From NCBI RefSeq assembly GCF_000972785.3, contig NZ_CP011253.3, positions 1,736,001 to 1,800,000 on the forward strand: a stretch of DNA of 64,000 nucleotides. Reading direction: 5' to 3'. Positions 1-64,000 of this stretch are shown here, one piece after another. Source of the DNA: Pandoraea oxalativorans (GTDB taxonomy: Bacteria > Pseudomonadota > Gammaproteobacteria > Burkholderiales > Burkholderiaceae). The position numbers and the translations under genes were made by a program. Each line of letters begins with the position of its first letter. The stretch's first letter is position 1. The notes beneath the pieces are model-generated. The model saw only the letters and a program-made list of their open reading frames with translations, did no database searches and was not told where the DNA came from.

Positions 1-890
1 CGCAAATTGGCCACGCTGGCGTCGCACGAGAGCGAGGCGTTGCTGTAACGCGCCAGATCGGCCACGAAATCAACGAGCCGCATGCTGCGCGCGACGATGA
101 AGCCTTCGGCCCACGTCGCGTCGTCCGTGGGCGTTTCCGTGGCTTCGGAGAGGCTGTCCGTCGTGTAGCGCGCGTGGTGTCCGGCCTGCACGATCAGCGC
201 CTTTTCGGGCGCCGCGCGCGGGCGAATCTCCACTGCGCCCTTGAATACGCTGACATGCGTGCCGTCGTCGAACTGACGCACGGTGTAACGCGTACCGAGC
301 GCGCGCGCCGTGCCCTGCGAGGTTTCGACGAGGAACGGGCGGGGCGGCACATGGTTGTCCGGCGCGGTCGTGATCAGCACTTCGCCGCCGATCAGCCTGA
401 CGCGACGTTCGTCGTCGCGATAGACGATGTCGATGGCGCTATCGGTGTTGAGCACGAGTTGCGTGCCGTCATCCAGTTGCAGCTTGCGACGCTCGCCCAC
501 GGCGGTTTGCACGTCGGCCGACCAGTGCCGCCACGGTGACGAATGCAGAACGCCCCATGTGCCGCCACCGGCGAAGAGCAGCACTGCCAGCGACTTCACT
601 GCGCGGCGGCGCTGAGGCGACGCGGGCGATGCCAGCGCGGCCTGTGCGACGACCGATTCCACAGGGGCGGCGAGCGGTGCGAGCTTGCCTTTGACGGACT
701 CGATGCGTTGCCACGCACGTTCGTGGTCGGGGTGCGCGTTGCGCCATGCGTGCCAGTCGGCAACGGTCTGCGGTGAGACGTCTTCGCCCTGCAACTCGAT
801 GAGCCACTCGACCGCGCGCTCGGCCACCTCTGCCGGTAGATTGCCGGCATCGGTGGTGGCGTCGTACCAGCTTGAGCGAATCGCAGGCAT
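1..890 (-). CDS. fecR: FecR-family anti-sigma/regulator, partial at left edge
   Basis: Reading leftward from an ATG at 890, the frame stays open to the window edge (about 296 codons seen). The N-terminus has the short DUF4880-like segment usual in FecR (around EWLIELQGEDVS and WHAWRNAHPDHERAWQRIE). A single hydrophobic segment follows near residues 95-110, then a FecR periplasmic domain (LNTDSAIDIVYRDDERRVRLIGGEV and ALGTRYTVRQF). By family knowledge it senses an outer-membrane TonB receptor and controls the adjacent FecI sigma factor. It starts 45 nt after fecI ends on the same strand. The receptor gene probably lies beyond the left edge. Confidence 0.9.
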   Translation of the reverse strand, partial: MPAIRSSWYDATTDAGNLPAEVAERAVEWLIELQGEDVSPQTVADWHAWRNAHPDHERAWQRIESVKGKLAPLAAPVESVVAQAALASPASPQRRRAVKSLAVLLFAGGGTWGVLHSSPWRHWSADVQTAVGERRKLQLDDGTQLVLNTDSAIDIVYRDDERRVRLIGGEVLITTAPDNHVPPRPFLVETSQGTARALGTRYTVRQFDDGTHVSVFKGAVEIRPRAAPEKALIVQAGHHARYTTDSLSEATETPTDDATWAEGFIVARSMRLVDFVADLARYSNASLSCDASVANL

Positions 891-934
891 GGCGTTCTCG
901 GGGGGCGGGGACGGCCGTGGTTGACGTGTCGGCA

Positions 935-1453
935 TCACTCGAGAAACGACAGGTCGGCGAAATAGCAGCGCTGCAAGGCTTTCGCAAGATAGCGCTTGAC
1001 CGTCGGAATCGAGATGCCGAGCGTGGCCGCGATCTGGGCGTGCGTTTGTCCGTCCAGCTGCGAATACAGAAACGCCTGCCGCACGATGACCGGCAGGCCG
1101 TCGAGGAGGCGATCCAGTTCCAGCAGCGTCTCAAGCATGATGGCGCGCGTCTCGGGCGACCACTCGACGTCGCGCGGCACCTGCGCGAGCGCTTCGAGAT
1201 ACGCGCGTTCGAGCTTCTGACGTCGCCAGTGATTGGAGACGAGATTCTGTGCGACCGTCGTGAGGTACGCGCGCGGTTCGTCGAACGAGGCGGGGACCCG
1301 CTCGCTGCCGAGCAATCGCACGAAGGTGTCGTGCGCTATGTCGGCGGCTTGTTCTGCACTGCCCAGACGTCGATGCAACCAGCCCTTCAACCACGAATGG
1401 TGATGGCTGTACAACATCTCGACGGTGGAGGGGAGGGTGCCCGGGGTTTGCAT
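935..1453 (-). CDS. fecI: FecI-like ECF RNA polymerase sigma factor
   Basis: The product is 172 residues, the normal ECF length. Sigma region 2 spans roughly residues 10-75 (HHHSWLKGWLHRRLGSAEQAADIAHDTFVRLL, then the PRAYLTTVAQNLVSNHWRR core-binding segment). Region 4 spans roughly 115-165 with a helix-turn-helix around HAQIAATLGISIPTVKRYLAKAL. It is followed by fecR on the same strand, giving the classic iron-starvation signalling pair. A Fur-box palindrome lies about 100 nt upstream, so expression is probably repressed by iron-loaded Fur. The FecI identity rests on the FecR neighbour and Fur site as much as on the protein itself. Confidence 0.93.
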   Translation of the reverse strand: MQTPGTLPSTVEMLYSHHHSWLKGWLHRRLGSAEQAADIAHDTFVRLLGSERVPASFDEPRAYLTTVAQNLVSNHWRRQKLERAYLEALAQVPRDVEWSPETRAIMLETLLELDRLLDGLPVIVRQAFLYSQLDGQTHAQIAATLGISIPTVKRYLAKALQRCYFADLSFLE

Positions 1454-1549
1454 GATCCAGCCTGATGCTCGGTCTACTCACGACGCTCAGGCCCGACGCG
1501 AACGCCGGTGACGGTCATGCAGCAGGTGAGACGAATGCCAATAATTTGT

Positions 1550-1567
1550 TAATGATAATCATTATTA
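1550..1567. promoter_or_regulatory. Fur box upstream of fecI
   Basis: TAATGATAATCATTATTA contains the perfect dyad AATGAT-A-ATCATT (1551-1563). It matches the core of the classical 19-bp Fur consensus. It lies 97 nt upstream of the fecI start, in an AT-rich patch of an otherwise GC-rich region. Confidence 0.85.
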
Positions 1568-1713
1568 ATACCGTATGGGAAATATCCCTGTCAATGGGAA
1601 GTGCTTTCGGCATAGACAAAACATCGGAGTGCCGAATTCGGGGAGCGTCGCTCAGGGCCGTGGCATGGGGGTGAGCGGTCGACGCCGGTGTTGTATTAAG
1701 GAGAATTCCGAAG

Positions 1714-1788
1714 ATGTTTGCGATGCAGCATTTATTGCTTGACGCTCCAATTTGGCCTCAGTTACCATCCGCCCTGTCTTCAATCTAA
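1714..1788 (+). CDS. Possible 24-codon leader ORF ahead of the magnesium locus
   Basis: ATG at 1714 is preceded by an AAGGAG ribosome site (ending 10 nt upstream). It opens a 24-residue frame ending at TAA 1786-1788, with three Pro codons in its second half (DAPIWPQLPSAL). It precedes a 311-nt leader with hairpins and then the small ACT-like gene. Salmonella mgtA and mgtC leaders carry short Pro-rich ORFs, so a regulatory role is possible. At this length the frame could be chance. Confidence 0.35.
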   Translation: MFAMQHLLLDAPIWPQLPSALSSI

Positions 1789-2099
1789 GGGGTTAGTCCG
1801 TGAATTCCGATGCCAGTAGTCCTCGATCTTTGATCGATTGATTGCCTGAGGATCCACAGCCTTCCCTGTGCCGCGTCCTCATGCAGGATGCGGTGTCTAA
1901 CGCCACTTGAACGCTCGCCCTGAGCGTATGTTTCCGGCGACATTCCCGCAAAAGGTTCCACTGTCGTGCCTGTGATGGGCGCTGTCGTCTTGCGCATGCG
2001 TTTCGTGCCGTGCGTTGCAACGATGCGTTCTCGCGAGCCGACCGTCCGTGCCGCGCGCTCACATGCGGCACGGACACTTCGCAGCCATGCGAGGAAATC
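1789..2099 (+). promoter_or_regulatory. Structured leader upstream of the ACT-like gene
   Basis: This 311-nt stretch holds no credible gene. It contains a nested stem, CCTG/CAGG, GAGGA/TCCTC and CACAG/CTGTG (1845-1887), and a compact ACGCTC-GCCCT-GAGCGT hairpin (1911-1927). I could not match it to an M-box or any other riboswitch consensus by eye. Its position before a magnesium-transport locus suggests a 5' UTR with regulatory structure. Confidence 0.35.
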
Positions 2100-2447
2100 A
2101 TGCGAGCTTTTCAAACCTTCCAGGCTTTTCAGAGCCAACCGACGCGCACCACACCGGTGTCGCATCTGACCATCGTTTGTCTGGCCGAGGCCCTCGGGGC
2201 CTTGCGCAAGCAGATGTTCATCGATCTCACCGCGCTCGGCCTGCGCGCCACGCACGTCAGCATCACCCGATGGAGCGATCGCGACGAGGCGTCCGCCACC
2301 GTCACGCTCGACTGCCCGCAGGGTTCGCGCGCATCGCTCACGTCGCTCGTCATGCGGCTGTCGGGCGAGTGCAGCGTGCGCCGCGTGTTCTGGTCCGACG
2401 ACGCCGCGCGTCGCGCGGCCACGACGGGCATGCCCGCGCACGCCTAG
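2100..2447 (+). CDS. Small ACT-like domain protein next to mgtA
   Basis: The start at 2100 is chosen for the GAGG site 5 nt upstream; a longer in-frame version would begin at 2010 with no such site. The 115 residues read as one beta-alpha-beta-beta-alpha-beta unit: HLTIVCL, a helix EALGALRKQMFIDLTALG, LRATHVSITRWSDR, EASATVTLDCP, a helix SRASLTSLVMRL, then CSVRRVFWSD. This order is that of ACT domains, and it resembles the C-terminal ACT-type domain of MgtC without its membrane part (my inference from pattern, not a search). With mgtA 335 nt downstream on the same strand, a role in magnesium homeostasis or in regulating the ATPase is plausible. Confidence 0.7.
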   Translation: MRAFQTFQAFQSQPTRTTPVSHLTIVCLAEALGALRKQMFIDLTALGLRATHVSITRWSDRDEASATVTLDCPQGSRASLTSLVMRLSGECSVRRVFWSDDAARRAATTGMPAHA

Positions 2448-2539
2448 TGCCGCGCGGCTGACCGGGCCGCCCCATCACTGCCGGATAACGCAACACTCGC
2501 TTTCCGGCGTACCGCATCAACGAACATAAGGAGTCCGAA

Positions 2540-2716
2540 ATGGAAGACGGAAGTAGCCGAATGTGGCCCGTCGGGACCATACCTTTGACGTATGGCTTCC
2601 CGGCGGGCGATTCGATGCCAAAACCCCATACCCGTATTTTTGCTTTCACCGACCGCGCGCTGCGCGGCGCGGCTGGGTGCGTTCGCGCTTTTTTCCGGAG
2701 AGATGACCTTCGGTAG
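2540..2716 (+). CDS. Candidate mgtA leader peptide (58 residues)
   Basis: ATG at 2540 follows an AAGGAG site with 6-nt spacing, a stronger translation start than most genes here. The 58-residue frame ends at TAG 2714-2716, 66 nt before mgtA. It contains clustered Pro codons and the stretch PKPHTRIFAF. This loosely recalls the PLPRWRIFLF end of the Salmonella MgtL leader peptide (resemblance by eye only). The coding sequence overlaps a 16-bp hairpin and a GC-stem/T6 element. This arrangement fits a translated leader controlling transcription into mgtA, though that role is inferred. Confidence 0.6.
   Translation: MEDGSSRMWPVGTIPLTYGFPAGDSMPKPHTRIFAFTDRALRGAAGCVRAFFRRDDLR
2567..2607 (+). promoter_or_regulatory. 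Long hairpin inside the mgtA leader ORF
   Basis: CCCGTCGGGA (2567-2576) pairs along its full length with TCCCGGCGGG (2598-2607), including one G-U pair. Immediately inside, CCATAC (2577-2582) pairs with GTATGG (2590-2595). The result is a 16-bp stem with a 2-nt bulge and a 7-nt loop. So perfect a stem inside a short leader ORF is unlikely to be incidental. Confidence 0.65.
2667..2694 (+). terminator. Possible intrinsic terminator/attenuator before mgtA
   Basis: GCGCG (2667-2671) can pair with CGCGC (2684-2688), which is followed directly by six T (2689-2694). It lies at the 3' end of the leader ORF and 88 nt before mgtA. The loop is long (12 nt), so strength is uncertain; alternative GC pairings are available. 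Confidence 0.4.
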
Positions 2717-2782
2717 CGACTGACGAGACCGGCCGGCCGCTCCACCCATCAGGGCAAGCGTCGGTCGCGCCAGGAACTCGTC

Positions 2783-5536
2783 ATGACAAATAACCACCGC
2801 TCCCGCCATAAGCAGCGCGGCTTCGTCGACAACGCAACAGCGTCCGACCTGCCGCTCTCGGGCCCCGAAGTCGTCGCACGTCTTGCGACCGAACCCCTGC
2901 ACCAGGTCCTGCACACGCTCGGCACCGATGTCAGCGGCCTGCCGCTCGCCGACGTCGGTCAGCGCCAGACGCGCTACGGCCCCAATGAGATCGCGCACGA
3001 CAAGCCGCCGCACTGGACGCGCCAGCTCGCGAGCGCCTTCAATAATCCGTTTGTCTTCGTGCTGCTCGCGCTCGTCACGATCAGCTTCTTTACCGACGTC
3101 TATTTCGCCGATCCGGGCGATCAGGATTACAAGGGCATCATCATCCTGTCGACGATGGTGACGATCAGCGGCCTGCTGCGCTTCTTCTCGGAGTTCCGTT
3201 CGTTGCAGGCAGCCGAGAAGCTCAAGGCGATGGTACGCACCACGGCCAGCGTGCGCCGCCGTCTGTCGGCGTCGGGCAAGTCTGAGCGTCACGAGGTCGC
3301 CATGCGCGAGTTGGTCGTGGGCGACATCGTGACGCTTCAGGCAGGGGACATGATCCCGGCCGATCTGCGTCTGATCGAATCGCGCGACCTGTTCATCAGT
3401 CAGGCCGTGCTGACCGGCGAGGCGCTGCCCGTCGAGAAGTACGACACACTGGGTGCCGTCGCACAGAAGTCGGCGTCCATCGTAGCGGGCGAGGGCAATG
3501 CCAGCCTGCTCGACCTGTCCAACGTCTGCTTCATGGGGACGAACGTCGTGAGCGGCACGGCCGTGGGCGTGGTCGTCGCCACCGGTGGCGACACGTATTT
3601 CGGCGCGCTGGCGAAGAACGTCGTGAGCCACAAGCGTGTGGAGACGAGCTTCGACCGTGGCGTGAACAGCGTGAGCTGGCTGCTGATCCGCTTCATGCTG
3701 GTGATGGTGCCGATCGTCTTCATGATCAACGGCCTGACCAAAGGCGACTGGGTCAGCGCCCTGACGTTTGCGCTGGCGGTGGCCGTAGGTCTGACGCCCG
3801 AAATGCTGCCCATGATCGTGAGCGCCAACCTCGCACGCGGCGCTTTGGCGATGTCGCGCCGCAAGGTGGTGGTCAAGCGCCTGAACTCGGTTCAGAACTT
3901 CGGTGCGATGGACGTGCTTTGCACCGACAAGACCGGCACGCTCACGCAGGACCGCATCATTCTCGAACAGCATCTGGATGTGGCCGGCGACGAGCAGGAA
4001 GACGTGTTGCGTCTGGGCTGGCTCAACAGCTATCACCAGAGCGGTCAGCGCAACCTGATCGACGTGGCGATCATCCGTCGCGCTAACGAGATCGGCGAAT
4101 CGGTGCAGCCGCGTGCGTTCGCCAAGATCGACGAACTGCCGTTCGACTTCGTGCGTCGCCGCCTGTCGGTCGTGGTCGCGAACGATCGTGGCGAGCATCA
4201 GATGATCACCAAGGGGGCCGTCGAAGAAATGCTGTCCGTCGCCACGCACGTGAAGACCCCGCAGGGTGTGCGTGCGCTCGACGATATGGCACGCGCCATG
4301 CTGATTGCGCGGGCCGAGGCATACAACGAAGACGGCTTCCGCGTGCTGGTCGTGGCCACCCGCGACATTCCGGCGGGCGAGACGAAGGCGCAATACAAGA
4401 CGTCCGACGAACGCGAACTGACGGTGTGCGGTTTCCTGACCTTCCTCGATCCGCCCAAGGATTCCGCTGCCCCGGCGATTGCTGCGCTGCGCGAGCATGG
4501 CGTGACGGTCAAGGTGCTCACGGGCGACAACCCCATCGTCACGATCAAGGTGTGCCGCCAGGTCGGGCTGGAGCCAGGCACGCCGCTGCTCGGTGCGGAC
4601 ATCGAGCCGATGGACGACGCGAGGCTGCGCGAAGTCGTGGGACGCACGACCGTGTTCGCCAAGCTCGCCCCGCTGCACAAGGCGCGCGTGGTCAAGGCGT
4701 TGCAGGCCAACGGTCACACCGTGGGCTTCCTCGGCGACGGCATCAACGACGCCCCGGCGCTGCGCGATGCCGACGTGGGCATCTCGGTGGACACCGGTGC
4801 GGACATCGCCAAGGAGACTGCCGACATCATCCTGCTGGAAAAGAGCCTGATGGTTCTCGAAGCGGGCGTGATCAAGGGCCGCGAGACGTTCGGCAACATC
4901 CTCAAGTATCTGAACATGACGGCCAGTTCGAACTTCGGCAACGTGTTCTCGGTGCTGGTGGCGAGCGCGTTCCTGCCGTGGGAGCCGATGTTGGCGATGC
5001 AGTTGCTCATCCAGAACCTGATCTACGACATCTCGCAGATGTTCCTGCCGTGGGACCGCATGGATCCGGAGTTCCTGAAGAAGCCCCGCAAGTGGGATGC
5101 CAGCAACATCCGCCGCTTCATGCTGTGGAACGGGCCGACCTCCTCGGTGTTCGACATCACGACCTACGCGCTGATGTGGACAGTCTTCGGCGCGGGGGCG
5201 CTGTATCACGCGCATGGTGGCGATGCCGGTCAGGTCATCATGAATTCGGGCTGGTTCATCGAAGGGCTCGTCTCGCAGACGCTGGTCGTGCACTTGCTGC
5301 GCACGCAGAAGATTCCGTTCCTGCAAAGCACGCCGGCGCTGCCGATCATGCTCTCGACCTCCGTCGCCATTGCGATCGCCTGCTGGCTGCCGTACTCGCC
5401 GTTCGCAGCGACGCTCGGCTTCGTCAGCCTGCCGTTCTCGTACTTCTACTGGCTCGTGGCCACCATGCTTGGATACATCGCGCTGGCGCAGATGGTGAAG
5501 ACGGTCTACATCCGCCGCTTCGGCCGCTGGTTCTGA
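2783..5536 (+). CDS. mgtA: Magnesium-importing P-type ATPase MgtA
   Basis: The 917-residue product is the usual length for P-type IIIB ATPases, which import Mg2+ across the inner membrane using ATP. Visible landmarks are the cation N-terminal domain (residues ~35-90), the actuator TGE loop (VLTGEALPVEKYD, ~212), and the phosphorylated Asp382 in CTDKTGTLTQD. The hinge motif GDGINDAP lies near 651. C-terminal membrane helices carry NMTASSNFGNVFS and LIQNLIYDISQMFLPWD, characteristic of MgtA/MgtB. ATG 2783 has an AGGA site 7 nt upstream. It follows the leader ORF and ACT-like gene, suggesting low-Mg2+ induction. A barrel protein gene follows 151 nt downstream. Confidence 0.96.
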   Translation: MTNNHRSRHKQRGFVDNATASDLPLSGPEVVARLATEPLHQVLHTLGTDVSGLPLADVGQRQTRYGPNEIAHDKPPHWTRQLASAFNNPFVFVLLALVTISFFTDVYFADPGDQDYKGIIILSTMVTISGLLRFFSEFRSLQAAEKLKAMVRTTASVRRRLSASGKSERHEVAMRELVVGDIVTLQAGDMIPADLRLIESRDLFISQAVLTGEALPVEKYDTLGAVAQKSASIVAGEGNASLLDLSNVCFMGTNVVSGTAVGVVVATGGDTYFGALAKNVVSHKRVETSFDRGVNSVSWLLIRFMLVMVPIVFMINGLTKGDWVSALTFALAVAVGLTPEMLPMIVSANLARGALAMSRRKVVVKRLNSVQNFGAMDVLCTDKTGTLTQDRIILEQHLDVAGDEQEDVLRLGWLNSYHQSGQRNLIDVAIIRRANEIGESVQPRAFAKIDELPFDFVRRRLSVVVANDRGEHQMITKGAVEEMLSVATHVKTPQGVRALDDMARAMLIARAEAYNEDGFRVLVVATRDIPAGETKAQYKTSDERELTVCGFLTFLDPPKDSAAPAIAALREHGVTVKVLTGDNPIVTIKVCRQVGLEPGTPLLGADIEPMDDARLREVVGRTTVFAKLAPLHKARVVKALQANGHTVGFLGDGINDAPALRDADVGISVDTGADIAKETADIILLEKSLMVLEAGVIKGRETFGNILKYLNMTASSNFGNVFSVLVASAFLPWEPMLAMQLLIQNLIYDISQMFLPWDRMDPEFLKKPRKWDASNIRRFMLWNGPTSSVFDITTYALMWTVFGAGALYHAHGGDAGQVIMNSGWFIEGLVSQTLVVHLLRTQKIPFLQSTPALPIMLSTSVAIAIACWLPYSPFAATLGFVSLPFSYFYWLVATMLGYIALAQMVKTVYIRRFGRWF

Positions 5537-5587
5537 TTCATGAGCGAAGCCTGAAAGCTTGCCTCGCACATTGCAGTTGCAATGCCA

Positions 5588-5606
5588 CCCGCCCCGATGG
5601 GGCGGG
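5588..5606. other. Perfect GC hairpin between mgtA and the barrel gene
   Basis: CCCGCCCC-GAT-GGGGCGGG is an uninterrupted 8-bp stem with a 3-nt loop. There is no T-tract after it, so it looks more like an mRNA processing or stabilising element or a weak pause site than a full terminator. Confidence 0.4.
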
Positions 5607-5687
5607 GGCGCTGCCTCCACACACTTTCGTCCTGGCGCATGCGTTGACGTGCCGCCCGGGGCGGCATATGAGAAAAGAGAACGACTC

Positions 5688-6422
5688 ATGAAGAAGCAAC
5701 TGATGTATCTCGCGCTGTTTTGCCCGCTCAGTGCGTTCGCGGCACACCCGCTGACCTCCGACGACACGGGCACGCAGGGCGACGGCAACTGGCAGTTCGA
5801 GACGAACGGCGAAGTCACGTCGAAGCAGGAGGACATCGGCCGTCAGACGCTCTGGAACAATACGCTCACGCGCGGTGTCGGCGAGGCGCTCGATCTGTAC
5901 GTCAACGTCCCCTACACAAATATCCAGAACCGCTCCGAGAGTGCGGGCAGTGGCGTTGGCGACGTGGAGACGGGGGCCAAGTGGCGTATGTACGACGACG
6001 GCGCATTCAGCATCGGCCTCAAGCCGTATCTGAGCTTCCCGACGGGCAACGATCAGCGCGGACTGGGCACGGGGCGGGTGAACGCTGGCGCGACGCTGCT
6101 CGCCCAGTATCAGATCGACGACTGGACCTTCCTCGCTAACGCCGGCGGTGCCTATCAGGCGAACCGACAAGGGCAGCGACAGGGGGTGTGGAAGGCGTCC
6201 GCTGCGGTGTTGTATCGCGTACTGCCGTCGACGCAACTGATTCTGGACGTCGGCACGTCGCAAAACCCCGACTTTGCGCAGAAGACGAACCCGGCTTTCA
6301 TGATTCTCGGCGCCATCTATAGCCCGACGTCATGGATGGATCTCGACGTCGGCTATCGACGCGGCCTGAACCCGCAAACCTACGACTATTCGTGGATGGG
6401 CGGGCTGACGATGCGCTGGTAA
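5688..6422 (+). CDS. Outer-membrane beta-barrel protein (MetA-pathway/transporter-like)
   Basis: The start at ATG 5688 gives a clean signal peptide, MKKQLMYLALFCPLSAFA, cut before AHPLTSDD. The mature ~226 residues alternate short polar turns with amphipathic strands and end in aromatic MRW, as expected of an outer-membrane barrel. Phrases such as HPLTSDDTGTQGDGNWQFETNGE, GVGDVETGAKWR and LKPYLSFPTG are typical of the Phenol_MetA_deg/transporter family of unknown substrate. It follows mgtA on the same strand, so it might pass a cation or ligand across the outer membrane in the same stress; that link is inferred. Confidence 0.75.
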   Translation: MKKQLMYLALFCPLSAFAAHPLTSDDTGTQGDGNWQFETNGEVTSKQEDIGRQTLWNNTLTRGVGEALDLYVNVPYTNIQNRSESAGSGVGDVETGAKWRMYDDGAFSIGLKPYLSFPTGNDQRGLGTGRVNAGATLLAQYQIDDWTFLANAGGAYQANRQGQRQGVWKASAAVLYRVLPSTQLILDVGTSQNPDFAQKTNPAFMILGAIYSPTSWMDLDVGYRRGLNPQTYDYSWMGGLTMRW

Positions 6423-6522
6423 GCGCTTGACGGTAAGTCCTTCTGGCGACAGGGGAATTTGCTCGCCATACACGTCCGAACATGATGCAAAAGTCGGGTG
6501 GCGTATGGCGGCTTCGGGACAT

Positions 6523-6531
6523 AAGATGCAT
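6523..6531. promoter_or_regulatory. NsrR half-site upstream of nsrR
   Basis: AAGATGCAT matches the left half of the published NsrR operator (AAGATGCAT-TT...). It lies about 107 nt before the nsrR start, suggesting autoregulation. The second half-site is not evident. Confidence 0.4.
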
Positions 6532-6637
6532 ACCGGGGCCATGTTAAACTGGCTCGCATCGTCATCAGAGGTGGCGCCCTGTGCGCCGCCTGGTTCGTTC
6601 CCGCTTTCGTTTCGCTTTTCGCCTACGTCCGCTGTCG

Positions 6638-7129
6638 ATGCGACTTACCGACCATACCGATTACAGTCTGCGCACCCTGATCTACGTCGCGGTTCATCCC
6701 GACGAGCTTGTGCACGTGCAGTCCGTGGCGGACGCCTTCGACATTCCCAAGAATCACCTCGTGAAGATCGTGCAAAAGCTCGGCCAACTGGGCTTTCTGC
6801 ACACCGTGCGCGGACGCTCGGGCGGGATTCGTCTGGGCCGTGCGCCGGAGCGCATCGGACTCGGGGAAGTGGTCCGCGCGATGGAACCCGATTTCGCACT
6901 GGTGGAGTGCTTCCATCAGGGCGACAACGCTTGCGTCATCACGTCGGCGTGCCATCTGCGTGGCGTGCTGGGCGAGGCGCTGCGTTCGTATTTCGCGGTG
7001 CTCGACCGCTACACGCTGGCCGACCTCGTCGACCAGCCCAATGTGTTGCGTCGTCTTCTCGGCGACACAGCGGCGGCGGTGGTGCCGGTCTCGGACATCA
7101 AAGTCAGGCGGCGGGCCACCAGCGTCTAA
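6638..7129 (+). CDS. nsrR: Rrf2-family nitric-oxide-sensing repressor NsrR
   Basis: The product is 163 residues from MRLTDHTDYSLRTLIYVA. An N-terminal winged helix (residues ~1-65) carries the Rrf2 signature IPKNHLVKIVQKL...GFLHTVRGRSGGIRL. Three cysteines at 91, 99 and 105 (VEC..., DNAC, TSAC) match the spacing of the NsrR iron-sulfur ligands. NsrR represses NO-detoxification genes until NO damages its cluster. ATG 6638 is preferred to an upstream non-ATG start at 6581 because family members begin M-x-L-T. No hmp or nor gene is adjacent, so its targets lie elsewhere. Confidence 0.9.
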   Translation: MRLTDHTDYSLRTLIYVAVHPDELVHVQSVADAFDIPKNHLVKIVQKLGQLGFLHTVRGRSGGIRLGRAPERIGLGEVVRAMEPDFALVECFHQGDNACVITSACHLRGVLGEALRSYFAVLDRYTLADLVDQPNVLRRLLGDTAAAVVPVSDIKVRRRATSV

Positions 7130-7382
7130 GACGCTGTGCGACGGCCGTCATCCCCCCTTTTTCGGCCATCCGATCAGCGTTCGCTATCGACGTCATAGCG
7201 CTCGCCAATCACGTTCGTCAGAACTGGACGAATGGTCGCATCTTGCAGACGTCCTGCCGTGCAAGTCGCGCTGCCCTTTCGTAATCTCTAGTTATGCCCG
7301 CTAGCGCTCCTCCGGTGATTCGGACGGACGCACAAGGGAAAACGACTTACGGCACACGCTGCCGACCGAAAGGAGTTTCATC

Positions 7383-7682
7383 ATGAACGCTCGTATTTTC
7401 GCCGCCGCCCTGATCGCCACCGCATCGCTCGCTTCCGCTTCGGCGTTTGCCGAGACGCAAACGGCCGACGCGGGTCAACCCGTTGCTTCGCAGGGCGTGA
7501 GCCGTGCTCAAGTGCTTGAAGAATTGCGTGTGGCACGCGCATCGGGCCAGTTGGATCAATCGCTACAAACGTATCCGTCGCTGCTGCAACAAGGTGCGTC
7601 GATTGGCCGCTCGCGCGCTGAAGTGCGTTCGGAAATCGGGACGACTGCGCCGGTCGCTGCTGCCGCCGACAATCGCGCCTGA
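7383..7682 (+). CDS. DUF4148 secreted small protein
   Basis: The 99-residue protein has a signal peptide (MNARIFAAALIATASLASASAFA) and a short mature part with VSRAQVLEELRVARASGQLDQ and GRSRAEVRSEI. This is the pattern of DUF4148, an expanded family of unknown function in Burkholderiaceae. The start has a strong AAAGGAG site 8 nt upstream. It is probably periplasmic. Confidence 0.85.
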   Translation: MNARIFAAALIATASLASASAFAETQTADAGQPVASQGVSRAQVLEELRVARASGQLDQSLQTYPSLLQQGASIGRSRAEVRSEIGTTAPVAAAADNRA

Positions 7683-7700
7683 TCGCGCCTGATCGCGTGT
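7671..7700 (+). repeat. Three tandem 10-bp units at the DUF4148 stop codon
   Basis: AATCGCGCCT, GATCGCGCCT and GATCGCGTGT follow each other head to tail. The first two junctions supply the last codons and the TGA stop. This is a short slippage-type repeat. Confidence 0.5.
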
Positions 7701-7829
7701 CAGGTGAATACGTCTGTTGAGCTTCTGCCAAGGCATAACAAGGGCAAGGCGCAGGGCGAGGGGCGGTCCAAGCAAGGGTTGCGTAAATCCTCCATAATCG
7801 GCGCACCGGGTTATTTCGACGAGTGCGCC

Positions 7830-8720
7830 ATGGACCGGCTCTCCACCCTGATTTCGAATTTCGGCGTTCGCGCCGGTGTCTTCCATAGCGGTGGCCTTTG
7901 TGGCCTCGCCAGTTACGGTGTCGACGCCCACGACGGCGGCCATCTGCATCTGCTTCGTTCGGGCGAAGTGGCGCTCGTGATGGAGGATGGCTCGCGACAG
8001 CAGATCGTCGAGCCGTCGCTGATTTTCTTCCCGCGCCGCAACCATCATCAATTGCTCTCGGGCGAGGCGGACCGCACAGAACTGGTCTGCGGATCGTTAT
8101 CGTTCGACGGCGGCCACAACAATCCGCTCGTCGCCGCATTGCCCGAGTTTCTCGTGCTGCCGACGAAATCGCTCTCCACGCTCGAACTCACACTGAACTG
8201 GCTGTTCGCGGAAGCGTTCGGGCAGAGCTGCGGACGTCTGGCCGTCATGGACCGCCTGTTCGAACTGCTCGTGATTCAGTTGTTGCGCCATGTGCTTGAG
8301 CATCGCCTGGTGAGCTTCGGCATGCTGGCCGGACTGGGCGATCCACGTCTCGCGCGCGCATTGAACGTCATTCACAATCAACCCGGCGAAGCGTGGACGG
8401 TCGAGTCGCTGGCGAGCACGGCCAACATGTCGCGCGCGAACTTCGCGGCGCAGTTTCGTGAGGTGGTCGGCCAGTCGCCTGCGGACTATCTGCTCGACTG
8501 GCGCATCGGTCTGGCGCAAAAGCGTCTGCGTGACGGTCAGCCGATTGCTCGCGTGGCGGAGGAGGTCGGGTACGACAGCGCGTCGGCGCTCGCGCGCGCC
8601 TTCCGTCGCAAGACCGGCAGCAGTCCGCGCGACTGGCTGCGTGCGCAGATGCACGCGGTCACGACGCTGCCGCGTCCGCGCGTCGAGATTGTGCCTGCGC
8701 TGCCCGCGCAGGCGGCGTAG
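7830..8720 (+). CDS. AraC-family regulator with N-terminal cupin
   Basis: The product is 296 residues from ATG 7830 (MDRLSTLISNFGVRAGVFHSG). This matches the usual start of the AraC/cupin_6 family; an in-frame extension to 7704 lacks family character. Residues ~5-190 form the ligand-binding cupin (GGHLHLLRSGEVALVMEDG, FFPRRNHHQLL). Residues ~195-285 hold two helix-turn-helix units (WTVESLASTANMSRANFAAQFREVVGQSPADYL, then PIARVAEEVGYDSASALARAFRRKTG). It is convergent with the frameshifted porin, and its target is unknown. Confidence 0.9.
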   Translation: MDRLSTLISNFGVRAGVFHSGGLCGLASYGVDAHDGGHLHLLRSGEVALVMEDGSRQQIVEPSLIFFPRRNHHQLLSGEADRTELVCGSLSFDGGHNNPLVAALPEFLVLPTKSLSTLELTLNWLFAEAFGQSCGRLAVMDRLFELLVIQLLRHVLEHRLVSFGMLAGLGDPRLARALNVIHNQPGEAWTVESLASTANMSRANFAAQFREVVGQSPADYLLDWRIGLAQKRLRDGQPIARVAEEVGYDSASALARAFRRKTGSSPRDWLRAQMHAVTTLPRPRVEIVPALPAQAA

Positions 8721-8854
8721 TCCGGACGTTGGCGGCTCCCATCCGTTACACGTGTTTGCGCACGCGCTGCGCATGGACGCGGTATCGGCGCTAAGCGCCC
8801 ATCTCGAAGCGCCGCTGCGGCGATTTGTGCGTGAGCGCCCGCATGTCTGGATGA

Positions 8855-8882
8855 CAACGGCCGATGTCGTCGTCGGCCGTTG
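8855..8882. terminator. Hairpin between convergent AraC and porin genes
   Basis: CAACGGCCGA (8855-8864) and TCGGCCGTTG (8873-8882) form a perfect 10-bp stem. It sits between two converging genes and so could end transcription from either side. No run of T follows on the + strand. Confidence 0.5.
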
Positions 8883-8912
8883 CGCTCAATCGCTGCTTTC
8901 AGCTTTCCTGCT

Positions 8913-10147
8913 TCAGAACACGTGGCTGACGCCCAGCCGCACGACCGTCTGCGAGTTGGTGGCGGACGACATGCCGTTCGCCGCGTCGCCGACGGAGGCG
9001 GTCGCGTCGATCACGTTGCCGAAGGCGTCGAGCGTGCTGCCCGATGCTTTCTGATAGCCCGCCAGCGCATACAACTCCGTGCGCTTGGACAAGTTGTAGA
9101 ACGCGGCCAGGTTGAACTGGTGATACTTCGCGCCCGAAGCGTTCGCCGCCGGAGCGTTCACGTTCGTGAAGCTATAGCCGCCGCCCAGACGGAAGGCGTT
9201 CGTGAAGCGATACATCCCCAGCACGCCGACCGTGTCGAACTTCGCCGTGCGCGTGAAGCGCGAGTACGTGCCCGCCGAGTATTCGGTGTGGCTGTAATTC
9301 GCGCCCAGCGTGGTGTTGCCGATCTGGTAGGTCATCGACGTGGCGATCACGTCGCGCGCCTTGGCGCTGGCGTAGCCCGCATTGATCGACGACGCAAAGG
9401 CCGACTCCGACGAGCCTGCCCAGCTACCGATGGTCGTGTCCGTGGCGCTCGCCTTGTCGTTGTTGGCGTGCGAGAAACCGACACCCCACGTCAGCGGGCC
9501 GTTGGCATACTGTCCGGCGAAGCCCCAGGTGTTCTGACGTCCCATCGTGCCGGGCTGCCCGCCGAAGCCGTACATCGCCCCGAACGTGAAGCCGCCCCAT
9601 GTCGGCGAGCGGTACTTGACGCTGTTGTTCACGCGCGAGCTGTGGTCGAGGTTGTCGACGTCGCCCGGGTGCGCGGCAACGCCCGAGAGCAGTGCGGTGC
9701 CGCCGACGGAGCCGACGAGATCGATCAGCGGATCGTACTGACGGCCGAGCGTCACGGTGCCATACGCTTTGTCCTGCAAGCCGACATACGCGTGACGGCC
9801 GAACTCTGCGCCGCCCTGACTGGCGGTGCCGTTGCCGAGGTTGAAACCGTTCTCGAGACGGAACAGTGCCTTCAGGCCTCCGCCGAGATCTTCCGTGCCC
9901 TGCATCCCCAGCGGCTGCCTTGCCACGTTCCGCTCTGGAACGCGTAGTTCGACGCCCCGGTCATGGTGGCCGGGCGGCCTGCTGCACCTGCGCGGGTCAC
10001 GCTGGCGACATTGCTGGCGTAGCCGACGCCGCCGTCGACAATGCCGTAGAGCGTGATGTTGGACTGGGCGTGCGCGAGCGCAGCGGCGCTGCAGCCGATG
10101 ACCAGTGCGACGGCACGGGCGAGGGGCGAGTGGACAAAAACCTTCAT
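8913..10147 (-). pseudogene. Gram-negative porin interrupted by a one-base frameshift
   Basis: The N-terminal part (start 10147) has signal peptide MKVFVHSPLARAVALVIGCSAAALAHAQ and the first strand SNITLYGIVDGGVGYASN. It continues to FQSGTWQGSRWG and then goes out of frame. The downstream frame immediately supplies the expected MQGTEDLGGGLKALFRLENGFNLGNG and runs to the C-terminal Phe of a normal ~400-residue porin (QTVVRLGVSHVF). The break falls at a run of four C on the + strand (9906-9909, four G on the coding strand); a fifth base would restore one frame. So this is a recent pseudogene, a slippage switch or a sequencing error. A palindrome lies upstream at 10230. Confidence 0.88.
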
Positions 10148-10229
10148 GGCGTGTTTCCTGAGCGAGGTGAGGCTAAAGGGTGAAGCGCGTTCCGATGTCG
10201 TTTCCCGGAGTTTCGCGTCACATGAGAAA

Positions 10230-10242
10230 TTAGGAATCCTAA
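10230..10242. promoter_or_regulatory. Palindrome in the porin promoter
   Basis: TTAGGA-A-TCCTAA is a perfect 13-bp dyad in an AT-rich patch 83 nt upstream of the porin start. It looks like a repressor operator; the cognate protein is unknown. Confidence 0.45.
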
Positions 10243-10365
10243 AAATATGAAGCTGAACTTCCCGCATGCGTAAGGCAGAGGATCGGCGGGAAGTCGGGGC
10301 GCGTCGGATATCGATGCGCGTCCCGGGCGCTACGTTCTTATGTTGTTCTGCCGTGAGTGCGCGTA

Positions 10366-11325
10366 TTACTTCGCGGCGTCTTTCCCCTGATTCGACAGTG
10401 CGGCGCGCAAACGCGCCGGGGAGTCTGTCATCACGGCGTCGAAGCCCAACTGCGACGCGGCCTCAAAGTCCTGCGGCGTTTCGACACCGAACGCGACGAG
10501 GTGCACGTCGCCCCGCGACTTGAAGCATTGCACGGCGGCGGGCGTCCACCAGTTCGCGACGATCTTCGACACGCCTTCACCGAGCGTGAAGCGCTCCACC
10601 ACTTCCACCTGTCGATGGAATTCGATGCCTGCCCAAGTGCCCGGTGCGGGCGGCGCGGCGCACTGGCCCGCGAGGGCGGCGGCCACCAGACGGTTGCGGG
10701 TGGCGTCGCGCGACTCGAAGCGCTGCGCCTGCGGACGACGGGCGCGCATGCGGTCCGTCGCCTCCGCTTCCGTCGAGTAGAGACGTACGCGCGACCAGGC
10801 GTTCGTGTCGTCGAGCACCTGGATGACGGCTTCGACCAGCGGCGCGACAGGCGTCTGCTTCATGTCGAGCAGTACGGGCACGTTGGCGGGCACGGCGGCC
10901 AGCGCTTCGCGCAGCGTGGGGATCGGCAGCGGGTGGTCGCGAAAGGGATAGACGGTCTGGCCGTTGGCGTCCTTGCGGGCGAAGGCGTAACCGGCGTTCA
11001 GCTTCTTCACGTCGGCGTAGTCGAGATCGGCGAGCTTGCCGCGACCGTCCGTGAGCGCCGAGACATCGGCCGGACGGTACATCACGGGGACGCCGTCGCG
11101 CGTGACCTGCACCGTCATCCAAAGTGCCTGCGCGCCGTTTTGCAGCGCGTTGGTAAAGGCTTGTACGGTGTTTTCGGGGGTGTCGCCCGTGCCGCCGCGA
11201 TGCGCAACGATCAACGGGGCGGCGCTGGCGGCAGACGACGCAAGCGTGCCGAAAACGCAGGCGAGGGTGGCCGCGCTAATGGCCGCGAGGCGGACGGTGG
11301 AAGCGCGAAACGAAGCGGATGGCAT
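10366..11325 (-). CDS. Periplasmic glycerophosphodiester phosphodiesterase-like protein with altered active site
   Basis: The product is 319 residues with a signal peptide (about 1-35) and a GDPD TIM barrel starting LIVAHRGGTGDTPENTVQAF. Canonical enzymes continue with E-x-D metal ligands and a catalytic HD before the second strand. Here those positions read LWMTVQVTRDGVPVMYRPADV, so the Glu, Asp, His and Asp are replaced. The HRGG and PENT motifs and the later DMKQTP stretch remain. Activity on ordinary glycerophosphodiesters is therefore doubtful. It follows the GlpR-like gene by 60 nt on the same strand, so glycerol-phosphate metabolism is still the likely context. Confidence 0.82.
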   Translation of the reverse strand: MPSASFRASTVRLAAISAATLACVFGTLASSAASAAPLIVAHRGGTGDTPENTVQAFTNALQNGAQALWMTVQVTRDGVPVMYRPADVSALTDGRGKLADLDYADVKKLNAGYAFARKDANGQTVYPFRDHPLPIPTLREALAAVPANVPVLLDMKQTPVAPLVEAVIQVLDDTNAWSRVRLYSTEAEATDRMRARRPQAQRFESRDATRNRLVAAALAGQCAAPPAPGTWAGIEFHRQVEVVERFTLGEGVSKIVANWWTPAAVQCFKSRGDVHLVAFGVETPQDFEAASQLGFDAVMTDSPARLRAALSNQGKDAAK

Positions 11326-11385
11326 GATGTGCGGTCTCTAGCGAAGGTGTCAGCGATGAGCGACGAAGTGGTCGAAGCGGTCTAA

Positions 11386-12144
11386 TCAAACGACGAGAAT
11401 TTCGGGCGAGTCGCCGCAAACGCGAGCGTTCACCGGGGCAGGCAGCGGGGCGTCGGTAATGACGAGATCCTGCTCGTCGAGCTGCCCGCCGCGCACGCTG
11501 GGCTTGCGAGTGAACTTGTACGCGTCGGTAACGAGAATGCGATAGCGGCTGGCGTCTCGCAGTGCTTCGCGCGAGGCCGCTTCAACGCGGTCGTAATCGA
11601 GTAGCGTGCCGTCGTCGTCGATGCCGCCTACGCTGTACACGCCCACGTCGGCGCGATAGGCACGAAACAGCCGGTCGGCTTCGTCGCCCAGAATCTCGGG
11701 GTTGGGTGAGCGCAGTTCGCCGCCGGGGACGATCACGCGATGTTCCGGGTTACTCGCCAGCACCAGTGCGGCACGCAGATTGTTCGTGATGACGCACAGA
11801 CGTTTGCGATGCACGAGCGCCACGGCCACCTGTTCCGGCGTGGTGCCGATGCCGAGCAGAACGGTCGCACCGTCCGGAATGCGTTCGGCTGCGGCGTGAC
11901 CGATGCGCAGCTTGGCTTCGAGGTTGCGCACCCGCCGCACTTCATAGGGCTGGTTGGCTCCCGGCGTCATCAGACGCGCACCGCCGTGATAACGGCGCAG
12001 CACATTCGCGTCGCATAGCGCATTCACGTCGCGACGAATCGTCTGCGTGGCAACGCTGAAGTGCTCGGCGAGGGCGTCGACACTCATTTCGCCGTGCTGG
12101 CGAAAGAGGGCGACGATGCGGGTCTGACGGTCTGAAAGGTCCAT
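11386..12144 (-). CDS. DeoR-family repressor resembling GlpR
   Basis: The 252-residue length from ATG 12144 equals that of GlpR. The N-terminal DeoR helix-turn-helix is clear (MSVDALAEHFSVATQTIRRDVNALCDANVLRRYHGGARL). The sugar-phosphate sensing domain carries IGTTPEQVA, CVITNNLRAAL, GGELRSPNPEILGDEA and GGIDDDGTLLDYD, close to E. coli GlpR. An in-frame longer start at 12213 would swallow the promoter. A dyad with ATGTTC/GAACAT half-sites lies 82 nt upstream, suggesting autoregulation. The GDPD-like gene follows in the same transcription unit. Confidence 0.85.
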   Translation of the reverse strand: MDLSDRQTRIVALFRQHGEMSVDALAEHFSVATQTIRRDVNALCDANVLRRYHGGARLMTPGANQPYEVRRVRNLEAKLRIGHAAAERIPDGATVLLGIGTTPEQVAVALVHRKRLCVITNNLRAALVLASNPEHRVIVPGGELRSPNPEILGDEADRLFRAYRADVGVYSVGGIDDDGTLLDYDRVEAASREALRDASRYRILVTDAYKFTRKPSVRGGQLDEQDLVITDAPLPAPVNARVCGDSPEILVV

Positions 12145-12225
12145 CGGGCGGTCGTGATGTGGCGCATTCGTTCTGGAATGGGCGCCACTTTGACAGCCGA
12201 GAGTGACATTCAAATGACGATATCG

Positions 12226-12243
12226 AATGTTCGAATGAACATT
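12226..12243. promoter_or_regulatory. GlpR-like operator upstream of the DeoR gene
   Basis: AATGTTC-GAAT-GAACATT is a perfect inverted repeat with a 4-nt spacer. Its half-sites equal the ATGTTCG/CGAACAT halves of known GlpR operators, but with 2 bp less between them. Confidence 0.55.
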
Positions 12244-12248
12244 TTCAT

Positions 12249-12743
12249 TCAGCGAGAAGGATTCGGATGAACCGGCGTCACAGGCGCATTCGCTTCGAAC
12301 TTCGCGCGACGCGTGGAAAAGAAGGTGCGCACGTTGCGAATGTTGGCCGAGCTTTTGAAGAGCCGTCGGGCGAGTTCGTCATAGGCGGTCATGTCGCGGA
12401 CCTCGGCGATGACGACGAAGTCAGGCCCCGGCGAGACGCGATAGCACTGCGTGACGGCGGGTTCGTCGCAGATGTAGGTCTCGAAAGCGTCATAGTCCTC
12501 GGCGGTCTGCCGGTCGAGGCTCACCTCGACGACGGCCGTCAGTGTCGGCCCGAGCTTCGCTGCGTCGACGATGGCGATCTGGCGGGCGATGACACCCGCC
12601 TCCCGGAGCGCGCGCACGCGTCGCAAGCAGGTGGGGGCGGACGCGTGCACCCGCCGCGACAGTTCCAGGTTCGAGATCGATGCGTCCTGTTGCAGTGCGC
12701 CGAGGATGCGTAGGTCCAGATCGTCGAGGGTGAGGCTTGGCAT
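12249..12743 (-). CDS. Lrp/AsnC-family transcriptional regulator
   Basis: The product is 164 residues. The N-terminal AsnC helix-turn-helix is visible (LDDLDLRILGALQQDASISNLELSRRVHASAPTCLRRVRALREAGVI), followed by a RAM/ACT-like domain (~70-150) with LTAVVEVSLDRQ and VTQCYRVSPGPDFVVIAEVRD. Such proteins form octamers and respond to amino acids. It is divergent from glmS across a 159-nt AT-rich gap full of TGAAAT/ATTTCA dyads. It therefore probably regulates itself and possibly glmS. Confidence 0.92.
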   Translation of the reverse strand: MPSLTLDDLDLRILGALQQDASISNLELSRRVHASAPTCLRRVRALREAGVIARQIAIVDAAKLGPTLTAVVEVSLDRQTAEDYDAFETYICDEPAVTQCYRVSPGPDFVVIAEVRDMTAYDELARRLFKSSANIRNVRTFFSTRRAKFEANAPVTPVHPNPSR

Positions 12744-12770
12744 GAGGTTTCCGGGCAGATGCTGATTGAG

Positions 12771-12817
12771 TGAAATTTTATTTCACACTGGTAGATATAT
12801 GAATTTAAATTTCATAT
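12771..12817. promoter_or_regulatory. Dyads in the lrp-glmS divergent promoter
   Basis: TGAAAT-TTT-ATTTCA (12771-12785) is followed by ATATGAA-TTTAAAT-TTCATAT (12797-12817). Another AATTTCAT lies at 12838. The repeated TTCA/TGAA arms in an AT-rich divergent promoter fit multimeric binding by the adjacent Lrp protein. Confidence 0.55.
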
Positions 12818-12902
12818 CATCAAAAAAATTGATGCTTAATTTCATTGCGCCAACTCTACCATCGCTTCACTGGCTGGCAACGAATCATTTCGGAGAAGCG
12901 TT

Positions 12903-14732
12903 ATGTGTGGAATCATCGGCGCGGTCGCGCAGCGGGACATCATTCCCACTCTGGTCGACGGTCTGAAGCGTTTGGAGTATCGCGGGTACGACTCGTGTGG
13001 TGTCGCGCTGTATCGCGAGCGTGACCTGGTGCGTGCCCGTAGCGTCGAGCGCGTGGCGAATCTTCAGGAAGAAGTCGCTCGTCTCGGCTTGACCGGATAC
13101 ACCGGCATTGCCCACACGCGTTGGGCGACACACGGTAAGCCCGTTACCGACAATGCGCATCCGCACTTCTCGCCGAATGCCGAGACCCCGCGCATTGCGC
13201 TGTCGCACAACGGCATCATCGAGAACCACGAGGAACTGCGTGCGTCGCGCGAGAAGCAGGGCTATGTCTTCGCGAGCCAGACGGATAGCGAGGTCATCGC
13301 GCATCTGATCGATCATCTGTATGACGGCGACTTGTTCGAAGCGGTGAAGTCGGCAGCGGCCCGACTGCGCGGCAGCTACGCGATTGCGGTGATTTGTCGC
13401 GACGAGCCGCATCGTCTGGTCGGGGCGCGCGATGGCATGCCCTTGATTCTCGGCGTCGGTGACGGCGAGAACTTCATCGCGTCCGACGCGATTGCGCTCG
13501 CCAACGTCACCGACCGAATCGTCTATCTGGAGAACGGCGACGTCGCGGACGTGCAACTGCATCGCTACTGGATCGTGGATGCTCAGGGACAACGCCTGGA
13601 GCGCGCGGTGAACCGGGTGGCGGCGCATAGTGGCGCGGCGGATCTCGGACCGTATCGCTATTACATGCAGAAGGAAATCTTCGAGCAGCCGCGCGCAGTG
13701 GCCGATACGCTGCTGGACGTCACGTCGATCATGCCGGAGTTGTTCGGCGATAACGCGTGGCGCGTGTTCAATGCGGTGGACTCGGTGTTACTGCTGGCTT
13801 GCGGCGGCAGCTACCATGCGGCGCTCACAGCGAAGTACTGGATCGAGAGTCTCGCGCAGGTGCCGGTGAACGTGGAGATCGCGAGCGAGTATCGCTACCG
13901 CGACAGCGTGGCGAATCCGAAGACGCTGGTCGTCGCGGTCTCGCAGAGCGGGGAGACGGCGGACGTGCTCGGTGCGGTCCACGTCGCCAAGCAACGCGGG
14001 ATGTTGCACACGCTGGCGATCTGCAACGTGGCGACGAGCGCACTGGCGCGCGAGTGTGCGCTGACGTTCTTCACACGGGCGGGGGTGGAGATTGGTGTGG
14101 CGTCGACCAAGGCATTCACGACGCAACTGGTGTCGCTGTTCATTCTGGCGCTGACGCTGGCGCAGAGCCGTCAACGATTGTCCGATGAGGACGAGCAGCA
14201 GCATCTGAAGGCATTGCGTCACTTGCCGGATGCAATTGCCAAGGTGCTGGCGCTTGAGCCGCAAATCATCGCGTGGGCAGAGCAACTGACGCGACGTCAG
14301 GACATCCTGTTCCTCGGACGCGGCTTGCACTTCCCGGTAGCGATGGAAGGGGCGCTAAAAATGAAGGAGATTTCGTACATCCACGCGGAAGCGTATCCGG
14401 CGGGGGAGCTCAAGCACGGGCCGCTCGCATTGGTCAGCGACGAGATGCCGGTGGTGGCGGTCGCACCGAACGACCGTCTGCTGGAGAAGCTGAAATCGAA
14501 CATGCACGAAGTGAGCGCGCGTAACGGCAAGCTGTACGTTTTCGCCGACAGCGATTGCGGGTTATCGCCGGGTCCGGATATCGAGGTGATTCGTTTGACC
14601 GAACATTACGGGTTGCTCTCCCCGATTCTTCACACCATCCCCATGCAGTTGCTGGCGTATCACGCAGCCGTCGCGCGTGGGACGGATGTGGATAAGCCGA
14701 GGAATCTGGCGAAATCGGTGACGGTGGAGTGA
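12903..14732 (+). CDS. glmS: Glutamine-fructose-6-phosphate aminotransferase (isomerizing)
   Basis: The 609-residue enzyme makes glucosamine-6-phosphate for peptidoglycan and LPS. After Met removal, Cys2 is the N-terminal nucleophile of the glutaminase domain ([12 protein letters not shown], residues 1-~220, with EYRGYDSCG and [10 protein letters not shown]). Two SIS isomerase domains follow (~280-420 with [14 protein letters not shown] and [12 protein letters not shown]; ~450-590 with [18 protein letters not shown]). The end, [13 protein letters not shown], is the standard C-terminus. The gene is followed by a strong terminator in which an ISL3 element has landed. Confidence 0.97.
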
Positions 14733-14770
14733 GTCGGCGGTGGGGGCAACTCCCGCATGACGCCAAAACG

Positions 14771-14802
14771 ACAAAGCCCCGCGCTCGGCGGGGCTTTGTT
14801 TT
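14771..14802 (+). terminator. glmS intrinsic terminator, interrupted at its T-tract by an IS
   Basis: ACAAAGCCCCGC (14771-14782) and GCGGGGCTTTGT (14788-14799) form a perfect 12-bp stem with a 5-nt loop, and T-rich sequence follows. The T-tract is the first copy of the 8-bp target duplication, so the insertion kept a usable tract for glmS. The same stem would have served the convergent MFS gene before the insertion. Confidence 0.9.
14795..14802. repeat. Left target-site duplication of the ISL3 element
   Basis: TTTGTTTT directly abuts the left terminal repeat and is repeated exactly at 16110-16117. An 8-bp duplication is the norm for ISL3-family insertions. Confidence 0.93.
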
Positions 14803-14805
14803 GGT

Positions 14806-16026
14806 TCATTGAGCATTACCGGGGAAGGCGGCGCGGATTTTGAGGAAGAAGTATTCCTGGTCTCGGTAGCCGTAGGCGCGCCGCTTAATGACCTTGATAG
14901 TGTTGTTAATGCCCTCAACGATGCTGGTGTTTAGACGATGTCGGCATCTGGCCAGGATGCCATGCAGATAGCCTTTCAGACGCTGAGCGAAGGTGTTCAA
15001 GGGGGCTATTCCGCTTTGCTCGGCCTGCTCGCACCAGTGGTGCCAGGCTTGTTTTGCCCAGGCAGGTCTTCGGTAGAACCAGAGCCGCTTGAGTTCGTCC
15101 CTCAGGACATAGACCGTCAGCAGCGGCTGGTTGGCTTGCAGCAATTCGTCGAGCCGGACGGCCTGCTGCCGGTCTAGCTTGTCGCGGTTGCGCAATAACA
15201 GCCAGCGGCTCGATTTGATGACCCGGCGCGCGGGACGGTCCTGGCGCAGTTGGTTGGCCTGATCCACGCGCACCCGATCAATGACCTCTCGTCCGTACTT
15301 GGCCACGACATGGAACAAGTCATAGACGATCTCCGCCCGTGGGCAGTGGGCCTGGATTTCTAACTCGTAGGCCGTAGTCATGTCGATGGCTACGGCCTTG
15401 ATGCGTTGGGCGACCCCACGCGGCAATTGCTCGAAGAACGCCCGAGCCGTCTCGCGTGAGCGTCCTGGGCCGATCCACAGCACCTGCCTGCTGATCGGAT
15501 CGACGACTACCGTCGCGTACCGATGCCCTTTATGCAGGGCGAACTCGTCCATCGCTAAATACTCGATCCTGGACCAATCCGGTTCGCGCACTGACGCTCG
15601 GAGCCGGGCCTTGTCCAGCGTCTTGACGGTATGCCAACCCAGCTCGAAGAACCTCGCCACCGCCTGCACGTTGCTCGATTGCAGCAATTGGCTGCAGGCC
15701 GCCGCAAGCCGATCCGTCACCCGCTGGTAGCGACCCAGCCAAGTAAGCCGCTCCAGGCGCGGGCCACCGCATTGCTCACACAACAAGCGCCGGCGTGGAA
15801 CATGAAGAACAACCCGGTACTCAAATAACGGCAGATCTCGCACCCGGCGCACCGTGGTCTCATGGACCTGGCGACATCGTGCGCCGCACTGCTCGCACAG
15901 CATCACCTTGGCGGTTGGCTTCAAATAGATCGACAGCGTGCGCCCTGTGCCCTCGGGCCACTCCACGCGTTCGACGGCATAGCCCTGCCAGCCTCCCAGC
16001 GACTCCAGCAGCTTGCGATCCAGCAT
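14806..16026 (-). CDS. ISL3-family transposase
   Basis: The protein is 406 residues from MLDRKLLESLGGWQGY. This start is chosen because an AGGAG site lies 9 nt upstream; a TTG-initiated extension to 16062 has none. An N-terminal zinc-ribbon holds four cysteines (MLCEQCGARC... and LLCEQCGG). The DDE-type ISL3 core follows (YLAMDEFALHKGHRYATVVVD, KAVAIDMTTAYELEIQ, VYDLFHVVAKYG), with the final catalytic Glu in NTSIVEGINNTIKVIKRRAYG. The frame is intact, so the element may be active. It reads in the same direction as the upstream DsbA and MFS genes. Confidence 0.93.
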   Translation of the reverse strand: MLDRKLLESLGGWQGYAVERVEWPEGTGRTLSIYLKPTAKVMLCEQCGARCRQVHETTVRRVRDLPLFEYRVVLHVPRRRLLCEQCGGPRLERLTWLGRYQRVTDRLAAACSQLLQSSNVQAVARFFELGWHTVKTLDKARLRASVREPDWSRIEYLAMDEFALHKGHRYATVVVDPISRQVLWIGPGRSRETARAFFEQLPRGVAQRIKAVAIDMTTAYELEIQAHCPRAEIVYDLFHVVAKYGREVIDRVRVDQANQLRQDRPARRVIKSSRWLLLRNRDKLDRQQAVRLDELLQANQPLLTVYVLRDELKRLWFYRRPAWAKQAWHHWCEQAEQSGIAPLNTFAQRLKGYLHGILARCRHRLNTSIVEGINNTIKVIKRRAYGYRDQEYFFLKIRAAFPGNAQ

Positions 16027-16040
16027 CTCCACGCACTCCT

Positions 16041-16060
16041 GATGGCAAATTCCTGCCATC
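16041..16060 (-). other. Hairpin just upstream of the transposase ribosome site
   Basis: GATGGCA (16041-16047) and TGCCATC (16054-16060) form a 7-bp stem with a 6-nt loop, directly before the AGGAG site at the end of the IS. Such structures in many IS elements limit translation from read-through transcripts. Confidence 0.4.
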
Positions 16061-16109
16061 AAGAGTACGAAAACTTGTCAAATCCCTCCACGCTATTGCG
16101 CGATGAACC

Positions 16110-16117
16110 TTTGTTTT
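16110..16117. repeat. Right target-site duplication of the ISL3 element
   Basis: TTTGTTTT, identical to 14795-14802, directly follows the right terminal repeat. Confidence 0.93.
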
Positions 16118-16137
16118 ACGACGGCATCGAACCTAAG

Positions 16138-17556
16138 TCAGTGCGCGCGCTTTCCAACGAGTCGCAAACCGCTGGCGAGACACCCGGCTGCCGAAAACGC
16201 TGCCCCCCATGCCAATGCCCACGTCGAACCGTGCGTGCCGAACAGGCCCAGCGCCAGTGCGACGAGTGCCGCCCCCGTCGCCTGCCCCAGCAGACGCGAC
16301 GTCCCGACCATCCCGCTCGCGCCGCCGCTGCGCTCCGGCGGTGCACTGTGCATGAACGCCTTGAGGTTCGGCGACTGGAATAAGCCGAAGCCCAGCCCGC
16401 ACAACGCCATGCGCCAGCCGATGTCCCACAACTGCGCATGCTCGGGCATGATCGCCAGCAACGCCATGCCCGCACTCAGCATCGCCAGTCCGATCGCACC
16501 CAGTGCACCGGGCGGATACTTATCCGACATGCGTCCGGCCACCGGCGCTATCGCCGCCACGAAGAACGGCCACGGCGTCATCAGGAAACCCGTCTCGATA
16601 GGGCTGCGATGCAGCACGTTCTCGAAATAGAAGGGCAGCGAGACCAGCCCCAGCCCTTGCGTCGCGAATGCGCAGATGGCTGTTAGCGTCGACAAGGCAA
16701 ACGCCGGTAGACGCATCAGATCGACCGGCAGCATCGGCGCGCGATGGCCGCGTTCGCGTCGGATCAACGCCCAGCCGAACACGAGCGCGCCGATGAAGCA
16801 GGCCAGCGTCAGATGCCAGTCGGCCTGTTGTGCACTTTGGCTGAGTGCAAAGATCAGCAGCGAGAACGTCAGTACATTGAGCAACGCCGCCATCATGTCC
16901 GGCTTGTGTTCGCTGCGCGGCGTGTCGGGCAGGTTGCGACGCGAGAATGCGAGCGCCAGCAGTCCCGTCGGCACGTTGATCAGGAACAGCCACGGCCAAC
17001 TTGCGAACGCCAGCACGAGCGACGCGACCGTCGGCCCGATGGCGAACGAGATGCCGACGATCAGCGCGTTCAGCCCGACACCGCGTCCCAACTGCGCTGC
17101 CGGATACAGGAAGCGGATCAGCGCAATGTTCACGCTCATGACCGCCGCAGCGCCCACGCCTTGCATCACACGCGCACCCGCAAGGAAGCCGAGCGATGGC
17201 GAGAGCGCGCACAGCAGCGACGCGGCCAGAAACACCGCCACGCCCCACATGAACACGCGCTTATGGCCTACGCGTTCGCCCAGCGATGCGAAGGGCAGCA
17301 GCGTCGCGACCATCGCGAGTTGGTAGGCGTTGACGATCCACACCGACGCGGACGGCGTCGTATTCAGATCGAGCGCCATCTGCGGCAAGGCCGTGTTGGC
17401 GATGGCGGTATCGAGACTGGCGAGCGAGACGGCGAGCAGAATCGCCGTCATGGCGAGCCCGCGTCCGGTGGCGGGAGGCTCGTGCAATTGCGCCGCGGCA
17501 GGAGCGGGCGGCGCGCTTACCGCCGATGTGTCGGCGGTCGGAGGCAACGACGACAT
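16138..17556 (-). CDS. MFS multidrug efflux transporter, DHA2 (14-helix) type
   Basis: The product is 472 residues with about 14 hydrophobic segments. The first helix carries LASLDTAIANTALPQMALDL, the usual start of EmrB/QacA/SmvA-like exporters. Motif A-like GERVGHKRVFMWG follows helix 2, and motif C-like GISFAIGPTVASLVL lies near helix 5. By family it exports cationic drugs or similar compounds using the proton gradient. It starts only 6 nt after the DsbA-like gene ends, so the two form an operon. Its 3' end is 20 bp from the inserted ISL3 element, which separates it from the hairpin terminator it once shared with glmS. Confidence 0.9.
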   Translation of the reverse strand: MSSLPPTADTSAVSAPPAPAAAQLHEPPATGRGLAMTAILLAVSLASLDTAIANTALPQMALDLNTTPSASVWIVNAYQLAMVATLLPFASLGERVGHKRVFMWGVAVFLAASLLCALSPSLGFLAGARVMQGVGAAAVMSVNIALIRFLYPAAQLGRGVGLNALIVGISFAIGPTVASLVLAFASWPWLFLINVPTGLLALAFSRRNLPDTPRSEHKPDMMAALLNVLTFSLLIFALSQSAQQADWHLTLACFIGALVFGWALIRRERGHRAPMLPVDLMRLPAFALSTLTAICAFATQGLGLVSLPFYFENVLHRSPIETGFLMTPWPFFVAAIAPVAGRMSDKYPPGALGAIGLAMLSAGMALLAIMPEHAQLWDIGWRMALCGLGFGLFQSPNLKAFMHSAPPERSGGASGMVGTSRLLGQATGAALVALALGLFGTHGSTWALAWGAAFSAAGCLASGLRLVGKRAH

Positions 17557-17562
17557 GACGGA

Positions 17563-18216
17563 TCAGCCCTCGGCCACAATCTGACGAATGGCTTGCTCGA
17601 AGACTTCCGGCGGCTGACCACCGCTCACGAGATGGCGATTGTTAAAGATGATCGCCGGTACCGAACTGATCCCGAGATTCTGATAGTGACGCTCCAGCGC
17701 ACGCACCTGGTCGGCATACTCCTGCGTCGACAGAATCTCGCGCGCGCGAGCCGTATCGAGACCGGCCTGTTGCACGGCGTCGACGAGTACTTCGGGATCG
17801 CTCGTGCGCTTGCCGTCGACAAAGTACGCGCGGAACAGCGCTTCCTTGAGGGCAAGCTGCTTGTCGTTGCCCACCGTCTGCGCCCAGTGCAGCAAACGAT
17901 GCGCGTCGAACGTGTTGTAAGCGTGCGTGCGCAGATCCATGCGCATCGGGAATCCCTCGGCGGCGGCGCGGGCTCCGATGTTCGCCTGATTCTGCGCCAG
18001 CTGTTCGGGGGAGAGGCCGTACTTGCGCGACATATAGTCGGCAAGCGGCACACCATCGGCGGGCATGTCGGGATTCAGTTCGAAGGGGCTGAAGTGCAGG
18101 TCGGCTTCGACCTCGTTGCCCAGACGGGCGAGCGCCGTCTTCAATGAGGCAAGACCGATGGCGCACCACGGGCACGCGACATCGGAGACAAAGTCAATCT
18201 TGAGAGTGGCAGGCAT
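17563..18216 (-). CDS. DsbA-family (FrnE-like) thiol oxidoreductase
   Basis: The product is 217 residues from ATG 18216 (MPATLKIDFVSDVACPWC). A CPWC redox motif lies at residues 15-18 and no signal peptide is seen, as in cytoplasmic FrnE/2-hydroxychromene-isomerase relatives. The inserted helical domain spans about 60-160 and the cis-Pro loop SVPAIIFNNRHLVSGGQPP is near 190. In-frame sequence upstream of 18216 is poor in family character. It is the first gene of an operon with the MFS exporter, so it may protect against thiol stress from the exported compound (inference). Confidence 0.88.
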   Translation of the reverse strand: MPATLKIDFVSDVACPWCAIGLASLKTALARLGNEVEADLHFSPFELNPDMPADGVPLADYMSRKYGLSPEQLAQNQANIGARAAAEGFPMRMDLRTHAYNTFDAHRLLHWAQTVGNDKQLALKEALFRAYFVDGKRTSDPEVLVDAVQQAGLDTARAREILSTQEYADQVRALERHYQNLGISSVPAIIFNNRHLVSGGQPPEVFEQAIRQIVAEG

Positions 18217-18485
18217 GATCTGACGGCGCCAAAGCGGCGCGTGCAATGAAAAACGCGTCGCCTTGCGCGACGCAACATGGCAATCGTCGCACAAATCGAC
18301 AAAACTCGCCGACTCCCACGCGGTCATGTCCGGAACCCTTTGCCCGTGCGCATTTTGGGCTAAGGTGACGGGATCGCGCGACGCAGATGGGGGTTTTGAG
18401 GGTCGGAATGATCGTTTCGACTGATGAATCGGCATCGTGCGCGCCAGCATTGTTTCCCCCCAGACTGACCTACAAGGAGTCCGAT

Positions 18486-18998
18486 ATGCCGTCCGCTGCC
18501 GATCTCGTCGCCTCGCTGAAGCTCTTGCCACACCCCGAGGGCGGGCATTATCGCGAGACGTATCGCGCCGCCGGCACGGTCGCCGCCGATGCGCTGCCGG
18601 GTGGTTTCTCCGGTCCGCGCAGCGTCTCCACTGCGATTCTCTACTTGCTCGAAGCGAACGACTTTTCCGCGTTTCATCGCATTCGCAGCGACGAAGTCTG
18701 GCACTTTCATCTCGGCGGCACGCTCTGGATTCACGAGATCGATCCGTCCGGCCAGCTCACGACAACGTGTCTCGGACACGATGTCGAGAACGGCGAACAG
18801 TTGCAGCATGTGGTGCCCGCAGGGCACTGGTTCGCGGCGCAGCCCGCACCGTCGACAAGTCTTTCGCTGGTCGGATGCACCGTCGCGCCGGGCTTCGCTT
18901 TCGAAGACTTCGAGATGGCCGACCCGGCGGCCCTCGCCGCGCAGTGGCCCGCACATGGCGAACTGATTGCGCGGCTCGGGCGTGGGGCGTCTGCGTGA
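18486..18998 (+). CDS. Cupin_5 / DUF985 family protein
   Basis: The product is 170 residues from ATG 18486, which has a good AAGGAG site 7 nt upstream. The sequence has the DUF985 pattern LLPHPEGGHYRETYRA near the N-terminus, then SAFHRIRSDEVWHFHLGGTLWIHEID, a double-stranded beta-helix with His ligands, and the end GFAFEDFEMAD. The family is small, soluble and of uncertain role, with links to sugar or metal binding. Confidence 0.9.
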   Translation: MPSAADLVASLKLLPHPEGGHYRETYRAAGTVAADALPGGFSGPRSVSTAILYLLEANDFSAFHRIRSDEVWHFHLGGTLWIHEIDPSGQLTTTCLGHDVENGEQLQHVVPAGHWFAAQPAPSTSLSLVGCTVAPGFAFEDFEMADPAALAAQWPAHGELIARLGRGASA

Positions 18999-19094
18999 GC
19001 ACGGGCGAATGGCGATGAAGCGGTCGGCCGACGCAACCTTGCAGAGTGCGATAGCATCGACGCAATCCCGCAACATAGTTGATGACTGACCCTT

Positions 19095-19721
19095 ATGTCC
19101 CATCCCGACGACGTTCACTTCTACGACCCGGCCAAAGGCCACGGCCTGTCTCACGATCCATTCAAGGCGATTGTCGCGCCGCGCGTGATCGGCTGGATTT
19201 CGAGCCGCGACGCGCAAGGCGGCGTCAACCTTGCGCCCTACAGCTTCTTCGGCGCCTTCGCTTCGTTCCCGGCCATCATCGGTTTTTGCAGCGAGGGCTA
19301 CAAAGACTCTCTGGCGAACATCGAGGCCACGCGCGAGTTCGTCTGGAATCTGACGAGCAAGTCGCTCGTCGAGCAGATGAACCGGACGTCTGCCCCCGTG
19401 CCGCACGAGGTCGACGAATTCGAACTGGCTGGCTTGACCAAAGCCCCCGGCGTCAATGTGGACGTGCCGCACGTGGCAGAGTCGCCCGCGTCGCTCGAAT
19501 GCAAGCTGCTGCAAATCGTGCGGATGCACGATCTGGACGGCAAGCCGATGAACAACTGGCTTGCGCTGGGGCAGGTGGTTGGCGTACACATTCGTCGCGA
19601 GTTCCTGAGCGAAGACGGTCTCTTCGATACGGCCAAAGCGCATCCGGTCATGCGCGCGGGCTATCTCGGCGACTATGCCGAGATCGGTCCGATGTTCGAC
19701 CTGCGTCGTCCGAAGGCCTGA
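19095..19721 (+). CDS. Flavin reductase-like FMN-binding protein
   Basis: The product is 208 residues. The split-barrel flavin reductase domain is visible in VAPRVIGWISSRDAQGGVNLAPYSFFGAFASFPAIIGF and in the later ECKLLQIVRMHDLDGKP. Family members reduce FMN or bind it tightly. It could supply reduced flavin to a two-component monooxygenase such as the one at 29532, but the two genes are 10 kb apart, so this is only a possibility. Confidence 0.88.
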   Translation: MSHPDDVHFYDPAKGHGLSHDPFKAIVAPRVIGWISSRDAQGGVNLAPYSFFGAFASFPAIIGFCSEGYKDSLANIEATREFVWNLTSKSLVEQMNRTSAPVPHEVDEFELAGLTKAPGVNVDVPHVAESPASLECKLLQIVRMHDLDGKPMNNWLALGQVVGVHIRREFLSEDGLFDTAKAHPVMRAGYLGDYAEIGPMFDLRRPKA

Positions 19722-20025
19722 ACGACGCGCAAGGTTTCTGGCGCACGCGTGACATCTGCTCACGCGCGACAATCGCCAACCGGCCGGTCGGACGAAGCGC
19801 TCGCAATCATTTGTAAAATTTGCTGCGGTGCAAAATGTATTTCGGACGCGTATGCTTGCCACCTTCGTTGACGCCCCAGCGCCCGGCGTCCCCTCCTGGA
19901 GGCATTGAAAAGCCTTGATTTGCGCGTTTCGCTCTCGCGATGCGCGCGGGGGAGGTTCATCCCTGGCGCCGTCGACGTAGCGCAATTGCGCTCGTTTTTT
20001 GTTGCGGCACACCAGGACCCCCCCA
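19722..20025 (+). other. Intergenic region before the NuoM-like gene
   Basis: I see no gene in these 304 nt. A weak TTTGC/GCAAA dyad lies near 19818-19833, in a less GC-rich patch that may hold the promoter. No terminator stem is clear. Confidence 0.4.
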
Positions 20026-21591
20026 ATGTTTCCCATCCTGTCCCTTCTGATCTGGCTTCCCATCGTGGCTGGCGCGCTCGTCATGCTGCTCGGCCAGGAT
20101 CGATTCCCCAATACCGTTCGCTGGGCGTCGCTCGTCGCCGCTGTCATTTCGGCTGCGCCGCTCGTGCCGCTTGTGCGTGGCTTCCGGACCCCTGTTTCCA
20201 GTTTGCAGTTCGTCGAGCGCTTCCGCTGGATCGACGCGTTCGACGCGTCGTGGCATGTGGGCATCGACGGCATCTCGCTATGGCTCGTGGCGTTGACCGG
20301 TGCGACGACGATCATCGTCGTGCTCGCTTCGTGGCGCGCCGTGACCACGCGCATGAGCGCGTACTTCGGCAGCTTCCTCGTGCTCTCCGGTCTGATGCAG
20401 GGCGTCTTCACGGCGCACGACGGCATGTTGTTCTTCGTCTTCTTCGAAGCCACGTTGCTGCCGTTGTACCTGCTGATCGGCGTCTACGGGCGGGCTAACA
20501 GCACGCGCGCAGCGGTGAAGTTCTTTTTCTTTTCGCTGACCGGTTCGCTGATGATGCTGGTCTCGATGCTGTATCTGTACATGCAGACGCAGAGCTTCGA
20601 CATCGCTCGCTGGCAGACGCTGCATCTGCCGCTCGCGGTACAGGTGATGCTGTTCATCGGTTTTCTTGGCGCGTTCTCGGTCAAGGTGCCGATGTGGCCG
20701 GTCCACACGTGGCTGCCGGAGGTGCACCTCGACGGACCGACCGGCGCGGCGGTCATGCTCGGCATGTTGAAGCTGGGTGGGTATGGCCTGCTGCGATTTA
20801 ACCTGCCGCTGTTGCCGGACGCCAGCCATTTCCTCGCGCCGCTGATGGTGGTGCTCTCGCTGGTCGCGGTGATTTACGCGAGTCTCGTGGCGCTGGTGCA
20901 GACCGATTTGCGCAAGCTGCTGGCGTACTCGGCGGTGGCGCACATGGGCTTGGTGACGCTGGGGCTGTTTCTCTTCTCCGAGATGGGGACGGATGGCGCC
21001 GTGATGCAGATGATTTCGTACGGCATCGTGTCGGGCGCCATGCTGTTGTGCACGGGGATGTTGTATGACCGCACCGGTAGCTCGTCCATCGATGCCTATG
21101 GCGGTGTGGCCGCCACGATGCCGCGCTTCGCGACTTTCGCAATGCTGTTCTCGATGGCGAACGTCGGTATGCCGGGCACGTCGGGCTTCGTGGGCGAGTT
21201 TCTCGTGCTGATGGGCGCGATCAAGGCGAACTTCTGGATCGGCGCGCTCGCGTCGCTCACGCTGGTGCTGAGCGCGGCTTACACGCTGTGGATGTACAAG
21301 CGCGTGATCTTCGGTCGTGTGGGCAATGCCCGTGTGGCGTCGCTCAAGGACGTGAGCCGCCGTGAGTTCGCGCTGCTCGGCGCAATGGCCGTGATGGTGC
21401 TGGGCATCGGTCTCGATCCGAAGCCGCTGACCGACGGCATCGACGCTACGGCAATTCAGGTCGTGCAGGACATCGAAAATCACCGTCTGCCAGTGGGCGA
21501 CCCGGGCAGCAGCGAGATGGCAGGGCGTCGTCATGGTGACGCTGCCGGACACGCGGCGGCGGTGGTGAAAGGCACGCGTCCGGATGCGTAA
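20026..21591 (+). CDS. Orphan NuoM/proton-translocating antiporter-like membrane subunit
   Basis: The product is 521 residues with about 14 membrane helices, full length for complex I chain M. Conserved features are FFVFFEATLLPLYLLIGVYG with the membrane Glu, AVKFFFFSLTGSLMML, KVPMWPVHTWLPEVHLDGPTGAAVMLGMLKLGGYGLLRF with the key Lys and His, and DLRKLLAYSAVAHMGLV. No other nuo, mrp or hyf gene is nearby. It is therefore a stand-alone paralog, possibly a proton or ion channel of another complex. ATG 20026 is chosen over a start at 19999 because the first helix begins there. Confidence 0.85.
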   Translation: MFPILSLLIWLPIVAGALVMLLGQDRFPNTVRWASLVAAVISAAPLVPLVRGFRTPVSSLQFVERFRWIDAFDASWHVGIDGISLWLVALTGATTIIVVLASWRAVTTRMSAYFGSFLVLSGLMQGVFTAHDGMLFFVFFEATLLPLYLLIGVYGRANSTRAAVKFFFFSLTGSLMMLVSMLYLYMQTQSFDIARWQTLHLPLAVQVMLFIGFLGAFSVKVPMWPVHTWLPEVHLDGPTGAAVMLGMLKLGGYGLLRFNLPLLPDASHFLAPLMVVLSLVAVIYASLVALVQTDLRKLLAYSAVAHMGLVTLGLFLFSEMGTDGAVMQMISYGIVSGAMLLCTGMLYDRTGSSSIDAYGGVAATMPRFATFAMLFSMANVGMPGTSGFVGEFLVLMGAIKANFWIGALASLTLVLSAAYTLWMYKRVIFGRVGNARVASLKDVSRREFALLGAMAVMVLGIGLDPKPLTDGIDATAIQVVQDIENHRLPVGDPGSSEMAGRRHGDAAGHAAAVVKGTRPDA

Positions 21592-21610
21592 TTCGTCGTG
21601 ACTCAAGAAG

Positions 21611-21637
21611 ATGGGCGCAGTGATGCGCCCATTTTTT
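21611..21637 (+). terminator. Intrinsic terminator after the NuoM-like gene
   Basis: ATGGGCGCA (21611-21619) and TGCGCCCAT (21624-21632) form a 9-bp stem with a 4-nt loop, followed by T to 21637. It lies between convergent genes. Confidence 0.9.
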
Positions 21638-21658
21638 GGCTGCCAACGATTCAGTGAA

Positions 21659-22378
21659 TCATCTTTTGCTACAGACGGCATCGCCGACCGCCGATGCGAC
21701 CGATTTGCCGTTCAGCGCCATGTCCCACTTGTCGGAAACGCCGCCGTCGAAGTTCAGTTCGTACAGCGTGCCGTAACCGCGTTCGCAATCCGCCGACGCA
21801 ATGACGATTTCGTTGTAATCGAATGTGTTTTCGCGCAGATTGTCGAAGCGCGACAGAATCGACACAGACGGCTTGCCCTTGTACGTACGCTTGCGCGCTG
21901 TATCGTTCTTCAGATAGACCTTGTTGCCCGAATCCTTGACCGACGCGACGAACTCCCAAGCGTCTTTTTTCTCGGCAAGCGAGGTTTGCCCCGTCTCGTT
22001 GTCCCAGCTCAGGCAGGCCATGGTGCCGATATTGTCGGCCACCGTCGGGCCGAATCGCACGAACTGGTCCTTGCTCACGTACTGGCCTTCCATGCCGTTG
22101 TAGTACACGAACCCGTAACCCTTTCGGCACGCTTCGAGCAGCACAACGGCCTGCCCGTAGTCGTAGGTGTTGTTGGCCTTGTTCCTCTTCTGATAGAGGT
22201 ACTTGTAACCGTTGTTCTTCTTGCCGTCGACATTGGTCATCGCACCGCTACCGCGCTTTCCCTGCCAGACTGACTTCGACGTTTCCGCCACCGTCATCCA
22301 GTCTCCCGCTTCGTCGGCATGCGCCGCGTGCATCATCACCACACCGGCGAGCGTGCCCAGTACTACTTTCGCCAACAT
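21659..22378 (-). CDS. Secreted protein of unknown function
   Basis: The 239-residue protein starts with a signal peptide (MLAKVVLGTLAGVVMMHAAHA) and a GAGGAG ribosome site. The mature part is hydrophilic and rich in Lys, Asp, Asn and Tyr. It has four cysteines (LLEACRKGYG, TMACLSWD, SADCERGYG, DAVCSKR) that could form two disulfides, and two similar C-x-x-GYG motifs. I do not recognise a family. It is probably periplasmic or extracellular. Confidence 0.75.
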   Translation of the reverse strand: MLAKVVLGTLAGVVMMHAAHADEAGDWMTVAETSKSVWQGKRGSGAMTNVDGKKNNGYKYLYQKRNKANNTYDYGQAVVLLEACRKGYGFVYYNGMEGQYVSKDQFVRFGPTVADNIGTMACLSWDNETGQTSLAEKKDAWEFVASVKDSGNKVYLKNDTARKRTYKGKPSVSILSRFDNLRENTFDYNEIVIASADCERGYGTLYELNFDGGVSDKWDMALNGKSVASAVGDAVCSKR

Positions 22379-22630
22379 ATAATTTTTCTCCTCGACATCT
22401 GACTTCCAAGGCGTACCGCTGCCTTTCCCCGCGTGTACCCCGGGTCGTGCATTTCGTCGCAGAGCGCTAATGGTGCGACATCAATGCTCAACTTTTCGGG
22501 GCATGAGATCTTTCTTCGGCACGTAAGCCAAAAACTTTAGCGAGGCCGGGCATCTCGCCTGCCACAATTCTTTAACGATCCCTCGCCAGAATGACGGTCA
22601 TGCCATGCAAGCGGCATTTTTCAGTGATGT

Positions 22631-22650
22631 GTTTGCACACGTGTGCAAAC
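22631..22650. promoter_or_regulatory. 20-bp LacI-type operator
   Basis: GTTTGCACAC followed by GTGTGCAAAC is a perfect 20-bp palindrome with a central CG, the form typical of LacI/GalR operators. It lies 38 nt upstream of the ABC binding-protein gene in a 309-nt gap with no other feature. The cognate repressor is most likely the LacI gene at 25160-26200. Confidence 0.8.
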
Positions 22651-22687
22651 AAAGCTCGATGCCATCGTCAACCCAGTGAGAGATCGC

Positions 22688-23390
22688 ATGAAACTGTCTA
22701 TTCGTCTGCGCGCTTTGTCAGCCGCTGTTGCCGCCGCCGTGGGCTTGTTCGTCGTGGCGACGAGCGCGAGCGCGGCCGATCTCGTGATCGCCGGGCGCGA
22801 CGATATCTACGGCAAGGGCCTCGCCGAAGCCGTTGCTGGCTTCAAGAAGTCGCATCCGTCCGCCGACATCGAGCTGCTCAAGCTGCCGAACGCGAACCTT
22901 TATCAGAAGCTGAAGCTGTCGATGCGCGAGGGCACGGGCGCCTACGATCTCGTGATGATGGACGACACGTGGTCGCCCGAATTCATGGCCAACGGCTGGC
23001 TCAAGCCGCTGCCTGCGACGCTGGTCGACGCCGACATGGTCGCATCGACCGTGGCGCTCGGCCGTGCGCCGAACGGCAATCTGTACGCGCTGCCGGTGGT
23101 ATCTGACGTCGCGCGAAACGCAGACGCGTCTGGCCGTCATGGGCATTCCGCCCACGCGCAAGAGCGTGTTCGAAGATCCTGCGCTCGTGAAGCAATTCCG
23201 CTGGTATCCGGATCAGTTGAAGGCGCTTGAAGCCGGGCGTGCGCGTCCGCGTGTGAAGCACTGGGAGCAGATCGAGAGCTTGCTGGGCGACGCCCTGCAA
23301 CTCGTGATGACCGGGCAACTCACGCCGGAAGCTGCGCTACGTCAGGCGTCGCAAAAGATCGCGCCGGTGCTCACGACTGCGGCCAACTAA
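22688..23390 (+). pseudogene. ABC sugar-type solute-binding protein with internal deletion
   Basis: The first part (from ATG 22688) has a signal peptide ending ATSASA. It is a normal N-terminal lobe (ADLVIAGRDDIYGKGLAEAVAGFKKSHPSADIELLKLP ... AYDLVMMDDTWSPEF) up to NGNLYALPVV near 23100. The sequence then jumps to a typical binding-protein C-terminus, YLTSRETQTRLAVMGIPPTRKSVFEDPALVKQF, in another frame, ending at TAA 23390. Intact family members are about 400-430 residues. Roughly 200 central residues are missing, with the junction near 23092-23105. The gene cannot make a working binding protein, although both permeases follow intact. Confidence 0.85.
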
Positions 23391-23405
23391 CGTCCCGACG
23401 ATTCC

Positions 23406-24278
23406 ATGCGTGCTGCACGTCGCTGGTGGCCCCTGATCTGGCTGGTGGGGCCTGCATTCCTCGTCATCGCCGTGCTGGCGCTGTATCCGGTACTGCAAGT
23501 GCTGTTCGATTCGTTCTTCCAGGTCGACTACGCGTCGCGACACCGGGCGTTCACCGGGCTGAAGAACTATCGGACGGTGCTGGCCGACGACAACTTCGCC
23601 GCGAGTTTCTTCAACACGCTGCACTTCACGATCGTGGCGTCGGTGTGCGAAGTGGTGCTCGGCGCAGCGTTGGCATTGCTGCTCTCCCGAGCGTTTCGCG
23701 GGCGACGCTTCGTCATGCCGCTGCTGATTCTGCCGATGATGCTCTCCACGCTGGTGTGCTCCGCCATCTGGCGTAACTGGCTGAATTTCAGCGAGTTCCT
23801 GAACGCGCTGCTCGCGAAGTTCGGTCTTCCGGGTGTGCAATGGTTGTCCGATCCGGGGCTTGCGATCTGGTCGTTGATTCTTGTGGACGTCTGGCAATGG
23901 ACGCCCATGGCGTTCCTGATCGTGCTCGCGGGGATCCAGTCCATCGATCCGGAGCTGTTCGAAGCGGCGCGCACCGACGGCGCGAGCGAGTGGCAATGTC
24001 TGCGCGACATCACGCTGCCGCTGCTGGTGCCGCAGTTCGTGCTGGCCATGCTGCTGCGCTCGATCGACACGTTCAAGCTGTTCGACAAGGTCTACGCGCT
24101 CACCGGCGGCGGCCCGGGTAATGCGACGCAGACACTGTCGACGTACGTCTACGACACCGGATTTCGTTTTTTCAGTGTGGGACCGGCGAGTGCGGCGTCC
24201 GTGCTGATGTTGCTCCTCGCGTCCATGCTCGTCTCGGTCAATGTCTGGATGTCGATTCGTAAGCGGGGGGCGCGATGA
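23406..24278 (+). CDS. ABC transporter permease, MalF/UgpA type
   Basis: The product is 290 residues with six membrane helices. The cytoplasmic EAA loop reads ELFEAARTDGASEWQCLRDITLPLLVP. It is the first inner-membrane permease of a carbohydrate- or polyol-type importer. It starts 15 nt after the broken binding-protein gene and overlaps the next permease by 4 nt (ATGA), so the genes are translationally coupled. No ATP-binding subunit is in the cluster; a shared MsmK/UgpC-like ATPase elsewhere would be needed. Confidence 0.92.
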   Translation: MRAARRWWPLIWLVGPAFLVIAVLALYPVLQVLFDSFFQVDYASRHRAFTGLKNYRTVLADDNFAASFFNTLHFTIVASVCEVVLGAALALLLSRAFRGRRFVMPLLILPMMLSTLVCSAIWRNWLNFSEFLNALLAKFGLPGVQWLSDPGLAIWSLILVDVWQWTPMAFLIVLAGIQSIDPELFEAARTDGASEWQCLRDITLPLLVPQFVLAMLLRSIDTFKLFDKVYALTGGGPGNATQTLSTYVYDTGFRFFSVGPASAASVLMLLLASMLVSVNVWMSIRKRGAR

Positions 24279-25135
24279 GTGCAGGTACGCCGTCTCCCGT
24301 GTCTCTCACGTTCCGCCGGTCGGGGCAGCAAACGCTGCTCTGGACGTTGCGCATCGCTGCGCTGGCGATGCTGCTGTTGCCGTGTGTCTGGATGCTCGGT
24401 GCGGCGTTCACGCCGACGCTGGAGCGTCTCGATCATCCGCTGGCGCTGTGGCCGCAGACACCGACCTTGCAGCACTTCCAGACCGTATGGGAGAGCGGCA
24501 TCGGCCGTCAGGTGCTCAACTCCCTGCTGGTGAGCTGCGGCACGACACTGCTGTCGCTGACGCTGGCGTTTCCGGCGGCCTACGCGCTGGTGCGCCTGCG
24601 CTTCCCGGGGCGGCTCGACGTGGTGTTTCTGATGCTTGTGCTGGCGGTCAAGCTGATGCCGCCCATTACTGTCGCCGTGCCCCTGTTTTCGCTGGCGAAG
24701 ACGTTGCATCTGCTCGACTCGGAAGTCGGGCTGATGCTCGCTTATCAGGTGTACACGCTGCCGCTGTCGATCCGGATGCTGCTGGCGTTCGTGCGTGAGA
24801 TTCCCGTCGATTACGACGAAGCGGCGTGTACCGACGGGGCGGGGCTCCTTCGTCGGCTGGTGGACATCATGTTGCCGCTGTGTGCGCCGGGGTTGGTCGC
24901 GACGGCCATTTTCGTGCTGATCGCCGCATGGAACGAGTTTCTGCTTGCGCTGCTGTTCGTCTCGTCGCCGAGCAAGTTCACCTTGCCGCTCGCCGTGGCG
25001 GGCTACGTCACGGAGAACGGTATCGATTGGGGCGATCTGATGAGCGTGGGCATGATCGCGTCGCTGCCGACGTTGGCCGTCGCGGGATACGTGCAGCGCT
25101 ACTTGCTGCACGGATTTTCCGGCCGACTCAAGTGA
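24275..25135 (+). CDS. ABC transporter permease, MalG/UgpE type
   Basis: The product is 286 residues with six membrane helices. The EAA loop reads DYDEAACTDGAGLLRRLVDIMLPLCAPG, and AWNEFLLALLFVSSPSKFTLPLAV follows, as is usual for MalG-type permeases. It partners the preceding permease, whose stop codon overlaps its start. It is convergent with the LacI gene, which ends 24 nt beyond. Confidence 0.92.
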   Translation: MSAGTPSPVSLTFRRSGQQTLLWTLRIAALAMLLLPCVWMLGAAFTPTLERLDHPLALWPQTPTLQHFQTVWESGIGRQVLNSLLVSCGTTLLSLTLAFPAAYALVRLRFPGRLDVVFLMLVLAVKLMPPITVAVPLFSLAKTLHLLDSEVGLMLAYQVYTLPLSIRMLLAFVREIPVDYDEAACTDGAGLLRRLVDIMLPLCAPGLVATAIFVLIAAWNEFLLALLFVSSPSKFTLPLAVAGYVTENGIDWGDLMSVGMIASLPTLAVAGYVQRYLLHGFSGRLK

Positions 25136-25159
25136 TGAGGGAGGGCGGGGTCCGGATCG

Positions 25160-26200
25160 TCAGGCGCAGGTTTTCCGCACGACGCTCGTGACCGGGACGA
25201 TGCGCGTTCGCGAGACGCCCGAGAATGCGTTCATGCGCTCGACGAGCAATTCGATGGCGGTGTCCGCCAGCGCATGCGTGTCCTGAACGATGGTCGTGAG
25301 CTGGTAGTTGTCGTAGTTCGCGGCGGGAATGTCGTCGAAGCCGACGACGCGGACGTCCTCCGGCACGCGCATGCCGAAATGTCGGCGCGCCGTGTCGATG
25401 AAGCCGAGCGCAAGCAGATCGGACGAGCAGAACACGCCGTCGGGGCGCGGCGCTTGACGCTCGCGCGGCGCGAGCAGGACATGCGCTGCGGCGACGCCGC
25501 ATTCGTAGGTATCGCCGGGCGTGCTGCGGGTTTGGACCGGGTGAGCGAGCGTCGGGTCTTCCTTGGCGATGTGTTGCGTCGCGCGAAGGAAGCCAGCGCA
25601 GCGGGCGCGACCGTTGTAACTGGGTTTGGTCGGACCGACGAAGGCGAGGCGTGTCGCGCCGGCGTCGATCAGGAGCCGGGCCGCGAGCGCGGCGCCTTCG
25701 GCGTTGTCGCTCACTGCAACGTCTGCGCCGGGCAGGTTCGACGCGCGGTTGATCATCACGACCGGAATCTCGCCTTCGAGGTACTGGCGGGCAAGGCCGA
25801 GCGGCGCAGAGGCCGACGTCATGACGATGCCGCCGATCCGGTAGCTTAGCAGCGTGTCGAGCGACTGCTGGATTTGCACGGGATCTTCCGCGTTCACCAC
25901 GATGGGGGTGAGTTTGTGACGGCCGAGAGCGGCAATGATTTGTGCGAGGAGTTTGGCGCGGAAGGGGGGCTCGAAGCCAGCGGTGACGACGCCGATCATG
26001 CTGCTGCGCTGCATGATCATTTCGCGGGCGATCAGATTGACCTGATAGCCGAGCGAGCGTGCGGCTTCCATGACGCGCGCCCGGGTCTCCGGGGCGATGC
26101 TGGCGGTCGGCGAGAACGCGCGCGAGACGGTGGAGCGCGACACACCCGCGTGGCGGGCGACGTCGGCTGCGGTGACCCAGGACGGTTGTTTCTTCGGCAT
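25160..26200 (-). CDS. LacI-family transcriptional repressor
   Basis: The product is 346 residues from ATG 26200 (MPKKQPSWVTAADVARHAGVSRSTVSRAFSPTASIAPETRARVMEAARSLGYQVN). It has the standard LacI helix-turn-helix and hinge at residues ~8-60. The periplasmic-binding-like sensor follows (SSMIGVVTAGFEPPFRAKLL ... RPDGVFCSSDLLALGFIDTARRHFGMRVPEDVRVVGFDDIPAANY). It converges on the ABC permeases and probably binds the 20-bp palindrome at 22631. A longer start at 26296 would not fit the family. It is divergent from the phospholipase gene 65 nt away and might also control it. Confidence 0.92.
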   Translation of the reverse strand: MPKKQPSWVTAADVARHAGVSRSTVSRAFSPTASIAPETRARVMEAARSLGYQVNLIAREMIMQRSSMIGVVTAGFEPPFRAKLLAQIIAALGRHKLTPIVVNAEDPVQIQQSLDTLLSYRIGGIVMTSASAPLGLARQYLEGEIPVVMINRASNLPGADVAVSDNAEGAALAARLLIDAGATRLAFVGPTKPSYNGRARCAGFLRATQHIAKEDPTLAHPVQTRSTPGDTYECGVAAAHVLLAPRERQAPRPDGVFCSSDLLALGFIDTARRHFGMRVPEDVRVVGFDDIPAANYDNYQLTTIVQDTHALADTAIELLVERMNAFSGVSRTRIVPVTSVVRKTCA

Positions 26201-26265
26201 GGCGTGGCGAGTAAGGGGACGCAAAGCTTGCTTCGCGCAGCGTGCACGACGAAAAGGGCAAGAAG

Positions 26266-27159
26266 ATGACGAACGAACAAGATGCAACGGTAGCACGCGT
26301 CGCGCCGACCGCCTGGATGACGGATCTGCGTGACGACGTCCCGCTCAACTGCCTCACGTTACCCGGCAGTCACGACACGTGCGCTTACACCGTGGACGAC
26401 GCGCTTGCCCGGACGCAGCGTGCGAGTCTGGCGGTCCAACTGGCGCGCGGCGTGCGGGTGCTCGATATTCGCTGTCGTCACGAGGACGATGTGTTTCACA
26501 TCAATCATCAGCGCATTGCGTTAGGGCTGAGGTTCGACGAGGTCATCGCGACGTGTGCGGCGTTTTTCGTGCGGCATCCGGGCGAGTGCATCGTGATGTC
26601 GGTGAAGGACGAATGTGGCGACCGGGACTGCACGCGCAGCTTTGCGCAGACGTTCGCGTCGTATGTCGCGCGGTACTCGGCGCATGTTCGCTGGTATCTC
26701 GGCGAGTCGATTCCGCGATTGGGCGACGTGCGTGGCGCGATCGTTCTGTTACGGCGTTTCGCCAGCGTATCGCCGGTGGGGATCGACCTCACGGCGTGGC
26801 CGGATAACGCGACATTCGAAATCGACACGGCGGGCGCGTGGTTTGCGATCCAGGACGAGTATCGCGTTCCGGTCGAGGCATCCATCGATTACAAATTTCA
26901 GCGAATCGACGCCTTGCTTGAACGCACTGAGCGGATCGGCGATGTGCGTTGGGTGATCAATTTCTGTAGCGGCACCGGTATGGGGGCGAATCCCTTTCGG
27001 GTGGCTTGCGGCGGTGAGCGGGCCAATCAGCGTGGTATCAACGTGAGGCTGGCTGAGCGGCTCGCGGCACGTCCCGGGGCGTGCGGCACGATGATGATCG
27101 ACTTCTGCGAATACGCGGATTGGGCGCTGGTTCGCGCGCTGGTGGCGCGCAACCTGTGA
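26266..27159 (+). CDS. Phosphatidylinositol-specific phospholipase C-like protein
   Basis: The product is 297 residues. The PI-PLC X domain is recognised by LTLPGSHDTCAY (catalytic-type His36), a GVRVLDIRCR strand, and FHINHQ (second catalytic-type His81). These are followed by FVRHPGECIVMSVKDE. Such enzymes cleave phosphatidylinositol or inositol glycophospholipids to a cyclic inositol phosphate. No signal peptide is seen, so it would be cytoplasmic or exported by another route. The start at ATG 26266 has an AAGGGCAAG site. An inositol monophosphatase family gene follows 81 nt downstream. Confidence 0.85.
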   Translation: MTNEQDATVARVAPTAWMTDLRDDVPLNCLTLPGSHDTCAYTVDDALARTQRASLAVQLARGVRVLDIRCRHEDDVFHINHQRIALGLRFDEVIATCAAFFVRHPGECIVMSVKDECGDRDCTRSFAQTFASYVARYSAHVRWYLGESIPRLGDVRGAIVLLRRFASVSPVGIDLTAWPDNATFEIDTAGAWFAIQDEYRVPVEASIDYKFQRIDALLERTERIGDVRWVINFCSGTGMGANPFRVACGGERANQRGINVRLAERLAARPGACGTMMIDFCEYADWALVRALVARNL

Positions 27160-27240
27160 TGCCGCATTGTCTTTTTGCCGTCGGTGGTTTGGTTTGTTGG
27201 ATGGTCGTCGTGACCGTTTTTTTTGACAGGATTTCGTTCC

Positions 27241-28044
27241 ATGCATCCCATGCTTAATGTCGCGGTCAATGCCGCCATCGGCGCCGCACAAGTCCTTCAT
27301 CGCGCATCGGCCGACCTCCACCGGCTGACGGTCAGCAAGAAGCATCACAACGATTTCGTGACGGAAGTCGACAGGGCATCGGAAGCCGTGATCATCGATA
27401 CGCTGAAGGGAGCCTACCCGGATCACGCGATTCTGGCGGAAGAGTCTGGGCGGTCGGGTGGCAAGGATGGCGGCTCCGACTTCCAATGGATCATCGATCC
27501 GCTGGACGGCACGACGAATTTCATCCACGGCTTCCCATACTTTTGCGTGTCGATTGCGCTGGCGTATAAGGGTGAGGTGGTGCAGGCCGTGGTCTACGAC
27601 CCGAACAGCAACGAGCTGTTCACAGCGTCGCGTGGCGGTGGCGCGTTTCTGAATGAGCGCCCGATCCGGGTGGGGGCGCGAGATCGTCTGGCCGACGGAC
27701 TGATCGGTACAGGTTTTCCGTTTCGTGAGACGGATGACGTCGAGACCTTCACACGCCTGTTCGTCGAGATGAGCGGAGCCTGTGCAGGGCTGCGTCGTCC
27801 GGGCGCTTGCGCGCTCGACCTTGCGAACGTGGCGGCCGGGCGTCTCGACGGCTTTTTTGAGCAGGGTGTCAACGCCTGGGACATGGCCGCAGGGAGCCTG
27901 CTGGTCATGGAAGCGGGAGGACGCGTGGGTGACTACGCTGGTGGCGACGCGTTTTTGAACATCGGCGAAATCCTCGCAGGTAACCCGGCCGTCTATGCGG
28001 AGATGGTGCCGAAGCTAAAGGGGTACAGCCGGGTGACGCAGTGA
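27241..28044 (+). CDS. Inositol monophosphatase family protein (SuhB-like)
   Basis: The product is 267 residues from ATG 27241. All family motifs are present: ILAEESGR for the first metal, [19 protein letters not shown] for motif A, and [16 protein letters not shown] for motif B. These Mg2+-dependent enzymes hydrolyse inositol-1-phosphate, and SuhB also acts in rRNA transcription in enterics. Many Betaproteobacteria have a conserved suhB elsewhere. This copy sits next to a PI-PLC gene, so it may work in inositol-phosphate use instead. Sequence alone does not separate the two. Confidence 0.92.
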
Positions 28045-28070
28045 GCGGCAGCGAGCGGCGCAGGTCTTCA

Positions 28071-28138
28071 TTTCATTGAAATTTCACTATTGCGATAATT
28101 TCAATGAAATTTGTCTAACAATTTCATGTAGGTGAAAT
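28071..28138. promoter_or_regulatory. Array of TTTCA/TGAAA dyads before the MHS transporter operon
   Basis: Three dyads occur in 70 nt: TTTCA-T-TGAAA (28071-28081), AATTTCA-A-TGAAATT (28097-28111), and ATTTCA-N6-TGAAAT (28121-28138). A single ATTTCA also lies at 28081-28086. They sit 80-145 nt before the first gene of the cassette, in an AT-rich island. The XRE-cupin regulator at 30962 is the likeliest binder. Confidence 0.65.
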
Positions 28139-28216
28139 CGCTAATATCGACACGGAATTCGGCTGCCCAGAATGCAGGCTCAGATCACTGCAATGTTTCG
28201 CTCTGGAAGGTCGCAT

Positions 28217-29512
28217 ATGGAAACCACCAAGATCGGCTGTTACACCACCCGGGAACCCCGTAGAGGAAGCCGGACCCGCGATGTCATCGCGGCGAACTTC
28301 GGCACGTTTTTCGAGTGGTTCGACCTGCTGGTGTACGCGATGTTTGCGATCACCATCTCCAGGCTGTTCTTCCCGCAGGGCGACCCGCAGTCCGCGCTGC
28401 TGTTCAGTCTGATGACGTTTGCGAGCTCGTTCCTGATTCGTCCTGTCGGGGCCGTGGTGCTGGGAATTATGGCCGACAAGGTCGGGCGCCGTACCACCCT
28501 GAGCTTTGCCGCGATGCTGATGCTGGCGGGCACGGTGCTGATCGCCGTGTCGCCGACCTATAGCTCGATCGGCGTCTGGGCCCCGGTCATCCTCGTTACC
28601 GGGCGTCTGCTTCAGGGCTTTTCGGTTGGGGGCGAGTTCGGCACCGCCAACTCTTACCTGACGGAGCAGAGCGCATCGCGCAAAGCATTCTTTGCGAGCC
28701 TGCAGTTCTCGGCGTCGGGGCTGGCCGTGCTTGCCGCATCGCTCTTCGCCTACTTCTCCAACCACTTTCTGACGCAAGACCAGATCTTCGCGTGGGGCTG
28801 GCGTCTGCCGTTCCTGTTCGGTTGTCTGATCGGACCGGTCGGCCTGTACATCCGGTCGAAGATCGAGGAAACGGCCGACTTCGAGAAGGTCAAGAGTACC
28901 GGGGCGACAGTACAGAATCCGCGCGCGGAGACGTTCAAGTCGCACAAGCGCTTCGTGCTGATCGGCGCTGTGGTGGCCGCCGCCGGGGTGGTGGCCAGCT
29001 TCCTGAATCTATACATGCCCACGTTCGCGATCAACAACCTGGGCCTGACCAAAGATGATGCCTTCATCGCCTCGATCTGCAGCGGCGTGGTCTGCACGTT
29101 CGTGCCGATGCTTGGCGGTATCACGGCCGACAGGCTCGGTACCGTCAAGGTCATGCGCACCGCACTGATTCTGGGCGTGATTCTGGTCTTTCCGCTGTTC
29201 CAGATGCTTACGCGTTCACCTTCGTTGCTCACGCTCGCGATCTTCCAGTGCACGCTGTCGGTCGTGTTCTACAGCTTCTATTACTCGCCGATTGGCTCGC
29301 TGCTCTCGCAGCTGTTCCCGACCTCGTGCCGCACCACGGGCGTGTCGATCGCTTACGTGATCGCGCAGACGTTCTTCGGCGGCATCACGCCGCTGGTGGT
29401 CGGTTTCATGGTCAAGACCACGGGCAGCGTGATGGCGCCGGCGTATTACATCGTGATCATCGCCGTATTCGCGCTGATCGGGCTCTACGCGAGCCGCAAG
29501 CATGTGAAGTGA
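28217..29512 (+). CDS. MFS transporter of the metabolite:H+ symporter (MHS) family
   Basis: The product is 431 residues with 12 helices. The MHS signature is clear: GTFFEWFDLLVYAMFAITISRLFFP at helix 1, SFLIRPVGAVVLGIMADKVGRR, then GRLLQGFSVGGEFGTANSYLTE. Relatives import dicarboxylates, betaines, shikimate or similar small acids. ATG 28217 (METTKIG) is chosen for its GGAAGG site; an earlier in-frame start at 28172 lacks one. It leads an apparent five-gene cassette, with the monooxygenase starting 19 nt later. Confidence 0.92.
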   Translation: METTKIGCYTTREPRRGSRTRDVIAANFGTFFEWFDLLVYAMFAITISRLFFPQGDPQSALLFSLMTFASSFLIRPVGAVVLGIMADKVGRRTTLSFAAMLMLAGTVLIAVSPTYSSIGVWAPVILVTGRLLQGFSVGGEFGTANSYLTEQSASRKAFFASLQFSASGLAVLAASLFAYFSNHFLTQDQIFAWGWRLPFLFGCLIGPVGLYIRSKIEETADFEKVKSTGATVQNPRAETFKSHKRFVLIGAVVAAAGVVASFLNLYMPTFAINNLGLTKDDAFIASICSGVVCTFVPMLGGITADRLGTVKVMRTALILGVILVFPLFQMLTRSPSLLTLAIFQCTLSVVFYSFYYSPIGSLLSQLFPTSCRTTGVSIAYVIAQTFFGGITPLVVGFMVKTTGSVMAPAYYIVIIAVFALIGLYASRKHVK

Positions 29513-29531
29513 CTGTCAGACGAGATATCCC

Positions 29532-30851
29532 ATGACGACTGATCGCAAGATGAAGCTTGGCCTGTCGATGCGCTACCTTGGCTACCACGTCGCCGCGTGG
29601 CGTCACCCCGACGTGCCTGCCGACGGTGCGCTGGACTATCGCTACTTCCTCGCGAATGCGCAAAAAGCCGAGGCAGCGAAATTCGACATGATCTTCTTTG
29701 CCGACGGGCTGGGGATTCGCGCGCAGGACAATCCCCGTGGCGCGCTGGCACGGGACATGCGCAACGCCGAACTGGAACCGCTTACGCTGCTCGCCGCCAT
29801 CGCGACGCACACGTCGCATATCGGGCTGGTGGCGACCGCATCGACCACCTACAACGAGCCGTTTCATGTCGCACGGAAATATGCGTCCATCGACCACATC
29901 AGCGGCGGGCGCGCGGGCTGGAATGTGGTGACGTCGTGGTCCAACGAAGAGGCCCGCAACTTTGGCCGCGACGAGCATCTGGGTTACGAAGAGCGCTACG
30001 AACGGGCGGACGAGTTCGTCGAGGTCGTGAGTTCGCTCTGGCGCAGTTGGGAAGATGACGCGTTCGTGCGCGACAAGACGAGCGGCGTGTTCTACGACGA
30101 GAGCAAGCTGCATGTGCCGAACCACGCGGGCAAACACTTTCAGGTGCGCGGGCCACTCAATTCGGCCCGTACGCCGCAGGGAAGGCCGCTCATCGTGCAG
30201 GCGGGCGCTTCCGAGGCGGGACGCGCGCTGGCGGCGCGTGCGGCCGATCTCGTTTACAGCAATTCGCACAACCTCGCGCATGCGCAGGCGTACTACCGGG
30301 ATCTGAAGGGGCGTCTTGCCGCGCATGGCCGTGAGCCGGGCGATCTGCTGATCATGCCGGGGCTTATGCCGTTTGTCGGGCGTACGCGTCAGGAAGCACA
30401 GGACAAGTTCGATCAGTTGCAGGCGTTGATCGATCCGGCCAGCGGGCTCGCCAGTCTGTACGATGCGCTGGGCGACCTCTCTGGCTATCCCGTCGACGGG
30501 CCGGTGCCGCAGGTCGAACCCAATCGCAACATTCGCAGCATCGCTGAAAACCTGCTCGCGATGGCGCGCGACGAAAACCTGACGATCCGGCAGTTGTGTC
30601 AGCGCGTGGCGGCGACCTACACCGTGCGCATGGTCATCGGCACGCCCGCAGACATTGCGGATCAGATGGAGGAATGGTTCCGCAATGAAGCGGCCGATGG
30701 TTTCAACATCTGTCCGGCCACGTTGCCGCACGGCATCGACGACATGGCTGAGCTGGTGGTGCCGGAACTGCGCCGCCGGGGATTGTTTCGCACGGAATAC
30801 GAAGGCACAACGTTGCGCGCGAATCTCGGCCTCAAGCCGTTGCCGCGTTGA
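29532..30851 (+). CDS. LLM flavin-dependent monooxygenase, NtaA/SnaA/DszA type
   Basis: The product is 439 residues, the usual length for this bacterial luciferase-like subgroup. Family marks are FFADGLGIR, HIGLVATASTTYNEPFHVARKYASIDHISGGRAGWNVVTSW, and PQGRPLIVQAGASEAGRALAARAADLVYS. Members use reduced FMN and O2 to oxidise compounds such as nitrilotriacetate, dibenzothiophene sulfone or pristinamycin precursors. The substrate here is unknown. The gene is coupled to an MHS transporter and followed by an FAD oxidase, so a small amine or amino acid derivative is plausible. No dedicated flavin reductase is in the cassette. Confidence 0.9.
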   Translation: MTTDRKMKLGLSMRYLGYHVAAWRHPDVPADGALDYRYFLANAQKAEAAKFDMIFFADGLGIRAQDNPRGALARDMRNAELEPLTLLAAIATHTSHIGLVATASTTYNEPFHVARKYASIDHISGGRAGWNVVTSWSNEEARNFGRDEHLGYEERYERADEFVEVVSSLWRSWEDDAFVRDKTSGVFYDESKLHVPNHAGKHFQVRGPLNSARTPQGRPLIVQAGASEAGRALAARAADLVYSNSHNLAHAQAYYRDLKGRLAAHGREPGDLLIMPGLMPFVGRTRQEAQDKFDQLQALIDPASGLASLYDALGDLSGYPVDGPVPQVEPNRNIRSIAENLLAMARDENLTIRQLCQRVAATYTVRMVIGTPADIADQMEEWFRNEAADGFNICPATLPHGIDDMAELVVPELRRRGLFRTEYEGTTLRANLGLKPLPR

Positions 30852-30961
30852 CGCTGTGGCGAAACGAATCTAAGATTTTTTAGTGTGATTGAAATTTGTC
30901 GGACGTTTGTTTCACTCGCGTCCGTTGTCGTCTCTATCGCGATCCCGGATCTTTTTTTGCC

Positions 30962-31660
30962 ATGCCACCGAAGCCGAAAGCTGCTGCCGCTCCGATCCCC
31001 ACTGCTTTCTCCGAGCATGAGCCCGACGCGTTTTCCCGTCTGGCGGGCGACCTGCCGGAGGACGCCGCCGTACAGGCCAGCGACATGGAACTGGGCATGC
31101 GGCTGCGAGCCATGCGTACCGAGCGCAAATTCACACTCAAGGACCTTGCCGCGCGCACCAACATGTCGATCGGCATGCTGAGTCAGATCGAGCGTGGAGT
31201 GAGTTCGCCGTCGATGCGCTCGTTACGGCAGTTGTGCCATGCGCTGGGCGTGGACGGGGCGGCGCTGTTCACCTCGGCACCTGCAGCGTCGGCAGACGTC
31301 CAGGGCGCCGCCGAATCGAGCGAGTTCGTCGTGTGGGCGAGTGAGCGCAAACCGTTGCGGCTGGCGGGCTCGGGGGTGACGAAATCGCGCATTACGCCGT
31401 CGAACTGCGCTTCGCTCGAGGCATTCATGATGGAACTTGAACCTGGCGCAGCTTCCGACTCGAATCTGTTGGTGGCGAGTGGCGACAAGGTCGGCTACGT
31501 GCTATCCGGAAAATTGCGCGTTTTCATCGACGGCACCACGCTGGTACTCGGTCCCGGCGACACCTATGGCTTCACGGGCAACCGGCCTTATCGCTGGGAA
31601 AACGCGTGGGAAAAACCCACCGTCTTCATGGTCGTGAACAGCAACCACTTCTACGTCTGA
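30962..31660 (+). CDS. XRE-family regulator with C-terminal cupin (PuuR-like)
   Basis: The product is 232 residues from ATG 30962. The helix-turn-helix spans about 40-95 (GMRLRAMRTERKFTLKDLAARTNMSIGMLSQIERGVSSPSMRSLRQL). The cupin spans about 155-230 (GDKVGYVLSGKLRVFIDGTTLVLGPGDTYGF ... RWENAWEKPTVFMVVNSNHF). PuuR-like proteins repress amine or amino acid catabolic operons. The 110-nt gap before it holds TTGAAATTT, echoing the dyads at 28071-28138. It probably controls the whole cassette. Confidence 0.9.
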   Translation: MPPKPKAAAAPIPTAFSEHEPDAFSRLAGDLPEDAAVQASDMELGMRLRAMRTERKFTLKDLAARTNMSIGMLSQIERGVSSPSMRSLRQLCHALGVDGAALFTSAPAASADVQGAAESSEFVVWASERKPLRLAGSGVTKSRITPSNCASLEAFMMELEPGAASDSNLLVASGDKVGYVLSGKLRVFIDGTTLVLGPGDTYGFTGNRPYRWENAWEKPTVFMVVNSNHFYV

Positions 31661-31716
31661 GCCCGTCGCGCTCAGGCGTTGCCGTTTCTTTTTCCCCTAT
31701 TGTCGATTGGTGATTT

Positions 31717-32988
31717 ATGGCAAGCGTTCTCCCCAGGCAGGTCGATGTTGCGATCATCGGGGCAGGCATCATCGGTATGAGTACGGCGTGGGCGCTGGCG
31801 AAAGCGGGCGTGCGCGTGGCCGTATTCGAGAAGGGCGTGATTGCCGGAGAGCAGTCCTCGCGCAATTGGGGCTGGATTCGCACGGTGGGCCGTGATCACA
31901 AGGAATTGCCCTTGGCGATGCGCGCCATCGATCTGTGGAAAGACATTCAATCGCAGCACGATGTCGGCTACCGCCAGACGGGCGTGGCTTATCTTGCCGA
32001 ATCGCAGTCCGATATGGACGGCTATCGCAAGTGGCTCGACAAGGCCGAGCCACTGGGCGTGCCTGCGCAATTGCTGGCACGCGACCAGTTACCCGACCTG
32101 TTCAAGTCGCGGTCCGAGCGCAACTGGATCGGCGCACTGCATTGCCCGGTAGATGGTGTGGCCGAGCCCGAGCGCGCAACACACGCGATTGCCAAGCTCG
32201 CCATCGCGGCGGGGGCGCAGGTGTTCGAGCAGACCGCCGTGCGTTGTCTCGATCAGTCGGGCGGGCGCACGAGCGGCATCGTGACCGAGCGTGGACGTGT
32301 CGCGGCCGATGCTGTCGTATTGGCCGGGGGCGCATGGTCGCGGCTATTCTGCGGCAACACGGGCGTGAGCTTTCCGCAGTTGAAGGTGCATGCGTCGGTG
32401 TTGCGCACGACGCCTGTCGACGCAGGGCTGGATCTGGCCATCAATGGCAAGGACTTCACGTGCCGCAAGCGTGCGGACGGCGGCTATTCGGTGTCGCAAC
32501 TTGGCGCCTCGGTGGCTGATCTGACGCCAGATAGCATTCGACTTTGCCGTCAGTTTTTCCCGGCGTGGCTGTCCGAGAAGAAGTATCTCAAACTGCGCGT
32601 TGGTAGGCGCTTCCTGGATGAACTGATGATGCCGACGCGCTTCGGCGCGCAAGGGCCAACGCCGTTCGAGGCGTATCGCACGCTCGACCCCGCGCCTGGA
32701 ATGAAGTCTATCGGCGTGGCGCTCGACAAGCTCAAACAGGCCTTCCCGGAATTTCAATCGGCGCAGGTCGCGCACGCGTGGGCCGGGTTTATCGATGTGA
32801 CGCCGGATGCGATTCCCGTCATCTCCGGTGTCGAAAGCGTTCCCGGCTTCTATCTCGCGTCGGGCTTCTCGGGCCACGGGTTTGGTATCGGCCCGGCCGC
32901 GGGGGCGTTGATGGCCGATCTCGTGCAGGGAAATACGCCGCTCGTCGACCCGCACGCGTTCCGTCTGTCCAAGTATGAAAGGCCCTGA
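31717..32988 (+). CDS. FAD-dependent amine/amino acid oxidoreductase (DAO family)
   Basis: The product is 423 residues. The dinucleotide-binding N-terminus is DVAIIGAGIIGMSTAWALAKAGVRVAVFEKG (residues ~9-40). The DAO continues with SSRNWGWIRTVGRDHKELPLAMRAIDLWKD and ends GFYLASGFSGHGFGIGPAAGALMADLVQG. Relatives such as PuuB, DadA and glycine oxidase oxidatively deaminate amines or amino acids in the cytoplasm. It follows the XRE-cupin regulator by 56 nt. The product of the monooxygenase could be its substrate (inference). Confidence 0.9.
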   Translation: MASVLPRQVDVAIIGAGIIGMSTAWALAKAGVRVAVFEKGVIAGEQSSRNWGWIRTVGRDHKELPLAMRAIDLWKDIQSQHDVGYRQTGVAYLAESQSDMDGYRKWLDKAEPLGVPAQLLARDQLPDLFKSRSERNWIGALHCPVDGVAEPERATHAIAKLAIAAGAQVFEQTAVRCLDQSGGRTSGIVTERGRVAADAVVLAGGAWSRLFCGNTGVSFPQLKVHASVLRTTPVDAGLDLAINGKDFTCRKRADGGYSVSQLGASVADLTPDSIRLCRQFFPAWLSEKKYLKLRVGRRFLDELMMPTRFGAQGPTPFEAYRTLDPAPGMKSIGVALDKLKQAFPEFQSAQVAHAWAGFIDVTPDAIPVISGVESVPGFYLASGFSGHGFGIGPAAGALMADLVQGNTPLVDPHAFRLSKYERP

Positions 32989-33068
32989 TTCGTCACACTC
33001 GTTGCCACGTATCGATGCGTGGCTTTTGTTGCATCGTTAAGTGATCGAAATTGATTGAGGAATAGATT

Positions 33069-33434
33069 GTGGCTGAAATAAATTCGCGTCTGGTGCGCTT
33101 TAGCGCGGGCCCTTTGCAGAACCCGGAGATCAGCAAGCCGCGCCGTCCGATGGAAGGCGACACGGTGTTTCGCGGGATGAAGGCGTTCGAGGGTAACGGC
33201 GGGCGCGCGTCGTCGGGGATCTGGGAAAGTACGGCAGGCAAGTTCCGCTCGGATACGACCGGGTATATCGAGTTCGGCTACATCCTCGAAGGCGAGTGCC
33301 GCATCGTTGACCCGGACGGCACGGTGCATGCGCTCAAGGTCGGCGATCCGTTCGTGATGCCCGAGGGATACAAGGGGCATTGGGAGGTCGACGAATTCGT
33401 GAAGAAGGTCTGGTTCGTCTCGCTGACGGATTGA
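33069..33434 (+). CDS. Small cupin-domain protein
   Basis: The product is 121 residues with a GTG start at 33069 supported by a GAGGA site 9 nt upstream. One cupin_3/DUF861-like barrel is visible: GIWESTAGKFRSDTTGYIEFGYILEGECRIVDPDGTVHALKVGDPFVMPEGYKGHWEV. Similar proteins accompany amine and ureide catabolic genes. It is the last gene of the cassette, 80 nt after the oxidase, and its biochemical role is unknown. Confidence 0.85.
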   Translation: MAEINSRLVRFSAGPLQNPEISKPRRPMEGDTVFRGMKAFEGNGGRASSGIWESTAGKFRSDTTGYIEFGYILEGECRIVDPDGTVHALKVGDPFVMPEGYKGHWEVDEFVKKVWFVSLTD

Positions 33435-33503
33435 GGCAGAGCCGCAGTGCGCGGCGGCGGGCATCGACAGAATGTCGTTCACGATGTCCGCGCGAGACAA
33501 ACG

Positions 33504-33531
33504 AAAAAGGGCTGCACGATGTGCAGCCCTT
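33504..33531 (-). terminator. Terminator of the tRNA-Lys gene
   Basis: AAGGGCTGCAC (33507-33517) and GTGCAGCCCTT (33521-33531) form a perfect 11-bp stem with a 3-nt loop. On the minus strand five T follow, so it ends tRNA transcription. Confidence 0.88.
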
Positions 33532-33542
33532 CTGAATTCGTT

Positions 33543-33618
33543 TGGTAGGCCGTGCGGGATTCGAACCTGCGACCAACGGATTAAAAGTCCGCTGCTCTAC
33601 CAGCTGAGCTAACGACCC
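33543..33618 (-). tRNA. tRNA-Lys (UUU)
   Basis: The 76-nt gene includes an encoded CCA. The acceptor stem GGGTCGT/ACGGCCT contains two G-U pairs. The D stem is GCTC/GAGC, the anticodon stem-loop GCGGA-CTTTTAA-TCCGT has anticodon TTT, and the T-loop is TTCGAAT. The T stem GCAGG/CCCGC has one A-C mismatch. No integrase or duplicated tRNA end is seen beside it. Confidence 0.95.
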
Positions 33619-33724
33619 AACGAAGAAAAAGATTATAGCGGTGAGGTCGCTGAAGTGTCAAGACTTCTGTGACGCGGATGTATCCATTTCGAGGCTATTT
33701 CTCGCAGTTGCGCGCGAATTACGC

Positions 33725-34840
33725 TCAAACGCTGCGCTCAATGCGCCACATCTGATACTTGAACGCGCAGACCCCGCCCACGAGAATCGCCGCGATGGCG
33801 ACGAACGATCCGACCGCCAGCGTCGACACCCCCGACAGCCCCTGTCCGACCGTGCAACCCAGCGCCGTCACGCCACCGAATCCCATCAACGTACCGCCGA
33901 CCATGTGATTCGCCGTATCTTCCGTCCCGTGGAAGCCTTCCCAGCGGAAGTTGCGCGATACGAGGGCGTACACGAACGAACCGGCGATCACGCCCAGCAC
34001 GCTCGAAATCCCCAGCGTGATGACGTTGCTCGCGTCGCTCCACATCATCAGCCAATACAGCGAGTAAGCCAGCGGCGAGACAAACGACAGCGCTTCCATC
34101 TTGCCGGAGTTCGTCGCGACAAAACTCTCTTCGAGCGTGTTCGGATTTTCGGCGACGTAACCGATCTTGCCCGAAACGTACCAGAGCGCCACGATGATCG
34201 CGCCCACCACGAGGCCGCCGAGCAGATTGTCGAATGTCCAGAATTCGCGTCGGGCAACGGCGGCGATCACGAATGCACCGCCGACGATCAGACCGAGCAC
34301 GAGTTGCGCACGGTGCACGTCGCCCCCGAACAGTCCGCCAAGGAGCGTGGGCAGATCCTGCGACGTCGCAAACGTCGTCTGCACGCTATCGAGCGCGGCC
34401 ACGCGCAAGACGGCGAACAGGCCCTTGAGCGTCATATACGCCGACACGCCGATCATCACGAAGACGAGCAGCGATTTCAGATTGCCACCGCCGATGCGCA
34501 CGAGCGTCTTGCTGCCACATCCGGACGCGAGCACCATGCCGAAGCCGAAGCACCCGCCGCCGACGAGATACGAGAGCCAGGTGAAACGCGGTGTCGTGTA
34601 AATCGCCTTGGCCGGATCGACGATGCCCTGCGAGGCGAGTACCCCCGTGCCTATGGTCGCGACGCCGATGGCAAGCCACCACATCCGCATGCGATTCCAG
34701 TCACCGATGTTCACGATGTCGGAGAGCGCGCCCATCGTGCAGAAGTGTGTGCGTTGGAGCACGGCGCCAAACACGAAGGCCAGGCCAAAGGTGAGCCACA
34801 CGACAGTGTGGGAGAGGGCGTTCAGATCGACGTCGGTCAT
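33725..34840 (-). CDS. YeeE/YedE family transporter (thiosulfate uptake-like)
   Basis: The product is 371 residues with about 9-10 membrane helices. Repeated cysteine motifs typical of the YeeE/TsuA family are present: LQRTHFCTMGALSD near the N-terminus, LASGCGSKTLVRIGGGNLKS in the middle, and TALGCTVGQGLSGVSTLAVGS near the C-terminus. TsuA passes thiosulfate through a cysteine relay. Whether this homolog carries thiosulfate or another sulfur compound cannot be read from sequence. It is a single gene with its promoter in the 34841-35170 gap. Confidence 0.88.
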   Translation of the reverse strand: MTDVDLNALSHTVVWLTFGLAFVFGAVLQRTHFCTMGALSDIVNIGDWNRMRMWWLAIGVATIGTGVLASQGIVDPAKAIYTTPRFTWLSYLVGGGCFGFGMVLASGCGSKTLVRIGGGNLKSLLVFVMIGVSAYMTLKGLFAVLRVAALDSVQTTFATSQDLPTLLGGLFGGDVHRAQLVLGLIVGGAFVIAAVARREFWTFDNLLGGLVVGAIIVALWYVSGKIGYVAENPNTLEESFVATNSGKMEALSFVSPLAYSLYWLMMWSDASNVITLGISSVLGVIAGSFVYALVSRNFRWEGFHGTEDTANHMVGGTLMGFGGVTALGCTVGQGLSGVSTLAVGSFVAIAAILVGGVCAFKYQMWRIERSV

Positions 34841-35171
34841 GAGGCGAGAAGACGATTGCGGCCGGGCTGGCCGTTCGATACGTTGACGCGAGCCACGGGG
34901 CGCGGCCGGCTGTGTTGTTATCAGGCGTGATGCGCAACCTGTGCACGATCACATCGCGGGTACGGTCGCCATGACGTGCAGGACACTGATGGTCCACACG
35001 CATCCCCTGAGACGCCGCGCCTCGAACGTTTGGAAAGTCCGTATTCTACTTGAGGTCATGCCCATCGCTCGCAAAGCCCCGCAAAGCCCGGCAACCCGTT
35101 ACCCAGCGCCGACCCATAGAGACTGACGGTGGGAGAGATGCATCGCCAGCCAATGCGATGCGTACGCCGGA
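34841..35171 (-). other. Gap upstream of the YeeE-type gene
   Basis: No gene is supported here. A short GCAAAGCCCC/GCAAAGCCCG tandem repeat lies at 35069-35090. The promoter of the YeeE-type gene should lie in this stretch, but I could not assign boxes. Confidence 0.4.
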
Positions 35172-35203
35172 AACGACAACGCCGCCCAGGGGGCGGCGTC
35201 GTT
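35172..35203 (-). terminator. Terminator of the tol-pal operon
   Basis: CGCCGCCC (35180-35187) and GGGCGGCG (35191-35198) form an 8-bp stem with a 3-nt loop, extended by AACGA/TCGTT across a 3-nt bulge. It lies 58 nt after cpoB ends and is followed by TTT on the minus strand. Confidence 0.65.
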
Positions 35204-35260
35204 CGTTTGACGAGTGACCTCACACGGAAGATTGGTTCGCTCAACCTCCCAGGGGGCGTC

Positions 35261-36004
35261 TTACTTCAGCTTGGCCGCGCGCTTCTTGGCCTCCGCTGCC
35301 GATTCGGTGTCAGGGAACCTGGCCACCAGATCCTGCAACGTTTTCTTCGCTGCCGCAGTCTGCCCGGATTCCGCCTGGTTGCTGGCAATTGCCAGCATGG
35401 CCTCGGCAGCCTTCGGGCTCGTCGGGTACTTCGTCACGATCCCTTGCAGCGTCGCAGTCGAACCCTTCAGATCCTTGTTGGCGTACTGCGCATTGCCAAG
35501 CCAGAACTGCGCTTCGGGTTGATACGGGCTGGCGGGATACTTCGCCGTGAAGGTCCGGAAATCCGTTTGCGCACCCTTGTAGTCACCGTTGCGGAATTTC
35601 GTCAGCGCGGCGTCGAAAACTTCCTTCTCGCCCGGCTGGACGGTGCCGGTCACGCCGCCGACGGTCATCTGCTGCGGTTCGAATTTCTTCAGACGGCCGT
35701 CGAGGTCGTTGTAGAAATCCTTTTGACTCTGTTGCAGGTTCGCAAGCTGGTTCTTCAGATCTTCGTTCTGGCCGCGTTGATCGGCCAGATCACGTTGCAA
35801 CTGCTGGATCTGGTTGTTCAAATCCAGCACGTTGCGCGTGAGCCCCTCGATCCGCTGCTTGTCCGAATCCAGACGGCTGCGGATATCGAGGATCGCTTTG
35901 CGCGCCTCGTCGTCGTCGAACAATCCGGCATGCGCGAGCGGGCTCAGCACCGAAGTGCCGAGCGTCACCGCGCAGATCATGTTTTTAAGCAAACGAGACG
36001 TCAT
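35261..36004 (-). CDS. cpoB: Cell division coordinator CpoB
   Basis: The product is 247 residues with a signal peptide (to about residue 26, SPLAHA). A coiled coil follows at ~35-105 (SRLDSDKQRIEGLTRNVLDLNNQIQQLQRDLADQ). A C-terminal TPR domain covers ~125-245 (FDAALTKFRNGDYKGAQTDFRTFTAKYP and later repeats). CpoB (YbgF) is periplasmic and links PBP1B activity to Tol during constriction. It is the last gene of the tol-pal operon, 10 nt after pal. Confidence 0.95.
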   Translation of the reverse strand: MTSRLLKNMICAVTLGTSVLSPLAHAGLFDDDEARKAILDIRSRLDSDKQRIEGLTRNVLDLNNQIQQLQRDLADQRGQNEDLKNQLANLQQSQKDFYNDLDGRLKKFEPQQMTVGGVTGTVQPGEKEVFDAALTKFRNGDYKGAQTDFRTFTAKYPASPYQPEAQFWLGNAQYANKDLKGSTATLQGIVTKYPTSPKAAEAMLAIASNQAESGQTAAAKKTLQDLVARFPDTESAAEAKKRAAKLK

Positions 36005-36014
36005 GACGATTCAA

Positions 36015-36515
36015 TCAATAAGCCAGGTCGACGCGACGGTCCTGGGCCCAGGTGGCTTCGTCGGTACCCGTAGCCTTTTCCTTGCCCAGCGACACGGCTT
36101 CCATCTGGCTGGCGTTGGCGCCCAGTGCCGTCATGGTCTTCAGGACGGCCTCAGCACGCTTCTGACCCAGCGCCAGGTTGTACTCGCTCGTGCCGCGCGG
36201 GTCGGTGTTGCCTTGCAGCAGCACGCGACGTTGCGAGTACTTCGAGAGGAAGGCCGAGTGAGCCTGGAGCAGCGGGGTGTATTGCGAATCGACGCTGTAC
36301 GAATCGAAACCGAAGTACACGCTGCGCTTGGCGAGCGGGCCGTTCGGGTTGTTCAGTTCGTCAGCCGATGCGTCGACGGGGGCGACGGCGCGTGCGTCGG
36401 TCGTGGTCTGACCCTTGTTGGCGTTAGCCTGGTCGTCAAGCTTCACGCCCGACGAGCAAGCGGCCAGAGCGGCCAGCGAAGAGATGGCGAGGATATTACG
36501 AAGCAGGGAACTCAT
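36015..36515 (-). CDS. pal: Peptidoglycan-associated lipoprotein Pal
   Basis: The product is 166 residues. The lipobox LAACS sits near residue 19, so Cys is lipidated and the protein is anchored in the outer membrane. The OmpA-like peptidoglycan-binding domain covers ~65-165 (VYFGFDSYSVDSQYTPLLQAHSAFLSKY, LQGNTDPRGTSEYNLALGQKRAEAV). It partners TolB and is followed by cpoB. Confidence 0.97.
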   Translation of the reverse strand: MSSLLRNILAISSLAALAACSSGVKLDDQANANKGQTTTDARAVAPVDASADELNNPNGPLAKRSVYFGFDSYSVDSQYTPLLQAHSAFLSKYSQRRVLLQGNTDPRGTSEYNLALGQKRAEAVLKTMTALGANASQMEAVSLGKEKATGTDEATWAQDRRVDLAY

Positions 36516-36545
36516 ATGAGCCTCCGTTTGATGTTGCTGTTGATG

Positions 36546-37838
36546 TTATTGCATGAAAGGGCCCCAGGAGGGTTCGCGAACTTCCCCTCCTCGAACCTGA
36601 AGAATCTGCCGGGTTTGCCCGTCCACCGAGACTGCCGCGAGAACCTTGCGGCCCCCGGACTGCGTTGCATAAAGAATGTACTTGCCGTTCGCGGCAAAAC
36701 TCGGTGACTCGTCGTGGCTGGTGTCGGTCAGAGCCGTAACATCGCCAGTGCTCATATCCTGCACGCTCAGCTTGAATCCGCCACCCTGACGCGCGATGAA
36801 CGCGAGCAACTTGCCGTCGGGACTGATTCGCGGGCTGACGTTGTAACTCCCCTTGAAGGTCACGCGCTGTGCGCCGCCTTCACTCTCGCCACCGGCCGGC
36901 ATCTTGTAGATTTGCGGACCACCTCCACGATCGCTCGTGAAGTAAATCCATTTGCCGTCCGGGGAATACTGCGGTTCGGTGTCGATCGCGCCGCTGCGCG
37001 ACAGACGCTTGAGGCCACCGGCATTGGCGTTGACCTGATAGATCTGCGTGTTGCCGTCGCGCGAGAGGGCCACGGCGAGCTTGCTGCCGTCCGGCGACCA
37101 CGACGGCGCCGAGTTGTTGCCGCGCTCGTTGGCCAGCACGGCACGGCGGCCGCTCGGCAGGTCGTGGATGTACACGACCGGCTTGCGCTTCTCGAAGGAG
37201 ACGTATGCGACCTTGGTGCCGTCCGGCGACCAGGCCGGCGAGATGATCGGCTCGCGGCTGTTCAGGGCGACGCGTGCGTCCTGACCGTCGGAGTCCGAAA
37301 TCTGAAGCTGGTAGTTCGGGCCGTTGTGCAGCACGTACGACAGACGCGTGGCGAACACGCCGCGATCGCCCAGCAACTTCTGGTAGATGTAGTCGGCGAT
37401 CTTGTGCGCAGTCAGACGCAGGTTGGCTTGCGACGACGTCAGCGCCAGACCGCCGAGCGGCTGGCCGTTCACGGCATCGTAAAGACGGAAGCTGACCTGG
37501 AAGTTGCCGTTGCCCGCCGGGGTGATGGTGCCGGAGACGAAAGCGTTCGCACCTTTGGCGCGCCACGTGCCGAGATCGACCGAATCGTCCACGCCCACGG
37601 TGGCACCACCCGTATCGATCTGATTGAAGCGACCGCTATTACTCAGGTCGGCCTTGACGACGGCGACGATATCCGTCGGCGCCGTGCCTTTGAAAGTCGA
37701 CACGGCAATCGGGTATCGGTTGGAGCCGACGCCCGTAATGTCGACGGTCAGCGGTGTCTGCGCATGGGCGATCGTGCAAGCCGCGGTGAGCCAGGTGGCC
37801 ACCAGCGCACGCCATGCATATTGACTGGAGATTCGCAT
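36546..37838 (-). CDS. tolB: Tol-Pal system protein TolB
   Basis: The product is 430 residues with a signal peptide (~1-26, ending TIAHA). An N-terminal alpha/beta domain precedes a six-bladed propeller built from repeated PxWSPDGxKxAYVS-type motifs ([70 protein letters not shown]). It is periplasmic and bridges TolA and Pal. pal follows 30 nt downstream. Confidence 0.97.
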
Positions 37839-37939
37839 GCGTTCGATTGGTCAGTTACGCGTTGCAAGGGCCATTTTTACCACATTCGAATGAAAATGGA
37901 CTCGCATCGCTCGGTTTTCGTTCCCGTTTGACAACACAC

Positions 37940-38977
37940 TCAGCTTTTTGGACTGAAGCGCAGGTTGACGCTGGGGGGGGCTTTGCCGTTCGTGTCGCGC
38001 GGCAACGGATCGGATTTGGTGATGGCGGCCTGTACGGCGGCGTCCCACGCGGGATTGCCGCTCGACTTGACCAACTGCATCGACAGTACGCTGCCATCCG
38101 GCGCCAGACGTACTGCAACGACTGCCGTGGGATTGCCCTCGGTGTCGCCACCATAGGCGATGTTCGGCTTGACCTTGGCGCGCACCCGGTCGGCGTAACC
38201 CGCCGATGCCGTGCCGCCGGCGCCCGAGCCGGTACCGCCCGCCTGCGAGCCCAGACCGTTGCCGGTCGCGCCCGGAGTGCCTCCCGCCATGCCGCGCAGC
38301 GAGGCCAGACGATCGGCTCGCGCCGCCTCCGCCGCCTTTTGTGCGGCGGCTTCCTTCGCGGCCTTGGCCTTGGCAGCCTTGTCGTCCGCAGCCTTCTTCT
38401 CGGCGTCCGCTTTCTTCTGCGCGTCTGCCAATTGTTGCTGCTTCAATTGTTCGGCCTTCTTGGCGTCTTCTTCCTTCTGACGCTTCTGTTCGTCAGCCTT
38501 CTTCTGATCGGCCAGCTTCTGCTGGCGCGCCGCGTCCTCTGCCGCCTTCTTGCGTGCGAGCTCGGCAGCCGCCTGCTGCTCGGCAAGTTGCTTCTGCTTG
38601 AGCGCTTCCTGGCGCGCCTTCTCCTGCTGCGCTTCGAGCAGACGCGCCTGTTCGGCCGCTTGCTGTTCCTGCTTGCGCTTTTTCTGCTGGAGGGCGATGT
38701 CGGCGTCTTCGGCCGGTGGCGTGGGAGCCGCCACGGCCGGCGGGGCCGGGGTGGGCGGCGGCGTCACGACGGGCGGCGTGGGTTCGGCCACTTCGGTCGG
38801 CGTCCACAGTTCCGCTTCGGAACCGGCGGGCGAGCTGTTTTGCCAGCGCATGCCGTAGAAGAGCAGGGCGAACAGCAGCGCATGCATGAGCAGCGCGAGA
38901 AGGAATGCCCGTCCCGTGCCGCGCTCATCCTTGCGCGGGCCGATGGGAAGGTCGGAGCGAGCTACGGTGCGACTCAT
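37940..38977 (-). CDS. tolA: Tol-Pal envelope protein TolA
   Basis: The product is 345 residues with one N-terminal membrane anchor (AFLLALLMHALLFALLFYGM). A proline-rich stretch follows, then a long Ala/Lys/Gln helical arm at ~75-215, rich in AEQARLLEAQQEKARQEALKQ-type repeats. The globular C-terminal domain (~245-345, ADRVRAKVKPNIAYGGDTEGNPTAVV) contacts TolB. Its start overlaps the tolR stop by 4 nt. A 101-nt gap separates it from tolB. Confidence 0.95.
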   Translation of the reverse strand: MSRTVARSDLPIGPRKDERGTGRAFLLALLMHALLFALLFYGMRWQNSSPAGSEAELWTPTEVAEPTPPVVTPPPTPAPPAVAAPTPPAEDADIALQQKKRKQEQQAAEQARLLEAQQEKARQEALKQKQLAEQQAAAELARKKAAEDAARQQKLADQKKADEQKRQKEEDAKKAEQLKQQQLADAQKKADAEKKAADDKAAKAKAAKEAAAQKAAEAARADRLASLRGMAGGTPGATGNGLGSQAGGTGSGAGGTASAGYADRVRAKVKPNIAYGGDTEGNPTAVVAVRLAPDGSVLSMQLVKSSGNPAWDAAVQAAITKSDPLPRDTNGKAPPSVNLRFSPKS

Positions 38978-39408
38978 TTCTGCTTGACGAGCAGGCCCAC
39001 GCGTTTCACGCCCTGAGCCTTGAGATCGGACATCACGTTCATGACGATTTCATACCGCACCGACTTGTCGGCGGCGATGACGACCGGCTGATCCGGATTC
39101 GCCGCCTGACGGCCTTGCAGGAAACCGGTCAGATCGCCCGCGCTCATGCGTTGCTCGATGGTGTTTTCACCATCCTTGTAACGCACCAGCATGCGATTGT
39201 CCGCTTCGATATTGACGACCACCGGCGGCGTCTGCTGCTGCGGGCTCGCGTTGGCGACGCTCGGCAGATTGACGATCGACGGCGCGACCAGCGGGGCAGC
39301 CACCATGAAGATGACGAGCAGCACCAGCATCACGTCGATGTACGGTACGACGTTGATGTCCGCCATGGCGCGACGGCCGCGGCGAGCGTTGCGCATAGAA
39401 CCTGCCAT
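38974..39408 (-). CDS. tolR: Tol-Pal stator protein TolR
   Basis: The product is 144 residues. The ExbD/TolR pattern is clear: MADINVVPYIDVMLVLLVIFMVAAPL with the membrane Asp used in proton passage, then a periplasmic domain with PVVIAADKSVRYEIVMNVMSDLKAQGVKRVGLL. With TolQ it powers TolA. It overlaps tolA by 4 nt. Confidence 0.96.
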   Translation of the reverse strand: MAGSMRNARRGRRAMADINVVPYIDVMLVLLVIFMVAAPLVAPSIVNLPSVANASPQQQTPPVVVNIEADNRMLVRYKDGENTIEQRMSAGDLTGFLQGRQAANPDQPVVIAADKSVRYEIVMNVMSDLKAQGVKRVGLLVKQK

Positions 39409-39429
39409 GTCTCGGCGCTCCCGGAATGC

Positions 39430-40104
39430 TTAGTGAATCTGCCGTTGCAGGATGTTGGAGAATTCTTCGACGAAACTCTCGAAGCGGATCGACAGCCGGT
39501 CGATGTCGGTGGCGAAGCGGTTGTAGGCAACCACGGCAGGGATAGCGGCGAACAGACCGATGGCAGTCGCCACCAGCGCTTCCGCGATGCCCGGCGCCAC
39601 GTTGGCGAGCGTTGCCTGTTGCACGTTCGAGAGGCCGCGGAAAGCGTTCATGATACCCCACACCGTACCGAACAGACCAATGTACGGGCTGACCGAACCG
39701 ACCGATGCGAGGAACGGCAGATTCGCTTCGAGCGAGTCCATTTCACGTTGGTAGCAAGCTCGCATGGCACGGCGCGCGCCGTCCAGAATGGCGTGCGGAT
39801 CGTTCAGGCCTTTCTCGCTCGCCTTGATGTATTCGCGCATGCCCGATTCGAAGATGCGTTCCAGTGCACCGGTCTGGTGACGGTTGTTCAGTGCGCTTTG
39901 ATACAGCGCCTGAAGATCGCCGCCGGACCAGAAGTCGCGCTCGAAGCGCTCGGTCTGGGCGCGTGCGCGGCGGATCGCGAAGATCTTGCGGAAGATGTGG
40001 GTCCACGAGAGCAGCGAGAGCAGCAGCAGCAGGCCCATGACTGCCTGGGCGAGAACGCTGGCATGCATGACCAGCGAAATGATGGAAAGGTCTTGATCGG
40101 GCAT
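39430..40104 (-). CDS. tolQ: Tol-Pal motor protein TolQ
   Basis: The product is 224 residues with three membrane helices (~13-35, ~130-155, ~165-190). The ExbB/TolQ core is FLASVGSVSPYIGLFGTVWGIMNAFRGL and VAPGIAEALVATAIGLFAAIPAVVAYN. It forms the proton channel with TolR. tolR starts 21 nt downstream, and ybgC lies 38 nt upstream. Confidence 0.96.
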   Translation of the reverse strand: MPDQDLSIISLVMHASVLAQAVMGLLLLLSLLSWTHIFRKIFAIRRARAQTERFERDFWSGGDLQALYQSALNNRHQTGALERIFESGMREYIKASEKGLNDPHAILDGARRAMRACYQREMDSLEANLPFLASVGSVSPYIGLFGTVWGIMNAFRGLSNVQQATLANVAPGIAEALVATAIGLFAAIPAVVAYNRFATDIDRLSIRFESFVEEFSNILQRQIH

Positions 40105-40142
40105 GGTGTGGTTATTGACTGACCGGAATTATTGTCCTGGCT

Positions 40143-40616
40143 TCAGGCGGCTGCCGATCGGGCAGCTGCATCCGCTAAGGCTTGAGCCGTCCTGGCTGCC
40201 GATTGCATGGCGAGACGCACGTGCGCGGGAATCTTGCCGGGGCGCAATGTGTCCGAGGCCACGCAGCCGATTTTGATGCTCCCGCGCGCCAACAGTTCGC
40301 TGCTGCCGTCGGGGGCGTCGCGCCAGGCTTCCTGAAGGAAGTCGACGGAGGCGCCGCCAATTCGTTCGATGCGGCTTTTGATGACGACGAGGTCGTCGAG
40401 CCGGGCAGGGCTCAGGTAATCGAGTGCCGTGGCGCGCACAATAAAGATCATTCCGGTATTGCGGGCCAGTTCAAGCTGCTCGATGCCGAGCGAACGGAGC
40501 CACTCGGTTCGGGCCCGTTCGAAGAATTTCAGATAGTTGGCGTAGAAGACGACGCCGCCGGCGTCTGTGTCCTCGTAGTAAACGCGAATTGACCAACGGG
40601 TATCAAAATCAGCCAT
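40143..40616 (-). CDS. ybgC: YbgC-type acyl-CoA thioesterase of the tol-pal operon
   Basis: The product is 157 residues from MADFDTRWSIRVYYEDTDAGGVVFYANYLKFFERARTEWL. This hotdog-fold signature carries the catalytic Asp of the 4-hydroxybenzoyl-CoA thioesterase family. The start at 40616 fits homologs; an ATG three codons earlier (40625) is also possible. It heads the tol-pal operon as in most proteobacteria. Confidence 0.95.
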   Translation of the reverse strand: MADFDTRWSIRVYYEDTDAGGVVFYANYLKFFERARTEWLRSLGIEQLELARNTGMIFIVRATALDYLSPARLDDLVVIKSRIERIGGASVDFLQEAWRDAPDGSSELLARGSIKIGCVASDTLRPGKIPAHVRLAMQSAARTAQALADAAARSAAA

Positions 40617-40925
40617 GCCGCGCATTGTATCGGAACGCAGCGGTAACGCCAGTCACGGAAACACAATTTTTCAAACAGGCCCGAACCCCCGATTGTTACG
40701 AGCGATTATTGAATGCCGTCCGGACGGTCCGGATGAGCACCAAACTGGGGCGAAATCGCCGTGACGCCCCGTGCGACGGGGGATAGCGCTGGCGCGCGGG
40801 CGGCTGCCGTCTCTATAATGACGGCTCGCAAGCCCCCTGTATTTCAGATAAGACCGACGTCCACGCACGCCTGCACCGTGCGCCCTGCGGTCACTCATAG
40901 TGAACCAACCTGCGAGGCCCTTGAA
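40617..40925 (+). other. Divergent promoter region ybgC / dehydrogenase
   Basis: No gene is supported here. A perfect TATAAT lies at 40814-40819 on the + strand, which would place the dehydrogenase transcript start near 40826. A minus-strand TACAAT overlaps the ybgC start region at about 40621-40626. No good -35 box is evident for either. Confidence 0.4.
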
Positions 40926-41837
40926 TTGACTTCCCCCACAACGCAATCTCCCGCGTCCCTTCGCGTCGCCTTTCTCGGTCTGGGCGTGATGGGATACCCG
41001 ATGGCTGGCCATCTGCAACGCGCCGGCCACTCGGTGACGGTCTATAACCGTACGGCGGCCAAGGCGCAGCAATGGGCCAAAGAGTACGGCGGCAATGCTG
41101 CGGCCACGCCTGCCGAGGCCGTGCGCGACGCCGACATCGTTGCCGCATGCGTGGGCAACGACGACGATCTGCGCAGCATCGTGCTGGGCGAGCATGGCGC
41201 GTTCGCAGGAATGAAGGCCGATGCCGTCTTCGTCGACCACACCACCGCCTCGGCCGATGTGGCGCGCGAGCTGTACGCCGTCGCGCGGGAGAAGGGCCTG
41301 CATTTCGTCGACGCCCCGGTCTCCGGCGGCGAAGCGGGCGCCAAGAACGGTGTGCTCACCATCATGTGCGGCGGCGACGCCCCGGCGTTCGACCGCGTGT
41401 CGGCCACGCTCGGTGCTTATGGCCGAGCCGTCACGCGAATCGGCGAAGCCGGAGCCGGTCAGTTGGCCAAAATGGTCAACCAGATTTGTATCGCTGGACT
41501 GGTGCAAGGGTTGTCGGAGGCCATCAACTTCGGTCAGCGCGCCGGGCTCGACATGCCGCTCGTGCTCGACGTCATCAATAAGGGCGCAGCGGCCAGTTGG
41601 CAGATGGACAATCGCGGCCAGACGATGATCGACGGCAAGTTCGATTTCGGCTTCGCGGTGGACTGGATGCGCAAGGACCTTGGGCTATGTCTGGCCGAAG
41701 CGCAGCGTAACGGCGTTTCGCTGCCGGTCACGGCGCTCGTCGATCAGTTCTATGGCGACGTTCAGGCACTGGGCGGTTCGCGCTGGGACACGTCCAGCCT
41801 GATCCACCGTCTGCGCGTGTTGTCGGGCAAGGCTTAA
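40926..41837 (+). CDS. NAD(P)-dependent beta-hydroxyacid dehydrogenase (HIBADH/GarR family)
   Basis: The product is about 303 residues. The Rossmann start is VAFLGLGVMGYPMAGHLQRAGHSVTVYNRT (residues ~14-45). The family signature FVDAPVSGGEAGAKNGVLTIMCGG and catalytic Lys in GQLAKMVNQ follow. The start is taken as TTG 40926, with GAGG 9 nt upstream. No ATG exists between the TATAAT-derived transcript start and the nucleotide-binding motif, and an in-frame ATG at 40818 overlaps that -10 box. The substrate could be 3-hydroxyisobutyrate, tartronate semialdehyde or similar. Confidence 0.85.
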   Translation: MTSPTTQSPASLRVAFLGLGVMGYPMAGHLQRAGHSVTVYNRTAAKAQQWAKEYGGNAAATPAEAVRDADIVAACVGNDDDLRSIVLGEHGAFAGMKADAVFVDHTTASADVARELYAVAREKGLHFVDAPVSGGEAGAKNGVLTIMCGGDAPAFDRVSATLGAYGRAVTRIGEAGAGQLAKMVNQICIAGLVQGLSEAINFGQRAGLDMPLVLDVINKGAAASWQMDNRGQTMIDGKFDFGFAVDWMRKDLGLCLAEAQRNGVSLPVTALVDQFYGDVQALGGSRWDTSSLIHRLRVLSGKA

Positions 41838-42173
41838 CTGTCAGGGCGTCAGGGCGTCCGTGTTCGGGCGTCCGGCACGGGTGCGCTACAGCGCGGACGG
41901 TTTGTGACGCGGGTCGCAGGCCGTCCGGGACGCGCTGTCTTCCGCGCGCTGTGCGTGGGTATGAAATATCCGGCATCTCTTCGGGTTTATCTGCAATCGT
42001 CTGAATAGACGATTGGCACTAGAATGCGGAAAACGGGACGTCGCGGCGCGACGGCACGGCGGCGTGGAAGCTTGGGAGCGGGCTGGCGCGGTGGCGTGTC
42101 GATGTGGGACTGGAGGGAGCCGCCGCGAGCGATAACGATCTAGAACACAACTCGAACCCGAGACCCAACCGGC
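41838..42173 (+). other. Gap before the IclR gene, with operator-like palindrome
   Basis: No gene is supported here. CAGGGCGT is tandemly duplicated near 41842-41857. AATCGTCT-GAAT-AGACGATT (41995-42014) is a perfect 8-bp dyad with a TAGAAT -10-like hexamer just after it. It lies 160 nt before the IclR start and probably marks its promoter and operator. Confidence 0.45.
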
Positions 42174-42932
42174 ATGAGCAATCAGTCGAACGCCGCGGCC
42201 GTCCGCGCATTTCGTATTCTCGAAATCCTCAGCGCCTCAGGCGCCCCGATGACACTCGCGGAGATCGTCGCCGCGATCGGTCTGCCCAAGCAGACGGTGC
42301 ATCGCATCCTCAAACAACTCGAAGCCGCATGGCTCGTGACCCGTGAAGCGGGCAGCCGACACTACGAACCGTCGTCGCGCGTGCGCGCCATGGCCGTCAA
42401 TGCCCTGATGCACTTAGGGCCGGCGGCGGCGCGCCATGCCGTGCTTCAGCAACTGGTCGACAAGTTGGGCGAGACCTGCAATCTGTCGATGCTGTCGGGC
42501 GACGACCTCGTCTATCTCGATCGCGTGGAGACCGACTGGTCGCGTCACCTCAAGCTCTCGCCCGGCTCGCGCGTGCCGCTGCACTGCACGGCCAGCGGCA
42601 AGCTGTTGCTGGCGTTCCTGCCCAGAGCGCGACGCGAGAAGCTGATCGCGCACCTGCCGCTGCGCCCCCGTGCGGAGAACACGATCACCGATCTGGAAGA
42701 TTTGCGCCACGAACTCGTCGAGACGCGCAAGCGCCGTGTCGGCACGAACAACGAAGAGCACGTGCCGGGCATGATCGCCGTCGCGGTGCCGGTGATGCTC
42801 GACCGCAACCGCGCGTGTGCGGCCATCGCCGTGCAGGCGAGTGCGCAGCATTGCACGCTCGAAACGCTCATGACGTTCCTGCCCGAGCTGCGGCATGCCG
42901 CCGAGACGATGGCGGCGACCTTCAACGAGTAA
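42174..42932 (+). CDS. IclR-family transcriptional regulator
   Basis: The product is 252 residues. The N-terminal winged helix (~8-65) reads AVRAFRILEILSASGAPMTLAEIVAAIGLPKQTVHRILKQLEAAWLV. The IclR effector domain follows (GETCNLSMLSGDDLVYLDRVE, HCTASGKLLLAFLPRARREKL, GMIAVAVPVMLDR). The effector and targets are not evident, though the dehydrogenase gene just upstream is one candidate. A hairpin (42934-42954) separates it from the convergent SRPBCC gene. Confidence 0.93.
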   Translation: MSNQSNAAAVRAFRILEILSASGAPMTLAEIVAAIGLPKQTVHRILKQLEAAWLVTREAGSRHYEPSSRVRAMAVNALMHLGPAAARHAVLQQLVDKLGETCNLSMLSGDDLVYLDRVETDWSRHLKLSPGSRVPLHCTASGKLLLAFLPRARREKLIAHLPLRPRAENTITDLEDLRHELVETRKRRVGTNNEEHVPGMIAVAVPVMLDRNRACAAIAVQASAQHCTLETLMTFLPELRHAAETMAATFNE

Positions 42933-42933
42933 G

Positions 42934-42954
42934 CGTCCACGGACAGTGTGGACG
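42934..42954. terminator. Hairpin between convergent IclR and SRPBCC genes
   Basis: CGTCCAC-N7-GTGGACG is a 7-bp stem immediately after the IclR stop. It has no strong T-tract. Confidence 0.4.
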
Positions 42955-42983
42955 GGGTGGACAGGAACGGCGCAGGCCGTCGC

Positions 42984-43565
42984 TTACTGCCCCGCGCTGC
43001 TGGCGGTGTTCGGCACCGATGCCGGTGACGGCACGCCCGGCGCGAGCGCCTCGAATACCTGCTCAAGCTGCGAGGCCCCCTGCGCCGACTCGGCGCGCAT
43101 GCGCGGGCCGATAAAGACCGGATCGAGGATCAGAAACAGCAGATTCGGGGTGCGATACATGAAGTCGCGCCTGAAGCGCGTGCCCGTGCCGTCCGGCGTG
43201 AGCGTGTAGCGCACTGCACCCGACGGCCGCCGGTTGACCTCGCCTTCGATGCGCCATTCGAACGGCGGCTTCGCCTCCACGACCTTCCAGTGAAGGATGC
43301 CGTGACGTCCCGCGAGCCGGAATTCTTCCGCCACCTCTTCCCCGACCGTCAGCGGATGATCGGTCACGCCTTGCACGGCGAGCGATGCCGGATGCCATTT
43401 CGGCCAGTTCGCCGGCGTCGTCACGTAGTCGTAGACGGCTTGCGGCGGGGCACGCAGCGTGACCACAGTCACGACATGTGTCTGGCGCTCGAACGGCAGG
43501 GGCAACAAGGACAGCAGGGCGACGATGGCCACTGCCCCGAGCAGAAACAGGAAGACTCGCTTCAT
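42984..43565 (-). CDS. SRPBCC (polyketide cyclase-like) membrane-anchored protein
   Basis: The product is 193 residues from MKRVFLFLLGAVAIVALLSLLPLPF, a single N-terminal anchor or signal. A START-like fold follows (VVTLRAPPQAVYDYVTTPANWPKWHPASLAVQG, then EWRIEGEVNRRPSGAVRYTLTPDGTGTRFRRDFMY). The C-terminal 25 residues are Ala/Pro-rich. The ATG at 43565 lies 10 nt after the gcvR-like stop; a start at 43607 would overlap that gene. The ligand is unknown. Confidence 0.82.
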   Translation of the reverse strand: MKRVFLFLLGAVAIVALLSLLPLPFERQTHVVTVVTLRAPPQAVYDYVTTPANWPKWHPASLAVQGVTDHPLTVGEEVAEEFRLAGRHGILHWKVVEAKPPFEWRIEGEVNRRPSGAVRYTLTPDGTGTRFRRDFMYRTPNLLFLILDPVFIGPRMRAESAQGASQLEQVFEALAPGVPSPASVPNTASSAGQ

Positions 43566-43575
43566 CGGCACGCGC

Positions 43576-44106
43576 TCACGCACCGGGAGGCGAATCGAGT
43601 TCGACATCGACCATCAGGTCGTCGGCAAGGCTTTCCAGCACCTCGCGCAATGCGTCGGTACTCACGCTCGCGGGCACATGCAGGCGCGCCGTCGCACGAA
43701 ACAGCGTGCCGCCCGACATCGAGCCCTCGACACACTCGGTGGCGAGTTCGTCGATGGAAATGCCGCGCGTGAACAGCACGTGCGAGATTTCCTTGACGAT
43801 ACCGGGATGGTCCTGTCCGACCAGATCGAGCTGAAGTGCCCGCGCGCCCGGATCGGCGGCGGCGCTTTGTGCGGGGGTGACGGAGATTTGCAGGCCGTGC
43901 GTCTGGAGTGCGTGCAGCGCTTGGGTAAGCGCTTCGGTGTGCTCGTCGGGAACCTGAAGATGGACGATGCCGGCGAACTGGCCGGCAAGATTGGCGAGGC
44001 GACTTTCCAGCCAGTTGGCACCGGCGGCGGTGGCGCGATCGGCGATCGCATTGACCAGACCCGGGCGATCCGGACCGATCACGTTGAGAATCAGGGACGT
44101 CGTCAT
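43576..44106 (-). CDS. Tandem ACT-domain protein, GcvR-like
   Basis: The product is 176 residues from ATG 44106, which has a GGAG site 7 nt upstream. Two ACT domains are visible: SLILNVIGPDRPGLVNAIADRATAAGANWLESRLANLAGQFAGIVHLQV (~4-80) and LQLDLVGQDHPGIVKEISHVLFTRGISIDELATECVE (~92-170). This architecture is that of GcvR, the accessory repressor of glycine cleavage in E. coli. It is co-directional with the SRPBCC gene. Confidence 0.88.
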   Translation of the reverse strand: MTTSLILNVIGPDRPGLVNAIADRATAAGANWLESRLANLAGQFAGIVHLQVPDEHTEALTQALHALQTHGLQISVTPAQSAAADPGARALQLDLVGQDHPGIVKEISHVLFTRGISIDELATECVEGSMSGGTLFRATARLHVPASVSTDALREVLESLADDLMVDVELDSPPGA

Positions 44107-44356
44107 CACAGGCTCCATCGACACTGAGGGGCAAGAGGCGGCGCATGCCGCGCACGCATGATTCGGGATGAACGGGTCACTCAAGGTGAGCCGACCGATA
44201 CGTTGTGCGCAGCAGGCTCAAGTGTAGTGCAATCGCGGGGTGCGCCGCTACGGCGGGCAATGCCGGATACCCGGCCATCGTCGCGGAGGCTCATGCGACG
44301 GTGGCTGAAGGGCGCTGGCGGGCGTCCCTGATGGATGACGACGACGAATCAAGGCA

Positions 44357-45019
44357 TCAGGGACGATCCGCGGCCATCGCCAGCAGGGCCACGACGGTGG
44401 CGTCGTCCGTCTGCGCAAAGTCGCTGTACGCCACGCTGACCGCATAGAACGGCTGCGGCGTTTCCAGACAGACGACCGCGTCGGCCAGTGCGCTCAGGCG
44501 CGCGATGGCGTCGCGCGCGCCGACCGGCGCACACGCCACGAGCGGCGTCGCGCCAAGCCGTCGCATCGCGCGCAACGCGGCCGTCATCGTGGCGCCCGTT
44601 GCAATGCCGTCGTCGACGATGACCACGGGGTGTCCCGTGACGTGCGGTGCGCCGCGTCCGGGCGTATAGGCCTGACGCCGCTGCTGAATCAGCGCCCGCT
44701 GACGGGCGCTCTCATGCGAGAGATACGTGCCGGTTGCGCCGAGCGAAAGCGCATGGTCGGCAAGAAAGATGCCGCCGAATTCGTCGACTGCGCCGACAGC
44801 GAGTTCGGCCTGATGGGGCGCTCGCAGCTTGTGCGCGAGCAACACGTCGAGCGTGCCGTTCAACTGGCGCGCGATCGGCATGGCGACCGGCACACCGCCT
44901 CGCGGGATAGCGAGCACGAGGGGAGGTGCACAGCGCGACAGCAACGCGTTCGTGGCGAGCACTTCGGCCAGCGCATTGCCTGCGGCGGCACGATCGAGAA
45001 ACGAGGCTACGGCAGACAT
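44357..45019 (-). CDS. Phosphoribosyltransferase-domain protein
   Basis: The product is 220 residues. The PRPP-binding motif is VVIVDDGIATGATMTAALRAMRRLGA (~130-155). The N-terminal part PPLVLAIPRGGVPVAMPIARQLNGTLDVLLAHKLRAPHQAELAVGAVDEFGG is typical of a stand-alone type I PRT group often found near dienelactone hydrolase-like genes. The start at 45019 (MSAVASFLDRAAAG) is preferred; 45062 is the alternative. The substrate base is unknown. Confidence 0.86.
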   Translation of the reverse strand: MSAVASFLDRAAAGNALAEVLATNALLSRCAPPLVLAIPRGGVPVAMPIARQLNGTLDVLLAHKLRAPHQAELAVGAVDEFGGIFLADHALSLGATGTYLSHESARQRALIQQRRQAYTPGRGAPHVTGHPVVIVDDGIATGATMTAALRAMRRLGATPLVACAPVGARDAIARLSALADAVVCLETPQPFYAVSVAYSDFAQTDDATVVALLAMAADRP

Positions 45020-45144
45020 GGCAGGGGCGCGGGGCGAGCCCGATAGCGACGAGAATCTTCCCATCGTAACGCCGTGGGCTGATGCTCGTTTGCATCGGAC
45101 GCGTTTCAGACGTGCTTGTATTCGCTTGTCCTTGTGCCGACGTC

Positions 45145-45906
45145 TTAACGTGCGAGCAGTTCGGGGACCGTGCCGACGAGCAACGTCACGCCGGAGCAGG
45201 CCAGCAGCGCCAGCACCATGCGCCGGAACATGTGATCGGAGAGGAACTTGTAAGCCCACGCGCCCGCGAGTGTCGGCAGGATCATCGACGGCACGGCAAT
45301 CGCGAACACATGCAGTGTCTGCGCCGTGATCACGCCATGCACGGCGTACAGCGTGATGGTGAGCGTGTGCATGACGATGAAGAAGATCTGCATGACGGCG
45401 CGCTGCATGTCCTTGTCCCATCCGCGCAACGTGCACCAGAGCGTCGGCACCACGCCGACGAGCCCGCCAATGCCGCCCATCACCCCGCCGATGAAACCGA
45501 CAACGCCGTCGGCCGCGCGGCCGCCGTGTGCAATGCGTGGCAGGTGCGCCGCGAGCAACAGGATCGAACAATAGACGACGAGGATAGCCCCGATACTCGC
45601 CCGAAACCACACCGGATCGAGGTAACGCAGAATCCACACGCCGACCGGCACGCCCACCAGTCCGCACAACACGAACGGCGCGAGACGCGCCAGCGGCACG
45701 GCCCGACGCACCGTCCGCAACGCGAGGATCTGGCCGACGAGCGAACAGAAGGCGGCAAGCGGACCTGCGAGCGTGGGCGGCAGTGACCACGCCCAGAACG
45801 ACAGGGCGACCAGACTGAACGCAAAGCCGGACAAGCCTTGGACAAAGCCGCCGATACAGGCGCCGACGATGAGCGGGAGGAGGGGAAGCAGTGGATCGGC
45901 GGTCAT
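45145..45906 (-). CDS. TSUP-family (TauE/SafE) anion transporter
   Basis: The product is 253 residues with about eight hydrophobic helices. The two-repeat layout of TauE/SafE permeases is seen in IVGACIGGFVQGLSGFAFSLVALSFWAW and in VVGFIGGVMGGIGGLVGVVPTLWCTLRGWDKDMQRAVMQIFFI. Relatives export sulfite, sulfoacetate or other organic anions. It ends 125 nt before the PRT gene on the same strand. Confidence 0.9.
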   Translation of the reverse strand: MTADPLLPLLPLIVGACIGGFVQGLSGFAFSLVALSFWAWSLPPTLAGPLAAFCSLVGQILALRTVRRAVPLARLAPFVLCGLVGVPVGVWILRYLDPVWFRASIGAILVVYCSILLLAAHLPRIAHGGRAADGVVGFIGGVMGGIGGLVGVVPTLWCTLRGWDKDMQRAVMQIFFIVMHTLTITLYAVHGVITAQTLHVFAIAVPSMILPTLAGAWAYKFLSDHMFRRMVLALLACSGVTLLVGTVPELLAR

Positions 45907-46025
45907 GTTTTTTGTTTTCCGCCGACATTATGCTGCGATCCCATGCGCAGATGCACGGGATCGTGGCGTGCGTGAGGCGCTGCGCTATGCGCCGTTCGGA
46001 CCGTCGTACGCGTCGTACGCGTCGT

Positions 46026-46724
46026 TCAGGCGTGACGGCTGGCCTGCCGGTGCTGCCAGCCCATGACGAAGAGCGAGCCGACGGCGATACCGAGGGCAGC
46101 CCCGGCGAGCGCGTCGCTCGTCCAGTGATAGGCGGCGGCGAGTTGCCCGAAGGCCGTCAGTGCGATGGCGATGGCGCACGGCACGCGAAGCACTTGATGA
46201 CGCAGCGCGAGCACGGTGGTGAACGCAAGCATCACGGTAAGGTGGCCAGAGGGGAACGACGCGAAGGCCGCGCTGCCGCCGCCGAAGAACCGGAACTCGA
46301 AAACGCCGTCGCGCAAATACGACGGATTCTCGTGGATCCACGTGGCGGGCCAGGTGCGTCCGAAGACGAATTTCAGCGCTTGCTTGGCCAGGCTGCCAAC
46401 GCCGACAGCGCCTGCTGCGAGCCACAACGTCACCGCCCACGACGGCAGCTTGCGGCGGAAGAACAACACCGCGCCGACGATCAGGAACGTTGGCCATGCC
46501 GCCACGAACAACGGCGCGGGCAACTCTGCGATGTGCTGAATCCAGCGAGTGCCTTGCGTGTGTGCATGTGCGAAGTCGACGACAGGCCGGTCGATCCAGG
46601 GAATCGCGACGAGGGCGAGCAGCAGGCAGGCCAGCGCGCAGAACCATGCAGTGCGCAGACAGGGAGTCGAAGTGGCGGCGGCGGGCGGGTTGGCGGGGGC
46701 GGCGTTCGGCGAGAGTTCAGTCAT
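46026..46724 (-). CDS. PAP2-family membrane phosphatase
   Basis: The product is 232 residues from MTELSPNAAPA. Five to six helices carry the acid phosphatase triad: KFVFGRTWP, FASFPSGHLTVML, and AYHWTSDALAGAALG with the catalytic His. Such enzymes dephosphorylate undecaprenyl pyrophosphate, phosphatidate or lipid A precursors at the outer face of the inner membrane. ATG 46724 is chosen over 46778. Confidence 0.88.
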   Translation of the reverse strand: MTELSPNAAPANPPAAATSTPCLRTAWFCALACLLLALVAIPWIDRPVVDFAHAHTQGTRWIQHIAELPAPLFVAAWPTFLIVGAVLFFRRKLPSWAVTLWLAAGAVGVGSLAKQALKFVFGRTWPATWIHENPSYLRDGVFEFRFFGGGSAAFASFPSGHLTVMLAFTTVLALRHQVLRVPCAIAIALTAFGQLAAAYHWTSDALAGAALGIAVGSLFVMGWQHRQASRHA

Positions 46725-47225
46725 GACGCGAATTCGGAGAAGAGGAGGCAACCGCCGGAAGTCGGGAGCAAGCGGCACCTGGCGACGTTCAGCTAGATCG
46801 CGTCATGGTAGTCGCCTTTGCTGTCCCGCAGACGAGCTCGTCCCAAAAGCGGGGTATTCACGCGGCGTTGAGCCGCGTTCGGTACGCGAACCCGCCGACG
46901 TACGTCATCGAAGGCCGTTGGCGTTGCCGACCCATGCGTCGCCCGTCTGCCGGGAGGGCGCGATGGCGAGGCCCCGCCCCCGGAGCTTGCCCGGAAGCGA
47001 TGGCGGATTGATGACGATCAGTATGCTGGCGTTGCAACCGTGACATGCTCCGATCTCTTGCGAATCAAAGATTTTTTTGCGGCGAACCGGGGCAACGTCC
47101 TACAATCGTCCCCTACGCAATTGTCGGATATCGTCGGCGGCCAATGGCTCGCCCGCATGACAATGCCGCGAGAAAGACAGGCCGTTCTGGCGCATCTCGG
47201 CCACTGTCTGAGTACGGTCTGAGGT
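46725..47225 (+). other. Gap before the Mrr-like gene
   Basis: No solid gene is seen in these 501 nt. A TTGCGG and TACAAT pair with 18-nt spacing near 47072-47105 could be the promoter of the following gene. A 60-codon GTG-initiated frame (47040-47222) ending 3 nt before the next ATG overlaps that promoter, so I do not call it. Confidence 0.4.
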
Positions 47226-48902
47226 ATGGCAGTCAATTCGCTCGTCAAAACAAAATCAAAATTGCATGCGGGGGCAGTAGTGAATCGGGGATTCGAGAGC
47301 ATCATCGATCGGCTGGCGCGCGAGTTCTGGCGCGCAGCACACACGCGCGAGCAGCAGCACGCACAATCGCAGTCGCGCTCGCTGGCGGAAGTCCGCGCGC
47401 TGGATCAGGCGCAACGCGCCTGGGAAGAGGCACCGGCCGCCGACCCGGTGGCGAGCGAGCGCCTGCGGCTGGCATGGCGACAGGCGGAAGCCGCCGCCCA
47501 GGGCGCACGCGCGAAGTTCGAAATGGCGCGACTGGCGCGTCTGCTCTCCGACGGGCTCACCCGCGACCTGCGCATTCCTCCGGCCGATCTGCGCGCGCGC
47601 AACACGCCCCCCGTGCTCGATACGCGACATTTGCCGAAGATTCTGGCGAAGCCCGAGTGGGAGACGTTCGCACCGGAAAAGCCGGGGCGACTGGCGCTGG
47701 CGATGCCCGGTGCGTCCGGACGCTACGAGCAGGCCGTCGCCAAGGCGCGCAGCGAGTTCGTCCACGCGGAGCGCGAATACGAAGCGTCGAAGATTCGCCG
47801 GACCCAGGGGTCGATGATCCTTCAGATCGCGCAGCAAAAGGCGACGGAAGCCGCGCGCGCCGAGAGCGCCCGTCAAAACGCGGCCGTGGCCGATTTCGAA
47901 GGCGCACTCCTGCGCGGCGAGGCCGCTGCCGTGACGGGGTACGCGCGCATCGTGCTCAGCCGCAGTCCGTATCCGGAAGCGTTCCAGCAAACGCTCGCTG
48001 CGCATTACGTCGAGAACCTCAAGCTGCTGGCCATCGGGTACGACGTGCCGACGCTCGACGCTGCCGTGCCGACGGCGCTCGACTATCACTACAACGCGGC
48101 GGAAGACGCCATACAAGGGGCGACCGTCGGTGACGCCGTCCGCGCGCAGGCCTATGCCGGTGCGCTGCAACAGATCGTATTGCGTTCGCTGCACGAGTTG
48201 TTCGCCGCCGATCCGCTCAGACACGTGAATGCGGTTGTCCTCAATCTGTACGCCAGTGACGGCGACGCGCGCATCTGCCTCGCGAGCGTGCACGCAGCGC
48301 GCGCCGATTTCGCGGCGCTCGTGCTGACCGAAGGCGACGCCGCCACGCATCTGGCGGCGCTCGGCGCACGCGTGTGGGCGCGACCCGACGCGCTGCAAGC
48401 GGTAACGCCGGTGGCAGGTGTGGATATGACACAGGTCGTCACCGATGCCGATGTGGCCGTCGACCGCCGTTTCAATCTGATGACGCTCAGCGACAAGGAC
48501 TTCACGCAGGTGATGTTCCATCTGCTGCGTTCACATGGTTTCGAAGGCCCTCCGCTGGTGCCTGGCGAAAAGGGAGGCATGCTGATGTGCCGCGCCTGGG
48601 ACCCGCATCCGATTTTCGGTGGCGATGTCGTCGTCCACATCTTCCGCGAGATGGATCGCAGCGCACGGCTGGAACTGACGGCGGCGCGTGCGATGCTCTC
48701 CGAGATGCAACAGATCGGTGCCGCACGCGGCATGCTGATCACGACCGGCGAGTTCGACGACGGCGTGGAGGAGTTCGCGCGCGACCGACGCATCGAACTG
48801 CTCTCCGGACATCATCTCGTCTTCCTGCTCAAGGAAAATGCCGGAGTCGACGCCAGTGTCGTCGTGCCGGAAACCGTGGATGCGACTGCGGCGCCGTTCT
48901 GA
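47226..48902 (+). CDS. Coiled-coil protein with degenerate Mrr/restriction-endonuclease-like C-terminus
   Basis: The product is 558 residues. Residues ~15-215 are strongly helical and charged (RAAHTREQQHAQSQSRSLAEV, EREYEASKIRRTQGSMILQIAQQKATEAARAESARQ). The middle (~230-400) is a separate alpha/beta region. Residues ~415-545 resemble the Mrr fold used by restriction system proteins: DKDFTQVMFHLLRSHGFEGPPL, then DVVVHIFREMDRSARLE, RGMLITTGEFDDGVEEFARDRRIELLSGHHLVFLLKE. The usual D...(Q/E)-x-K metal site is not intact; the QAK position reads HIF. It may therefore bind DNA or act as a sensor rather than cut. No methylase or NTPase partner is adjacent. Confidence 0.65.
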   Translation: MAVNSLVKTKSKLHAGAVVNRGFESIIDRLAREFWRAAHTREQQHAQSQSRSLAEVRALDQAQRAWEEAPAADPVASERLRLAWRQAEAAAQGARAKFEMARLARLLSDGLTRDLRIPPADLRARNTPPVLDTRHLPKILAKPEWETFAPEKPGRLALAMPGASGRYEQAVAKARSEFVHAEREYEASKIRRTQGSMILQIAQQKATEAARAESARQNAAVADFEGALLRGEAAAVTGYARIVLSRSPYPEAFQQTLAAHYVENLKLLAIGYDVPTLDAAVPTALDYHYNAAEDAIQGATVGDAVRAQAYAGALQQIVLRSLHELFAADPLRHVNAVVLNLYASDGDARICLASVHAARADFAALVLTEGDAATHLAALGARVWARPDALQAVTPVAGVDMTQVVTDADVAVDRRFNLMTLSDKDFTQVMFHLLRSHGFEGPPLVPGEKGGMLMCRAWDPHPIFGGDVVVHIFREMDRSARLELTAARAMLSEMQQIGAARGMLITTGEFDDGVEEFARDRRIELLSGHHLVFLLKENAGVDASVVVPETVDATAAPF

Positions 48903-48995
48903 CGCGCGCGGGATGTGAGGACCGTGGGAGACGGCCTGCTATAGTGGCTCGGTGGCTCGACCTGACCCCACGTCATTCACATCCCGGAGGATCAT

Positions 48996-49523
48996 ATGTC
49001 CCGACGTATGGAATGCAAGGCAAGCCCCGCAACCACAGCGGGCCTGAAACGATGGGCCGGTGTCGGCGCAGCGAGCGTCGCACTGGCGATGGCCGCGGGT
49101 ATGCCGACCGCGGCGCATGCGCAACTCGATTTGCTGAAGAACGCCGTCGGCGGCGGTAATTCGGGCGGCGGCGATAGCGGTGGTCTGGCGAGCAGCCTCG
49201 GCGGCCTGGCGTCGGGCGGGAGCGGATCGCTCACGTCGAGCAGCATCGGCAATGCGACCGGTATCCTCCAGTTCTGCATCAAGAACAGCTATCTCGGCGG
49301 TGCGAATCTGAATTCTGCGACGGACGTGAAGGACAAGCTGCTCGGCAAGATCGGCACGCAGTCCGGCTCACCGGCCGCCAGCCCCGGCTATCTCGACGGC
49401 GCGAAGGGACTGCTGTCGTCACCGGACGGCAAGACCGTCGATCTGAACGGCGGCGGCCTCAAGGAACAGCTCACCCGCAAGGTCTGCGACAAGGTGCTCG
49501 ATCAGGCCAAGTCGTTCCTTTGA
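48996..49523 (+). CDS. DUF2501 (YjjA-like) secreted protein
   Basis: The product is 175 residues with a signal peptide ending AAHA before QLDLLKNAVGG. A Gly/Ser-rich segment (~48-85) follows. The conserved C-terminal part is NATGILQFCIKNSYLGGANLNSATDVKDKLLGKIG ... GGGLKEQLTRKVCDKVLDQAKSFL, with two cysteines. It is a periplasmic family of unknown function. Confidence 0.86.
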   Translation: MSRRMECKASPATTAGLKRWAGVGAASVALAMAAGMPTAAHAQLDLLKNAVGGGNSGGGDSGGLASSLGGLASGGSGSLTSSSIGNATGILQFCIKNSYLGGANLNSATDVKDKLLGKIGTQSGSPAASPGYLDGAKGLLSSPDGKTVDLNGGGLKEQLTRKVCDKVLDQAKSFL

Positions 49524-49551
49524 CCGTTCCTCCGACTGCGCGGTCCTGATG

Positions 49552-49581
49552 CCTGACGGGCGGCGAGTGCCTTCCGTCAGG
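49552..49581 (+). terminator. Terminator after the DUF2501 gene
   Basis: CCTGACGG (49552-49559) and CCGTCAGG (49574-49581) form an 8-bp stem. TTGCTTTT follows. Confidence 0.65.
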
Positions 49582-49702
49582 TTGCTTTTCGACACTCAGG
49601 CGTGGCATCAAAAAAATCATCGATATTGGGTCTTGGCCCAGAGCCACGCGTGGACGTACGCTTAGCGTCATACCAACCCCACCGCCATGTCCGGAGTCAT
49701 CG

Positions 49703-50347
49703 ATGTATCAGCCTGCCGCCTTCACCGAAGATCGCCCCGAAGTCCTGCACGATCTCATTCGTACGCATCCGCTCGGACTGCTCGTGAGCGCCGGAGCGCA
49801 GGGGCTGATCGCCGATTCGATTCCGTTTCTGATGTACGCCGACGAAGGTGAGTTCGGGACCCTGCGCGGGCATCTGGCACGCGCCAATCCGCATGGACCG
49901 GCGTTGCGCGATGTGGACGATTGCCTGGTCGCGTTCACGGGGCCGCAGGGATACATCACGCCGTCGTGGTACGCCGCCAAGGCTGAGCACGGCAAGGTCG
50001 TGCCGACGTGGAACTACGCGGCCGTGCAGGTGTGGGGCAAGCCGCGCGTGATCGACGACGCGGCCTGGCTGCGGCGTCTGGTGGCCGACCTGACGAACTC
50101 GCAGGAGTTGCGCCTGCCCGCGCCGTGGGCGGTCGAAGATGCGCTGGCGGACTTCATCGACGGCATGCTGCGTGCCATTGTGGGTGTGGAGATTCCGATT
50201 CGTCGCATCGAAGGCAAATTCAAGATGTCGCAGAACCGCGCGATGCCCGACCGCGTCGGCGTGGTGAACGGGCTGCGTGCGTTGGGGGCGGACAGCGAGG
50301 CATTGGCGGCGCTCGTCGCGCAGCGTGGCGACGTGCCCGACGCCTGA
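49703..50347 (+). CDS. PaiB-family FMN-binding protein
   Basis: The product is 214 residues. The PaiB family opening MYQPAAFTEDRPEVLHDLIRTHPLGLLVS and the middle FTGPQGYITPSWYAAKAEHGKVVPTWNYAAVQVWGKPRVI are clear. IEGKFKMSQNRAMPDRVGVVNGL marks the C-terminus. B. subtilis PaiB affects sporulation and protease genes, but most homologs are uncharacterised FMN-binding split barrels. Confidence 0.92.
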   Translation: MYQPAAFTEDRPEVLHDLIRTHPLGLLVSAGAQGLIADSIPFLMYADEGEFGTLRGHLARANPHGPALRDVDDCLVAFTGPQGYITPSWYAAKAEHGKVVPTWNYAAVQVWGKPRVIDDAAWLRRLVADLTNSQELRLPAPWAVEDALADFIDGMLRAIVGVEIPIRRIEGKFKMSQNRAMPDRVGVVNGLRALGADSEALAALVAQRGDVPDA

Positions 50348-50474
50348 GCGGGGCGCACGGCGGCGCGCTCGCGTCGCTGACGTTGGTAACGAAACGAAAC
50401 AATTCTGCGCGGCACGGATGGGCTTTGTGCAGACATCCCCGCATACAATGCGGCAACCCAACCCGGATGCCGCA

Positions 50475-50633
50475 ATGAAGACGCTGCTTCTCATGCTCGC
50501 GTTGATGCTCTGCCTGCTCTTTCTCGAGCAGGCCTGGATGCCGAGCGCGCAGGCGGACGAGTGTGACAATCTCGGCCCCGCGCAGACATTGCAATGCGCC
50601 GCTTACGGCGCGGGGAGCGTCGTCCCCGAATAG
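50475..50633 (+). CDS. Small secreted or membrane protein, unknown
   Basis: The 52-residue protein opens MKTLLLMLALMLCLLFLEQAWMPSAQA, a signal or anchor segment. A short tail with two cysteines follows (DECDNLGPAQTLQCAAYGAGSVVPE). A TACAAT -10-like hexamer lies about 30 nt before. No strong ribosome site is seen. I recognise no family. Confidence 0.5.
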   Translation: MKTLLLMLALMLCLLFLEQAWMPSAQADECDNLGPAQTLQCAAYGAGSVVPE

Positions 50634-50684
50634 CCGCTCATCCGCTACAATCGCACCCCCTTACGTCTTCCCCAAAGCAGTGCG

Positions 50685-51629
50685 ATGAAGCAGTCTCGAT
50701 GGACGGTTACCGCAGTGCGCGCAAGCCGCTTGCGCGCGATGGCCGGGCAGTTGGCAATCTCTCTTTCCCTTTCTTCCATACTCGCCGTCGGGGCAGTCGC
50801 TGCGGTTGTGGCGTTCCCGAACGCAGCCAAAGCTGCGGCATCGGCCTGCGGCGATCACTACTGGTCGGGCACGGCCCCCGACATCGCCAACAGCGCCATG
50901 ACGCGTGCCGCCCGTGAGGTGTGCTTCAGTGCGTTCGGCGTGATGCACTCGGGCGTGACGCGCACGCCGCTCTGGTCCGCCGAACATCTCACGCGCGCCG
51001 GACTGAGCGACGCCCGTCGGATCTCGCGCGTGAACAACTTCCACGCCGAGTCGCAACTCCCTGCAAGCGAACGCGCCGAGTTGCGCGATTACGTGCGCTC
51101 GGGCTACGACCGTGGGCACATGGCGCCTTCCGCCGACATGCCGGACCCGCAGGCACAGTCCGAAAGTTTTTCGCTGTCGAACATGGTGCCGCAGAACAGC
51201 GAGAACAATCGCTACCTGTGGGCGGGCATCGAGTCGAGTGTGCGCAAGCTCGCGCAGGACCGAGGCGAGTTGTTCGTGATCACCGGGCCGCTTTTCAAGG
51301 GCAAGACGATCACTCAGGTGGGCGACCGGGTGATGGTGCCCACGCAGCTCTTCAAGGTCGTCTACGACCCGAAGCGCAAGCAGGCGGGCGCGTATCTGGT
51401 GGCGAACGAGGCGACGGGCGACTATTCGGTCGTGAGCGTGGCCGAACTCGAAAAGCTCGCTGGCATCGACTTCTTCCCCGGCATGCCCGCGAGCGTCAAG
51501 AGCACGGCGATGTCCCTGCCTAAGCCCAAGGCGGCGGGCGGCGGCAGCAAGCGAAAACGCGAGCAAGACGTGCCGACGTACCGCGAAGTGCAGACGGTGC
51601 TCGACATCTTGCGTACGATCATCCGTTAA
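50685..51629 (+). CDS. DNA/RNA non-specific endonuclease (NUC family)
   Basis: The product is 314 residues with an N-terminal signal or anchor (~20-50). The betabeta-alpha-metal nuclease motif is SGYDRGHMAPSADM with catalytic His145. It is followed by FSLSNMVPQNSENNRYLWAGIE, which holds the metal-binding Asn. Relatives such as Serratia nuclease and periplasmic NucA degrade DNA and RNA. Export suggests a scavenging or defensive role outside the cytoplasm. No immunity-like gene is adjacent. A TACAAT hexamer at about 50645 may be its promoter. Confidence 0.92.
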   Translation: MKQSRWTVTAVRASRLRAMAGQLAISLSLSSILAVGAVAAVVAFPNAAKAAASACGDHYWSGTAPDIANSAMTRAAREVCFSAFGVMHSGVTRTPLWSAEHLTRAGLSDARRISRVNNFHAESQLPASERAELRDYVRSGYDRGHMAPSADMPDPQAQSESFSLSNMVPQNSENNRYLWAGIESSVRKLAQDRGELFVITGPLFKGKTITQVGDRVMVPTQLFKVVYDPKRKQAGAYLVANEATGDYSVVSVAELEKLAGIDFFPGMPASVKSTAMSLPKPKAAGGGSKRKREQDVPTYREVQTVLDILRTIIR

Positions 51630-51724
51630 GCTGCTCTGGCAGCATCCGGGATGTCCCCGAATGTTGCCGGGCGCCGCCGCCCAACCGGTCTTACGACCGA
51701 TTTCCCCCCGATTCAGGAGTCCTC

Positions 51725-52006
51725 ATGACGTCATCGTCTTCCGCCAATGACCGCTTCGCGCCGTTCGCCAACGATGCCGATGCCCTCTCGCTCGGCGAGC
51801 TGAACGTCGAAAACCATACGGATCACGTTGTGATCTTCGGCAATCTGGAGTTGCGCCGCGACGCCGAAGGGTTGCGCCACGCGCGGGCGCTCAAAGCGGT
51901 GCTGGATGCCGTGGTGAACGAGCTTGCCGACGCCGACTTGCCTGCGCATGCCGAAATGCCCGCCGGGACGACCGCGAAAGAAGTCAAAAACCCGTTTGAA
52001 TCCTGA
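51725..52006 (+). CDS. Conserved-looking hypothetical protein, 93 residues
   Basis: This is a soluble 93-residue product with an AGGAG site 6 nt upstream. The core NVENHTDHVVIFGNLELRRDAEGLRHARALKAVLDAVVNELADADLPA suggests two short strands and a long helix. I do not recognise the family. It lies between the nuclease and the small membrane-protein locus. Confidence 0.7.
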   Translation: MTSSSSANDRFAPFANDADALSLGELNVENHTDHVVIFGNLELRRDAEGLRHARALKAVLDAVVNELADADLPAHAEMPAGTTAKEVKNPFES

Positions 52007-52500
52007 CGGGTATGGACAGCGTCGCGCCCCGGGCGGATCGCTTCCCCCGGATTTACCCCAGATTTGTCGTTTATTTAAAAAATCGATGTTGCGCCGCACG
52101 AAACGCGATGCGCGATGCCTGTTCCCTGGCCGACCACGTACCTCTGCGGTCCTGATTGCCCGAGTGCGAGCTGCGGCATGCCCGCGTGTGTCGCACTCAC
52201 GGAAACGATGGATGCCACGGTTCATGCGGGTTGCGCGACAACTTGTCGCACCTGCGACATTCTGTCGCATTGACACGTTCCGCCAAAAATTGGGAATCAC
52301 GTCATCGTGACGGTATTCGGGGTCGCACTTTACTGTCTCGAAAACCATACGAATCAACCGTTTGGCTTGCGGCGACGCAGCACGGATAAGGGGTTTACCG
52401 TTCGCAGACAAAGCGCATACTAGCCCTGCGTCTCGTCGATTCCGATAGCGAGAATCGATGACCGGCAAGGCTACGAGCACTAAACAACGCGAGGTAACTT
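52007..52500 (+). other. Gap holding an operator-like array
   Basis: No gene is supported in these 494 nt. The feature of note is the TGTCGCA array at 52189-52269. A TCACG-TCAT-CGTGA dyad lies at 52297-52310. The stretch is less GC-rich than its flanks and probably carries the promoter of the 61-residue membrane protein. Confidence 0.45.
52189..52269. promoter_or_regulatory. Tandem TGTCGCA/TGCGACA dyads
   Basis: GCGACAA-C-TTGTCGC (52235-52249) and TGCGACA-TTC-TGTCGCA (52253-52269) lie side by side. Their half-sites start 9-10 bp apart, so all four face one side of the helix. A fifth copy, TGTCGCA, is at 52189-52195. This is the layout of a cooperative repressor or activator site. It lies 230 nt upstream of the 61-residue membrane protein. 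Confidence 0.6.
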
Positions 52501-52686
52501 ATGCACATCCGTTGGAAAAAAGTGTATTCGAGTGGGTGGGGAACGATTCATCACGATGCACCCCGTTCCCATCGCAGCGCGAGTGAGCGCGAGCATCTCT
52601 TTCAACGCCTGTTGGCAATCGCGATCGCCTGTAGTGTCGGCGGATTCGTGCTGTTGTCAGTAGGGGCGGCCTTCCTGGGACGCTAA
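52501..52686 (+). CDS. Small membrane protein, paralog A (61 residues)
   Basis: ATG 52501 has a GAGG site 8 nt upstream. The N-terminal motif MHIRWKKVYSSGWGTI is followed by a charged stretch and one hydrophobic helix (~40-58, LLAIAIACSVGGFVLLSVGAAF). The start motif and layout repeat in the 55-residue protein at 53255 (MEIRWEKLYSGGLGRF), so the two are paralogs. I know of no family. It is likely an inner-membrane protein with a cytoplasmic N-terminus. Confidence 0.7.
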   Translation: MHIRWKKVYSSGWGTIHHDAPRSHRSASEREHLFQRLLAIAIACSVGGFVLLSVGAAFLGR

Positions 52687-53254
52687 AGTCACATTCCCCT
52701 TCCTTTTCGTGCGCGGCGCCGCCTCCGGCGGGTCGCCGCGCTACGTTGCCTTCAGCCCTCCAGACCGAAGGGTCTTCGGTTTTCTCCGCCATTGTCGCGA
52801 CACGTTAAGGTTCGTCGACACGCTTTGACGCGCCCGTTCAATCGCTCGATTCGAACGCGTGCTTGTCCCGCATTGAAACGTCTTGTTACAAGCGCGCAGT
52901 ATCTGCGTAAAAGCCGTTCCGGCACAATTCTTCGAAGTCTTCGCAATTCATCGTTAAATCGATTCGGCGCGCCACAATAAAGCGCACTGAAGATCGCTTT
53001 GAACGTTGATAACCATCGTCGATGACGTGGTCTCTCGTGGCTTTGGCGTCGTATTCTGCGAGTTCACGCTATTGCAATTCCTGAAGAATAGTGCGATCTT
53101 GAAGCGACGGCGCGGTGTCGGAATTTTAGGAAGATTCCGGGGTATTTCATGCTATGGAATGTGCCCGGATTTATCCGAATTGTCTTGCGCCTCAAAACTC
53201 TCGATAAAGAAGAAAAGAAGTGCGGGCTGGTTTGATCGATTTGTGAGGTGCGCC
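52687..53254 (+). other. Gap between the two small membrane-protein genes
   Basis: No gene is supported in these 568 nt apart from a low-quality upstream extension of the next frame. It contains one terminator-like stem at 52764-52783. The segment 53000-53230 has lower GC than the surroundings. Confidence 0.4.
52764..52783 (+). terminator. Terminator-like hairpin after paralog A
   Basis: ACCGAAG-GGT-CTTCGGT is a 7-bp stem followed by TTT and then CTCC. It lies 78 nt after the 61-residue protein. Confidence 0.55.
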
Positions 53255-53422
53255 ATGGAAATTCGCTGGGAAAAGCTGTATTCGGGCGGATTGGGTCGTT
53301 TCTACGACACGTCGGAATCCAGCCGTCGCCGTGCGCGGCGTGCGCAGTTGGCATGGTTCGGCGTGGTCATCTCCATTGGTGTCGCCATTGGCGCCATCGC
53401 CATTGCATGGCGTTGGATCTGA
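53255..53422 (+). CDS. Small membrane protein, paralog B (55 residues)
   Basis: ATG 53255 has a GAGG site 6 nt upstream. MEIRWEKLYSGGLGRF parallels MHIRWKKVYSSGWGTI of paralog A. An Arg-rich segment and a hydrophobic helix follow (~32-53, LAWFGVVISIGVAIGAIAIAW). Its TGA overlaps the ATG of the next gene (TGATG), so the secreted protein is translationally coupled to it. Confidence 0.7.
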   Translation: MEIRWEKLYSGGLGRFYDTSESSRRRARRAQLAWFGVVISIGVAIGAIAIAWRWI

Positions 53423-53778
53423 TGCCGATCCACGGAAAGCGGCACTCGGGGATTTCAGGCTTGCTGGTGGTTCTCGCCCTCGGGGCGAGCGGCACGTTGC
53501 ACGCGCAAACACCCGCAATGCCCACGGAGCCGCTGGACAGCAGCGCTCAACCGTGCGGCGCCATTCGCGCGCTGCCCGCCAACGTCACCGACTACCGTTA
53601 CGAAGTCACGAATCGCTGCGAGCGCCAGGTGACTTACTACTGGCGCTGCAACGCAACCGACACCGAGCATTCGGTCGACGTGCCGGGCAAAGGCCAGCAA
53701 ACGGTCACGTGCGTGAAGGCGAGCGGTGCGGCAGGCGAGATCGTGTTCCGGTTCGGGCCGCCGGGCGCTGGCAACTGA
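53422..53778 (+). CDS. Secreted cysteine-containing protein coupled to paralog B
   Basis: The product is 118 residues. A signal peptide (SGISGLLVVLALGASGTLHA) lies at ~8-28. The mature part has four cysteines (QPCGAIRAL, NRCERQV, WRCNATD, VTCVKASG) and reads like a small beta-rich domain (DYRYEVTNRCERQVTYYWRCN). I recognise no family. Its start overlaps the preceding stop codon. Confidence 0.68.
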   Translation: MPIHGKRHSGISGLLVVLALGASGTLHAQTPAMPTEPLDSSAQPCGAIRALPANVTDYRYEVTNRCERQVTYYWRCNATDTEHSVDVPGKGQQTVTCVKASGAAGEIVFRFGPPGAGN

Positions 53779-53984
53779 ACGGCGTCAACTTCGGCCACCG
53801 AAGCGGCACGGAATGGCTATCATGACGCCATACGGCCAGCGCGCGCCCGACTGATTTTCGACCGTCTCGAATCCACGGCGCAGGATCTGGCTGCCTTGAC
53901 GGGCCGCCCAATTTGATCGATTGGACCGATTGGCGCGGTGCGGCGCGGCACGTCACTGACCCCGACATCCCCAAGGACTCCCCC

Positions 53985-55445
53985 ATGAACGACATCGTCA
54001 CCCCGACTCAGCCGTCGCTCGACACGGCCGCACTGCGTGAATTCGTCGAACGCAAGTGGAACGACGAAATCCTGCATGCGCTCACCGACTACATTGCGGT
54101 ACCGGCCAAAAGCCCCGGTTTCGACGCCGACTGGGCGCGCAACGGCTACATCGACCGCGTGGTGCGCGACGCCGCGCAGTGGGCGGAGCGTCAGCCGGTC
54201 AAGGGGCTCAAGCTCGAAGTGATTCGTCTGGAAGGCCGCACGCCGGTGATCTTCTTCGAAGTGCCCACCACGCGTTCGGGCAGCACCGAGACCATCGTGC
54301 TGTACGGCCACCTCGACAAGCAGCCCGAGTTCGACGGCTGGCGCAAGGACCTCGGGCCGTGGACGCCGAAGTTCGAAGACGGCAAGCTTTACGGCCGAGG
54401 CGGTGCGGACGACGGCTACGCCATCTATTCCAGCGTCACGGCACTCGCTGCGCTCGACGCGCAGGGCGTGGAGCGTCCGCGATGCGTCGGTCTCATCGAG
54501 ACCTGCGAAGAATCGGGCAGCTACGATTTGCTGCCGTATGTCGACGCACTGCGCGACCGCCTCGGCCGCGTGAGTCTCGTCGTGTGTCTGGATTCCGGCG
54601 CGGGCAATTACGACCAACTGTGGCTCACGACGTCGCTGCGCGGCCTGATCTCGGGCAGTCTCGAAGTGCAAGTGCTCGACGAGGGCATCCACTCGGGCGG
54701 TTACGGCGGGATTGCACCGTCGAGCTTCCGCATCATGCGTCAGTTGTTCGAGCGGCTCGAAGATGCGGGCAGTGGCAACGTGTTGCCGAAGGGTTTCCAT
54801 AGCCCGATTCCGCTGCAACGTCTGAAAGAAGCCGAAGCCACTGCGCACATTCTCGGCGACGACGTCTGGAAGAAGATGCCGTGGGCCTGCGGTCAGGACG
54901 GCTTGTCCGTGCTGCCGACTACGACCGATCCGAAGGAGGCGCTGCTCAACTCGACGTGGCGTCCGTCGCTGTCGGTGACGGGGGCGGCGGGTCTGCCCGC
55001 GCTGGCCGACGCGGGTAACGTGCTGCGTCCGCGCACCGCTTTCAAGCTTTCGCTGCGTCTCCCGCCGCTCATCGATGCGGCGCAGGCGGTGCAAGAACTC
55101 AAGGCATTGCTCGAAGTCGGCCCGCCGTACAACGCGAAGGTGACGTTCAAGTCCGACGCAGGCGCGGCTTCCGGCTGGAACGCACCCGATGTGGCACCGT
55201 GGCTTACGTCGGCACTGAACACGGCGTCGCAACGCCACTACGGTGCGGACGTCGCGTATATCGGGCAGGGCGGTACGATCCCGCTGATGAACACGCTGCA
55301 AGCCGGTTTTCCGACGGCGCAGTTCATGGTGTGTGGCGTGCTCGGGCCGAAGTCCAACGCGCACGGACCGAACGAGTTCCTGCACGTGCCGTACGCGAAG
55401 AAGCTGACGGCGGCGGTGGCGGAGGTGATTGCGCTGGCACCATAA
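53985..55445 (+). CDS. M20-family metallopeptidase
   Basis: The product is 486 residues from ATG 53985, with AAGGA about 10 nt upstream. The zinc ligands of M20 dipeptidases are visible: VLYGHLDKQPEF (His), GRGGADDGYA (bridging Asp), ETCEESGS (catalytic Glu pair) and CLDSGAGNYD. A dimerisation domain is inserted at ~210-370, and the C-terminal His is in KSNAHGPNEFLHVPY. It probably hydrolyses small peptides or N-acyl amino acids in the cytoplasm. It converges on the carbamoyl-amidase gene across a shared terminator. Confidence 0.92.
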   Translation: MNDIVTPTQPSLDTAALREFVERKWNDEILHALTDYIAVPAKSPGFDADWARNGYIDRVVRDAAQWAERQPVKGLKLEVIRLEGRTPVIFFEVPTTRSGSTETIVLYGHLDKQPEFDGWRKDLGPWTPKFEDGKLYGRGGADDGYAIYSSVTALAALDAQGVERPRCVGLIETCEESGSYDLLPYVDALRDRLGRVSLVVCLDSGAGNYDQLWLTTSLRGLISGSLEVQVLDEGIHSGGYGGIAPSSFRIMRQLFERLEDAGSGNVLPKGFHSPIPLQRLKEAEATAHILGDDVWKKMPWACGQDGLSVLPTTTDPKEALLNSTWRPSLSVTGAAGLPALADAGNVLRPRTAFKLSLRLPPLIDAAQAVQELKALLEVGPPYNAKVTFKSDAGAASGWNAPDVAPWLTSALNTASQRHYGADVAYIGQGGTIPLMNTLQAGFPTAQFMVCGVLGPKSNAHGPNEFLHVPYAKKLTAAVAEVIALAP

Positions 55446-55472
55446 GACGTCTGCCGGTCTCGCTCGCAACGC

Positions 55473-55505
55473 AAAACGGGTCGCTTTGTAGCGACCCGTT
55501 TTTCA
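55473..55505. terminator. Bidirectional terminator between M20 and amidase genes
   Basis: AAAACGGGTCGCT (55473-55485) and AGCGACCCGTTTT (55490-55502) form a 13-bp stem with a 4-nt loop. It is A-rich at one end and T-rich at the other, so it can stop transcription from both converging genes. Confidence 0.92.
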
Positions 55506-55521
55506 TGGACGTGGCGCGTCG

Positions 55522-56775
55522 TCAGATCCGGTGCGTTGCCGCTTCCATCACCTGCACGCCTCGCATGAAGTCGTCGAGTTCCATGTGTTCGGCGGGGTTG
55601 TGCGAGCCATTGGCATTGCGCACGAACACCATGCCGCTTGGAATGCCTGCGTTGGCGAAGATGGCGGCGTCGTGTCCTGCACCGCTCGGCACCCGTTCCT
55701 GAGGCAGGTCGAACGCCCGGCAGGCATCTTCGAGTAGCGAGGACACATGCTTGTCCATGACGGCCGGTGCCGACGCCAACCGTCGGTCGAAGACGAACTT
55801 CACACCCCGGTCGCGTTCGATGGCGCGGCATTCGGTGCGCATCAGCTCATAGAAGACGTCGAGCGTATCGAGGCTCTGGCTGCGCACTTCCAGACTGAAG
55901 TCGACCTTGCCCGGGATGCGCGAGATCGCGTGCTCGGCGGGATCGGTGCCGACGATGCCGGTCGTCACCACCATGTCGATACCGCGCTCGAGCAACGCAC
56001 GCCAGTGTTCGTCGAGCCGCGTGATGAGGTCGGCGACGGCGAACATCGCGTCGTGGCGTAGCCAGCGCGGCACCGCGCCCGAGTGTCCGGCCTCGCCGAC
56101 ACACGTCACCCGGTTGTGACGCACATTGCCGCGAATGCCCGGCACGATGGCCACCGGCATATTGCGCGCAATCATGACGGGACCCTGCTCGATGTGAAGC
56201 TCAAGCCATGCTTTCGCCCGTGACGCGTCGAAGAGCGTCGCGCCTTCGCGAATGGCATCGACGTCTGCACCGGCCTGCGCCATGCACTCGCCCAGCGAGC
56301 GGCCGTGGCTGCGATGCGGCATGGCGAGATCGGCGTCGGTCAGCTTGCCGAACAGCGCGCTCGATCCCATGTAGGCGCGACCGAACCACGCGCTCTCTTC
56401 GCCACGCAGCGCGAGTACGCGCACCGGTGTCGCGGTGTGTCGCTGGCTGCGCATTTGTTCGACGAGGCACAGCAGTCCGGCGACGATACCGGCAAGACCG
56501 TCGTAGTTGCCCCCTTGCGGGACGGAGTCGAGGTGGGAGCCGATCCATGTGGCCGGGGTGTTGCCGTCGTCCTCCGGCAACGTGAAGACGAGATTGGCTG
56601 CGCGGTCGCGTGCGACGCTCAGGCCTTGGTGGCCAGCCCATTGCGTCAGATATGCTGCGGCGGCGTTCTCGCCGTCGCCATAGCTGTCGCGGGTAATACC
56701 GACGCCGTCGTTGCCGAGTCGGCGCAGGTCGGTGAAAAGTTGCTCGGCCAGCGGGGCCAGCGCGTTCAGTTCCAT
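55522..56775 (-). CDS. Zn-dependent hydrolase, allantoate/N-carbamoyl amidohydrolase family
   Basis: The product is 417 residues from MELNALAPLAEQLF. The M20-like amidase motifs are present: IGSHLDSVPQGGNYDGLAGI (metal His and Asp), LRGEESAWFGRAYMGSSAL (Glu pair), WLELHIEQGPVM (His), and SGAGHDAAIFANAGIPSGMVFVRNANGSHNPAEHM (C-terminal metal ligand). Relatives remove the carbamoyl group from N-carbamoyl amino acids, ureidopropionate or allantoate. As the last gene of the PyrK/PyrD operon, N-carbamoyl-aspartate or a similar ureide is the likely substrate (inference). A longer start at 56802 exists. Confidence 0.88.
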   Translation of the reverse strand: MELNALAPLAEQLFTDLRRLGNDGVGITRDSYGDGENAAAAYLTQWAGHQGLSVARDRAANLVFTLPEDDGNTPATWIGSHLDSVPQGGNYDGLAGIVAGLLCLVEQMRSQRHTATPVRVLALRGEESAWFGRAYMGSSALFGKLTDADLAMPHRSHGRSLGECMAQAGADVDAIREGATLFDASRAKAWLELHIEQGPVMIARNMPVAIVPGIRGNVRHNRVTCVGEAGHSGAVPRWLRHDAMFAVADLITRLDEHWRALLERGIDMVVTTGIVGTDPAEHAISRIPGKVDFSLEVRSQSLDTLDVFYELMRTECRAIERDRGVKFVFDRRLASAPAVMDKHVSSLLEDACRAFDLPQERVPSGAGHDAAIFANAGIPSGMVFVRNANGSHNPAEHMELDDFMRGVQVMEAATHRI

Positions 56776-56829
56776 GAGTGTGCTTCTTTTCGCTTGATGC
56801 AATGCAGGGGGTAGGCGTTGCGGGATAAA

Positions 56830-57780
56830 TCAGCCGGACTGCTGTGCAAAGCGCAGCCAGCGGTCGGACAGTTGCGCGTCGAGCGCGACGGCACCGGTGA
56901 GCGTTGCGATCCGCTCGACGTCGTTCGCGCCGCAGTATGCATCGAGCCCGTCGACGATGTGCCCCATGACCGCCGGATCGCGGAACGACGCCGTGCCGAC
57001 CTGCACGGCCGTCGCACCGGCGAGCATGAATTCCACGGCGTCGTCTGCCGTCTCGATGCCACCGCAGCCGATGATCGGGATGCGCACGGCGCGGTGGCAT
57101 TGATGCACGAGCCGCACGGCGAGTGGCTTGATTGCCGGGCCGGAGAGTCCGCCCATCACATTGCCGAGCTTCGGCTTGCGCGTGCGCACGTCGATGGCCA
57201 TGCCGAGGACCGTATTGCCCATGACGATGGCGTCGGCCCCGGCATCCTCGGCCGCACGTGCAATCAGCGCAATCTGACCGGCGTTCGGTGTGAGCTTCAC
57301 CCACAGCGGGTGCGAGGTGCGGCGTCGGATCGCGCTCACGGCTTTGTACGTGCTCTCGGCCTGCATCGCGAAGGCCATGCCGTCCGCTTCGAGATTCGGG
57401 CAGGAAATGTTGGCCTCGATGGCCGCGACTTCCGGCAGCGACAACGTCTCGCAGGCTTCACCGAACGACTCAGCGGTGTCGGCCGACACCGAGACCACGA
57501 CCGGTGTATCGAAGCGCGTGTAGGCGGGCAACACGTCGCGACGGTACGCGTCGAGTCCCTTGCTCGGAATGCCGATGGAGTTGAGCATGCCGCTGGCGGT
57601 CTCGGCCACGCGCGGCGTCGGATTGCCTGCCCGCGCATCGGGCGACACGCTCTTGACGACGAGCGCGCCGAGACGATTCAGGTCGAGCGCCTCGGCATAC
57701 TCGACAGCGAAGCAGCCCGACGCGGGCATCACGGGATTGCGCAGCGTGAGCGCCCCGACGCGAACGGAAAGATCAGCCAA
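56830..57780 (-). CDS. Dihydroorotate dehydrogenase, class 1B-like catalytic subunit
   Basis: The product is 316 residues. The FMN barrel shows LRNPVMPASGCFAVEYAEALDL, VVKSVSPDARAGNPTPRVAET, and NISCPNLEADGMAF with the active-site-type Cys127. IPIIGCGGIETADDAVEFMLAGATAVQVGTA closes the barrel. The start is taken as TTG 57780, which overlaps the end of the PyrK-like gene by 8 nt and has a GAGG site 7 nt upstream; an ATG at 57801 has none. With a PyrK partner it would be NAD-linked and reversible. Housekeeping pyrD of Proteobacteria is usually class 2, so this looks like a catabolic copy. Confidence 0.88.
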   Translation of the reverse strand: MADLSVRVGALTLRNPVMPASGCFAVEYAEALDLNRLGALVVKSVSPDARAGNPTPRVAETASGMLNSIGIPSKGLDAYRRDVLPAYTRFDTPVVVSVSADTAESFGEACETLSLPEVAAIEANISCPNLEADGMAFAMQAESTYKAVSAIRRRTSHPLWVKLTPNAGQIALIARAAEDAGADAIVMGNTVLGMAIDVRTRKPKLGNVMGGLSGPAIKPLAVRLVHQCHRAVRIPIIGCGGIETADDAVEFMLAGATAVQVGTASFRDPAVMGHIVDGLDAYCGANDVERIATLTGAVALDAQLSDRWLRFAQQSG

Positions 57781-58720
57781 AATCCACCTCCCCGACGACA
57801 TCGCGAATGGCAAACACAGGGCCTTCACGGCACACGCGCAGGAATTGCTTGTCGCCGTCGCAATCGAACAGGCGCACGCACGACAGGCACACGCCCATGC
57901 CGCAAGCCATGCGCTGCTCCATCGCGACTTCGCCGGTGATCTCCGGATGTGCGGCCAGCACACGCTGGAGCAGCATCAGCAGACGATGCGAGCCGCAGGT
58001 GTACACCGCGTCGTGCGGGGCTGCGGCGAGCAGGGCGCGAATGCGCGGCTCAAGCGCCGCGACTGCCGACGAGCCATCGCTGTCGAACACGCAATGCACG
58101 TCAGCCAATGCGCGGGCTTCGGGCGAGCGCAGAAATTCGTCGCGCATCAGATCGGCTTCGCTGCGCGCCGACATGACGACCGTCAGCCGCAGACCGGCCG
58201 CCGCGGCGCGTTGCACCAGCGGGGCCATCGTCGCCAGACCGACGCCACGGGCGACGACCATGACGCGCTGCCATTGCGTGTCCAGTGTGAACGTGTTGCC
58301 GAGCGGGCCGACGATGTCGAGCGATGCGCCCTCGGTCAGCGTGGCGAGCGCGCGGGTGCCGACACCCGTCACGTTGTAGAGAAACTCCATAGTGTCCGGC
58401 TCGGGGCCGGTGCCGTAGACGCTCATCGGACGTAGCAGGAACGGCGCGTCGTTCTCCGTCACCGGACACTTCAGTTGATAGAACTGCCCGGGGCGCGTGG
58501 TGAGCGCGACGGGGGCATCGGCCTGCAACCGCAGATAGCGATAGCGCGCGTTGACGGCGTGATGGGTGAGCACGCGGCAGCGATGCGTAGCGACGAGGTG
58601 CCCGGCGGCCGACCCGCAGGCGGTAGTGTCTGGCTGCGCTTCGTGCGGATGGCACGTCGGCGAAGGCACCCGCGCCAATGGGCGGGTGGCGTTGTTAGGC
58701 GTCAGGGAGACGACGGACAT
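57773..58720 (-). CDS. PyrK-like iron-sulfur flavoprotein, electron-transfer subunit
   Basis: The product is 315 residues from MSVVSLTPNN. The ferredoxin-reductase fold shows RPGQFYQLKCPV, FLLRPMSVYGTG and LDIVGPLGNTFTL. The NAD domain carries VMVVARGVGLATMAPLVQRA. The C-terminal 2Fe-2S ligands C273-x4-C278-x2-C281-x15-C297 match PyrK. An N-terminal extension of about 40 residues is unusual. It overlaps the PyrD-like gene by 8 nt and follows the transporter by 53 nt. Confidence 0.9.
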   Translation of the reverse strand: MSVVSLTPNNATRPLARVPSPTCHPHEAQPDTTACGSAAGHLVATHRCRVLTHHAVNARYRYLRLQADAPVALTTRPGQFYQLKCPVTENDAPFLLRPMSVYGTGPEPDTMEFLYNVTGVGTRALATLTEGASLDIVGPLGNTFTLDTQWQRVMVVARGVGLATMAPLVQRAAAAGLRLTVVMSARSEADLMRDEFLRSPEARALADVHCVFDSDGSSAVAALEPRIRALLAAAPHDAVYTCGSHRLLMLLQRVLAAHPEITGEVAMEQRMACGMGVCLSCVRLFDCDGDKQFLRVCREGPVFAIRDVVGEVDFG

Positions 58721-58773
58721 GGTGGGGGGCTCCGGAGCGTGGGGGCGAGGGCTGGCCGAATACGACGCATGCG

Positions 58774-60042
58774 TCATTCGAGTTCGGTGCCTTTGAGTTC
58801 GGGAATCAGGAAGCGCGTGGCGATCATGTCGAGCACGTAGAGGCTCGCGAGCAGCGCAATGGCGATCTGGAAGGAGTAACGTGCGGCGAGCGCACCGACC
58901 ACGAGCGGGCCGAGGCCGCCGATGGCGCGGCCGATGTTCCACAGCACGTTCTGCGCAGTCGCGCGGGCTGCCGTCGGGTAGGCCTCGGACATCAGCGTGC
59001 CGTAGCCGCCGACCATCCCGTTGACGAACATCCCCATGAACGCACCGGCGAAGAGCATCACGCCCGGGTCGGTCAGCTGCGAATAGACGATCACCATGAC
59101 CACCGCACCCGCCTGATACAGCAGGAACGTGGGACGGCGTCCGATGCGGTCGGCCAGTTGCCCGAAGGCCCACACGCCGAACATCATGCCGACGACCGTC
59201 GCAGCGGTCCAAAGACCGGACTTCGTCAGCGAGAAGCCGAGCTTCTGCGAGAGGAACGTCGGCAGCCAGATCATGATGCCGTAGTAGCCGAAGTTCTGAA
59301 CCGAACACAGAATGACGATGCCGAGGCTCACGCGCGTGGTGCGCGCATCCTTCACGAGCAGACGAAACGCATTCGAGCCGCCGTGCTTTTGCGGCGTGTG
59401 CGTGCGGCGCACGAACACTTCCGGCTCGTGCAGCTTGTTGCGCAACACCCATGCGACCAGCGCGGGCAGTACACCCACGAGGAACATGCCGCGCCAGCCG
59501 ATGTACATCAGCAACAGCGGCGTGAGCAACGCGGCAGCGAGCACGCCGGTCTGCCAGCCGAGTGCGACGTAAGACGACACGCGTGCCCGCTTGGACGCTG
59601 GCCATGCCTCCGCCGCGAGCGCCATGCCGATGCCGAACTCGCCGCCGAGACCGATGCCTGCAATGGTGCGATAGACCAGCAGATCCCAGAACCCCTGCGC
59701 CAGCGCACACAGACCGGTGAAGACCGCAAACAACAGAATCGTCCACGTCAGCATGCGCACACGACCGTAACGATCCGAGAGCGCACCGAACAGAATGCCG
59801 CCCGCGACCGCGCCGATCAGCGTCCACGTGACGAGCGCACCGGCTTGTCCCGCCGTGAGGTGCAGACCGATCGTGATCGCAGGCAGCATGAAGCCGAGAA
59901 TCAGCAGGTCGAAGCCGTCCATCGCATAGCCGATGGCAGAGCCCGCCAGCGCCTTCCATGCGTAAGGGGTGACGGTGTTGTCACCGACGTTGGGCGAGGC
60001 GCTCGCGTGTTCTCTACGCGATGAATTCAGATTGGCTTCCAT
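58774..60042 (-). CDS. MFS transporter, aromatic acid:H+ symporter (AAHS) type
   Basis: The product is 422 residues with 12 helices. The AAHS marks are ALAGSAIGYAMDGFDLLILGFMLPAI in helix 1 with the charged DGFD, GGILFGALSDRYGRVRMLTW, and YRTIAGIGLGGEFGIGMALAAEAWP. It is the first gene of the operon with the PyrK-, PyrD- and amidase-like genes. It would import their substrate, for example orotate or another cyclic ureide acid (inference). An operator-like dyad lies 61 nt upstream. Confidence 0.92.
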   Translation of the reverse strand: MEANLNSSRREHASASPNVGDNTVTPYAWKALAGSAIGYAMDGFDLLILGFMLPAITIGLHLTAGQAGALVTWTLIGAVAGGILFGALSDRYGRVRMLTWTILLFAVFTGLCALAQGFWDLLVYRTIAGIGLGGEFGIGMALAAEAWPASKRARVSSYVALGWQTGVLAAALLTPLLLMYIGWRGMFLVGVLPALVAWVLRNKLHEPEVFVRRTHTPQKHGGSNAFRLLVKDARTTRVSLGIVILCSVQNFGYYGIMIWLPTFLSQKLGFSLTKSGLWTAATVVGMMFGVWAFGQLADRIGRRPTFLLYQAGAVVMVIVYSQLTDPGVMLFAGAFMGMFVNGMVGGYGTLMSEAYPTAARATAQNVLWNIGRAIGGLGPLVVGALAARYSFQIAIALLASLYVLDMIATRFLIPELKGTELE

Positions 60043-60102
60043 GATCGGTTCCCGTGGGAGGCGAATGCCGTGGCGATCGATTGCGCCGTCGCATTCGTCA
60101 AA

Positions 60103-60122
60103 TTGTCTATATTTTTAGACAA
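60103..60122. promoter_or_regulatory. TTGTCTA dyad upstream of the transporter operon
   Basis: TTGTCTA-TATTTT-TAGACAA is a perfect 7-bp inverted repeat. It shares half-sites with the dyads at 60482 and 61900. Confidence 0.75.
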
Positions 60123-60145
60123 TCAGGTGAAAAAAACGCGTGACG

Positions 60146-60469
60146 TCACGCGTAGACTTCGGTCGTCAACTGGGCCGCGAACTGGTTGAGCGAAGCGAGA
60201 AAGCTGGCGTCGGAAGTGGCGGCAGCGTCGCGCAACATCGTCGCGTACGTTTTACTGCGGGTCAGAAAGGCGTGGAACGTTTCGCCGTTGGTGGCAATGC
60301 CGGACTGCCTTTCTACGAAAGCCTGGGCAGCCTGTGCGAGCAGCAGCAACGCGGCGGATTCGCGCGTGGCAGTGCGCGACGCATTCAGGCACCGTGCCGC
60401 GAAATCTTCGATGTCGGACAGACCGACCGTGTCGCGCTGTAACCAGGCGCATGCGAGTTGCAGATCCAT
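60146..60469 (-). CDS. Orphan 107-residue protein in the TTGTCTA regulon
   Basis: ATG 60469 has a GGAGAG site 5 nt upstream; an ATG at 60481 is less well placed. The protein is soluble, all-helical and Ala-rich (MDLQLACAWLQRDTVGLSDIEDFAARCLNAS, AALLLLAQAAQAFVERQSG). I recognise no family. It has its own operator-like palindrome immediately upstream and lies between the transporter operon and the porin, both on the same strand, so it is probably co-regulated. Confidence 0.7.
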   Translation of the reverse strand: MDLQLACAWLQRDTVGLSDIEDFAARCLNASRTATRESAALLLLAQAAQAFVERQSGIATNGETFHAFLTRSKTYATMLRDAAATSDASFLASLNQFAAQLTTEVYA

Positions 60470-60481
60470 CGTGCTCTCCAT

Positions 60482-60501
60482 CTGTCTAAATATTTAGACT
60501 A
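60482..60501. promoter_or_regulatory. TTGTCTA-type dyad upstream of the 107-residue gene
   Basis: CTGTCTAAATATTTAGACTA contains the 16-bp perfect palindrome GTCTAAATATTTAGAC (60484-60499). It is only 12 nt before the chosen start codon, so a bound protein would block the promoter or early elongation. Confidence 0.75.
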
Positions 60502-60660
60502 ATCGAACATCAAAGGGCAGGCAAGACGAAAATAATCGGGGCTAACCCTGAGGCGAAGGGGGGGCGACGACAGCGGGCGAGACGTTTGTGCGTCTGGCGC
60601 AGGAGAAGACGGCACTGACGAGCGGGGGCTCGACAGTGCCGTCCGTTTCATTGCGTTGCC

Positions 60661-61755
60661 TTAGAAGCGCACGCGCATGCCTGCGCCGTACGTCTGGCCC
60701 GTCGACATATCGCTCATGTGGTCGTACTTGTACGCGACGTAGACGTCGGTCCGCTTGGACAGCGGATAGTCGTAGCCGAGCGCCCAAGTGGTGCGGCGCT
60801 GGTTGTCGCCCGAGCCGTTGGAGCCGGTGTAGGCCACCGACGCCAGCACGCTGCCCAGACCGAGCGGCACCGACGCGCCGAGTTGTCCCGTGTTCGCATG
60901 GAAATTGCCGCTGGCGGCCTGACTCGCGACAAGCATGTACTGCGCGAAGAACTTCACCACGGCCAGATCGTACGAGAGGCCGACCTGCACCGTGTTCTGA
61001 TTCGTCAGCCCGGTCACACCCGGCAATTGCGCGCCGAAGTCGCCCGGCGTGGCGCTGAAGTTCACGTACTGGTAGTTTACTGCGGCGGCGAACGGGCCGT
61101 TGGCGTACGTGAGCGCAGCGGCCCACTTCTTCGCGCTGTGATCCGAGGCGCTGTTGCCGGTGGCGTAGAGCAGCGTGCCCGCCAGTCCTGCGTAGGACGG
61201 CGTGGTGTAGGCCACTGCGTTGTTCCAGGCCGAGTCACCCACCACGCCCTGTGTTCCCAGACCCTTGTAGGTGTGGAAGACCATCGGCGAGAAGGTGTAC
61301 GAGTTGTTGAACGGGTTGAACTGGATCGTCGCCAGGTACATCGGCGTGGTGATGCGGCCGATACGGAAGGTGCCCAGTCGCGTGTTGGACAACCCGACGT
61401 AAGCGTTGCGCGAGAAGAAGCTGTCGCCCGCGAAACGGCCGTAGGTGCCGTTGTTCGGCTGGAAATAGCTCTCCAGCACGAAGAGCGCGCTATTGCCGCC
61501 GCCGAGGTCTTCCGTGCCCGACAAGCCCCAGTACGACGTGGTCATGCCGCCGCCTTGCTGCACGGCGGCTGCGTTGCCGCCGGGGTTCTTCACCGAGCCG
61601 ACGTAGGCGTCGGCCAGGCCATAGAAGCTCACGCTCGACTGCGCATGTGCCGTGCTTGCGAGTGCCGCAGCACCCAGCGCAACAGCACCCAACGCGACGG
61701 CGCTGGCCTTGCGTGCTACCCGAGTCGTCCCAAACACCTTTTGCCAGGTCTTCAT
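60661..61755 (-). CDS. Gram-negative porin (Porin_4 family)
   Basis: The product is 364 residues from the second ATG of an ATGATG pair (61755), where the GAGGG spacing is better. The signal peptide ends ASTAHA before QSSVSFYGLADAYVGS. Standard trimeric-porin features are SYWGLSGTEDLGGGNSALFVLESYF, FFSRNAYVGLSNTRLGTFRIGR and a C-terminal Phe (GAGMRVRF). It is intact, unlike the porin at 8913. With the adjacent transporter operon and a shared dyad at 61900, it probably admits the same substrate through the outer membrane. Confidence 0.94.
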   Translation of the reverse strand: MKTWQKVFGTTRVARKASAVALGAVALGAAALASTAHAQSSVSFYGLADAYVGSVKNPGGNAAAVQQGGGMTTSYWGLSGTEDLGGGNSALFVLESYFQPNNGTYGRFAGDSFFSRNAYVGLSNTRLGTFRIGRITTPMYLATIQFNPFNNSYTFSPMVFHTYKGLGTQGVVGDSAWNNAVAYTTPSYAGLAGTLLYATGNSASDHSAKKWAAALTYANGPFAAAVNYQYVNFSATPGDFGAQLPGVTGLTNQNTVQVGLSYDLAVVKFFAQYMLVASQAASGNFHANTGQLGASVPLGLGSVLASVAYTGSNGSGDNQRRTTWALGYDYPLSKRTDVYVAYKYDHMSDMSTGQTYGAGMRVRF

Positions 61756-61899
61756 CATTCCCTCTTTGTTTGTATAAATTTCTGGACGGCGCGCAGGCTA
61801 TCACCCCCGGCGCGTTGGGTCATCCCCCGAAAGCTGTCAGGCCGTCTGCGAGTGACGGTATTCTCACGGCACGGGGGCGCCGTGTCCCGAATCGTGCGT

Positions 61900-61919
61900 A
61901 AATCTAAAAAATTAGACAA
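61900..61919. promoter_or_regulatory. TTGTCTA-type dyad upstream of the porin
   Basis: AAATCTAAAAAATTAGACAA keeps one complete half-site, TTAGACAA, and a TCTAA on the other side. It is the weakest of the three copies. It lies 145 nt upstream of the porin start. Confidence 0.6.
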
Positions 61920-62039
61920 TCGGAAAAATATTCGGCCGGTCGATCTGTGGCGTAGACGGCACGGCAAGGGCGGCTTGCTCGGGGGAGGATTTCGTTCGGA
62001 TGGTCGCCGCACAGCCCGTCAGGTGCGCGGGGCGACCGG

Positions 62040-62045
62040 TATAAT
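62040..62045 (+). promoter_or_regulatory. -10 hexamer of the XRE regulator gene
   Basis: A perfect TATAAT lies 110 nt before the chosen start. The -35 position (near 62017-62022, CGTCAG) is poor, so activation or a weak promoter is likely. Confidence 0.4.
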
Positions 62046-62154
62046 CCCGGCACTGCCACGCGGCACGACGCGATCTGCGGTATTTCAACGCTTCGCGATG
62101 GGCCGCAACGTCTCGCACGAAGGCGGTTCCACGAGGTATCCAACAGGGGGCGAT

Positions 62155-63069
62155 TTGACTCGAGCTGCAACGACATCCCGGGCGCCACGAGGCGCGCGCT
62201 TCAATTTCCGCGCCATCGGCGAGCGCTTGCGTGCCTATCGGCTGGCAGCGGAACTACGTAGTGAGGATGTCGCCGAGCAACTCGATATCTCGCGCGCCGC
62301 CATCTACAAGCTGGAGCGCGGCGAGATCGTCAAGATCGATACGCTTGAGCGGCTCGCCGCCTTGCTGGGCGTATCGCTCGCGAACCTGCTCGGGGTGGAA
62401 GTCGAGTACCACGACTCGGCCGTGAGCTACTTCGAGCGCATGCGTCAGCTGGAAAGTCGTTCCGAGCGCATCGTCGCGCATTTCGATCCGATTTCGTTCC
62501 TGCTGACGTCCGACGACTACGACGTCTGGTTGCGTCACATGCTCGACGAAAGCATTCCGCCGACGCTCGTCGACCGGCACTGGGAAAACACGATCGATCG
62601 CGTGCTGGGCATCTTGCAGGAGCGCAAATCGAGCTTCTCGCGTCAACGTCTGGCGGTGACCAGTCTGATCGGTCTGCGCCAGATCGAGCAGTTCCTGCAT
62701 CATGGGCTGGTCGGGCGACTGGGGCTGCCGCCTGGCGTGCAACTGGAGCGCAAGATGGCGGCCCGTCGCGAAGTCGCACGCATCGTCGAATTCCTCGAAG
62801 CGGATACGGCGGGCGTGCAGATCGGCATCGTCAGCGACAACATGCCCAACGAGACTTTCCAGATTTTCGAAGCGCAGGGCGAGGCTTACGTTGCGGTGTC
62901 GCCGTTCCGTCTCGGCGAGTTGCCGAACCTGCGTACCGGCATCGCCACCATCACCACGTCGCCCGACGGCGTGGGCATGTATCGCGCCATGATCGACCGG
63001 CTGTGGGCCGATTCCGCCAAGGGCAAAGAAGGGGCCGCATTGCTCGGCCAGTTGCTCGCGCGGTTCTGA
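62155..63069 (+). CDS. XRE-family regulator with large C-terminal sensor domain
   Basis: The product is about 304 residues. The helix-turn-helix (~20-75) reads GERLRAYRLAAELRSEDVAEQLDISRAAIYKLERGEIVKIDTLERLAALLGVSLANLLGVE. The remaining ~225 residues form an unrecognised helical then alpha/beta domain (FDPISFLLTSDDYDVWLRHMLDESIPP, VGIVSDNMPNETFQIFEAQGEAYVAVSPFRLGELP by eye). The start is taken as TTG 62155 for its strong GGGGG site; ATG 62098 is in frame but has none. It is the best candidate binder of the TTGTCTA dyads. Confidence 0.85.
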   Translation: MTRAATTSRAPRGARFNFRAIGERLRAYRLAAELRSEDVAEQLDISRAAIYKLERGEIVKIDTLERLAALLGVSLANLLGVEVEYHDSAVSYFERMRQLESRSERIVAHFDPISFLLTSDDYDVWLRHMLDESIPPTLVDRHWENTIDRVLGILQERKSSFSRQRLAVTSLIGLRQIEQFLHHGLVGRLGLPPGVQLERKMAARREVARIVEFLEADTAGVQIGIVSDNMPNETFQIFEAQGEAYVAVSPFRLGELPNLRTGIATITTSPDGVGMYRAMIDRLWADSAKGKEGAALLGQLLARF

Positions 63070-63278
63070 CGGTTGGCTTCACATGCTGATCACGCGTTGA
63101 TCACGCATGATGCGTCGGTGACGACGGTAGTCGCGTACCGGCGCACTCTCAATAGGTGCCACAAAGCGAAGTTTTCCCACGGAATCGAAATCCGTTCCCG
63201 GTAATCCTGTCTAGTCTGCGTGCCCGAAGGTCATCCGGCCTTCCTCACCCTAATCACGTTACGAACGGGAGATGAATA

Positions 63279-64000
63279 ATGGGAACACCTTTCGGGGATT
63301 ATTCGCAGCGAGGGTCGTCGGTATCGTCTGCGCCTGTGTTGCTCTCAGGCGGGCCGCTGTCGTGCGAATGTGGTCACAGCTTCGGCTCGGACTTTGCGCG
63401 GCTCGGCGCTGCGCCGCCGGCGGCGGCGGGTTCGCTCGGCAAGGCATGGCAGACCTATCCGCAGCGCACGAGAACGGTTGAAGACAGCAGCGGTGTATCG
63501 ATCGGTCGCTGGCAAGCGTATCGCGAGATCGAGAGGGTCAGGGCCGACGATCTGATGGCCCAGCCGCTCGTCGCCGAAACCGTGAAAACGCGCATCGAAA
63601 ATTGGCACACGCTGTTTCAGCGCAGCCTCGAGCATGACATCTCGTTCGAAGACAAGCGCACCGAGGCCATGCAGCAGGTGCGCTATGGCGTTCCGCCGGA
63701 AAACAGGGCGTTCGTGCGTACCTTCGATTCAACACCGGTCGTCCGTCAGCTGGGCGAAATCGCGCACGTGAACGACGAACTTGACCGAATGACCCAGGCA
63801 ACGGGCCGACTGCCGAAGGGCCCCGCAAAGTTGATGGGGCTGCAATACCTCGCCGACATGGCGAGGATGCGCGACACCATGCTCGCGCTCACCGTCAACA
63901 TCCACGACCGGAAATTCAACGAACTGACGGCCGAGCGAAATCTGCTCATCGCGCTGAACGACATGGCGCGTGAAGCGCAACGCGAAATGTCCCGAGGCGG
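63279..64000 (+). CDS. Unrecognised protein, partial at right edge
   Basis: ATG 63279 with a GGGAG site 7 nt upstream opens a frame that stays open to the window end (240 codons). The N-terminal ~60 residues are Ser, Gly, Pro and Ala rich (GDYSQRGSSVSSAPVLLSGG, then CECGHSFGSDFARLGAAPP) and probably disordered. From ~70 on it is helical and charged (GRWQAYREIERVRADDLMAQPL, YLADMARMRDTMLALTVNIHDRKFNELTAERN). A disordered Ser-rich start before helices occurs in type III effectors and secretion-associated proteins, but nothing here proves that. Confidence 0.7.
   Translation, partial: MGTPFGDYSQRGSSVSSAPVLLSGGPLSCECGHSFGSDFARLGAAPPAAAGSLGKAWQTYPQRTRTVEDSSGVSIGRWQAYREIERVRADDLMAQPLVAETVKTRIENWHTLFQRSLEHDISFEDKRTEAMQQVRYGVPPENRAFVRTFDSTPVVRQLGEIAHVNDELDRMTQATGRLPKGPAKLMGLQYLADMARMRDTMLALTVNIHDRKFNELTAERNLLIALNDMAREAQREMSRG

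Follow-up and report, generated by a model that had tools for sequence, protein, structure and literature searches.

The window, the whole 64,000-nt stretch of Pandoraea oxalativorans DNA that was analysed, carries on its plus strand a gene for a 917-aa Mg2+ P-type ATPase (2783–5536; NF011702, 1593.7 bits), preceded by a standalone gene for a 115-aa MgtC/SapB C-terminal (ACT-like) domain (2100–2447), with a short leader ORF in front of each. The pump, 99% identical to named Pandoraea pumps, had been called MgtA in the initial annotation. A maximum-likelihood tree of 38 ATPases places it in a 28-row clade (100/100) with one ATPase of genome G473 (L200); the other ATPase of that genome (L174) and L175, both behind MgtL-like leaders, lie in a separate seven-row clade, together with L139, the second Mg2+ ATPase of the window's genome. 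Because it stands apart from these mgtL-led ATPases, the window pump is called mgtB-type here, a name that we assume from the leaders seen, the tree holding no named MgtB reference.

The 115-aa product matches PF21770 weakly (24.8 bits, E 3.3e-5, under the cut-off of 27), and the same family appears in the precomputed annotation of 6 of its 16 homologues, the named ones all from Pandoraea. The gene once taken for an ACT-domain addition is related to the C-terminal domain of MgtC and is therefore not foreign. It would form one putative operon with mgtB, each gene having its own leader. By eye, no MgtC_C-like ORF lies upstream of mgtB in three Burkholderia loci; one or two MgtC_C/ACT-like small ORFs are seen by eye upstream of the mgtB leader in L046, L057 and L065, and Pfam assigned no family to those of the two loci tested (L046 and L065). 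At 1545–1570 the window also holds a Fur-box-like sequence, TTAATGATAATCATTATTAAT, upstream of a divergent FecI-type sigma factor gene (935–1453, minus strand).

Upstream of the MgtC_C-like gene, a 24-codon ORF had been noted at 1714–1788. This frame is open in the window, but only 5 of 16 aligned rows keep its ATG, and it overlies a promoter-like site, TTGACG-N18-TACCAT (1739–1768, plus strand); it was rejected as a gene and replaced by a conserved leader ORF at 1800–1841, which the first reading had missed. A promoter consensus scan found 2 sites with 0.4 expected, and TTGACG-N18-TACCAT is conserved in an alignment of 15 Pandoraea loci and the window, so that transcription may start near 1775. 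The ~130 nt directly after the 1714 ORF are highly conserved in 14 aligned rows, and BLAST finds the DNA of 1769–1912 in 14 of 150 family genomes, all Pandoraea. Leader ORF 1 (plus strand; conserved in Pandoraea) reads MNSDASSPRSLID from a GTG start behind a Shine-Dalgarno-like AAGGGG (1787–1792; TGGAGG in L122 and L123), and around it lies a conserved structured RNA (1785–1905) belonging to no Rfam family. The window fold of 1775–1912 has a z of −2.47, with 1 of 200 shuffles as good; alignment A5 of this RNA holds 30 pairs, one with a two-sided change. In the divergent loci L122 and L123 leader 1 reads, by eye, MNTDASCSR... ahead of a similar ACT gene; in L122 (G030) a response regulator gene and a histidine kinase gene come next in place of mgtB. 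We regard leader 1 as a second leader of the same style as the one before mgtB, serving the MgtC C-terminal-domain gene within that putative operon. No Rfam family scores above its gathering score in 1400–2900; a c-di-GMP-II riboswitch match at 2666–2743 (27.2 bits vs a cut-off of 40) was rejected as chance.

An acidic leader ORF upstream of mgtB

Leader ORF 2 (2540–2716, plus strand; MEDGSSRMWP...) runs for 58 codons behind the Shine-Dalgarno sequence AAGGAG (2528–2533); both the ORF and its strong ribosome site had been recognized in the initial annotation and are confirmed. In 66 of 80 mgtB relatives (the best 80 kept of 184 candidate loci), the 520 nt upstream of mgtB hold a Shine-Dalgarno-led short ORF in which residues 2–6 include two or more acidic ones. 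Control scans found such ORFs in 6/80 loci on the antisense strand, 8/79 further upstream and 2/80 downstream, and another scan of the same best 80, which required a stricter ribosome site and searched a shorter range, found 58. Background acidic starts among Shine-Dalgarno-led short ORFs amount to 5/60 and 34/502. The leader begins MEDGSSR in Pandoraea, MNSDDSSR in Burkholderia, MESDSSR in Castellaniella, MTDDSYP in Chromobacterium haemolyticum, MNDDSYP in a Neisseriaceae, MEDDSEG in Collimonas, MPDEP in Iodobacter, MDDYPSR in Mesorhizobium, MTEEPKPRP in Aeromonas and, behind a weak ribosome site, MEEASSR in a Pseudomonas MAG.

The 14 loci of the best 80 that gave no match in the acidic-ORF scan come from Paraburkholderia (L040), five Chromobacterium species, Xenophilus (L041), Comamonas (L045), four Achromobacter, Iodobacter (L069) and Rhizobium (L080). 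The Xenophilus locus has MTEEPEPEP with a ribosome site outside the scan spacing, and the Iodobacter start, MPDQP, has one acidic residue. Five Chromobacterium loci (L042, L043, L044, L049, L051) show AGGAG-N5-ATG-ACA (or CCA)-TAG upstream of mgtB (240 nt in L042) and no acidic leader; this two-codon ORF with its strong ribosome site is followed by a large hairpin-like repeat. Five Paraburkholderia loci (L033–L036, L052) have a short acidic ORF of the MPDSDSCPL type farther upstream and a second ORF nearer mgtB, MHFALLVPELP... or MYFALLVSQLPQVREPHHYY...; a related ORF is also present in L037, L040 and L068, and an ORF of ~66 codons before the MgtA-type ATPase L139 (MFRYSMTLRGG...HHYH...) resembles this second ORF by eye.

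A wider survey of Mg2+ ATPase loci of the order and phylum (57 of 77 parsed, 20 left out for having too little coding sequence) found acidic short ORFs in 11 of the 57, some with TTG starts. These include the MgtL-like leaders of L174 and L175 (MDPDPTPHP and MEPDPSPDP), MgtB-type rows, and L180, L184 and L185. The last three have Shine-Dalgarno-led acidic ORFs, MALDDDDQPEP..., MDPDPAGRT... and MDSDLSRACRLL, before MgtA-like ATPases ~51% identical to the window pump. The acidic leader is thus commoner at MgtB-type pumps, but not necessarily confined to those. At L147 and L176 the scan missed the leader owing to a misplaced pump start, and it is visible by eye. A class-wide protein search of 369 genomes, run with an over-strict E cut-off, returned the window's own gene alone.

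What is conserved in the leader changes along its length. Codons 2 and 3 (Glu and Asp; 2543–2548) are acidic in 27/27 Pandoraea leaders, all of which share Arg7 and Pro10. Of these leaders, 18 carry the conserved DNA of the ORF end in frame 0, five in frame 1 and four in frame 2, and the peptide end also differs between genera. With a constant acidic start and end DNA in all three frames, the start is thus preserved at the level of the peptide and the end at that of the nucleic acid: reading-frame conservation holds at the start of the ORF and fails at its end. The tail PKPHTRIFAF, once likened to that of MgtL, is found in the window only, with PEPHTRIFAF in L082 and L083; what the peptides have in common is their acidic start, not this tail or the clustered prolines previously singled out. 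The window leader itself has two acidic residues only and no alternating proline.

Leaders are 37–59 codons long in Pandoraea, Burkholderia, Chromobacterium, Collimonas, Castellaniella, Iodobacter, Mesorhizobium and Pseudomonas, and 17 codons in Aeromonas, where the stop lies 206–218 nt before mgtB. The stop-to-mgtB distance is 44–55 nt, with leaders of 37–52 codons, in the Burkholderia, Chromobacterium, Collimonas, Castellaniella, Neisseriaceae, Iodobacter-type, Mesorhizobium and Pseudomonas loci measured, and 59–72 nt in Pandoraea (97 nt in L060); the mgtB start was set by a script rule except in Pandoraea and most Burkholderia loci, and Paludibacterium L053 (29 codons) was left out. In Aquitalea L057 no leader stop was found before mgtB. 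Rare-codon slowing was given little weight: P is ~1e-4 at the start of one Burkholderia leader and 0.006 for leader 1, and in the window leader 0.096 for the start and 0.031 for the remainder.

Paired elements of the leader

Hairpin H1 (2566–2608, plus strand) lies inside leader ORF 2; first described as a 16-bp hairpin at 2567–2607, it is upheld with 17 pairs. Compensatory changes in the stem are present: six pairs change on both sides somewhere in 27 Pandoraea leaders, and all 35 two-sided changed cells counted over H1, H2 and H3 fall in H1. Against 500 shuffles, the Pandoraea covariation score and cell count for the three helices together are reached by none and the pair count of six by 29. 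Across 23 leaders from eight named genera, the lower nine pairs are 92.5% formed and five are changed on both sides, with score and cells reached by 0/500 shuffles and the pair count by 24/500; L078 and L062, partly misaligned in this alignment (A6), were kept in the count of 23. The mean folding z of H1 is −2.7 in 16 Pandoraea, −4.1 in 25 Burkholderia and −2.7 in 14 other leaders. The Burkholderia helices are nearly invariant, their covariation score being reached by 74/500 shuffles and that of H3 by 500/500. By eye, H1 starts ~10 to 19 nt after the acidic codons, roughly as far on as the mRNA entry site of a ribosome.

H2 joins the end of the leader ORF to the stretch before mgtB. Its 5' arm, GGCGCGGCT (2666–2674, plus strand), lies in the 3' end of the ORF and is 97.9% paired with only one-sided G-U changes; in the Pandoraea leader alignment the 3' arm, GGTCGCGCC (2763–2771), abuts the mgtB Shine-Dalgarno sequence AGGA (2772–2775). 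H2 pairing exceeds that of shuffles in 12 of 20 representatives (P≤0.02), and in Pandoraea it is not above shuffles (z 0.6, −1.6 and −0.1 in three representatives; group mean −0.8). A further candidate, H3 (2721–2783), pairs TGACGA (2721–2726) with TCGTCA (2778–2783) around the mgtB ribosome site; it is 100% paired and has no covariation support because five of its six pairs never vary. The H2 and H3 candidates overlap. Folding under ribosome masks gave no consistent change in mgtB ribosome-site access between ribosome positions, and pairing of this site with the H2 3' arm region is mostly not above shuffles (mean z −0.89; P<0.05 in 4/20).

The leader 2 stop codon (2714–2716) folds just 3' of an apical hairpin in the window. 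It sits in a hairpin loop with a probability of at least 0.93 in 16 of 20 representatives, the exceptions being the window, L012, L039 and L076, the average being 0.16 across all positions and 0.22 for shuffled sequences; representatives that share a genus are not independent. By genus, the stop is in the loop in Burkholderia (4/5), Chromobacterium (3/3), Collimonas (2/2), Iodobacter-type loci (3/3) and the single Castellaniella, Neisseriaceae and Pseudomonas loci, in one of three Pandoraea, and not in Mesorhizobium. As judged by sequence comparison, then, the leader has a conserved ORF start with acidic residues and H1, joined in most relatives by the stop position and in most representatives outside Pandoraea by H2.

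A candidate Mg2+-sensing mechanism and its rivals

On balance, it seems probable that 2520–2783 is an mgtQ-like regulatory leader of mgtB, in which low Mg2+ aborts ribosomes at the acidic codons and H2 then favours mgtB. Ribosomes would start at 2540 and the nascent chain would begin acidic, M-E-D in the window and D-D, D-E or E-E in relatives. At low cytosolic Mg2+ the acidic chain would destabilise the ribosome, leading to abortion within the first codons, with H1 at about the mRNA entry site hindering ribosome advance. The ORF end, left free, could then pair with the sequence just before mgtB as H2, which would free the mgtB ribosome site and/or hide a C-rich Rho entry region, permitting mgtB expression. 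When Mg2+ is plentiful, the ribosome would read to the stop at or near the H2 tip and keep the 5' arm open; an alternative state (H3 over the mgtB site and/or Rho) would lower expression. We infer translation itself, Mg2+ as the signal, ribosome abortion, the sign of the switch and its level, be it translation or Rho termination. Impeded ribosomes or drop-off may be expected in the window leader because an acidic start is reported to impede translation in mgtQ (PMC8092293) and to make ribosomes drop off in MgtL (PMC11282234). The structured leader controlling a Mg2+ pump, as initially proposed, is thus well supported by comparison as a conserved structured ORF, to be read as putatively translated and regulatory, and loses its MgtL-type details.

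Two features, the nearly uniform distance from stop to mgtB in most genera measured and the placement of the stop in a hairpin loop, would also fit a termination-coupled opening of opposite sign. Here a ribosome that completes the leader would halt ~50 nt upstream of mgtB, melt the structure around the mgtB ribosome site and so increase mgtB translation, or reinitiate; the acidic codons would only set how many ribosomes arrive. Removal of the mgtQ start lowers mgtB in Salmonella, as this coupling would have it, but acidic codons there lower mgtQ and raise mgtB (PMC8092293 for both), and, if low Mg2+ aborts translation, such coupling would lower the pump when Mg2+ is scarce; we consider it unlikely. 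Somewhat less doubtful, though still no better than a tentative option, is an MgtL-like version of the preferred mechanism, in which completed translation would open a C-rich stretch behind the leader stop to Rho, and abortion would let H2 hide it. MgtL works in this way (PMC11282234), and C exceeds G between the leader stop and the mgtB ribosome site in 17 of 20 representatives, including 3/3 Pandoraea and 5/5 Burkholderia; yet the excess is small in Pandoraea and reversed in L048, L062 and L078, and mgtQ, the positional match, acts on translation only (PMC8092293).

Classical attenuation at an intrinsic terminator would use a GCGCG-loop-CGCGC stem followed by T6 (2689–2694, plus strand). The stem and T6, pointed out in the initial annotation, are indeed there, and at least five T in eight occur in 25 of 27 Pandoraea leaders by eye (23 by pattern count). 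Terminator-like sites in 1400–2900, both strands, are however not above chance, since 2 were found vs 1.3 expected from shuffles. A T-run of at least five, seen in 18 of 27 Pandoraea leaders by eye (17 by pattern count) and lost in L103, is absent from all 24 Burkholderia leaders, which otherwise have a common layout with those of Pandoraea, and the T-tract is thus not a shared device. Such a terminator would also act in the wrong direction for a pump that is required when Mg2+ is low, and this reading is quite improbable. A functional small protein encoded by the leader ORF, comparable to the regulatory peptides of the operon in Salmonella, would suit its strong ribosome site and long open frame, but a peptide end read in three frames in Pandoraea and differing between genera leaves that idea with hardly any credibility.

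The reach of the putative mgtQ-like leader was traced with a covariance model built from the leader start and H1. The model matches one place in the window's genome and 70 places in 67 of 299 family genomes (one false by eye), in 2 of 25 genera: Pandoraea, and Burkholderia as judged from sequences. The rejected match (L239 in G025, which is included in the 67) lacks an ATG where the leader should start and by eye runs antisense to another gene. Own locus aside, 29 of the 70 places were fetched (L207–L235), and an mgtB relative lies just downstream in 29/29. A class-wide covariance search matched 5 of 229 genomes; four of these matches are marginal and could have arisen by chance.

Three Burkholderia-type genomes (G936, G941, G966) have a second leader copy with H1 (L236, L237, L238), which starts MDDDSSR and stops 48–49 nt before a 46–48-aa ORF, upstream of a cluster of 2OG-Fe(II) oxygenase-like, DUF47 and PHO4-family phosphate transporter genes; Pfam identified the oxygenase in L236 and the DUF47 and PHO4 genes in L238, and the third genome was assigned by sequence likeness. 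The copy and the cluster may share one transcript. One may speculate that the leader is a portable ribosome-based Mg2+ module, with an acidic nascent peptide as sensor, an entry-site hairpin as hold and a stop at a hairpin tip as read-out: it would serve beta-, gamma- and alphaproteobacterial mgtB, occur twice, in two forms, in the Pandoraea cluster, and have moved before the PiT cluster in some Burkholderia-type genomes, tying phosphate uptake to the Mg2+ state. The PiT-cluster copy would make a link between Mg2+ and phosphate balance testable.

Relation to known Mg2+ leaders

Leaders that act by destabilising the ribosome have been characterised in detail in E. coli and Salmonella. In a literature search with few subscription papers in its scope, none of the papers listed deals with such a leader outside these two, to judge from titles and opening lines of abstracts, and none of the papers covered treated mgtA, leader peptide and Burkholderia together. 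A conserved, covarying version across several proteobacterial families would make nascent-peptide Mg2+ sensing a general strategy of MgtB pumps, and its natural variants could be used for testing which parts matter: acidic codons, codon-hairpin distance, or the stop inside a hairpin.

Like the 5' region of E. coli corA (PMC11552253), the window leader is proposed to control a Mg2+ transporter. Leader ORF 1 (1800–1841) precedes an MgtC-family gene, as do mgtM and mgtP of the Salmonella mgtCBR operon, but MNSDASSPRSLID has neither AAA nor PP, unlike the adenine stretches of mgtM and the consecutive prolines of mgtP (PMC3641672). MgtL of enterobacterial mgtA shares with leader ORF 2 an acidic start before a Mg2+ P-type ATPase, and low-Mg2+ abortion as the proposed sensor (PMC11282234). 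It serves MgtA-type ATPases, however, whereas the window pump is MgtB-type and lies in the other clade (100/100), and it combines alternating acidic residues and prolines with a Rho-dependent terminator, whereas MEDGSSR has no alternating proline.

The best parallel is therefore not MgtL, as first thought, but mgtQ, which occupies the mgtC-mgtB gap in Salmonella. Both leaders lie between an MgtC-family gene (in the window, an MgtC_C match just below the cut-off) and mgtB, and both have a strong Shine-Dalgarno sequence, acidic codons within the first five (Glu2 and Asp3 in the window), a proline codon inside the first stem (Pro10, 2567–2569) and an ORF overlapping stem-loops that adjoin the mgtB ribosome site (PMC8092293). 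The window leader differs in having 58 codons instead of 8, although mgtQ length varies (PMC8092293), in holding both H1 arms inside the ORF, with the stop in a hairpin loop in most leaders of its kind, and in following an MgtC part that is the C-terminal domain only. The mgtQ stems are mutually exclusive, one hiding the mgtB ribosome site; here the H2 and H3 candidates overlap and folding gives no clear switch. The orthologues named in the mgtQ paper are enterobacterial, with an mgtQ-like ORF before Brucella mgtB and none from betaproteobacteria (PMC8092293). Judged from its sequence, the window leader looks like a longer, more widespread cousin of Salmonella mgtQ control.
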